A stretch of DNA of 33,313 bases from Chloroflexota bacterium. GTDB lineage: Bacteria; Chloroflexota; Anaerolineae; DUEN01. The stretch is from contig JAADGJ010000102.1 in assembly GCA_013152435.1 (NCBI GenBank), positions 13,928 to 47,240 of the forward strand, in the 5' to 3' direction. The notes under the pieces were generated by a model. It was given only the letters and a program-made list of their open reading frames with translations, made no database searches and was not told the DNA's origin. Below, piece by piece: positions 1 to 33,313 of the stretch; within the stretch, counting starts at the first letter, position 1; every line of letters begins with the position of its first letter. The position numbers and the translations under genes are program-made.

Positions 1-131
1 CCCCTCACCTGCCCCGTGGGGCCGGAGGCCACCGGCCAAAGCCCCAACCAGGCAGGTAAAGGGCGAGAAAAAGAGTTTTTCTGCGGAGGGGAAGCCCCTC
101 CGCACCTCCCCTTTCAGGTGCGACCGCTCTA
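1..131. repeat. Dispersed GC-rich palindromic element, partial copy C
   Basis: This is the right half of the element seen complete at 5057-5320. Shared blocks, in order, are a CCAGGCAGGT block (51-58 region), an A/T-rich hairpin (67-80), a perfect 9-bp stem GCGGAGGGG/CCCCTCCGC with a 3-nt loop (83-103), CACCTCCCC, and a terminal block resembling TTTCAG-GCG-CTCT. The left half lies outside the window or is lost. It sits directly downstream of the MFS gene, so its hairpins may also end that transcript. Being a repeat is seen directly; mobility is inferred. Confidence 0.6.
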
Positions 132-144
132 TTTCGAAGAGCGG
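124..144 (-). terminator. Hairpin just past the MFS stop codon
   Basis: A 7-bp perfect stem, CCGCTCT (124-130) and AGAGCGG (138-144) with a 7-nt loop, begins five bases beyond the MFS stop codon. It is followed on the minus strand by a second, stronger stem (83-103) and then a T-rich stretch. Together they could act as a transcription terminator. There is no clean U-run right after the first stem, so confidence is moderate. Confidence 0.4.
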
Positions 145-148
145 CTTC

Positions 149-1474
149 CTACGCCGTATGACGCACCTCGGGCCGTCGCCATAGCGCCCACAGGCCCATG
201 GCGAGGCAGGCCAGCGCGCCCACCGTGACCGCCGTCGGCGCTCCCCATCGGTCGGCGATGGCGCCCGCCTGGAGCCCACCCAACTGTGTGAGCCCCATGC
301 CCGCCCACATCCACGTGCTCAACACCCGGCCGCGTAGCTCATCTGGCACCAGGCTCTGGATGAGCGTGTTCCCAGTGGTGTTCTGCATGATCATGGCGAA
401 CCCCGCGCAGGCGAGGGCGACCAGCGCCAGGGGGAACCAGTGCAGCTGGGCGAAGACCAGGAGCACGAGGGGCAGGCCGAGGTTGCCCACCGTGAACAGC
501 CATCCCCGGCTGCGATAGCCCTGCAGCGAGGCCAGCAACAGGCCGCTGGTCAGCGCTCCGACGCCGATGGCCCCCGTCATCAGCCCCAGCCCTTCCGGCC
601 CTACATTCAGGACGTCACGGGCGAACACGGGCAGCAGCGTGATGTAGGGGATGGCGAAGAGGCCGCTGGCGCCGAACAGGGACAGGATCGTGAAGATCAC
701 GCGATCGTGCGCGATGTAGGCCAGCCCCTCACGTAGATCGGACAGGGGCGATGTGCGCCGGGGAGCGTGCGGCCTGGTGTCCAGGCGCAGGGAGGCCAGG
801 GCGGCGATCACCGGCAGGAAGCCGAGCCCGTTCAGGAGGAAGCATCCGGCGATGCCGACGCGGGCGATGAGGAGGCCGGCCAGCGGGGGGCCAATGATGC
901 GGGCCATGTTGAAGGCGGATGAGTTGAGCGCGACGGCGTTCATCAGGTCGTCTTTGCCCACCATGTCCACGACGATCGCCTGGCGGGCGGGCCCGTCGTA
1001 GGCGTTCACCACGCCCATCAGCACGACGATCGCGATGATATGGGTGACCTGGATGCGCCCGCTGGCCGTGAGGGCGGCGAGGATCAGAGCCAGCAGCATG
1101 GCCGAGCTCTGAGTGGCCAGCAACAGACGGCGTCGGTCCACGCGGTCCGCCGTCACCCCGGCGAACAGGCCCAACAGCATGACGGGGATGGCACCGGAGA
1201 AGCTCACCACGCCCAGCAGGAAGGGGGAATCGGTCAGTTGCAGGACCAGCCAGCCCTGCGCCACGCGCTGCATCCAGTTGCCGACCAGGGTGATCAGCCG
1301 GGCGCTCCAGAAGAGGCGAAAGTCGCGATGCCGCAGGGCGATGAACGTATGGGGTAGATGGCGGCGCAGGCGATCCCTTTTACTGCGCAGCCACTCGCGC
1401 CGCCCGAGGGGATGGGGCGTACGTGTTCCTGCCGCTTTGTTGGGGGAGTTCGAGCTCTCCGTATGTGATGGCAT
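149..1474 (-). CDS. MFS transporter, EntS/MFS_3-like exporter
   Basis: A 441-residue integral membrane protein with about 12 hydrophobic segments after a basic cytoplasmic N-terminus of roughly 50 residues. The first helices carry FRLFWSARLITLVGNWMQ and a loop ADRVDRRRLLL, matching the MFS motif between helices 2 and 3. This composition is typical of the EntS-like (MFS_3) group of proton-driven exporters, whose members export siderophores or drugs. The substrate cannot be told from sequence. It lies last in a minus-strand row recN - PAP2 - membrane protein - MFS, 42 bases after the preceding stop. Little ribosome-binding signal is visible before the chosen ATG, and a start closer to the first helix is possible. 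Confidence 0.85.
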   Translation of the reverse strand: MPSHTESSNSPNKAAGTRTPHPLGRREWLRSKRDRLRRHLPHTFIALRHRDFRLFWSARLITLVGNWMQRVAQGWLVLQLTDSPFLLGVVSFSGAIPVMLLGLFAGVTADRVDRRRLLLATQSSAMLLALILAALTASGRIQVTHIIAIVVLMGVVNAYDGPARQAIVVDMVGKDDLMNAVALNSSAFNMARIIGPPLAGLLIARVGIAGCFLLNGLGFLPVIAALASLRLDTRPHAPRRTSPLSDLREGLAYIAHDRVIFTILSLFGASGLFAIPYITLLPVFARDVLNVGPEGLGLMTGAIGVGALTSGLLLASLQGYRSRGWLFTVGNLGLPLVLLVFAQLHWFPLALVALACAGFAMIMQNTTGNTLIQSLVPDELRGRVLSTWMWAGMGLTQLGGLQAGAIADRWGAPTAVTVGALACLAMGLWALWRRPEVRHTA

Positions 1475-1516
1475 TTTGCATATGGATGAGCATAGACGGC
1501 CCTCGTTGGAGAACCG

Positions 1517-2224
1517 CTAGGCGTTGCCCTCCCCGTTCTCGTCCTGGGCCATAGACGCCCTCGCCTGCTCCAGGACCGACGCCAGCGCCCGCGTGGCGAT
1601 GAGTGCCATCAGCCCCGGCCAGACCAGGATCAACAGCACCGGCAGGATCGCGCAGAGGATCGTCAGGATCAGGGCCAGGAGAAAGACCCCCAGTGTGAAC
1701 AGCGGCTGAGCCAGCGCCAGGATCGCGGCGTTACGCACCGCCGAGAGCGCCTTGGGCTCCCGTTGCTCGAAGAGCAGTGGGAAGAGGTACAGCTGGGCGA
1801 CCGCCCACAGGATCAACACGTAAATCCAGATAATGGTGATCAGCCGAAGCCAGTTGGCGAATCGTGAGTAGAAGAAGAGGTTGATAACGACGGTAACCAC
1901 GATCACCAGATCCAGGATGCCCAGCCTCAGGCTGGGAAGGAAATACTCCCGCACGGCCTCTTTGAAGAAGCCGAAGTCCACTCGGAGTTCGTGGGCGATG
2001 CGATATCCCACATAGCAAAGCCCGGCCGTGAGCGGAGCCACGGGGATGACGGCGATCACGAGCAGCGGCAGGATCAGCCACCACTCCAGGCTTCGCGCCA
2101 GCGGGATGACCAGCACCGTAACCAGGATCACCGGCAACCACCAGACCACGCTGAGCGGGACGAAGAGGAACATCTCGTCGTAGAAGTCTCGAATGCTACG
2201 GGCGACGGTGCGCAAAGATCGCAA
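1517..2224 (-). CDS. DUF624/YesL-like integral membrane protein
   Basis: A 235-residue protein with about six membrane helices and few polar stretches. The N-terminal amphipathic segment followed by helices, with a loop containing APLTAGLCYVGYRIA and later FPLLFEQ, resembles the DUF624 (YesL) family, which often accompanies carbohydrate uptake genes and whose function is unknown. The start is TTG at 2224: a GGGAGGG ribosome-binding site lies about six bases upstream, and no better ATG is present. It is 11 bases after the PAP2 stop, so co-translation is likely. The family call is from pattern resemblance only. Confidence 0.65.
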   Translation of the reverse strand: MRSLRTVARSIRDFYDEMFLFVPLSVVWWLPVILVTVLVIPLARSLEWWLILPLLVIAVIPVAPLTAGLCYVGYRIAHELRVDFGFFKEAVREYFLPSLRLGILDLVIVVTVVINLFFYSRFANWLRLITIIWIYVLILWAVAQLYLFPLLFEQREPKALSAVRNAAILALAQPLFTLGVFLLALILTILCAILPVLLILVWPGLMALIATRALASVLEQARASMAQDENGEGNA

Positions 2225-2235
2225 CGGTTCCCTCC

Positions 2236-3180
2236 CTATTCATGCTGAGCCAGTCTCAGGCGGACGAAGAGCCAGGGGGCCCACCAGATCGCGGCCATCC
2301 CGGCCAGGATGTATCGTGCGAATCGCAGGGCGGAGTCCAGTGTCGCGTCCAGATTCGCGGGCAGGATCAGCTTGGGCCCCTGCCAGAACAGGACGACGAC
2401 GAGCCCGCCCAGGAGGAATCTCGCCGCTCGTTGCCACCATGGGCCCCACACCTGGAACCGCACGTAGCGCCGCTCCGCGATCAGCCCCAGGCTGATGCCC
2501 ATCAGGAAACCCATATCCCTGGCGGCCGCGGCGGAGGGATACAGGAGCACGGATCCGCCTTCCCGGGTGAGCTGCTCCGCGGGGTGTACCAGCCAGAGGA
2601 CGCTGGGGATCAGGACGGCCAGGGCGATCTGGTATCGAATCGGCAGCTCTTGCAGCCGCCGGATCAAGACCGGGGCCAGGCGCTGGTAGGCGATCAGGAA
2701 GATCAGGCCGAGGATCAGCCCACCGATGACATCGTGGGGAAAATGGACGCCCAAGTAGATGCGTGAGAAGGAGACCAGCAGGATGATCGCCCCGGCCAGC
2801 GCCCAGGCGATGGGCCGCCGGATCTGATCGGCCAGATATCCCCACACGACCACCGCTTCCTGGGCATGGGCGCTGGGGAACCCCGGTGATTCCTCCGGGC
2901 GCAGGATGCGCAGCCCTTCGGCGGCCGGGCGGGGCAGGCGGAGCGTGTTCTTCAGGAAGGCGTTGAAATAGTCACACGTCAGCAGCAGATAGGCCAGATT
3001 CTGCCCGATTCGCCGGTCCACGCACCAGAAGACGAAGGCCACGAGCGGCACCAGGAAGAGATCCACCCCCAGATAGGTGGCCGTGAGGAAGAGCTGATCC
3101 AGAAAGGGGTTCGCCCACCGTTGTACGGCGAGGATGAACGCGATCCCGCCCGGCATCAGCGAGGATAACCAGTCATGCAT
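2236..3180 (-). CDS. PAP2-family membrane phosphatase
   Basis: A 314-residue polytopic membrane protein with the three phosphatase motifs of the PAP2 (type 2 phosphatidic acid phosphatase) superfamily: KNTLRLPRP (about 77-85), PSAH (102-105), and SR-x5-H-x3-D (139-150). The histidines are expected to form and break a phosphoenzyme intermediate on a lipid phosphate such as phosphatidate or undecaprenyl pyrophosphate. The C-terminal half adds four or more helices beyond the core, as in the longer bacterial relatives. A purine-rich AGGAGGAGGGGG lies upstream of the ATG. It follows recN by 52 bases. Confidence 0.88.
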   Translation of the reverse strand: MHDWLSSLMPGGIAFILAVQRWANPFLDQLFLTATYLGVDLFLVPLVAFVFWCVDRRIGQNLAYLLLTCDYFNAFLKNTLRLPRPAAEGLRILRPEESPGFPSAHAQEAVVVWGYLADQIRRPIAWALAGAIILLVSFSRIYLGVHFPHDVIGGLILGLIFLIAYQRLAPVLIRRLQELPIRYQIALAVLIPSVLWLVHPAEQLTREGGSVLLYPSAAAARDMGFLMGISLGLIAERRYVRFQVWGPWWQRAARFLLGGLVVVLFWQGPKLILPANLDATLDSALRFARYILAGMAAIWWAPWLFVRLRLAQHE

Positions 3181-3232
3181 CGGTGTTCCCCCTCCTCCTA
3201 CTGGCCACCCCCCTGCTCAATGGGGTGCGTCG

Positions 3233-5011
3233 TTATCGGACACGCAGTGGCTGAGCGGGCGATTCCCGACCCTCCGTCTTAATCGCCTCGGCCTCGGCCA
3301 GCATGGCGGCCGCGCTCTCCCGTCCCGGCGCGGTGGATGCCCCCAGCATCGCCGCCAGTTCGGCCACGCGCTCATCGCCCTCCAACCGGCGGACGTGGGT
3401 GACGGTGCGGTCTCCCTCCACCGCCTTGCTCACGTGATAGTGGGTGTCCCCGTAGGCCGCCAGTTGCGGTAGGTGGGTGACGCAGAGCACCTGATGTCCG
3501 ACGCCCTCCGGGGCGCCGGCGCGGGTCAGCCCCCAGAGCTTGCGGCCGACCACGGCCCCTACCCGGCCGCCGATGCCCACGTCGATCTCGTCGAAGATCA
3601 GGGTGGGTGTCTCGTCCGCCCGGCTCAGGACCGTCTTCAGCGCCAGCATTAGCCGGGCCGTCTCGCCGCCGGAGGCCACCCGGACCAGCGGCCGCAGCGG
3701 CTCCCCGGGGTTCGCCGAGATCAGGAACTCCACCTGGTCCAGGCCGGTCGCATCGAAGGCCACGCGGCGATCCCCCACATAGGCGCCCTGTGGGTCCTCT
3801 CGCCACCGCAGGTCCACGCCGAAGCGGGCGTGCTCCATGCGCAGGTCGGCGAGCTCTCGCTCTACCTCTTGAGCCAGCCGCTGGCCGGCCTCCCGCCGCG
3901 CGGCGGACAGCCGCTCTCCCAGCTCTCCGATCTCGTGGAGCAGGCGTTCCTCTTCCCCCTCCAGCTCGGCGATCCGCTCCTCCGAATGCGTGATCGTGTC
4001 CAGCTCGGCCTGAGCCCGCTCGGCGAAGGCCAGGATCTCCTCAATGGAATCCCCGTACTTGCGTTTGAGGTTGTAGATCAGGTCCAGCCGCTCCTCGATC
4101 TGGGCCAGGCGCTGGGGGTTGAACTCGATCCCGTCCTGGTAGCGCCGCACGTCCCGGGCCAGATCCGCCAGCTGGTAGGAGAGGTCCTCGATCTGCTGCC
4201 GAACGGCTTCCATGTCGGGGTCGATGCGGGCCAGCTGGGTGAGTGCCTGCGTCGCCTGGCCCAGCAAGTCGATGGCCGACATCTGTTCGTCGGCGCCCTC
4301 CTCCAGCGCCTGGGCCACCTCGGTGGCCAGCAGCATCAGCCGCTCCGCGTTCGCCAGCCGACGGCGCTCCGATTCCAGCGCCTCCTCCTCGCCCGGCTCC
4401 AATCGGGCGGCGGTGATCTCCTGCACCTGGTAGGTGAGGAGGTCGATGCGCCGGGCCAGCTCTCGCTCGTCGCGTCGCAGGTCGGCCAGCTCGGCCCTCA
4501 CCCGGCGGAGATCGCTCACCAGGCGGGCCATCTGCGCTCGCTCCGCCTCCAGGCCCGCGTAGCGATCGAGGAGGTTCACGTGCTCCCGCACGCGCAGCAG
4601 GCTGAGATGCTCGCCCTGGCCGTGGATATCGACCAGATGCTGGCCGATGTCTCGTAGCAGCGAGAGCGCCACCGCCCGGCCGTTGACGCGGCAGATGTTG
4701 CGACCGTTGCGGCGCACCTCTCGGGCCAGGATCAGCAGATCGTCCTCCCCCTCCAGGCCCTCCGCCTCCAGGATCGGGTGGATCGCCTCCGCCCGCGGTC
4801 CGAGCAGGAAGTGTCCCTCGATCTCCGCTCGATCGGCGCCGGCCCGGACGAAGTCCGTGGAGGCGCGTCCGCCCAACAGCAGGCTGACCGCGTCGATGAT
4901 GATGGACTTGCCCGCGCCGGTCTCGCCCGTCAATACGTTCAGGCCGCGATCAAACCGCAAGGACAGGTTTTCGATAATGGCGAAATTTCGGATATTCAGC
5001 TCTACCAGCAT
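3233..5011 (-). CDS. recN: DNA repair protein RecN
   Basis: A 592-residue SMC-like ATPase that acts in double-strand break repair by recombination. Visible features are a Walker A GETGAGKS (29-36), long coiled-coil arms of charged heptads (about 150-390), the ABC signature VASGGETARL, and Walker B LIFDEIDVGIGG followed by an H-loop region VTHLPQLAAYGD near the C-terminus. Length and domain order match typical RecN. The start ATG opens with MLVELNIRNFAIIENLSL, the usual N-terminal strand. The upstream 310 bases are taken up by a palindromic repeat, so its promoter is unclear; no LexA box was recognised. Confidence 0.95.
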   Translation of the reverse strand: MLVELNIRNFAIIENLSLRFDRGLNVLTGETGAGKSIIIDAVSLLLGGRASTDFVRAGADRAEIEGHFLLGPRAEAIHPILEAEGLEGEDDLLILAREVRRNGRNICRVNGRAVALSLLRDIGQHLVDIHGQGEHLSLLRVREHVNLLDRYAGLEAERAQMARLVSDLRRVRAELADLRRDERELARRIDLLTYQVQEITAARLEPGEEEALESERRRLANAERLMLLATEVAQALEEGADEQMSAIDLLGQATQALTQLARIDPDMEAVRQQIEDLSYQLADLARDVRRYQDGIEFNPQRLAQIEERLDLIYNLKRKYGDSIEEILAFAERAQAELDTITHSEERIAELEGEEERLLHEIGELGERLSAARREAGQRLAQEVERELADLRMEHARFGVDLRWREDPQGAYVGDRRVAFDATGLDQVEFLISANPGEPLRPLVRVASGGETARLMLALKTVLSRADETPTLIFDEIDVGIGGRVGAVVGRKLWGLTRAGAPEGVGHQVLCVTHLPQLAAYGDTHYHVSKAVEGDRTVTHVRRLEGDERVAELAAMLGASTAPGRESAAAMLAEAEAIKTEGRESPAQPLRVR

Positions 5012-5056
5012 ATCAACCGCTTCACGCGTCCCAATCCGAGGAGTCCTTCTTCCACT

Positions 5057-5320
5057 CTAAGAGCGTGTCTAAGCATTTAACCGAAAAGATATCTGAGGGG
5101 CTCCCTCAGCTATCGGCTCTACAGGGGGAGGTGTGAAGGGGACCTTCCCTCCACGGAAATCTCGCTTTTCCGGCCTGCACCTGCCTTTCTCGGCTCTTCC
5201 CGAAGGGCCCAGGCCGAGGCCAGGCAGGTCGAAGGCAAAAGAAGGGCTTTTTCCGGAGGGGCTCCGCCCCTCCGAGCCTCCCCACAGCAGAAGCAACAGC
5301 ATTTCTCAGACGCACTCTAA
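5057..5320. repeat. Palindromic intergenic element with terminal inverted repeats, copy A
   Basis: A roughly 264-base element fills the gap between recN and the upstream zinc-finger gene. Its ends are imperfect inverted repeats: the left end reads AGAGCGTGTCTAAG and the reverse complement of the right end AGAGTGCGTCTGAG. Inside, paired G-rich blocks (acagggggaggtg near 5120 and its counterpart cctccccac near 5277) and a central AGGCAGG/CCTGCCT pair could fold the whole unit into one long hairpin. The right part contains a strong GGAGGGG/CCCCTCC stem. TCTAA occurs next to both ends and might be a target duplication. No ORF of its own. MITE-like by structure; mobility is inferred. Confidence 0.75.
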
Positions 5321-5324
5321 TCTA

Positions 5325-6125
5325 TCAGCGCAATCGCGCGTAGACGGTGCTGAGCGCCAACGCCAGGAAGAGCAGCGTGGAGATGTTAAACAATGGGAAT
5401 ACGCCCAGCACCAACAGAAGGGCGACGCTGCCGACGATGGCCCCCAGCGCCGTCCCGACGCAGGCGACCAGCCAGAGGTAACGACCGCGCCTGCGCGCCA
5501 CCGCCTTGCGGATGATCTCGGCGAGGGATCCCCCCGCCGCTGGCCCCAGGAACAGCGCGATCCAGATCCCCCAGAACCCGAACATCCCCGCCACCCAGCC
5601 GGCGATCGGCGTGGCGATGGCGGCCACCAGGAAGCCCACCACCCCCGCGATGGGGTAGTCGGCCGCGCCGGCGGTGTAAAACGAGGACTGCACCTGATTG
5701 ATGCAGTCCAGGCATCGATATCCCACATCTGTCAGCCGCACGCAGTCGATGCAAACGGGCCGGCCGCATTTGTTGCATCGCAGCAGCGTCTCCCGGTTGG
5801 GGTGATTGACGCAGTACATGACCTCCGGTTCGGCCGCCGATTCCACCGTGTGTTGGTGGTCATCTTCCGGCTCCCTTTGCCGATCCAGCCAGGCAAGCCC
5901 TGCCTGCGCCTGGGCGTTGTCCGGATCCAGGGTCAGCACCCGCTGAAAGCAGGCCCGTTTTCGCTCGACGTCATCCACGGCGCCTGCCAGGCCCAGCCAG
6001 GCCTCCACGCTCTCCGGGGCCATCTCCGTCGCCTGCTCGAACAGGCGGCGGGCCTCCTCCCGGGCGCCGGCACGCGCGGCCGCGTCGCCCTCCCTGATCA
6101 AATCCTCCAGGCTTACAGTTGCCAT
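5325..6125 (-). CDS. TPR, zinc-finger (B-box-like) and membrane protein
   Basis: A 266-residue protein of unknown function with three parts. Residues about 5-85 form two or more tetratricopeptide-like helical repeats (EEARRLFEQATEMAPES, CFQRVLTLDPDNAQAQAGL). Residues about 103-142 hold a B-box-like zinc-binding module with C..H, CNKCG, CIDC and CLDC pairs. Residues about 155-266 form three or four membrane helices. The same B-box and membrane combination is known in uncharacterised and rhomboid-linked bacterial proteins. Its start overlaps the 3' end of nadK by 13 bases, so the two are translationally linked. A role in protein interaction at the membrane is a guess. Confidence 0.75.
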   Translation of the reverse strand: MATVSLEDLIREGDAAARAGAREEARRLFEQATEMAPESVEAWLGLAGAVDDVERKRACFQRVLTLDPDNAQAQAGLAWLDRQREPEDDHQHTVESAAEPEVMYCVNHPNRETLLRCNKCGRPVCIDCVRLTDVGYRCLDCINQVQSSFYTAGAADYPIAGVVGFLVAAIATPIAGWVAGMFGFWGIWIALFLGPAAGGSLAEIIRKAVARRRGRYLWLVACVGTALGAIVGSVALLLVLGVFPLFNISTLLFLALALSTVYARLR

Positions 6126-7009
6126 CGCAGTCGGTCCATCAGCTCCCGATAGAAATATTTTCGATCTCGCAGGCGCACGAAGTGGGCGACGTGGGGGCTG
6201 GAGGTCACCTCCACGCGATCGCCATTGCTCAGGTCGACCCGAAACTGGCCGTCGATGGTCAGGATGGTCTCATGGTCGCTGTTCACATCCAGCTTGACGG
6301 TGGCCCCTTGGGAGAGCACGATCGCCCGATCCAGGCTGAGGTGCGGCGCAATAGGGATGAGCAGGATGTTCTTCAGCTCCGGCGGCAGGATGGGGCCGCC
6401 GCATGCCAGCGCGTAGCCGGTGGATCCTGTGGCCGTGGATACGATCACGCCATCGGCCGCGTAGGTGGTCAGATACTCGCCGTCCACATACGTGGGGATG
6501 CGGACGATGCGCGCCAGCTTCCCGCGGCTCACCACGACGTCGTTCAGCGCCTCGTAGTGGTGATGATGGGGCTGAATCGCGGCCCTGTGGTGGACGGTCA
6601 CGTCCAGCATCATGTGCTCTTCCATCCAAAACTGGCCATCCAGGACGCGCTCCAATGGCTCTTGCCAGCCGGTGGGCTCGATCTCCGCCAGGAAGCTGAG
6701 GCGTCCCATCTTCACGCCCAGGATGGGGACGTCGAAGCGGGCGCCCATGCGCGCCGCTCGCAGCATCGTGCCATCGCCGCCGAGGGTGATGACCAGGTTC
6801 GCCCCGGGCAGTAGCGAGGTCACGGAGGGCTCATCCCAGGCGGAGGCCAGCCACGGGTGGCCTCCACGGCTGCGAATGACGGCAGCCATCTCCAAGGCGA
6901 GAGTTTGCGACTCCGGCTTGCGCGGGTGGTGCAGGATGCCCACTCGCCAGCCATCCGCCCGGGCTTGTTGAGTAGCTCCGGGGGCGGTTGCCGGGCTCTC
7001 GTCTACCAT
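6113..7009 (-). CDS. nadK: NAD kinase
   Basis: A 298-residue cytosolic ATP-NAD kinase making NADP+ from NAD+. The hallmark GGDG (77-80) within ITLGGDGTML, the conserved LNDVVVSRG (155-163) and the glycine-rich TATGSTGYALACGGP (192-206) are all present, and length is normal. The first 20 residues before WRVGILHHP look like a non-conserved extension. The start lies within the 3' end of the preceding glycosidase-like gene (7-base overlap) and its own end overlaps the TPR/zinc-finger gene, giving a tightly packed operon. Confidence 0.95.
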   Translation of the reverse strand: MVDESPATAPGATQQARADGWRVGILHHPRKPESQTLALEMAAVIRSRGGHPWLASAWDEPSVTSLLPGANLVITLGGDGTMLRAARMGARFDVPILGVKMGRLSFLAEIEPTGWQEPLERVLDGQFWMEEHMMLDVTVHHRAAIQPHHHHYEALNDVVVSRGKLARIVRIPTYVDGEYLTTYAADGVIVSTATGSTGYALACGGPILPPELKNILLIPIAPHLSLDRAIVLSQGATVKLDVNSDHETILTIDGQFRVDLSNGDRVEVTSSPHVAHFVRLRDRKYFYRELMDRLRWQL

Positions 7010-10000
7010 GGATGCCCTGCCTCCACGCGTCTCCTCAGCTCGGCAGCGATCTCCCCTTCAACTCGATCCACCTCGCAGTCCGCCTCCCGCAGCAATTGCT
7101 CGATCTCCGCGGATACGGCGCGATCGTCCCCCAGGATGGTGACGTGGCGAGCGGCCATCGCCTGCTCCACATCAGTGCCTGTCTCCGGCTGGAATCGCGC
7201 CGCGTAGCGCATGGCGGCCGCCAGCTCCTCCTGGCCCGCCGATAGATCGCCGACGAGTACGTAGTGATCGATGGTCTTGGCCGGCGGTTGCGGCGAGGCT
7301 GGCAGGACCAGCTCCACTTCCACCGGCTGTTCTCCGGTCACCTGGATGCCCGTCTGGCGCACCTCCGTGCCCACAACCCAGAGGCTATACTCTCCCGGCG
7401 GAAGCCCCTCGAAGCGGAATCGCTCGTTCGCGTCCACGGTGGTCGTGCGCGGCTCGTCGGGGCCCTCCAGGCGCACCTGGCGCCCGGCGCCTCGCACGAC
7501 GCGTCCCATGATGATCCCCGGCGGGAGCGGCTCCTCCTGCTGAAACTCCACCCACATCACGCGGCTGGCGGGCACCTGCACGGTAGCCCGGACGCCCAGT
7601 CCCTCGGGCTCCACGTAGTAGGTCCCCGCGCCGAGAGGGGCGAACTCGCAGGCATAGGGGCCGTATTCCGCTTTGCTGCCGGTGCGCTGGGTGATCCCCA
7701 CCCATCCATCGGTCCACAGGCGCACGGGCAGATCCCGCTTCCCCTCCACCGAGCATCGTACCACGGAGAACCCGGGCCCGGGTCCCCCATCCCGCGTCGA
7801 GAAGGTCCAGCCGGAGGCCGGCAGCGCCAGCTCGATCACCCATTCGTTTCGTCCGTCCAGGATGATGCCGTCCCGGGTCACGCTGCTGTCCACCACTACC
7901 AGGCGATAGGTCCCGGCCGCCAGGTGATCGAACCGGAACTTCTCCTGGTCATCGACCGTGGTCTCGTAAGGGCCGCCCGGCCCCTCCAGACGCAGGCGGC
8001 GCCCCGCCCCGTTGATCACCCGGCCGCGCACGACGCTGACGGCCTCCGGAGGCGCCGTCAACGTGAAATCCACGGTCACCCGGTTTCGCCCGTCCAGGAC
8101 GATGCCGGTCCGGGCCCGGTCGCTGTCCGCCACCGCTACCTGATAGATGCCCGGCCCCAATCCCTCGAACCGGTACATCTCATCCTCGCCTACGGTGGTC
8201 TCCAATTCCCCACCATCCCAGGTCAGGATGATGGTGCGTCCCGCCCCACCGCTGACGCGACCCTGGATCACGCTCTCCTGGGGCGTTGGGGAGGGCTCCT
8301 CCACTTCCGCCTCGGAGAAGGTGACCATGAGCACGCGGCCGCTGTCCAGGTGCACTTTGGCCTGTATCCCCAGCCCCTCCGGCTCGATGAAGTAATCGCC
8401 GCCGCCCAGCGGGGCGAACTCGCATGCATAGGGTCCGTACTCCGTCTTCGTCCCGGTGCGGGCGATGATCCCGCCCCAGCCCTCGGCCCACAGGCGCACG
8501 GGCAGGTTCAGGCGCCCCTCCACGGAGCAGCGGATGATGGAGAACCCCGGTCCCACCCCCTCATCACGCACGGTGTATCCCCAGCCGGGCACGGCCAGGT
8601 CGATGACCACGATCCGCTCCCCGTCCAGTTCGATCCCGTCTCGCCGCACGTCCGTGCCTTCGATCGCCAACGTGTAGGTGCCGGCGGGCAGCTCCTCGAA
8701 ACGATAGCTGCCGTCCAACCCGACCTCGGTACGGGCCTCCCAATCGTCTCGGCTCAAGACCAATGTGCGGCCGGCGCCGTTGCGCACGGTGCCATGGATC
8801 ACACTGTGCCGCGGCCGGATGACGACGCCGCTGAGGTCGAAGTCCAGGACGACGGGGGGATCGCCAGGCCGCACGGAGACCGTGCGGGCGATCTCCGTGC
8901 CGTCCACGTGGATGGTGTACTCCCCTTCCGGCAGCCCGGTGAATCGGTACGATTCGTCGGGCGCGACGATGGTGGAGAGTTGCCAGTTAGGGCCTTGCAG
9001 GATCAGCCGACGACCGGCTCCCTGGCGCACGTGCCCCTGGATCGTCCCGCCAGTCGCCGCCCCGCCGCTCCAGGGCCGTTCCTGCTTGGGCTCGGCCTTC
9101 AGAGCGTCCACGATGGGCAGGCGGCCCTGGGGCCATCGGCTGGAGTACCAGGCCTGTCCCTCCCAGGGAGCGGCCCAATGGCCCAGCACGTAGTTGCCGA
9201 TCAGCCAGAAGGCCGAGCAGAAGAAGTAGTCCGGGGCAGGGGGAAGGCGCTGGCTGGTGCCCATGAGCGCCCGGCAGACCTCGAGCGTTTGCTCCATATG
9301 CAGGCGGGGTGTGGTCGCCGGATAGCGGGGATCCGCATCCTCGCCGACGATCCATCCGCCCTCCGTGGCCAGCACCGGCAACGATCGGCCGAGGTGTCGG
9401 CGTACCAGGGCATCAAAGAACTCGTAGGAGCGCCAGCAGGATGCGTCATCCATGATGGTATCGCCGGGGTTAGCATGCTCCGCCCGCAGCCGATTGACCT
9501 CCTCCAGGCTCCGGCCGTTCCAGGCATCCCTTCCCCAGCGCTCCGCCCGGATGGCCTCGTAGAACTCGCGGGTGTACGGAGCCCCTCGCTGGTTCCCCGG
9601 GTCGTCCGGATACTCCGGAGGGTGGTTGACGGCGTAGTTGTGCACTGCCTGCCACACGGGCCCCTGGAGGATATCGACCCTCCCCAGCTCCACGATCTTG
9701 CCCACGATGTCCCAGCGGCTGCCGGTGGCCAGCGCGGGGATGGCCGGGTAGCCGCCGCGCTCCAGGATGCGCTCCATATCGATGATGGCGTTGCGGGCGA
9801 CGATCTCCAGCGCGTTCGGGGGGATGTAACCGCCGGCCCACTCCACGCCCAGGTCCGGCTCGTTGTTGAACTCGAAGTATCGCACCCCCCGGGCCACGTA
9901 TTCCTCGACGAACCGGAGCTCTCGCTCGCCCAGGGTGCCGGGATTGGGCTCCGGCCGGTAGATTCGCACGATGGGCATGATATCGTGGGCCAGCAATAGC

Positions 10001-10182
10001 TCGGCGAAGCCGAGCCCGCCATCATGGTTGGCGATCTTCACCCACTTCACGCCCATCGCAATCAGCTCGGGGAGCCACTCGTCGCGAATCCGTCCCAGGC
10101 CGATGGCGGCCGGGTAGCCCGCGCTCCAATGGATGCCGATGCCGGTGTCTCCGCTGGGCCGAGGATACTCGTGGAGTTCCAT
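7003..10182 (-). CDS. Glycoside-hydrolase-like TIM-barrel protein with seven C-terminal beta repeats
   Basis: A 1059-residue protein. Residues 1-370 look like a clan GH-A (beta/alpha)8 barrel: FNNEPD (105-110) could hold the acid/base Glu and LATEGGW (271-277) the nucleophile Glu. Then come two interleaved repeat types. Type A, carboxypeptidase-regulatory-like with GAGR and YRFEGLPxGxY cores, occurs at about 380-450, 461-531, 638-709, 717-787 and 889-960. Type B, with GPGFS, RCSVEG and EYGPYACEFAPLG, occurs at 533-623 and 791-881. Residues about 970-1056 form a separate alpha/beta-looking end piece. No signal peptide or membrane segment is visible, odd for this architecture. A GGAGGGG site precedes the ATG. 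The substrate is unknown. Confidence 0.75.
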   Translation of the reverse strand: MELHEYPRPSGDTGIGIHWSAGYPAAIGLGRIRDEWLPELIAMGVKWVKIANHDGGLGFAELLLAHDIMPIVRIYRPEPNPGTLGERELRFVEEYVARGVRYFEFNNEPDLGVEWAGGYIPPNALEIVARNAIIDMERILERGGYPAIPALATGSRWDIVGKIVELGRVDILQGPVWQAVHNYAVNHPPEYPDDPGNQRGAPYTREFYEAIRAERWGRDAWNGRSLEEVNRLRAEHANPGDTIMDDASCWRSYEFFDALVRRHLGRSLPVLATEGGWIVGEDADPRYPATTPRLHMEQTLEVCRALMGTSQRLPPAPDYFFCSAFWLIGNYVLGHWAAPWEGQAWYSSRWPQGRLPIVDALKAEPKQERPWSGGAATGGTIQGHVRQGAGRRLILQGPNWQLSTIVAPDESYRFTGLPEGEYTIHVDGTEIARTVSVRPGDPPVVLDFDLSGVVIRPRHSVIHGTVRNGAGRTLVLSRDDWEARTEVGLDGSYRFEELPAGTYTLAIEGTDVRRDGIELDGERIVVIDLAVPGWGYTVRDEGVGPGFSIIRCSVEGRLNLPVRLWAEGWGGIIARTGTKTEYGPYACEFAPLGGGDYFIEPEGLGIQAKVHLDSGRVLMVTFSEAEVEEPSPTPQESVIQGRVSGGAGRTIILTWDGGELETTVGEDEMYRFEGLGPGIYQVAVADSDRARTGIVLDGRNRVTVDFTLTAPPEAVSVVRGRVINGAGRRLRLEGPGGPYETTVDDQEKFRFDHLAAGTYRLVVVDSSVTRDGIILDGRNEWVIELALPASGWTFSTRDGGPGPGFSVVRCSVEGKRDLPVRLWTDGWVGITQRTGSKAEYGPYACEFAPLGAGTYYVEPEGLGVRATVQVPASRVMWVEFQQEEPLPPGIIMGRVVRGAGRQVRLEGPDEPRTTTVDANERFRFEGLPPGEYSLWVVGTEVRQTGIQVTGEQPVEVELVLPASPQPPAKTIDHYVLVGDLSAGQEELAAAMRYAARFQPETGTDVEQAMAARHVTILGDDRAVSAEIEQLLREADCEVDRVEGEIAAELRRRVEAGHPW

Positions 10183-10221
10183 GGTCAGAGCCCCTCCGCG
10201 TGTGCCTGTCCTGGGCGTTCG

Positions 10222-11511
10222 CTAGGATTGGGGTGCGTCGGTCGCAGGGGAGGAGGCCAGCCTCTCTTGTAGCCAGGCGATGACCCGGTCCCGTCGGACG
10301 GTCTCCTGAGTGCTATCCCGTAGGTCTCGCACGGTGACCACGCCGGCGGCCAGTTCGTCGTCGCCCAGGATCAGCGCGTAGCGGACGCCGGCGCGGTTGG
10401 CGGACTTCATCTGGGCCTTCAGGCTGCGCTGCCCGAAGCCGAAGAGGGTCGACAACCCCGCCTCTCGCAGTTCCGACGTCAATCGGAACGCCTCCAGCCG
10501 GGTGGCGGGGCCCACATGGGCCACGAACAGCACGGGCTTGGGCAACGGAGGCGGCTCGATCCCCTGTTCCTTCATCGTCAGGATCTGGCGCTCGATCCCG
10601 GACCCGAAGCCGATGCCCGGTGTGGGTGGCCCTCCCAGCTCCTCGATGAGCCCATCGTAGCGGCCGCCGCCGCATACGGCGTTTTGCGCCCCGATCCCTT
10701 CGGCGTAGATCTCGAAGACGGTTTTGGTGTAGTAGTCCAGGCCGCGTACCAGCCGGTGATTGAGCGTGTAGGGCATCTCCAGACCGTCCAGAAACGATCG
10801 CAAGTCCGAGAAGTGGGTCGCGCACTCCTCGCACAGGTGGTCCGTGATCTTCGGCGCGTGGGCAATGACCGGCTGGCATTGCGCGTTCTTGCAGTCCAGC
10901 ACGCGCAGCGGGTTCCGCTCCAGGCGTCGTTTGCAGTCCTCGCAGATCTCGTCCGTGTGTTGGCGGTAGTAGGCGACCAGTTCCTTCAGGTAAGCCGGCC
11001 GACATTGGGGACATCCGGTGCTGTTGATCTGCAGGGAGAGCCCGCGGAACCCGAGTCGCTTAAACAGATGCCAGGCGACGGAGATGACTTCGGCGTCCAC
11101 GGCCGGGTCCTGTTCCCCGATCACCTCGACGTTGAACTGGTGATGCTGTCGGTATCGCCCTGCCTGCGGGCGTTCGAAGCGAAATACGGGGCCGATGGAG
11201 TAAAGCTTGACCGGCTGCGGCCGCACCCGCATCCCGTTTTCCAGATAGGCGCGCATGATGCCCGCTGTGAACTCCGGGCGTAGGGTGATCTCCTCGCCCC
11301 CCTTGTCCCGGAAGGAGTACATCTCCTTGTCGACGATATCGGTGCCCTCCCCCACGCCACGCACGTAAAGGCTGGTGGCCTCGAAGATGGGGGTATCGAT
11401 CTGCTCGAAGCCGAAGAGGGCGGCCGTCTCGTGGATACAGTCGATGATGTATCGCCAGTAGGGCCACTCCTCTGGCAGGATGTCGTGGGTTCCTCGCGGT
11501 GCTGTATACAA
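10222..11511 (-). CDS. hisS: Histidyl-tRNA synthetase
   Basis: A class II synthetase charging tRNA-His. Visible are the N-terminal PRGTHDILPEEW, motif 2 around GPVFRFERPQAGRYRQHHQFNVE, the HisRS-specific LVRGLDYYTKTVFEIY, motif 3 GIGFGSGIERQ, and a C-terminal anticodon-binding domain (VLFVAHVGPATRLEAF onward). An insertion with CPQC, CEDC, CKNAQC and CEEC suggests bound metal, as in some long HisRS. I place the start at TTG 11511 (429 residues): GGAGGG lies ten bases upstream and a promoter ends just before it, whereas extra residues in a longer reading frame would be encoded by promoter and repeat DNA. It heads the row hisS - glycosidase-like - nadK. Confidence 0.93.
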   Translation of the reverse strand: MYTAPRGTHDILPEEWPYWRYIIDCIHETAALFGFEQIDTPIFEATSLYVRGVGEGTDIVDKEMYSFRDKGGEEITLRPEFTAGIMRAYLENGMRVRPQPVKLYSIGPVFRFERPQAGRYRQHHQFNVEVIGEQDPAVDAEVISVAWHLFKRLGFRGLSLQINSTGCPQCRPAYLKELVAYYRQHTDEICEDCKRRLERNPLRVLDCKNAQCQPVIAHAPKITDHLCEECATHFSDLRSFLDGLEMPYTLNHRLVRGLDYYTKTVFEIYAEGIGAQNAVCGGGRYDGLIEELGGPPTPGIGFGSGIERQILTMKEQGIEPPPLPKPVLFVAHVGPATRLEAFRLTSELREAGLSTLFGFGQRSLKAQMKSANRAGVRYALILGDDELAAGVVTVRDLRDSTQETVRRDRVIAWLQERLASSPATDAPQS

Positions 11512-11541
11512 CGTACGTATCCCTCCAAAAAATGCTGGCTC

Positions 11542-11570
11542 ATTATAGCCGATTTCATAGGTGATGTCTA
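11542..11570 (-). promoter_or_regulatory. Sigma70-type promoter for hisS
   Basis: On the minus strand a -35 box TAGACA (11565-11570), a 17-base spacer and a perfect -10 box TATAAT (11542-11547) lie so that transcription would begin near 11535, about 24 bases before the TTG start. Its -35 box abuts the end of the repeat element at 11575. Confidence 0.75.
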
Positions 11571-11574
11571 CCAG

Positions 11575-11814
11575 AACGGCCCTCATCCCCCAGACCCTTC
11601 TTCTCCCAAGCCCGGGAGAGGGGGGCTCAACTCTTTTGCCTGCGACCTGCCTGGCCCCGGCCTGGGTCCTTCGGGAAGGGTCGAGAAAGGCAGGTACAGG
11701 CCGGAAACGCGGGGTTTCCGTGGAGGGGACCTCCCCTCCACACCTCCCCCTGTGGAGCTGGTCGTTGAGGGAGCCCATCGGACATCTTGCCGGTAAATTT
11801 TCAGACGCGCTCTC
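11575..11814. repeat. Palindromic intergenic element, inverted and composite copy B
   Basis: Most of this segment (about 11630-11814) is the reverse complement of the left two-thirds of copy A. It shares the ACAGGGGGAGGTGTG block, the TCCACGGAAA block, the central CCTGCCTTTCTCG...CCAGGCAGGTCG block and the terminal AGAGCGCGTCTGA. The other end, from 11575, instead carries a different module beginning AACGGCCCTCATCCCCCA with a CCCAAGCCCGGGAG stem, which also appears at the window's right edge. So two repeat modules appear joined. It lies between the divergent hisS and thiamine promoters. Confidence 0.7.
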
Positions 11815-11837
11815 AGGGATGGTGCGGATCGCGAGAA

Positions 11838-11866
11838 TTGACAGCTCATGGGAGGCATGCTACACT
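11838..11866 (+). promoter_or_regulatory. Sigma70-type promoter of the thiamine operon
   Basis: A consensus -35 TTGACA (11838-11843), a 17-base spacer and -10 TACACT (11861-11866) place the transcription start near 11873, about 20 bases before the riboswitch aptamer. Confidence 0.8.
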
Positions 11867-11893
11867 ATTTTCGCAATCGAACAATTGAAGAGT

Positions 11894-12005
11894 TTCGCAG
11901 GGGGAGCTGGGGGGCAACCCGGCTGAGAGGACGGCTTTCAGGATCTCTGACCCGCCGTCGACCCTTGGAACCTGACCTGGGTAATGCCGGCGTAGGGATC
12001 GCGAA
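11894..12005 (+). ncRNA. TPP riboswitch (THI-box aptamer)
   Basis: The conserved TPP aptamer segments occur in order: GGGGGAGC (P2 5' side), CTGAGAGGACGG (thiamine-pyrimidine sensing loop region), GACCCTTGGAACCTGA, CTGGGTAATGCC and GGCGTAGGGATC. The outer P1 stem is TTCGC (11894-11898) with GCGAA (12001-12005). In this family TPP binding stabilises the aptamer and lowers downstream expression. Here an intrinsic terminator follows 20 bases later and the first gene is thiamine pyrophosphokinase, which fits control of thiamine salvage by its end product. Confidence 0.96.
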
Positions 12006-12025
12006 GGACCATATTGGGATATTCA

Positions 12026-12060
12026 GGCCACCCGCCGCCCCTGGTGAGGTGGCCCTTTTT
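12026..12060 (+). terminator. Riboswitch expression-platform terminator
   Basis: A stem GGCCACC (12026-12032) and GGTGGCC (12048-12054) is followed by CTTTTT. It sits between the TPP aptamer and the thiN start. By analogy with other TPP riboswitches it should form when TPP is bound and stop transcription before thiN. The competing anti-terminator pairing was not worked out. Confidence 0.85.
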
Positions 12061-12079
12061 ATGTATACGAGGGAACATC

Positions 12080-12739
12080 GTGCGAGCCATCATCTTTGCG
12101 AACGGGATCATCGAGGACTACGACGCCTGCCGGCCCCATATCCGGCCGGACGATCGGATCATCTGCGCTGACGGCGGCACGCTCCATGCCCTGGCCCTCG
12201 GCCTGCATCCTGACCTCATCGTCGGCGACCTGGACTCGCTGCCGGACGGGCGGCGGGCTGCCCTGGAAAGCTCCGGCACCCGCTTCCTCACCTACCCGGC
12301 GCGCAAGGATCAGACCGACCTGGAGCTGGCCCTGATCGCCGCGCGGGAGGCCGGCGCGGCCGACGTGCATCTGCTGGGGATCCTGGGCGGTCGCCTGGAT
12401 CAGACCATCGCCAACCTGTTGTTGCTGGCTCGCGATCAGTGGGCGGACATGTCGTTGTCCCTGTCGAACGGCCCGGAGACGGCCTGGGTTGTCCGTCGCC
12501 GGGTGGAGATCGAAGGGGCTCCGGGGGATACCGTGTCCTTGATCGCCCTGACGCCGGAGGTGTCCGGCATCTACACCGAGCGTCTGGAGTATCCCCTGGT
12601 CGACGGCCGCCTGACCTTCGGATCCACGTTGGGGATCTCCAACGTTATGTTGACCGACCGGGCGAGCGTGCGCGTTCGCGATGGCACCCTTCTGGTGATT
12701 CACAGGCCGATGGAAACGTCCGATGGCGCTGGAGGGTGA
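12080..12739 (+). CDS. thiN: Thiamine pyrophosphokinase
   Basis: A 219-residue cytosolic enzyme transferring pyrophosphate from ATP to thiamine to give TPP. Family motifs counted from the chosen start are CADGG (29-33), the metal-binding GDLDSL (49-54), RKDQTDLELAL (75-85), a GILGGRLDQTIANLLLL stretch, and a C-terminal beta-rich lobe ending SNVMLTDRASVRVRDGTLLVIH. I chose GTG at 12080: a GAGGG site sits six to seven bases upstream, and an earlier in-frame ATG would put coding sequence through the riboswitch terminator. First gene behind the TPP riboswitch. Confidence 0.93.
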   Translation: MRAIIFANGIIEDYDACRPHIRPDDRIICADGGTLHALALGLHPDLIVGDLDSLPDGRRAALESSGTRFLTYPARKDQTDLELALIAAREAGAADVHLLGILGGRLDQTIANLLLLARDQWADMSLSLSNGPETAWVVRRRVEIEGAPGDTVSLIALTPEVSGIYTERLEYPLVDGRLTFGSTLGISNVMLTDRASVRVRDGTLLVIHRPMETSDGAGG

Positions 12740-12762
12740 GCGATCGGGCCTTGCGCGGTTGA

Positions 12763-12787
12763 GCATCGGAATCCCGATGCCCTTTTT
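12763..12787 (+). terminator. Intrinsic terminator between thiN and thiB
   Basis: A 7-bp stem GCATCGG/CCGATGC (12763-12769 and 12774-12780) with a 4-base loop is followed by CCTTTTT. It lies in the 100-base gap between the kinase and the transporter genes. It may partly end transcripts, setting transporter expression below that of thiN, unless a thiB promoter exists; no convincing one was found. Confidence 0.65.
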
Positions 12788-12838
12788 CCCATCTCGCGTT
12801 TCAGCGTGATGCTATCCTACGTCTCTTGGAGGTGAATG

Positions 12839-13918
12839 ATGCGACAATGGATCGGTTGGTTGTTACTGACAACCCTTGTGTTGGCGGCGTGCGCACAGCC
12901 GGCGGGCGGCCCCGGCCCGCTTCCGACGGCCACGCCGGCAGAGGAACCCGTCGTGGTCACGCTGATGACCCATGATAGCTTCGCGATCAGCGAGTCGCTT
13001 CTCGATCAGTTCGAGGCGGAGACGGGGGCCACTTTGAAGATCCTGCGGGCGGGCGATGCCGGGGCGGCCTTGAACCAGGCGATCCTCAGCAAGGGGAACC
13101 CGCTGGCCGACGTCTTCTTCGGTGTGGACAACACGTTCTTCGGCCGGGCGATCCAGGCGGATATCTTCGAGCCGTACGAGTCGCCGATGCTGGCCGACAT
13201 CCCCGACGAGCTAGAGCTGGACCCACAGCACCGGCTGTTGCCCGTCGACTTCGGGTACGTGTGCCTGAACTACGACAAGGCCTATTTTGTGGAGAAGGGG
13301 TTGGCGGTGCCGCAGACGCTGGAGGATCTCACCAAGCCGGAGTACAAGGGCCTGCTGGTGGTGGAGAACCCGGCCACCTCCTCCCCCGGACTGGCGTTCC
13401 TCATCACCACCGTGGCCTATTTCGGCGAGGATGGGTATCTGGACTTTTGGCGCCAGTTGCGGGAAAATGATGTGTACGTCACGGACGGCTGGGAGGACGC
13501 GTACTTCGGGCAGTTCAGCGGCGGCTCCGGCGAGGGCACGCGGCCTCTGGTCGTCTCCTATGCCACCAGCCCGGCCGCGGAGGTGTACTTCAGCGAGGGC
13601 AAGCTGGATACTCCTCCCACCGGTAACATCCTGCCGGAAGGCGGAAGTTTCCGCCAGATCGAGTTCGTGGGGATCCTGAAGGGGACGAAGCATCCCGATC
13701 TGGCCCGCAAGCTGGTGGACTTCATGCTCAGCCGGCCGTTCCAGGAGGACATCCCGCTGCAGATGTTCGTGTACCCGGCCAACGAGAAGGCCGCGCTGCC
13801 GGAGCTCTTCGAGAAGTTCGCACAGGTACCCTCCGCTCCGGCCCAGATCACGCCGGAGGAGATCGACGCCGGGCGAGAGCGTTGGATCGATGAGTGGACC
13901 GCGACCGTGCTGCGATAG
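12839..13918 (+). CDS. thiB: Thiamine ABC transporter, substrate-binding lipoprotein
   Basis: A periplasm-side or surface-anchored binding protein of about 359 residues. It starts with a lipoprotein signal peptide (hydrophobic run then lipobox LAAC near residue 18). The mature part has TbpA/ThiB family features: [60 protein letters not shown], and a C-terminal [14 protein letters not shown]. These match thiamine rather than iron or sulfate binders, and the TPP riboswitch context agrees. Two adjacent ATGs exist (12836 and 12839); GGAGG spacing favours the second. Followed by permease and ATPase genes. Confidence 0.92.
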
Positions 13919-13997
13919 GTCGCTTCGGCCTCGGGATCCCGGGCGGTCCCCCTGTCGATCCTGATGCGAGGTGAGAGTTACGAACGATTCAGGAAGC

Positions 13998-15692
13998 ATG
14001 ATGCGTCGTCTGGTATGGATAGAGCGTATGGCGGCCGGGTTGCGTCTGGTGGTCTTCCTGCTCCCACTGGCCTACCTGGCCGTCTTCTTTTTCTATCCGC
14101 TCGCGGAGATCCTGCGGGTTAGCCTGGCCCCCGAGGGCGTCCTGGACCTGAGGCCCCTGCGCGTGCTGGTGACCGATGGGTATTACGCCCGTGTCCTGTG
14201 GTTCACCACGTGGCAGGCGGCGGTATCGACGGCCCTGACGTTGTTGCTGGGGCTCCCGGCCGCTTACGTCTTCGCCCGCTACCGGTTCCCCGGCAAGACC
14301 TTGCTGCGCGCGCTCACCACCATTCCCTTTGTGCTGCCCACGCTGGTGGTGGCGACTGCGTTCACCAGTCTGCTGGGGCCGCGCGGCTGGCTCAACACGT
14401 GGTTGATGGGCGCGCTGAACCTGGAGCGGCCTCCCATCCGCCTGATGCACACCATCTGGATCATCCTGCTGGCGCACGTGTTCTATAACGCCACCGTGAT
14501 CGTGCGCATCGTCGGCGGGTTCTGGGCCAACCTGGACCCGCGGCTGGAGGAGGCCGCCCGGGTGCTGGGCGCCGACCGCTGGCGCACCCTCCGGCGTGTC
14601 ACGCTCCCCCTGTTGCGGCCGTCGCTGATGGCCGCCTCCCTCCTCGTCTTCCTGTTCTGCTTCACGTCCTTTGGCGTGATCCTGGTGTTGGGTGGCCCGC
14701 GCTTTGCCACGCTGGAGGTGGAGATCTACCGTCAGGCCGTGCATCTCTTTCACTTGCCCGTTGCCGCCGCGCTCGCCCTGGTGCAAATGGTCATCACGTT
14801 CGTCGTCATGTCGGTGTATACCCGCATACAGGCGCGCACGGCCGTGCCGTTGAGCTTCCGCCCCCAACAGACGACGCAGCGCCATCCCCGGGGATGGCGC
14901 ACGCGATGGATGCTGCTCGCGATCTTGGGGACGATGCTCGTCGTGTTGCTGGTCCCGCTCCTGTCTCTGGCGGCGCGCTCGTTCGCCACCGAGGCCGGAT
15001 GGTCGTTGCGTTTCTACCGGGAGCTCTTCATCAACCGGCGCGAGTCGATCCTGTTCGTGCCGCCCATCGAGGCCGTCCGGAACTCGCTGGTCTTCGCCCT
15101 GGCGACGGTGGGGTTGTCCCTGTTGATGGGGGTGATCAGCGCGTACCTGTTGGCCCGGCCACGCCGCGGTCTGAGCGCCCTGTTGGATCCCGTGTTCATG
15201 TTGCCGCTGGGGACCTCCGCGGTCACCTTGGGATTTGGCTTCATCCTGGCGTTGGATCACCCTCCGCTCAACCTGCGCACCTCGCCGATCCTGGTGCCGC
15301 TGGCTCATACCCTGGTGGCCTTCCCCTTCGTGGTCCGCACCCTGCTGCCGGTGCTGCGCGGCATCCACCCTCATCTGCGGGATGCCGCCTCCGTGCTGGG
15401 CGCGTCCCCCGCGCAGGTGTGGTTGCGCGTTGACCTGCCCATTGTGGGGCGCGCCGTGTTGGTCGGCGCCGTCTTCGCGTTCACCATCAGCATGGGCGAG
15501 TTCGGCGCCACGTCCCTGGTGGCCCGCCCGGAGTTTCCCACCATGCCCGTGGCCATTTATCGGTTCCTCGGGCAGCCGGGCGCGCTGAATTATGGCCAGG
15601 CGTTGGCCATGAGCACGCTGCTCATGGCCGTTTGCACGGCGGGGCTGATCCTGATCGAGCGCTTCCGCTATCGCGGGGTCGGGGAGTTCTGA
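13998..15692 (+). CDS. thiP: Thiamine ABC transporter permease
   Basis: A 564-residue inner-membrane permease made of two fused BPD_transp_1 halves, each with about six helices. The EAA loops that contact the ATPase are LEEAARVLGADRWRTLRRVTLP-type in the first half and LRDAASVLGASPAQVWLRVDLP-type in the second. This fused organisation is usual for ThiP and for iron permeases; binding-protein identity and riboswitch context favour thiamine. ATG 13998 or 14001 follow an AGGA site; an in-frame GTG at 13971 would add nine residues with a weaker site. It ends three bases before thiQ. Confidence 0.9.
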   Translation: MMRRLVWIERMAAGLRLVVFLLPLAYLAVFFFYPLAEILRVSLAPEGVLDLRPLRVLVTDGYYARVLWFTTWQAAVSTALTLLLGLPAAYVFARYRFPGKTLLRALTTIPFVLPTLVVATAFTSLLGPRGWLNTWLMGALNLERPPIRLMHTIWIILLAHVFYNATVIVRIVGGFWANLDPRLEEAARVLGADRWRTLRRVTLPLLRPSLMAASLLVFLFCFTSFGVILVLGGPRFATLEVEIYRQAVHLFHLPVAAALALVQMVITFVVMSVYTRIQARTAVPLSFRPQQTTQRHPRGWRTRWMLLAILGTMLVVLLVPLLSLAARSFATEAGWSLRFYRELFINRRESILFVPPIEAVRNSLVFALATVGLSLLMGVISAYLLARPRRGLSALLDPVFMLPLGTSAVTLGFGFILALDHPPLNLRTSPILVPLAHTLVAFPFVVRTLLPVLRGIHPHLRDAASVLGASPAQVWLRVDLPIVGRAVLVGAVFAFTISMGEFGATSLVARPEFPTMPVAIYRFLGQPGALNYGQALAMSTLLMAVCTAGLILIERFRYRGVGEF

Positions 15693-15694
15693 GC

Positions 15695-16759
15695 ATGGGC
15701 TCTTCTTTGCTGCAGGTTCGAGATGTGTCCAAGACCTATGATGACGTTCGTGCCCTGGAGGGCGTCTCCCTGGACGTCGCGGAGGCGGAGGTTGTCGCGC
15801 TGTTGGGGCCGAGCGGCTGTGGCAAGACCACGCTCTTGCGCATCATCGCCGGGCTGGAGGTGCCGGATACGGGCGCTGTGTATTTGGCCGGGCGTGAGAT
15901 CACGTCCGTACCCCCGCATCGGCGTGGCTTCGGCCTGATGTTTCAGGATTACGTGCTCTTTCCTCATCAGGATGTGTTTCACAACGTGGCCTTTGGCCTG
16001 GAGATGCAGGGCTGGGATCGGGAGCGCGTGAGGGAGCGGGTGCGCGAGATGCTGGCCCTGGTCGGCCTGTCCGGCTACGAGCGCCGTCGCGTCTTCGAGC
16101 TGTCAGGTGGGGAGCAGCAGCGCGTGGCGTTGGCTCGCTCGCTGGCGCCGGAGCCGCGCCTGCTCATGTTGGACGAACCGCTGGGCTCTCTGGATCGGAC
16201 CCTGCGCGAGCAGCTCCTGGACGAGTTGCGCCAGATCCTGCATCAGGTGGGCGTGACCGCCCTGTACGTGACCCACGATCAGCAGGAGGCCTTTGCCCTG
16301 GCCGACCGGGTGATCATCCTGCGCTCCGGGCGGGTAGTACAGCAGGGAACGCCGGAGGAGATCTATCGTCACCCCGCTGACGCGTTCGTGGCTCGTTTTT
16401 TGGGGCACTCGAACCTGATCCCCGGCCGCGTGCGGGATCGCAGGGGCGTGGAGACGGAGCTGGGCCTTCTGGTCGTCCCGGACGCGGCGGATTTCCCGTC
16501 GGGCGCTCGGGTTACCGTGTTGATCCGTCCGGAGGCCGCCGAGCTGACGGCCGACGCGGATGCCCCCAACCGGGTGAGCGTGCGCGTGCTCGACCGCTCG
16601 TTCCGGGGGGATCGCTATCGGATCCAGGTGGCGCACGCTGGGGGCCTCGAGCTGACGCTGGAGATCGTGCCGCTGGATCGCCCCCCGCCGGAGCCGGGGG
16701 AAGAGGTCACGATCTCGCTCCATCCGGCGGGGCTGGCTTTGCTTGCCGTGAAGGGCTGA
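15695..16759 (+). CDS. thiQ: Thiamine ABC transporter ATP-binding protein
   Basis: A 354-residue cytosolic ABC ATPase energising the ThiBP importer. Motifs are Walker A GPSGCGKT (38-45), Q-loop MFQDYVLFPHQ, signature LSGGEQQRVALARSL, Walker B RLLMLDEPLGSLD and switch His in YVTHDQQEA. A C-terminal TOBE-like extension (about 235-354, NLIPGRVRDRRG onward) makes it longer than the short enterobacterial ThiQ and more like Fbp/Pot-type ATPases. The ATG follows the thiP stop by two bases, with GGGGAG upstream. Confidence 0.9.
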   Translation: MGSSLLQVRDVSKTYDDVRALEGVSLDVAEAEVVALLGPSGCGKTTLLRIIAGLEVPDTGAVYLAGREITSVPPHRRGFGLMFQDYVLFPHQDVFHNVAFGLEMQGWDRERVRERVREMLALVGLSGYERRRVFELSGGEQQRVALARSLAPEPRLLMLDEPLGSLDRTLREQLLDELRQILHQVGVTALYVTHDQQEAFALADRVIILRSGRVVQQGTPEEIYRHPADAFVARFLGHSNLIPGRVRDRRGVETELGLLVVPDAADFPSGARVTVLIRPEAAELTADADAPNRVSVRVLDRSFRGDRYRIQVAHAGGLELTLEIVPLDRPPPEPGEEVTISLHPAGLALLAVKG

Positions 16760-16772
16760 GAACATTCAGATG

Positions 16773-16807
16773 GGGTCTGGAACAAACGTTCTAGACCCTT
16801 GACTTTT
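16773..16807 (+). terminator. Intrinsic terminator of the thiamine operon
   Basis: An 11-bp stem (one G-T pair) formed by GGGTCTGGAAC (16773-16783) and GTTCTAGACCC (16788-16798) closes on the loop AAAC and is followed by TTGACTTTTC. It ends the thiN-thiBPQ transcription unit 13 bases after thiQ. Confidence 0.85.
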
Positions 16808-16827
16808 CATCGATCTGGGGGTATGAT
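16799..16827 (+). promoter_or_regulatory. Sigma70-type promoter of ssb
   Basis: A -35 box TTGACT (16799-16804), exactly 17 bases of spacer and -10 TATGAT (16822-16827). The -35 box begins inside the T-tract of the preceding terminator. Predicted start is near 16834, leaving a leader of about 85 bases containing a GCCGG/CCGGC stem. Confidence 0.8.
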
Positions 16828-16919
16828 GCGAGCCAAAGCCGGGGTTAGGGGATGAGAACCGGCTTGCCTCCTGTTCTATGAACTCTGAAGGTTCCTCGAT
16901 CAAAGCGCGGGGGTGATGT

Positions 16920-17324
16920 ATGTATCAGAAGACCGTCGTTGTGGGACACCTGGGGCGGGATCCGGAGCTCCGGTACACGCCGTCGGGGCAGTCCGTGTGC
17001 TCGTTCAGCCTGGCCACGACTCGCCGCTGGACGGATCGCAATGGCAATCCGCAGGAGCGGACGACTTGGTTTCGCGTGACCGCATGGGGAAAGCTGGCGG
17101 AGCTGTGCAGCCAGTACCTGTCGAAGGGGCGTCTGGTGTTGGTGGAGGGGGATATCGAGGCCTCCGCGTGGCTGGGGCAGGATGGGCAGCCGCGTGCTAC
17201 GCTGGAGCTAACCGCTCGCAACGTTCGCTTCCTCGGCGGGCGGGACACCGCGGTGGCGAGCGCGGATCTCCCCGTCCAGGCGGAGGAGCCCGCCAGCCTG
17301 GATGAGGATGAGCTCCCATTCTAG
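16920..17324 (+). CDS. ssb: Single-stranded DNA-binding protein
   Basis: A 134-residue SSB. The OB fold occupies residues 1-105 (start MYQKTVVVGHLGRDPELRYTP, then VCSFSLATTR and WFRVTAWGKLAELCSQYLSKG, as in standard bacterial SSB). A short linker of about 20 residues leads to the acidic tail DEDELPF, the peptide used to recruit replication and repair partners. GGGGGTGA lies just upstream of the ATG. It heads a plus-strand group with DUF3467, translin and nuclease-like genes. Confidence 0.95.
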   Translation: MYQKTVVVGHLGRDPELRYTPSGQSVCSFSLATTRRWTDRNGNPQERTTWFRVTAWGKLAELCSQYLSKGRLVLVEGDIEASAWLGQDGQPRATLELTARNVRFLGGRDTAVASADLPVQAEEPASLDEDELPF

Positions 17325-17371
17325 CCCGATCGGGTGGCGTCCGCTGAGCTGATCGGTGGGCGAGGATTTGC

Positions 17372-17770
17372 ATGATCGAGGGGGCGATGGCCGCTCCGGG
17401 AGGTGTCATGGCCGATCCGAAGAACGCGCGTGCGCAGATCAACGTGGAGGTCCCGGCGGATCTCCCCATCACATACGCCAACTTTGCCATCATCAACCAC
17501 ACTCCATCGGAGATCGTGATCGACTTCGCTCAGCTACTGCCCACCATGCCCAAGGCCAGGGTGCAGGCCCGCGTGCTGCTCACCCCCCTCAACGCGAAGT
17601 TGCTCCATCAGGCGTTGGGGGAAAACCTGGCGCGCTACGAGGCGCGATTCGGCCCGATCCCGGGCAGCGATGAGATCCTCCGCCGCGGGGATGTGCTGGG
17701 TGGGTTGGAGTGGCGATTGGGGCCCTCCCCACCGCCTGAGGATTCGCCGCCGGATACCCCCTCGACGTAG
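17372..17770 (+). CDS. DUF3467 family protein
   Basis: A 132-residue protein. Residues about 20-105 match the DUF3467 pattern: ITYANFAIINHTPSEIVIDF, then AQLLPTMPKARVQARVLLTP and NAKLLHQALGENLARYEARFG. Function is unknown; such proteins are small beta-rich domains widespread in bacteria and archaea. The last 25 residues are proline-rich and likely disordered. ATG 17372 has a GAGGA site five bases upstream, but ATG 17408 (reading MADPKNARAQ) also follows GGAGG and may be used. It lies 47 bases after ssb. Confidence 0.85.
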   Translation: MIEGAMAAPGGVMADPKNARAQINVEVPADLPITYANFAIINHTPSEIVIDFAQLLPTMPKARVQARVLLTPLNAKLLHQALGENLARYEARFGPIPGSDEILRRGDVLGGLEWRLGPSPPPEDSPPDTPST

Positions 17771-17883
17771 GGCGTCCTTCGCGGTCTTCCCGATGAGAGG
17801 TGTGGCCTCTGTGGCTCGCGTCATATGGCGCGAGGTCCTTCCTGACCGTTGTTCTTAATCCCTTTGATGACCGAGGCGCTATC

Positions 17884-18540
17884 TTGCACACGTTATCTTC
17901 CATTTTCGAGACGATCCGAGAGGATTTCGAGCGGCGCAGCGCCCTTCGCGATGAGACGTTGCGTCGCTCGCGAGAGCTGATTCGGCATTGTGCCCTGAGC
18001 ATTCGGGCGATCCATCGACATGAGTGGGATGAGGCGGATCGCCTGCTGGAGACCGCCAGGCAGGCGGCCGCTCTCATGGTGGACGAGCTGGCCGATCATC
18101 CCGATCTTTACTTCACCGGCTATACGCAGGATGCCCTGAAGGAGCTGGCCGAAGCCCACATCGTCAACGCGTTGGTGCGGGGGCAGCCGCTGCCCTCGCC
18201 GGAGCACCTGCGGATCGAGTTCCCGGCCTATCTGAACGGTCTGGGCGAGGCGATGGGCGAGCTTCGTCGTTATGTGCTGGATCTGATCCGGCGCGGGCAG
18301 ATCGCCGAGGCCGAGCCGCTCCTGGAGATCATGGACGAGGTTTACAGCTACCTGGTGACCGTGGATTTCCCCGATGCGATCACCGGCGGGCTGCGTCGCA
18401 CCACGGACATGGTGCGTGGCGTGTTGGAGCGCACCCGGGGAGATCTCACCGTGGCGATTCGGCAGGACCAGTTGCGCAGCGCTCTGGCTGCGCTGGAGGC
18501 GCGGCTGGATACCGCCCGGCAGGAGAGCGACCCCGCATGA
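17884..18540 (+). CDS. Translin-family predicted nucleic-acid-binding protein
   Basis: A 218-residue all-helical protein. The order RREDFERR..RDETLRRSRELIRHCALSIRAIHR, then DEADRLLETARQA, then EFPAYLNGLGEAMGELRRYVLDLI and finally LRRTTDMVRGVLERTRGDLTVAI follows the translin/TRAX fold, best known in eukaryotes (ssDNA/RNA-binding octamers, C3PO ribonuclease) and archaea. Whether it cuts RNA is open; acidic residues exist in the GEAMGEL helix, but I cannot confirm the TRAX catalytic triad. I chose TTG 17884 because GAGG lies seven bases upstream and similarity begins there. Its stop overlaps the next start by four bases (ATGA). Confidence 0.8.
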   Translation: MHTLSSIFETIREDFERRSALRDETLRRSRELIRHCALSIRAIHRHEWDEADRLLETARQAAALMVDELADHPDLYFTGYTQDALKELAEAHIVNALVRGQPLPSPEHLRIEFPAYLNGLGEAMGELRRYVLDLIRRGQIAEAEPLLEIMDEVYSYLVTVDFPDAITGGLRRTTDMVRGVLERTRGDLTVAIRQDQLRSALAALEARLDTARQESDPA

Positions 18541-18779
18541 GCCGTGAATGGATCCGAGCCAGCGAGCTTGGAACCTATGCCTATTGTGCCCGTGCCTGGT
18601 GGTTGCAATCCGTGCGCGGAGTGCAAAGCCGGAATGAGCCGGCTCAGCGCGCTGGGATCCGACGTCACGCTCAGCATGGGCGCCAGGCCGCATGGGCGTA
18701 TCGGCTGCGCTCCGTAGGGCTCCTTCTTCTGGCGTTGGGGCTGTTGATCCTCCTCCTGGGGATATGGCGATATGTCTAA
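18537..18779 (+). CDS. Small membrane protein resembling a Cas4 N-terminus
   Basis: An 80-residue protein. Residues 7-22 read RASELGTYAYCARAWW, close to the start of Cas4-like RecB-family nucleases, where a tyrosine/cysteine segment supplies the first Fe-S ligand (Cys17 here). Residues 35-48 (PAQRAGIRRHAQHG) resemble nuclease motif I with its His (His44). Instead of a nuclease core the chain then ends in one membrane helix (about 60-77). The rest of the Cas4 signature is in the gene at 19564-20091. It overlaps translin by 4 bases and the next gene by 8, so it is certainly translated with them. Function inferred. Confidence 0.75.
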   Translation: MSREWIRASELGTYAYCARAWWLQSVRGVQSRNEPAQRAGIRRHAQHGRQAAWAYRLRSVGLLLLALGLLILLLGIWRYV

Positions 18780-19488
18780 ACGACATATTCGCATCATCCT
18801 TCGGGTGGCGTTGGGAGCCATCCTGGTCGTCGTCTCCTGGTGGACGATGGGCCTGTTCCACGTGCACGATTTGGCCGCCCCGGAGGAGATACCCGCTCGC
18901 AGGCGTCCCTGGATGCGTCCCCCGCGGCCCACGCCCACGCCCTGGCCTACGCCGACTCCTTTCCCTTCGCCCACGCCGACCCCCATCCCCGTGACGCCGA
19001 CGCCGACCCCAACGCCTGTGCCCACTCCGGAGGCATGGATGCGGGATCTGGTCGAGCAGAACGGCTTTGACCCCAACGATCGCTTCATCATCGTGGATCA
19101 GGATCGCCAGCGCATGATCGTGGCGGAGGGTGGCGTCATCGTGGCGGATATGCCGATCAGCACGGGCGATCCGGATCGGAACTACCACACGCCCGCCTGG
19201 GTGGGACGAGTGGGCGAGTACTGGGGGACCTTCTCGGCCTTCGGTGTCAGCGCCGATCATGCGTGGTACCTGTTCAAAGCGGCCGGGAGCATCCTGATCC
19301 ATGGCGCTCCCTACGTGATCGAGGACGGCGAGAAGCGATACAAGGAGATGTACGCCCTGGGCGCGTATCCGGCCAGCCGAGGATGTATTCGCCTTCGGCC
19401 GGAGGACGCCGAGTGGTTTACCCAGTGGGGGCCTTACGGCGTGCCCATCATCATCCTGCCGTGGACGTTGCCCCCCGCGGAGGGATAG
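18772..19488 (+). CDS. L,D-transpeptidase (YkuD domain), membrane-anchored
   Basis: A 238-residue protein with a basic N-terminus, one membrane helix (about 8-28), a Thr-Pro-rich linker (52-86) and a YkuD catalytic domain (about 100-235). Catalytic signature: H177 in LIHGAPY and the SRGCIR motif with Cys205 and Arg207. Such enzymes form 3-3 cross-links in peptidoglycan or attach proteins to it, outside the membrane. The beginning of the domain reads RFIIVDQDRQRMIVAEGG, as usual. Its start overlaps the upstream small gene by 8 bases. A terminator follows. Confidence 0.92.
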   Translation: MSKRHIRIILRVALGAILVVVSWWTMGLFHVHDLAAPEEIPARRRPWMRPPRPTPTPWPTPTPFPSPTPTPIPVTPTPTPTPVPTPEAWMRDLVEQNGFDPNDRFIIVDQDRQRMIVAEGGVIVADMPISTGDPDRNYHTPAWVGRVGEYWGTFSAFGVSADHAWYLFKAAGSILIHGAPYVIEDGEKRYKEMYALGAYPASRGCIRLRPEDAEWFTQWGPYGVPIIILPWTLPPAEG

Positions 19489-19503
19489 CGAAGACCAGAC
19501 AAG

Positions 19504-19538
19504 AGGCGGCGGCGCTCGCAAGGGCGCACCGCCTTTTT
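19504..19538 (+). terminator. Intrinsic terminator after the L,D-transpeptidase gene
   Basis: AGGCGG (19504-19509) pairs with CCGCCT (19529-19534), enclosing further GC pairs, and TTTT follows. It separates the transpeptidase gene from the nuclease-like gene 25 bases on, so the latter is expressed by read-through or from an unseen promoter. Confidence 0.75.
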
Positions 19539-19563
19539 CTGATTCGAGGGGAGGGGAGCCGGG

Positions 19564-20091
19564 ATGTCCGTCGTGGTCGTGGGGCTCGCTCTGGCGCTGG
19601 TGTTGGCTGGCGTCCTGATATTGTGGGCTGCCCGACACGTCCGCCAGGCGACAGGGTTGCCGGTGGGGCGCGTCATCTATGCCGATACCAGCGCCTGGCG
19701 ACGGGCGGAGGAGCCGATCCTCAGCCGGCGCTGGGGGTTGGTCGGCCGGCCGGATTACCTGGTGGCTCACGGGCGTGAAGTCATCCCGGTGGAGGTGAAG
19801 TCCGGGCGGCGTCCCAACCGGCCGTACGAGTCGCATCTGTTGCAGTTGGCCGCTTACTGCCTGCTGGTCGAGGAGCAGACCGGGCGCAGGCCCTCCCATG
19901 GCCTGTTGTGCTATGATGACGCCGTCGTGGAGGTGCCCTTCGACCACGCGCTGCGCCAGGCCGTGCTCGACACACTGTCCAACATGCGACGAGCCCTGCA
20001 GCACGGCGAGGCGTCGCGATCGCATAAGGACCCGGCCCGTTGCTGGGCCTGCGGCGTACGCCACGCGTGCGATCAGCGGCTGGAGGGGTGA
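19564..20091 (+). CDS. Membrane-anchored Cas4/RecB-like nuclease, C-terminal part
   Basis: A 175-residue protein. After a membrane helix (3-22) come the PD-(D/E)xK core motifs of Cas4-type nucleases: GRPDYLV (Asp64), IPVEVKSG (Glu77, Lys79) and QLAAY (Gln94, Tyr98). The C-terminus has C-x2-C-x5-C (Cys160, 163, 169), matching three of the four Fe-S ligands of Cas4. The fourth ligand and the motif-I His expected at the N-terminus are absent here and are found in the protein at 18537-18779. No cas genes or CRISPR repeats are in the window. A GGGGAGGGGAG site precedes the ATG. Nuclease activity is predicted, not shown. Confidence 0.82.
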   Translation: MSVVVVGLALALVLAGVLILWAARHVRQATGLPVGRVIYADTSAWRRAEEPILSRRWGLVGRPDYLVAHGREVIPVEVKSGRRPNRPYESHLLQLAAYCLLVEEQTGRRPSHGLLCYDDAVVEVPFDHALRQAVLDTLSNMRRALQHGEASRSHKDPARCWACGVRHACDQRLEG

Positions 20092-20210
20092 GGCATCGTC
20101 TCTGTGGCGTTGGATGGGGGTGGTGTATTTTTCGATGGTAATATGGCGGGGAGCTTTGGGGAGCGCAGCTCCTCAAAGGAAGCTTCCCCGATCACCTGGA
20201 AGGGCGCTGC

Positions 20211-20239
20211 TTCACGCCACGGGGTTTTTGTGTTACAAT
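20211..20239 (+). promoter_or_regulatory. Candidate promoter upstream of metG
   Basis: A weak -35 TTCACG (20211-20216), a 17-base spacer and a good -10 TACAAT (20234-20239). Transcription from here would give a leader of about 330 bases before metG. Confidence 0.5.
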
Positions 20240-20504
20240 GAGGGCACCTGAGGGCGCGCTGGGTCTGTCGCCCGGGAGGGACGATGGTTAGATCGTATTC
20301 GTTATCGGCAGGGATCATCCAATCCATACCCTCGCCCCGGCATTCATCGGCTGCCACGGGCACCATGGGGGGGCTCCCCCCCGTGACCTCTTGTGTCCTC
20401 GTCTGATATGGCCGGTTAGGGGCCGCGCGACCTCTGTGCGGCTCCGCTCCTCCGGTGTACCTGTGCATCTTCCCGTTTCTTCCGTTCGAAAAGATGACTA
20501 CACG

Positions 20505-20539
20505 ATCACAGCCCGCTCGCTGGGCGTCTGTGATTTCTT
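20505..20539 (+). terminator. Possible attenuator hairpin before metG
   Basis: ATCACAG (20505-20511) pairs with CTGTGAT (20528-20534), with an inner CCC/GGG pairing and a small bulge, followed by TTCTT. It lies 45 bases before the metG start, where an attenuator would be expected. The T-run is short, so termination is uncertain. Confidence 0.4.
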
Positions 20540-20578
20540 GAGAACGTTCGTGTAAGCCTGTGTGTGAGGAGATGAATC

Positions 20579-22357
20579 ATGCCTGAGAAGATCCTGGTTT
20601 GTGTGGCGTGGCCTTACTGTAATGGCGATCTGCATATCGGTCATATCGCCGGCGCTTATCTGCCGCCGGATATCTTCGCCCGTTATCATCGCCTGAAGGG
20701 GAATGAGGCGCTCATGGTGTCGGGCTCGGATACGCACGGGACCCCCATCACCGTGCGCGCGGAGGAGGAGGGGATCACCCCTCGGGAGGTCGTGGATCGC
20801 TATCACCCGCGCTTCCTGGAGCTCTTCCAGCGGTTGGGGATCGCCTTTGATCTCTTCACGGAGACGGATACGGAGAATCATTGGGCTGTGACGCAGGATA
20901 TGTTCCTGCGCCATCTGGAGCGTGAATACATCTACAAGGACATTCAGCAGGCGCTGTACTGCAACCACCATCACGGTTTCCTGGCCGATCGCTACGTGGA
21001 GGGCACATGTCCGTACTGCGATTACGAGGGGGCCCGGGGGGATCAGTGCGATAACTGTGGGCGCACGCTGGATGCCATCGAGCTGAAGAACCCGCGCTGC
21101 AAGGTGTGCGGCAGCACAGAGATCATCGTCCGGGAGACGGAGCACTTCTTCCTGGATCTGGCCAAGCTCAACGGACCGCTGCTGGAGTGGATTCGCCGCG
21201 ACAAGGAGCATTGGCGCCCCAGCGTGCTCAACTTCACCCGGGCGCAGCTGGAGTCGGGCGAGCTGCGCGGCCGCCCCATCACCCGGGACATCCAGTGGGG
21301 GATCCCGATCCCGCTGCCCGGCTATGAGAGCAAACGCATCTACGTGTGGTACGACGCCGTGATCGGCTACCTGTCCGCAACCAAGGAGTGGGCGAAGATC
21401 ACCGGCCAGCCGGATGCCTGGCGGGAGTGGTGGGAGACCGACATCGCGCCCGATGTCAAGTCGTACTACTTCATCGGCAAGGACAACATCCCATTCCACA
21501 CCATCATCTGGCCCGGCATGCTCTATGCGTACGGCGGCCTGAACCTGCCCTACGATGTCCCGGCCAACGAATATCTGAACGTGGAGGGAGCCAAGCTCTC
21601 CAAGTCCCGGCGCTGGGTCATCGAGGTTCTGGATGTGCTGGATCGCTATGACCCGGACCCCTGGCGGTATATCCTGACCATCAACGCTCCGGAGACCTCG
21701 GACGTCAACTTCACGTGGGAGGAGTTCGTCCGCCGCAACAACACGGAACTCGTCGCCACGTGGGGGAATCTGGCCAACCGCGTGCTCAGCTTCGCCTATC
21801 GCCGGTTCGATGGGCGGGTCCCGCAGCCGGGCGATCTCGACGAGATCGATCAAGCCCTGCTGAACACGGTGAAAGACGGTTTCGACAGCGTGGGGCGACA
21901 GATCGAGGGATGTCACTTCAAGGCTGCCCTCACGGAGGCGATGGGATTGGCCCAGGAGGCCAATCGCTATCTGAACGTGAAGGAGCCGTGGAAGCAGATC
22001 AAGGAGGATCCCGCCGCGGCGGCCACTACCATCTACGTCTGTCTCCAGGCGATCGATTGGCTGCGGGTGATCTTCAGCCCGTTCCTGCCCTTCTCCTCGC
22101 AGAAGCTGCACGAGTACCTGGGGCATGAGGGTTCCATCTTCGGGCGGCAGTACGTGGAGGAGTACCACGAGACGGAGCGATCTCATCTGGCGCTGCGATA
22201 TGATCGTTCCGATCTGGCGGCCCGGTGGGCGGCCGATCCGTTGCCGCCCGGCCAGCCGTTGCGGCTCCCCCAACCCCTGTTCCGCAAGTTGGACGAGTCC
22301 GTCGCCGAGGAGGAGGTGGAGCGCTTGCTGGCGAAGAGCGGGACGCCTACCCATTGA
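20579..22357 (+). CDS. metG: Methionyl-tRNA synthetase
   Basis: A 592-residue class I synthetase charging tRNA-Met. HIGH-type motif [13 protein letters not shown] (21-33); a zinc-knuckle region with CPYC, CDNC and CKVC pairs (about 143-181); and the catalytic KLSKS loop in [12 protein letters not shown] helical anticodon-binding domain follows (about 400-560). It lacks the C-terminal tRNA-binding appendage found in longer MetRS. Start ATG after GAGGAGATGAATC is convincing. A GC-rich hairpin follows 6 bases after the stop. Confidence 0.96.
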
Positions 22358-22363
22358 CCTGGA

Positions 22364-22391
22364 AAGGCCCCCACCCGCCGGTGGGGGCCTT
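22364..22391 (+). terminator. Hairpin terminator after metG
   Basis: A perfect 12-bp stem AAGGCCCCCACC (22364-22375) and GGTGGGGGCCTT (22380-22391) with a CGCC loop directly after the metG stop. The U-tract is nearly absent (TTGTC), but the symmetrical A/T ends would allow action on either strand. Confidence 0.7.
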
Positions 22392-22411
22392 GTCGATCCC
22401 TCCCTGATGAC

Positions 22412-22439
22412 TTGCTTTTCCCCACGGCTGGCGTAGAAT
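22412..22439 (+). promoter_or_regulatory. Candidate sigma70 promoter for the Thr-Pro-rich protein
   Basis: -35 TTGCTT (22412-22417), 16-base spacer, -10 TAGAAT (22434-22439). The start would be near 22446, 55 bases before the ATG. Confidence 0.6.
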
Positions 22440-22500
22440 AACGAGGGTGCCTGCCCGTGGGTGGGGTCCTACAGTCTGAACTCCTGGAGGCCCGGTAATC

Positions 22501-24231
22501 ATGAGCTCCTCTCGTCTGCTCATCCTCGGTATTATCCTCTCGTTGGCCATTATCGGAGCCGCGTTGTTCATCACGAGCCGGCGCGCTGCCGCGCCGGAGG
22601 CCGCTTTGGCTTCCCCGACGGTGACCACACCGCCGCCGACGGAGACGCCCCTGCCGCCCACTCCCACCCCCACGGCGACGGCGACGGAGGTCAGCCCGAC
22701 CCGACCGCAGGAGGAGATCACGGCGACCGTGCCCGTGGAGGTCACGGCGACGGTCGAGGTCACGGGTACTGTGCAGGCGACCGAGGTGATCACGACGCCT
22801 CCGATCACCTCGACCGTGGAGGCGGCCGGGGAGGTCCTCACGGGAACGCCTGAGCAGCTCACGCCGACGCCGACTCCCAGTCCGACGGCGACGGAGGCCG
22901 CTCCGACAGAGACGCCCACGCCCAGCCCAACGGCGACCCTGACCGTCGCGATCACGCCGACCTGGACACCGACCCCCACCCTGTCCGCTACGCCCAGCCC
23001 GACGGCCACTCCCTCCGATACGCCGACGCCGGCGCTGCCTACACCCACGCCTTCCGCTACGCCCAGCCCGACGAGCACACCGTCGCTGACGGCCACGCCG
23101 ACCTGGACGCCGACCTCCACTCCATCCGCCACGCCCAGCCCGACGGTGACTCCCTCCGATACGCCGACGCCGGCGCCGCCCACACCTACCCCGACGGTCA
23201 CGCCGACGCCCGTGATCCCGCCGACGGACACGCCCACGGCGACGCCGACGCCGCAGTTGCCCACTCCCACCCCGACGGCCTCGGCCACCCCCAGCGCGAC
23301 GCCCACGCCCGTGCCGCCTACACCCACCCCGAGCCCGACGCCTCCCCCTTCGGCCGGGCTACCGGCGGGCGCTGTGGTCCGCTTCGCCTATGAGAGCCAG
23401 AGCCTCCATGTGGATCGCGAGGCCGTTTACTACGAGGACGGGCGGGTGGTGATCCAGGATCATCGACGGCAGGGCGAGTGGTTGCTGCACGGCCAGCCGG
23501 AGGATGTCTCGGGGCTGCTGGAGCAGTTGGCGCAGCGAGGCTTCTTCGATCTCGCCCAGGAGCGCTTTGGGTCGCCGTGCGCTACGTGCCTGACCTATCA
23601 CCTGGCGGCCCGGTATCAGGGGCAGGAGCGGGTGATCCGGGTGGACACCCCACCGTGGATCACGGCCAGCCAGCTGCCGCGTGAGCTGGGCGCGCTGCGA
23701 CATACCATCGCGCAATTGCAGATGGCCATCGATTCCACCATCGCCAGCTATCCGCCGGGCGAGGTTCATCTGCCCACGCCCACGCCCACGCCTCCGAGCT
23801 TCACGTTCGGCCCGCCGCAGGTGGTCGGAGATCTGGAGGTGGCGGCCGCGGCCCCGCTGATCGCCACCGAACTTCCCGGCACGCCCGTGTTGCGGCCGGA
23901 GCGCAGTCGCTTCCTGATCGTGCCATTGCGATTGACCAATCGCAGCGGGACGTATCAGCAGCTTGCCGCCAGCTCGACCTTCGGCGAGGGCTTGATGGAT
24001 AGCCGGGGCCGGAGATACGAGGCCGGGGTGGCGGCCAGCAATCGCTACGCGGAGTTGCATGGGCTGACCTCGTTGACCTTCTACAAGCTGGCCCCGTGGA
24101 GCATCGTGCAGGGCGTGCTGGTCTTCGATGTGCCGGCGGATGCCCGTGGGTTCCGGCTCACGGTGAAGGATGCCGATCCGCCCAGCAGTGCCCCGCCCAC
24201 GATCGTGATCAAGCTGCCGGAGCCACAGTAA
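22501..24231 (+). CDS. Secreted Thr-Pro-rich repeat protein with two C-terminal domains
   Basis: A 576-residue protein of unknown function. Residues 5-23 form a signal anchor. Residues about 38-284 are almost entirely Thr, Pro, Ala and Ser in TPTPT, SATPSPT and TWTPT units, an extended stalk likely outside the membrane. Residues about 285-410 form a domain opening [24 protein letters not shown]-style and containing a CATC pair. A second short TPTPTP linker precedes residues about 440-576, which resemble a DUF4352-like beta sandwich ([20 protein letters not shown]). A surface or binding role is inferred from architecture only. GGAGG lies ten bases before the ATG. Confidence 0.75.
22615..23355 (+). 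repeat. Low-complexity Thr-Pro coding repeat tract
   Basis: About 740 bases built from short variants of ACGCCGACGCC and CCCAGCCCGACG-like units, coding the Thr-Pro stalk. Larger duplicated blocks are visible: a segment coding TWTPT[18 protein letters not shown] occurs twice, near 22960 and 23100. Such tracts tend to change length by slippage or recombination. Confidence 0.8.
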
Positions 24232-24289
24232 CGGCCTTCGAAAGAGCGTTCGTTTCAAGATAGCGCGCTTCGCATTCGGGGGGAGAGCC

Positions 24290-25765
24290 GTGCGAGATCG
24301 ATTCTCCATCGCAGGAAGGCCGCGGCTGTGGCTGGGGCTCATCGTGGTGTTTTATGTCATCCTCGCCAGCCTGTACGCGGTCTACACGCCCGCCTGGCAA
24401 TCCCCGGACGAGCCGGCTCATTACAACTACATTCGTCATCTGGCGGAGACCGGGCGTCCGCCCGTCCTGCGGATGGGGGATTACGACCAGGCATATCTGG
24501 AGGAGATCAAGGCGCGTCGATTCCCGCCGGATATGTCCATCGCCCCCATCCGCTACGAGTCTCATCAGCCACCCCTCTACTACCTGCTGGCCACGCCGAT
24601 CTATTGGATCGGCGGCGGCCGGCTGTTGCCCCTTCGGCTCTTCAGCGTCGCCCTTGGGGCCTGCCTTCTCCTCGTCACGTACCTCCTGATCCGCATGGTC
24701 TTTCCCCGGCGCGTTGACCTGGCGCTGGGGGGGACGGCCTTCGTCGCCTTTCTGCCCCAGCACGTGGCCATGAGCGCCGCCGTGAACAACGACATCCTGG
24801 CGGAGCTGATCCTGGCGGGGTGTGTGGTCCTGTCACTGGCCTACATGCGCGGCGGGGATGACGAGCAGACGGCTCGGGGGCAGTTGTTGAGCCTGAGCCT
24901 GCTGATGGGGTTGGGTTTCTGGACGAAGACCGCGGCATATCTGGCGCTTCCACTGGTGTTGTTGGCGATCCTCTGGCGGGGGATGACGAGCGGGCGGCTG
25001 CCGGGCCGACATCTCCTCTGGGGGCTGGGGCCTGGGTTGTTGCTGGGATTGCCCTGGTGGGCGCGCAACTGGATCGTGTACGGGCCGGGCGATGTGTTGG
25101 GCCTGCGGCGACACGGTGAGGTGGTGGTGGGGCAGCCGCGCACGGCGGAGTGGCTGGGGCAGATGGGGGCGCTCTCCTTCCTCCGCCAGGCGGCGGCGAC
25201 CACCTTCCGTAGCTTCTGGGGCCAGTTCGGCTGGATGGGCGTGCTCATGGACAGCCGCATCTACCTGGCGCTGGGCATCCTCAGCGGCATTGCCCTGGTG
25301 GGGTGTCTGTGGGCACTGTGGGCGTTGTTTCGCTCCGAGGAGCGGGCGGCTTATGGACAGCCGTTGGGATTCCTGTTCGCCTGGCTCCTGCTCACCGTGG
25401 CGGCCTACGTGTGGTACAACCTGACGTTCGTGCAGCATCAGGGGCGTTACCTGTTCCCGGCGCTGCCCGTCTGGGGGCTGTGTTTCGCGTTGGGGATGGA
25501 TCAGGCGCTACGGGCTCGGACCAGTCGGTGGCTGGCCGGCGGGTGGCTCGTCCTGGCCGCCGCGGCCGTTGGCGTGGGGCTCCTGAGCGGGCGTCTCCAT
25601 AAGTGGTTCATCGCCTTGAGCGGAGGGACGGGGATAGCGCTGGGTGTGAACGCCCTGCTGAACGGGAGACTACGCTGTTTGGGCTTGTTCCTGATCTATG
25701 TCGGATTAGGCGTCCTGGATCTGCTCGCTTTGTTCGGGTTCATCGTCCCGCAGCTCACGCGGTAA
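24290..25765 (+). CDS. GT-C-type membrane protein (DUF2142/ArnT-like glycosyltransferase)
   Basis: A 491-residue polytopic membrane protein with about 12 helices. The first extracytoplasmic loop carries SPDEPAHYNYIRHLAETGRPPVL (Asp40-Glu41), the acidic motif typical of GT-C glycosyltransferases and DUF2142 proteins that use lipid-linked sugars, followed by HQPPLYYLLATPIYW. Donor and acceptor are unknown. It starts at GTG 24290 behind a GGGGGGAGAG site. It follows the Thr-Pro-rich protein by 58 bases; glycosylating that Thr-rich stalk is an attractive but unproven idea. Confidence 0.8.
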   Translation: MRDRFSIAGRPRLWLGLIVVFYVILASLYAVYTPAWQSPDEPAHYNYIRHLAETGRPPVLRMGDYDQAYLEEIKARRFPPDMSIAPIRYESHQPPLYYLLATPIYWIGGGRLLPLRLFSVALGACLLLVTYLLIRMVFPRRVDLALGGTAFVAFLPQHVAMSAAVNNDILAELILAGCVVLSLAYMRGGDDEQTARGQLLSLSLLMGLGFWTKTAAYLALPLVLLAILWRGMTSGRLPGRHLLWGLGPGLLLGLPWWARNWIVYGPGDVLGLRRHGEVVVGQPRTAEWLGQMGALSFLRQAAATTFRSFWGQFGWMGVLMDSRIYLALGILSGIALVGCLWALWALFRSEERAAYGQPLGFLFAWLLLTVAAYVWYNLTFVQHQGRYLFPALPVWGLCFALGMDQALRARTSRWLAGGWLVLAAAAVGVGLLSGRLHKWFIALSGGTGIALGVNALLNGRLRCLGLFLIYVGLGVLDLLALFGFIVPQLTR

Positions 25766-25806
25766 CCTTTGCCGCCGCGCCTGGCAGCGCTACCTGTGCG
25801 AAAGGA

Positions 25807-25830
25807 AAAGGCCACCGATCGGTGGCCTTT
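25807..25830. terminator. Bidirectional terminator, perfect 24-base palindrome
   Basis: AAAGGCCACCGA and TCGGTGGCCTTT form a perfect palindrome with A-rich and T-rich ends. It stands between the convergent GT-C gene (ending 25765, plus) and the response regulator (ending 25883, minus), so it can stop transcription from both sides. Confidence 0.88.
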
Positions 25831-25882
25831 CTCGCTCCCCTCAACCGGCTAAGGACGGAGGTCTCTCCTCCGGACCCGTTGC

Positions 25883-26605
25883 CTATTCCCCCTGTTGATG
25901 CCGGAAATCCACGAATCGATATCCCACGCCGCGCTCGGTGAAGATGTAGCGCGGGTTGCTGGGGTCCGGCTCGATCTTTTTGCGCAGGTAGGTGATGTAC
26001 AGACGCAATAGCTGGTTCTCGTCCCGGTACTCTGGCCCCCATACCTTGCTGAGCAACTGATCGTGGGGGATGATCCAGCCTGCGTTCTGCACCAGGTGGT
26101 ACAGGAGGCGGTACTCCGTCGGCCGGAGGCTGATCCGCTTCCCCTCCACGATCACGTTTCTTCGTGGGAAATCGATGGTGAGGCGGTCGTCGATGACCAG
26201 AGGGCTGGTCTGGTCGACGGCGCCGGCCATATCCACCCGGCGGAGTACCGCGCGGATGCGGCTGGCCAGCTCGCGAGGGCTGAACGGCTTCGTGACGTAA
26301 TCGTCGGCGCCCAGGTCCAGGCCGCGAATGCGATCTTCCTCCTCAGATCGCACCGTCAGCATGATCACCGGCACCGTGGAGAACTCCCGGATGCGGGCCA
26401 GGGTCTCGAAGCCGTCCATCTCCGGCATGGCGACGTCCAGCAAGACCAGGTCTGGCAGGTCCTCGCGCACTTTATCCAGCGCCTCGAGGCCGTTATACGC
26501 CTCCGTCACGCGAAATCCCTCCAGCTCCAGGTTCATGCGCACGAAGCGGACCATGCGCTTCTCGTCGTCCACGACCAGAATCAGGGGATGCTCAGACACG
26601 GGCAT
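25883..26605 (-). CDS. OmpR/KdpE-type response regulator
   Basis: A 240-residue transcription factor. The receiver domain (1-122) has the acidic pair Asp13-Asp14, phospho-acceptor Asp57 in LLDVAMPE, Thr84 and Lys106 in VTKPFSP. The winged-helix DNA-binding domain (about 140-235) contains [17 protein letters not shown] and the recognition-helix region [32 protein letters not shown]. Target genes are unknown. It lies 14 bases downstream of the sensor kinase gene, so they form one two-component system. Confidence 0.93.
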
Positions 26606-26619
26606 ACGGGCAACCTCTC

Positions 26620-28188
26620 TCAGCGACGCGGCAGGGAGAAGAAGAACGTGCTGCCTTTCCCCGGCTCAGAGCGGAACCAGATGCGGCCGCCGTGGGCTTC
26701 GATCAGGGATTTGCACAGGAACAGCCCCAGGCCGGCCCCCTGGGTCTTGCGGCGCAGGCTGGAGTCCACGCGATAGAATCGCTGGAACAGCCGGCCCTGC
26801 TCCTCCGGCGGGATCCCAATCCCCTGATCGGCCACGTAGACGGTGACCGATTCCTCATCGGCCCACCCCCCGATGCGGATGATCCCGCCCTCTGGGGAAT
26901 ATTTGATGGCGTTGCTGATCAAGTTGTTCAGTACCTGTCGCAGCCGTTCCTCGTCGGCCAGCACGATCGGGAAATCGTCTGGGAAGTCCACCTCGAACTG
27001 ATGGCGGTCCGTCTGGGTCGAGAAGCGCTCGACGACCTGGCGTACCAGCCGGGGGATGTTCACATCGCCCAATTCCAGCTTGAGCACGCCCGCCTGAATG
27101 CGAGAGGCGTCCAGGAGGTTGTCGATCAGGGCGTTCAGCCGGTCGCTCTCCTCCTCGATGACGCGCAGCCCCTCTCGCAGCGTTTCCTCGTCCCAATGGG
27201 CATCCTCGCGGGCCAGCGTCGTGGCGTACCCCTTGATCAGCGCTACGGGGGTCTTCAATTCGTGGGAGATGACGGAGATGAAGGTGCTCTTCATCTCCTC
27301 GGCCTCCCGGTACCGCGTGATGTCCACCACGTTCACGATGATATTTCGGAGGTGGCCGGCCTCGTCCCATAGCGGAGTGTAGCGGACGCCCACCACGACG
27401 CGCGAGCCGCCGGACTTGGCCAGCTCCCCCTCCACGTACACGGTGCCCTGGCGCGGCAGCTCCTGCTCCACGTTCTCCATCTCGTGGAGGTCCCTTCCCG
27501 TCGCGTTCTGCAGCGCCAGCACCTTATGGTAAGGTTGTCCCAGCGCGTCCTCGCGAGACCAGCCGGTCATGCGCAGCAAGGCTCGGTTGATCATCTCGAT
27601 CCGGAGGTCGGGCTCCAGGATCATGATCCCGTCGGCCGAGTTCTCGATCACAGCGTCCAGTCGCTGCTTTTCGGCCACCAGTTCCGAGTACAGCCGGGCG
27701 TTGCGCACCGCGATGGCCGCTTGGGCTGCAAAGGCCGAGAGCAGTCGTCGGTCGTTGTGGGAGAAGGCCGCGCTCCCCGAACGGAAGAGATAGATAACCC
27801 CCAGCTGCTCCTCGTCGACGACCAGCGGCAGGGCGATCACCTGATCGAGGGGCATGCCGATCGCCGAGGCCACCGCCTGGAGGCGCAGCTCCAGGTCGGG
27901 AACGCGCCAGCCCGTGCGCCGCTGCAGGTCCACGAGTCGCGGGATGTCGGTCAGCAAGGGGGCGAAGCTGGATAGCAGGCGCGCGGGGATCCCATAGGAG
28001 GCCTTCACCACCAGGGAGCCATCGGCCTCGTGGAGGGCGATGATCCCCACCTCGGCCTCGACCATCTCGGCAGCGTAGGTCAGGATGAGCCGCAATACCG
28101 CGCCGAGTTCCAGCCGGGACGTCATCGCCCGGCTGATCTCCAGCAGATATTCTCTTTGGCGCAGTTGGTAAATCATTAAGGAGGACAT
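26620..28188 (-). CDS. Sensor histidine kinase with GAF and PAS domains
   Basis: A 522-residue cytosolic kinase; no membrane helix is seen. Order: GAF-like domain (about 25-165), PAS domain (about 175-290), HisKA with phospho-His309 in VISHELKTP, and HATPase (about 405-520) with N-box [12 protein letters not shown]1 [10 protein letters not shown] and G2 GAGLGLFL. The GAF and PAS domains suggest sensing of an internal small-molecule or redox/light cue; no ligand-binding residue can be named. The ATG at 28188 lies about three bases from the predicted transcription start, so the message may be leaderless. Confidence 0.92.
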
Positions 28189-28197
28189 TTCGCTACC

Positions 28198-28226
28198 ATA
28201 TTAGCGTACGCCGCACGGGTTGTCAA
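28198..28226 (-). promoter_or_regulatory. Consensus sigma70 promoter of the histidine kinase gene
   Basis: On the minus strand TTGACA (28221-28226), exactly 17 bases, then TAATAT (28198-28203). Predicted start is about 28191, only some three bases before the ATG (28188). Confidence 0.85.
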
Positions 28227-28241
28227 AGCCCTCGAGAGAAG

Positions 28242-28271
28242 TTGCCTCGTCCGGTCCCTATGTGGTATTAT
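28242..28271 (+). promoter_or_regulatory. Candidate promoter of rex
   Basis: -35 TTGCCT (28242-28247), an 18-base spacer and -10 TATTAT (28266-28271) give a leader of about 95 bases. No clear Rex operator (TTGTGAA-type inverted repeat) was found nearby. Confidence 0.6.
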
Positions 28272-28371
28272 CATAGCTGAGGAAACGCACAAAGAAAGCA
28301 CAAGTAGCGGACAAAAAACGCGATCCAACAAACTCCACGAAGTTCTCCCCCACGAAGAGGAGGCTCACCGA

Positions 28372-28989
28372 ATGGCGAAAGAAGCGGTCTCAGATATCAT
28401 CATAGGAAGGCTCCCCATCTACCTGCGTGAGTTGACCTACCTTGCGGAGGAGGGCCGGGAGATCACATCCTCACAGGAGCTCGGGGATCGACTTGGCATC
28501 AGCTCCGCGCAGATCCGCAAAGATCTCTCGCACTTCGGAGAGTTTGGAAAGCAGGGGACGGGATACCACATCGGGTTTCTGAGCGAGAAGCTGCGGGAGA
28601 TCCTCCAGGTGGATCGGGTGTGGGATGTGGTCCTGGTGGGAGCGGGATACCTGGGTCACGCGTTGGCCAACTATGGGGGATTCCTGGGCAAAGGGTTCAA
28701 CATCGTGGCCGTATTCGACAACGACCCTGAGAAGATCGGCCGCCCGTTGGGGCGTCTGATCGTGCAGGATAGCAAGGACCTGCCCCAGGCCATCAAGGAG
28801 AACCAGTGGCAGATCGCCATCCTGGCCGTGCCGGCCGCCGCCGCTCAGGAGGTCACCAATGTGTTGATCTCCTCCGGGATCCGGGCCATCCTCAACTACG
28901 CGCCCGTGATCCTGAACGTGCCGCCTGGGGTCCGGGTCCAGTACATCGATCCCGTGGTGGATCTGCAGCACATGACCTATTACCTGTGA
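28372..28989 (+). CDS. rex: Redox-sensing transcriptional repressor Rex
   Basis: A 205-residue dimeric repressor that leaves DNA when NADH rises relative to NAD+. N-terminal winged helix (about 5-75, with [22 protein letters not shown], the standard recognition region) and a Rossmann domain with [13 protein letters not shown] (86-98) and the adenosine-ribose Asp116 in [12 protein letters not shown]. The C-terminal helix that swaps between subunits is present ([11 protein letters not shown]). GAGGAGG lies eight bases before the ATG. Divergent from the sensor kinase gene. Confidence 0.96.
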
Positions 28990-28997
28990 GGTCTGGG

Positions 28998-29038
28998 GCC
29001 GGGTGAGGGGATCTTCCTTGCCCGGCTCTTCTCCTTTC
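28998..29038 (+). terminator. Terminator after rex
   Basis: GCCGGG (28998-29003) and CCCGGC (29021-29026) with inner GG/CC pairs, followed by a pyrimidine- and T-rich run TCTTCTCCTTTCT. Stops rex transcription before the convergent queG gene. Confidence 0.65.
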
Positions 29039-29136
29039 TCCCCATTGTCCTCCCATCTCGTCCGTAGCCTGTTCGCGACCCCTCCTGCCCGTAAGCTGGG
29101 GCTTGGAGATCCCAGCCTGGGTTCGTCCACTTGATC

Positions 29137-30312
29137 TTATGTCGATATGCCCAGTGCCTGCCGGATCTCCTTCTGGGCGAAGGGGTCGCCCTCGGTGGCC
29201 AGCGCCTGGGATAAGGCCCCTCTCGCCGCGCTTCCCCCGATGCGGCCCAATGCCCAGGCCGCATGCCCTCGGATCAGCGGCTCGGGGTCGTGCAGGGCGC
29301 GAATCAAGGCCGGCACCGCGATGGGATCTCCCCAATTACCGATCGCGACGCACACGTTGCGAAGCAGCCCGCGCCTTTTGGCCCGAGCGATCGGGGTGCG
29401 TCGAAACCTCCTTCGGAACCCCTCCTCGTCCAGGGCCAGCAGCTCCAAGAGCGGCGGGCACCACCGCCTCAGATCCTCGGGAGAGGGCTCCGTCCGAGCG
29501 CGCGGCCCCGACCAGGGGCAGACGATCTGACATATGTCGCAGCCGAAGATCCAGTTGCCCATCAGCGGCCGCAGCTCGTGAGGGATCGCCCCGCGCAGCT
29601 CGATGGTCAGATAGGAGATGCAGCGACGGGCATCCAGCACGTACGCGTCGGCGAAGGCCTGGGTGGGACAGCGATCCAGGCAGCGCGTGCATCGGCCGCA
29701 GGTGCCGATCCGGTCGTCCGCCAGGCGCCAGGAGGGGATCTGTGACGGAAGCTCCTGTAGCTCGGGGGGAGGGTCCGGCTCCAGCGCCTCGGGGATCAGC
29801 ATGACGCTCAGGAACAGCCACGAGCCGAGGGCGGGGTGGATCAGGCAGGTATTCCGCCCGATGAATCCCATCCCGGCCTGCATCGCCCAGTCGCGCTCCA
29901 GTACCGGGCCGGTGTCCACATAGCATCGGGCGCGATCCGTGCGCCCGGTCTCCTCGCGCAGGAAGGCGTCCAGCTCGAAGAGGCGGGGCCGAATCCAGTC
30001 GTGGTAGTCCGGCCCCCAGGCGTAGGCGGCGATCAGCCCTCGCGAGGGATCCTGGCGGATGGCAGCGGGCAGGCGCGGCGCCGGGTAGCGGGTGCCCAGG
30101 GCGACCACGGAGCGCGCCTCCGGCAGGACGCGGCGTGGATCCAGGCGTCGCTCCACATCTCGCGCCATGTAGGCCATCTCGCCGTGGTACCCGCGTGCCA
30201 GCCACTGGATCAGCGCGTCGGCGTGAGGCGCCCGGCCGGCCTCGGCGATCCGTACCAGGTCGAATCCCAGCTCGCGGGCCCGCTCCTTGAAGCGCTCCGT
30301 CAGCGTGGCCAT
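29137..30312 (-). CDS. queG: Epoxyqueuosine reductase
   Basis: A 391-residue cobalamin- and Fe-S-dependent enzyme performing the last step of queuosine formation in tRNA. Catalytic region YVDTGPVLERDWA (131-143, Asp133), then MGFIGRNTCLI. Two 4Fe-4S sites: C-x2-C-x2-C-x3-C at Cys205-215 (CGRCTRCLDRCP) and Cys258, 261, 265 with the other conserved Cys231. The C-terminal 80 residues form HEAT-like repeats (HDPEPLIRGHAAWALGRIGG). Its ATG directly follows the stop codon of the ASCH gene, so the two are co-translated. No other queuosine genes are in the window. Confidence 0.95.
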   Translation of the reverse strand: MATLTERFKERARELGFDLVRIAEAGRAPHADALIQWLARGYHGEMAYMARDVERRLDPRRVLPEARSVVALGTRYPAPRLPAAIRQDPSRGLIAAYAWGPDYHDWIRPRLFELDAFLREETGRTDRARCYVDTGPVLERDWAMQAGMGFIGRNTCLIHPALGSWLFLSVMLIPEALEPDPPPELQELPSQIPSWRLADDRIGTCGRCTRCLDRCPTQAFADAYVLDARRCISYLTIELRGAIPHELRPLMGNWIFGCDICQIVCPWSGPRARTEPSPEDLRRWCPPLLELLALDEEGFRRRFRRTPIARAKRRGLLRNVCVAIGNWGDPIAVPALIRALHDPEPLIRGHAAWALGRIGGSAARGALSQALATEGDPFAQKEIRQALGIST

Positions 30313-30687
30313 TTATCCCTCGTCCTCGCGCTCGTGAGGTTCCGGCGCTGGCTCGATCTCCAGTGCCACCACGCCCAGAGCCTCCTTTTCCGGAGGGTAG
30401 ATGGCCCGCAGCGCCCGTTCCAACTCCCCCGCGTCCATGCCGGGGGCGATGGCCTCGGCTGGCTCGTGGGCCAGCAGCGCCTGGAAGTTGGGGTAGTGGG
30501 CGATGCGACGAATGCGGTAGAGGTGCTCGTCATTCAATCGCAGGAAGTCTCCCTCTCGTAGCCGCCGGATGTTCGCGTAAGCGACCCGGACCTCGATCGT
30601 CTTACGGCCGGACAGGATCTCCTTCAGGTATTCGGGGCGTATCCAGAGCGTCTTCACGCGCGGTCCGCCGGAGGCTCTCTCGTTCAT
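30313..30687 (-). CDS. ASCH-domain protein
   Basis: A 124-residue protein whose core (about 11-105) matches the ASCH fold: KTLWIRPEYLKEILSGRKTIEVRVAYANIRRLREGDFLRLND, then RIRRIAHYPNFQALLAHEPAEAIAPGM. ASCH domains are PUA-like and thought to bind RNA; some act on modified nucleosides. The pairing with queG hints at a tRNA-related role but this is inference. The Glu-rich C-terminus is probably unstructured. Start ATG follows a weak AGGGAACAC site. Confidence 0.85.
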   Translation of the reverse strand: MNERASGGPRVKTLWIRPEYLKEILSGRKTIEVRVAYANIRRLREGDFLRLNDEHLYRIRRIAHYPNFQALLAHEPAEAIAPGMDAGELERALRAIYPPEKEALGVVALEIEPAPEPHEREDEG

Positions 30688-30736
30688 GGTGTGTTCCCTC
30701 GGCTCAAGGAGCTTGTCCTTTCATCCTTCACAACGG

Positions 30737-30764
30737 ATTGTAGCACACGCCGTGGATAGCCCAA
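30737..30764 (-). promoter_or_regulatory. Candidate promoter of the ASCH-queG operon
   Basis: On the minus strand TTGGGC (30759-30764), 16-base spacer, TACAAT (30737-30742). Transcription would begin about 43 bases before the ASCH ATG. Its -35 box lies inside the inverted repeat at 30753-30775. Confidence 0.6.
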
Positions 30765-30775
30765 AAGGGTATCCA
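30753..30775. promoter_or_regulatory. Inverted repeat over a -35 box, possible operator
   Basis: TGGATAGCCC (30753-30762), AAAA, GGGTATCCA (30767-30775) form a nearly perfect inverted repeat with one unpaired G. It covers the -35 box of the minus-strand promoter, a usual repressor position. No regulator gene is adjacent, so the binding protein is unknown; it could also be a simple hairpin. Confidence 0.45.
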
Positions 30776-30854
30776 ATAGAGATGCGACGGGGAGCATTGA
30801 AGGGCGCAGTCCCTCAAACCATTTGGATCCGCCATCCTAGTGGAAAGGAGACGT

Positions 30855-30883
30855 TTGAGGGTCAGTCCGATTTGATATACAAT
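30855..30883 (+). promoter_or_regulatory. Promoter of the ABC binding-protein gene
   Basis: -35 TTGAGG (30855-30860), 17-base spacer, -10 TACAAT (30878-30883, within TATACAAT). An in-frame ATG at 30882 falls inside the -10 box and so cannot be the start; this supports the start at 30930 or 30936. Confidence 0.72.
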
Positions 30884-30929
30884 GATGCCCGTGGGTAGGG
30901 AGCCCTTCACAGCGCGCGCAAAGGAGCGT

Positions 30930-32219
30930 ATGAGAATGGAGCGGAAACGGGCTGCTTGGACCGTGTGGTTGCTGGCGATCGTCATCGCGCTGATCGCCGT
31001 TGGCTGTGGCCGTCGCCGGGCGACGCCTACGCCGGAGCCGGTGACGTTGCGCTTCGCCTTCCGACAGAACATCGCCGACTATGAGACGTTGGCGGGACAG
31101 TTTCAGCAGGAGCACCCCGGGATCACCATCGAGTTGGTCCCCATCAACCCCATTCGCGGCGGGCTGAAGTCCATCGAGGGGCGTGAGATCGATGTGCTTC
31201 GATGGAGCCAGGACTTCCTGACGCCCGAACGCCTGGATCAGCTGGTCTCCCTGGACGAGATCATACTGGTGGATGAGACGTTCCCGCACGATGATATGGT
31301 CCGGGGCGCCTTGCGGACGCTCCAGCATCAGGGGGTGCAGTGGGGCATCCCCGCTGGGCTTGATTTCGTGGTCGCGTACTACAACGCGCCCCGGTTCGAT
31401 CGCTTCGGGGTGACGCCGCCTACGGCGGATTGGTCACTGGATGATTTCCTGGCCGCGGCCGTCGCCGTCCATAACACCGAGGGTTTAAGCGGCGGGGCGG
31501 ATTTCACCTACGGCTTCTGCAGCGAGCCCGACCAGGGTGACCCGATCTTCTTCACGTACCTCTTCGGCGGACGGCTGTTCGACGATCTGTCCGATCCCAC
31601 TTATCCCACGCTGGACGATCCGGCCAACGTGGAGGCCGTGCAGTGGTATGCCAACCTCCATCTGCAGTACGGCGTGATGCCCGATCCGGACGAGCTTCGT
31701 CGGTACTTCCCGCGTGGCCGGATCTACGAGGCGATCGTGCGTGGCAAGTGTGGCCTGTGGCTGGGGCGATACTCGGACCGCGGTGGCAAGGCATGGGGAT
31801 TCGAGTGGCAGAGCGAGGGGGTGATGCTCCCCCTGCCGCGCGGCCGGGCATCGTTCACGCTGATCTGGGTGGATGGCTACTTCCTCTTCGCCCAGTCTCA
31901 GCATCGCCAGGAGGCCTGGGAGTGGATCCGCTTCCTGCTCGATCACCAGGAGGCGGCAGGGCAGATGGCTCCTCCCCTGCAAACTCAGGTGCAATCCCCA
32001 GAGTACGCGGATCGCGTGGGGGAGAGCGTCGCGGGGATCGCCCGCTCGCTGGCCTCGAACCCCGTTTTCGTGCCGGCCGTCCTGGATCCGGCTCTGGGCG
32101 ACGTGGTCGACCTTTACACGGACGCGGTGGTGAAAGTATTGAAGGGTGATGCGGAGGCGCTGGATGCTCTGACGGAGGCGCAGGCCCGGGCCAAGACGCT
32201 GTTCGGTGGCAGGGAGTGA
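30930..32219 (+). CDS. Sugar-type ABC transporter substrate-binding lipoprotein
   Basis: A 429-residue lipoprotein: charged MRMERKRA start, hydrophobic stretch, lipobox LIAVGC, then a short Thr-Pro linker. The mature part reads as a family 1 (MalE/UgpB-like) binding protein: LRFAFRQNIADYETLAGQFQQEHPGITIELVPI, WGIPAGLDFVVAYYNAPRFDRFGVTPP, LDDFLAAAVAVHN and a C-terminal region of helices. The ligand is unknown. AAGGAG precedes ATG 30930 by three bases and ATG 30936 by nine; the latter may be the real start. No permease or ATPase gene is beside it. It converges on the SDR gene with 24 bases between. Confidence 0.87.
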   Translation: MRMERKRAAWTVWLLAIVIALIAVGCGRRRATPTPEPVTLRFAFRQNIADYETLAGQFQQEHPGITIELVPINPIRGGLKSIEGREIDVLRWSQDFLTPERLDQLVSLDEIILVDETFPHDDMVRGALRTLQHQGVQWGIPAGLDFVVAYYNAPRFDRFGVTPPTADWSLDDFLAAAVAVHNTEGLSGGADFTYGFCSEPDQGDPIFFTYLFGGRLFDDLSDPTYPTLDDPANVEAVQWYANLHLQYGVMPDPDELRRYFPRGRIYEAIVRGKCGLWLGRYSDRGGKAWGFEWQSEGVMLPLPRGRASFTLIWVDGYFLFAQSQHRQEAWEWIRFLLDHQEAAGQMAPPLQTQVQSPEYADRVGESVAGIARSLASNPVFVPAVLDPALGDVVDLYTDAVVKVLKGDAEALDALTEAQARAKTLFGGRE

Positions 32220-32243
32220 TCGGCCGCACCCCCGCCGCGATCG

Positions 32244-33041
32244 TCATTCCGTGCGCGGCGCCTGGACGTCCGGCGGGGGATTCCAGGCCAATTGTGCCGT
32301 CGTGCCGCCGTCCAGATAGATCACCTGCCCCGTCATCCAGGCGGCCGCATCCGAGCACAGGTACACGATGAGCCCGGCGACGTCCCGTGGGGTGCCCACT
32401 CGCCCGATGGGGATCGTGGGCCCGAACCGCTCCGGCGAATACCCCGGCGATTCCCAGTAGCGCTCCACCTCCACCACGCCGGGCGCCACCGCGTTCACCG
32501 TGATCCCATAAGGAGCCATCTCCAGCGCCATCACGCGCGTCATGCTGTCGATGCCGCCCTTGGTGGCCGCGTAGTGGGCGTGGTGAGGGACGGCGTAACG
32601 TCCCTGCACGGATGAGAGGTTCACGATGCGGCCGCGCACGCCGTGGTCGACCATGAATCGCGCGGCCGCCTGGGCCAGGAAGAACATCCCCTTCAGGTTG
32701 GTGGCATGGGTGCGATCCCACAGCTCCTCGTCCACCTCCAGAAACGGCCGGGGGATCGTGATGCCGCTGTTGTTGATCAGGATGTCCAGCCCTCCCAATT
32801 GTTGTACGGCCGCGCGGATGAGCCGGGCGCGGTCCTCCGGACGGGAGACGTCCGCCTGCACGGCGATAGCCCGCCGCCCGAGCGCCCGCGCTCGTGCGAC
32901 CACCTCCTCTGCTCCCGTGGCCGTGCGGCGGTAATTGGCCACGATGTCGGCGCCCGCCTCCGCCAGCCCCAGGGCGACCCCGTGGCCGATGCCGCGCCCC
33001 GCCCCCGTGATGATGGCGACCTTTCCCTCCAAGATTCCCAT
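32244..33041 (-). CDS. SDR-family oxidoreductase (FabG-like)
   Basis: A 265-residue classical short-chain dehydrogenase. Cofactor motif TGAGRGIG (12-19), NNSG (90-93, in place of the usual NNAG), catalytic Ser143 or 144 in NLSSVQG, and YxxxK with Tyr157 and Lys161. The C-terminal VIYLDGG block is standard. Tyr37 and Arg38-39 after the second strand suggest NADP(H) preference. The substrate is unknown; FabG-like and glucose dehydrogenase-like enzymes share this profile. AGGAGG lies seven bases before the ATG. The last 20 residues form a proline-rich tail. Confidence 0.9.
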   Translation of the reverse strand: MGILEGKVAIITGAGRGIGHGVALGLAEAGADIVANYRRTATGAEEVVARARALGRRAIAVQADVSRPEDRARLIRAAVQQLGGLDILINNSGITIPRPFLEVDEELWDRTHATNLKGMFFLAQAAARFMVDHGVRGRIVNLSSVQGRYAVPHHAHYAATKGGIDSMTRVMALEMAPYGITVNAVAPGVVEVERYWESPGYSPERFGPTIPIGRVGTPRDVAGLIVYLCSDAAAWMTGQVIYLDGGTTAQLAWNPPPDVQAPRTE

Positions 33042-33141
33042 TCCAGATCCTCCTATGAATTTCCAGACTGTGGATGCGTGTGCGTTTTCAGCAGCGCCCC
33101 GCGGGCGGTTCCGTGTCGTGCCGCCGCACTCCCTCGCCGGC

Positions 33142-33171
33142 AGTATATCGGATCGGGATGCGACGTGTCAA
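33142..33171 (-). promoter_or_regulatory. Consensus promoter of the SDR gene
   Basis: On the minus strand TTGACA (33166-33171), 18-base spacer, TATACT (33142-33147); start near 33135 with a leader of about 94 bases. The rest of 33042-33286 shows no gene or other clear feature. Confidence 0.75.
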
Positions 33172-33286
33172 CACGGATGCCTGGTCCGGCGGGGCTTTTT
33201 CAAAGTCAGTGATGGAAATCGAGGTGGTAGGAACACCCCGCGTGTCGCCCGACGCAAGACATTCCCCTGATCATCGACCGAGGGAA

Positions 33287-33313
33287 AACGGCCCTCATCC
33301 CCCAAACCCCCTT
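33287..33313. repeat. Edge of a dispersed repeat module
   Basis: The last 27 bases begin AACGGCCCTCATCCCCCA and match the outer end of the composite repeat at 11575-11600 almost base for base. The repeat continues beyond the window. Confidence 0.65.

Follow-up and report, generated by a model that had tools for sequence, protein, structure and literature searches.

What does a Cas4-like nuclease signature mean when it is divided between two membrane proteins with no CRISPR system beside them? The question is raised by a stretch of 33,313 nucleotides from a Chloroflexota bacterium (contig JAADGJ010000102.1; the whole of this stretch is what we call the window), in which a gene for an 80-residue protein (18537–18779, + strand) and a gene for a 175-residue protein (19564–20091, + strand) flank an L,D-transpeptidase gene. 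A sequence-only reading of the window had proposed that the two proteins join through their membrane helices to rebuild one Fe–S cluster and one active site, and that such an arrangement would be new. We consider it likely that the two proteins, referred to below as the N-half and the C-half, are the separate chains of a single Cas4-family nuclease whose natural break falls after the motif-I helix and ahead of the core. This is inferred, with a single-chain model of a relative as the only structural evidence and with no data on contact, on an Fe–S cluster or on activity. What is shown by comparison is that each half has one predicted membrane helix at the break, that the halves are inherited together and that jointly they hold every sequence hallmark of Cas4.

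The N-half comprises the N-terminal helices of Cas4 with Cys17 (codon 18585–18587) and the motif-I sequence Gly40-x3-His44 (His44 codon 18666–18668), followed by a C-terminal membrane helix at approximately residues 59–77. Profile alignment to canonical Cas4 makes Cys17 the counterpart of the first cluster cysteine and His44 that of the motif-I histidine. The profile match is partial, the small protein corresponding to about the first 45 positions of Cas4, and its strength depends on what is compared. Alone, the N-half matches positions 2–42 of the 180 in TIGR00372 with an E value of 0.02, which is weak and below the curated cut-off; the PADLOC Cas4d profile matches it with E 3.5e-4, and a profile built from N-halves matches a set of 13 canonical Cas4 sequences across 46 columns with E 3e-8. 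The protein is conserved in the phylum and was detected in 76 of 301 Chloroflexota genomes. Every N-half that scores above 40 bits retains Cys17 (103 of 103) as well as Gly40 and His44 (104 of 104 for each), and the three residues are invariant except in one divergent family, f60.

The C-half begins with a membrane helix (residues 2–20), continues with a PD-(D/E)XK core that contains Asp64 (19753–19755), Glu77-x-Lys79 (19792–19800) and Gln94-x3-Tyr98, and ends with the three Fe–S cysteines Cys160-x2-Cys163-x5-Cys169. Its assignment is secure by curated cut-offs: it scores 78.3 bits against TIGR00372 cas4 (cut-off 65), covering profile positions 57–178 of 180, and 38.4 bits against the Pfam family Cas_Cas4, PF01930 (cut-off 22.7). 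The three cysteines and Lys79 are invariant in 127 of 127 C-halves, with Asp64 kept in 122 and Glu77 in 123 of them. In the pair from the window His44, Asp64, Glu77, Lys79, Gln94 and Tyr98 each align to canonical Cas4, and the four Fe–S cysteines, one N-terminal in the N-half and three C-terminal in the C-half, line up with the canonical Cas4 cysteines. Given the invariance of Cys17, Gly40 and His44 on one chain and of Cys160, Cys163 and Cys169 on the other, the E value of 3e-8 for the N-half profile and the presence of the N-half in 76 of 301 genomes, the pattern is beyond chance. Both open reading frames and all of the residues that had been named beforehand (Cys17, His44, Asp64, Glu77-x-Lys79, Gln94-x3-Tyr98 and the three cysteines) are thus present as claimed, and the Cas4 profile searches that had been suggested as a check gave complementary matches for the two proteins, in favour of the proposal.

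When the profiles of the two halves were linked and compared with the 13 canonical Cas4 sequences the E value reached 1e-29, and the alignment placed the first cysteine, the G-x3-H motif, the Asp, the Glu-x-Lys, the Gln and the three C-terminal cysteines on their Cas4 equivalents. Relative to canonical Cas4, the two membrane helices form an insertion just past the motif-I helix. Both membrane segments in the window are strongly hydrophobic, with 19-residue Kyte–Doolittle means of 2.6 and 3.0, and a hydrophobic segment above threshold is found at the break in 102 of 103 N-halves and 116 of 123 C-halves. In 99 of 103 N-halves and 121 of 123 C-halves the flank of the helix next to the soluble part has more lysine and arginine than the other flank, so that, by the positive-inside rule, we infer that both soluble parts should be cytoplasmic.

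The chain chosen for modelling was that of a relative (locus L023) with the two genes in one frame; the single TAG was read as Gln to give 258 residues. The model, with pLDDT 95.2 and pTM 0.90, is a complete Cas4 fold and aligns with Cas4 (7mi4) with Z 21.2 over 182 residues at 2.7 Å, spanning residues 6–200 of the chain. The C-half of the window modelled alone (pLDDT 91.9) aligns to Cas4 over residues 66–181 only, with Z 13.7. Since the C-half alone covers part of the fold and the linked chain covers all of it, the N-half supplies the missing part. A joint structure prediction of the two chains had been suggested as a further check; it has been met only by this single-chain model, not by a true two-chain model, and the link between the halves partly imposes their closeness. 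The model is therefore support for, and not proof of, assembly from separate chains. The proposal that the halves join through their membrane helices to rebuild a cluster and an active site is supported as an inference, with contact, a bound Fe–S cluster and nuclease activity not shown.

Of 60 relatives, 49 gave a match to the C-half, though in a few it was only a weak match to canonical Cas4. Thirty class-level genomes were searched for the N-half. It is present in 17 of the 18 whose C-half is strong, the exception being G045, where about 300 bases part the C-half from the end of its contig; the remaining 12, which lack a strong C-half, yielded only one weak N-half match, of 22 bits. Across the 301 genomes of the phylum the N-half is present in 61 of 61 with a C-half of at least 145 bits. 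With the C-half threshold lowered to 95 bits, 74 genomes have both halves, 12 the C-half only, two the N-half only and 213 neither (Fisher p ~9e-55, uncorrected for shared ancestry). All 12 exceptions at this threshold belong to family f60; searching with a fused member recovers the N-half in 11 of them, and in the twelfth (G313) the C-half is truncated by a contig end. Other genomes that break the pattern are G119, which has the N-half without the C-half and is 82% complete, and G067 and G282, with weaker C-half matches and no N-half. The two halves are adjacent or overlapping in 90 of 128 distinct C-half loci. In several genomes both are present though unlinked, for example on one contig at 0.24 Mb (C-half) and 3.05 Mb (N-half) in G013, and at 0.19 and 1.08 Mb on one contig in G335. 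The expectation that the same pair would be found in relatives is therefore met across the phylum.

Family f60, which is Ktedonobacteria-like, provides natural fusions. In three of its genomes a single open frame covers both halves, the N-half preceding the C-half as expected, and the chain has two membrane helices midway (L165/L153, L166 and L171/L148). Some further members of the family differ from these by just one stop codon in frame. A maximum-likelihood tree built from C-half cores places canonical Cas4 on one side of a branch with support 97/89 and every split, fused or Planctomycete sequence on the other; the fusions are found nested at two or three points within the split forms. From this nesting we take the fusion to be derived there and the split to be the standing state in this set; it follows that the split is not decay, and the fusions favour joint function over gene disruption. 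Relatives with one uninterrupted gene had been put forward as evidence that would refute the proposal. Three exist, but they are nested in split forms and so do not indicate disruption. A lack of conservation of Cys17 and His44 had likewise been named as refuting, and this is not borne out outside f60.

Within f60 several C-halves, fused ones included, are without Asp64 (Thr or Ala instead) or without Glu77, and the N-halves lose Gly40 and His44; the cysteines stay. Five f60 sequences (L148, L153, L154, L158 and L160) from which Asp64 or Glu77 has gone keep the three cysteines, an apparent loss of catalysis with retention of the Fe–S site. With catalytic residues lost in this way, nuclease activity is not universal.

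The surroundings of the pair were considered for clues to its role. The L,D-transpeptidase (YkuD) gene between the halves (18772–19488, + strand; PF03734, 63.8 bits) overlaps the end of the N-half gene by eight bases. Immediately upstream, a gene of the NCBIfam PRK14562 family (17800–18540, + strand; NF011160, 292.9 bits with a cut-off of 291), for which Pfam gives a sub-threshold Translin match only, overlaps the start of the N-half gene by four bases; a neighbour in 21 loci, it is a candidate partner. The four-base and eight-base overlaps look like those of one transcription unit, an inference from sequence. An SSB gene further upstream (16920–17324, + strand; PF00436, 120 bits) belongs to the same context, with SSB-type neighbours in about 9–10 loci. 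The title of the sequence-only reading names the L,D-transpeptidase, and here a correction is needed: the gene does not belong to the system, and most loci are without it. A gap of approximately 640–1030 bases separates the halves in 20 of 128 loci and the L,D-transpeptidase fills 18 of these. Since it lies between the halves in only 18 of 128 loci we rule it out as a component of the enzyme; it is probably an operon neighbour. Neighbours in the Anaerolineae are SSB, DUF3467 and the PRK14562-family gene; in family f27 they are NAD kinase and, downstream, an SMC/RecN-type gene, and in another group RseP and a cytidylyltransferase-family gene. Neighbourhoods thus differ between classes and the context does not fix the role.

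Some further features of the window may be recorded. On the minus strand an open frame of 723 codons (17893–20064) spans the entire locus in antisense and is seen again in relatives; GC-rich coding on the opposite strand probably accounts for it. A TPP riboswitch (11890–12016, + strand, 65.7 bits) lies upstream of a probable thiamine-type ABC transporter operon at about 12836–16759, of which the ATPase alone was tested. At 22882–23163 two tandem copies of 141 nucleotides, 73% alike, occupy a Thr-Pro-rich part of the open reading frame 22501–24231.

The claim that no CRISPR system lies nearby held. We scanned the window for a CRISPR-like repeat array and found none, and the sole Cas1 match of the genome is on another contig, contig 15, beside a canonical one-chain Cas4 (G000:C15:40603-42591). 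From this adjacency we conclude that the genome has a CRISPR-type adaptation module elsewhere, and a role for the split pair in CRISPR adaptation is rejected because the canonical Cas4 next to cas1 is located there. Over the phylum Cas1 associates positively with the C-half (66 of 86 genomes with it, compared with 57 of 215), though this may merely reflect phylogeny; 20 of the 86 C-half genomes have no Cas1 match. A phage or viral origin was rejected, there being no match in phage records or viral contigs. The pair does occur on plasmids of Planctomycetes: pSINAC03 (L195) and PALBO2 (L196) each encode a protein of 88–91 residues, annotated as hypothetical only, and a 169-residue nuclease, with genes overlapping by four bases and the same cysteine pattern. 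Both pairs adjoin DNA methylase genes, of the MmeI type in PALBO2. On a further plasmid, pPL62-2 (L217), the annotation shows no more than a short Dna2/Cas4 piece, which overlaps a small hypothetical gene and may be frameshifted.

We infer, with good support, that the two proteins make up one enzyme of Cas4 type at the inner face of the cytoplasmic membrane; their membrane helices would pair up into a hairpin that leaves both soluble parts on the cell's interior side. Pairing would bring Cys17 to Cys160, Cys163 and Cys169, which together would hold one Fe–S cluster, and His44 to Asp64, Glu77 and Lys79, which would form the metal site. The product may be an exonuclease that is tethered to the membrane and trims, at its inner face, DNA ends or single-stranded DNA without taking part in CRISPR adaptation; candidate substrates are incoming DNA or intermediates of repair or replication. 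This role is an inference with weak support, activity not having been measured, and we would not wager for or against it. A bolder reading, on which we are equally divided, is of a phylum-wide, CRISPR-independent, two-chain Cas4 with its Fe–S cluster and active site placed across a membrane-hairpin interface, active only when the chains meet and monitoring or degrading DNA at the inner surface.

Several other explanations deserve consideration. The simplest is that a one-chain cas4 was interrupted by the L,D-transpeptidase gene and that the halves are relics; in support of this, one-chain fusions exist in a few relatives and a gene does separate the halves here. It is all but excluded, as split halves occur phylum-wide with invariant cluster and catalytic residues, 90 of the 128 loci are adjacent with nothing between, the halves persist when unlinked and the fusions are nested in split forms. 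Nor do we give much credence to the idea that the C-half works alone, or with canonical Cas4, and that the N-half is an unrelated regulator that travels with it. The confident model of the C-half by itself (pLDDT 91.9) would allow this, but the N-half is homologous to exactly the missing segment of Cas4, occurs in three genomes fused to the C-half in the order to be expected, and completes the fold. Slightly less remote, though still unlikely, is that the pair assembles but generally acts as a membrane DNA-binding or redox-sensing Fe–S protein and not as a nuclease. The four cysteines and Lys79 are indeed kept where f60 loses Asp64 or Glu77. Outside f60, however, nearly all sequences keep Asp64, Glu77, Lys79, Gln94 and His44 (122 to 127 of 127 C-halves and all N-halves scored), a pattern typical of active PD-(D/E)XK enzymes.

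The remaining alternatives concern what a nuclease at the membrane would be for. It is possible that the pair is mainly a barrier or defence against DNA arriving by transformation, conjugation or phage. The membrane location would suit this, as would the Planctomycete plasmid copies beside DNA methylases, one of them an MmeI-type restriction-modification enzyme, and in Synechococcus elongatus the loss of a Cas4-like nuclease that limits the plasmid RSF1010 aided its transfer or maintenance (PMC10653904). Against it, chromosomal copies are surrounded by housekeeping genes and, in contrast to defence genes with their patchy distribution, occur in almost every member of several families, and phage records and viral contigs gave no match. 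ComEC, found by profile search in 270 of 301 genomes, is uninformative on DNA uptake. A part at the membrane in repairing or replicating DNA, or in handling the chromosome, is an option that we rate below an even chance. The SSB and PRK14562-family genes of the Anaerolineae operon and the SMC/RecN-type gene downstream in f27 point this way, and the structural neighbours include the repair nucleases Dna2, EXO5, MGME1 and AdnAB; the neighbours in other classes (RseP and the cytidylyltransferase-family gene) are unrelated, however, and there are no functional data. There are hints for both roles, and the data do not decide between a repair-type and a barrier-type function.

Cas4 has so far been treated as a soluble single-chain nuclease, and the function of solo-Cas4, the members of the family outside CRISPR–cas loci, is an open question. 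Many Chloroflexi are reported to carry solo-Cas4 proteins that form a monophyletic group (Hudaiberdiev et al., 2017; PMC5704561), and it is likely, by inference, that C-half sequences are among those described. The main text of that paper does not mention a split of Cas4 or transmembrane segments, and the N-half is not described as a separate gene. A large group of Chloroflexota solo-Cas4 would then consist of two halves held in the membrane, one of which is easily passed over as a short hypothetical protein. An assay of the C-half by itself would be short of one cluster ligand and of the motif-I histidine, and could fail because of their absence. The pair offers a route to testing solo-Cas4 function and a natural case of an Fe–S site common to two chains at a membrane.

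The claim of a new arrangement is supported to this extent: we found no description of a split or membrane Cas4 in the literature searched, which covered few subscription papers and preprints. The CRISPR-associated Cas4 proteins (7mi4 and 8d3l) resemble the linked chain over the whole fold, with Z 21.2 and 19.4, and share the PD-(D/E)XK, QxxxY and four-cysteine patterns. They are single soluble chains encoded beside or fused to cas1, whereas the split pair is two membrane chains with no cas gene nearby and does not meet the criterion for that class, a position beside or fused with cas1 or cas2. The pair does meet the criterion for solo-Cas4, with which it shares membership of the Cas4 family, a location away from CRISPR loci and the phylum. 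Solved Cas4 structures are usually of a single soluble chain, although this is not a formal criterion, whereas the split pair has two genes with one predicted membrane helix each. The Argonaute-associated Cas4-family protein ACE1 (9iac and 9iab) shares the Cas4 fold outside CRISPR (Z ~11) but was solved as a single chain, and our comparison showed no split or membrane helices. The RecB-type, Dna2, EXO5, MGME1 and AdnAB exonucleases, which are single chains or helicase–nuclease complexes, share the nuclease core (Z 11 to 15) and are less similar than Cas4. Set beside these systems, the split membrane Cas4 seems to be a widespread and apparently undescribed way of tethering a DNA nuclease to the membrane.
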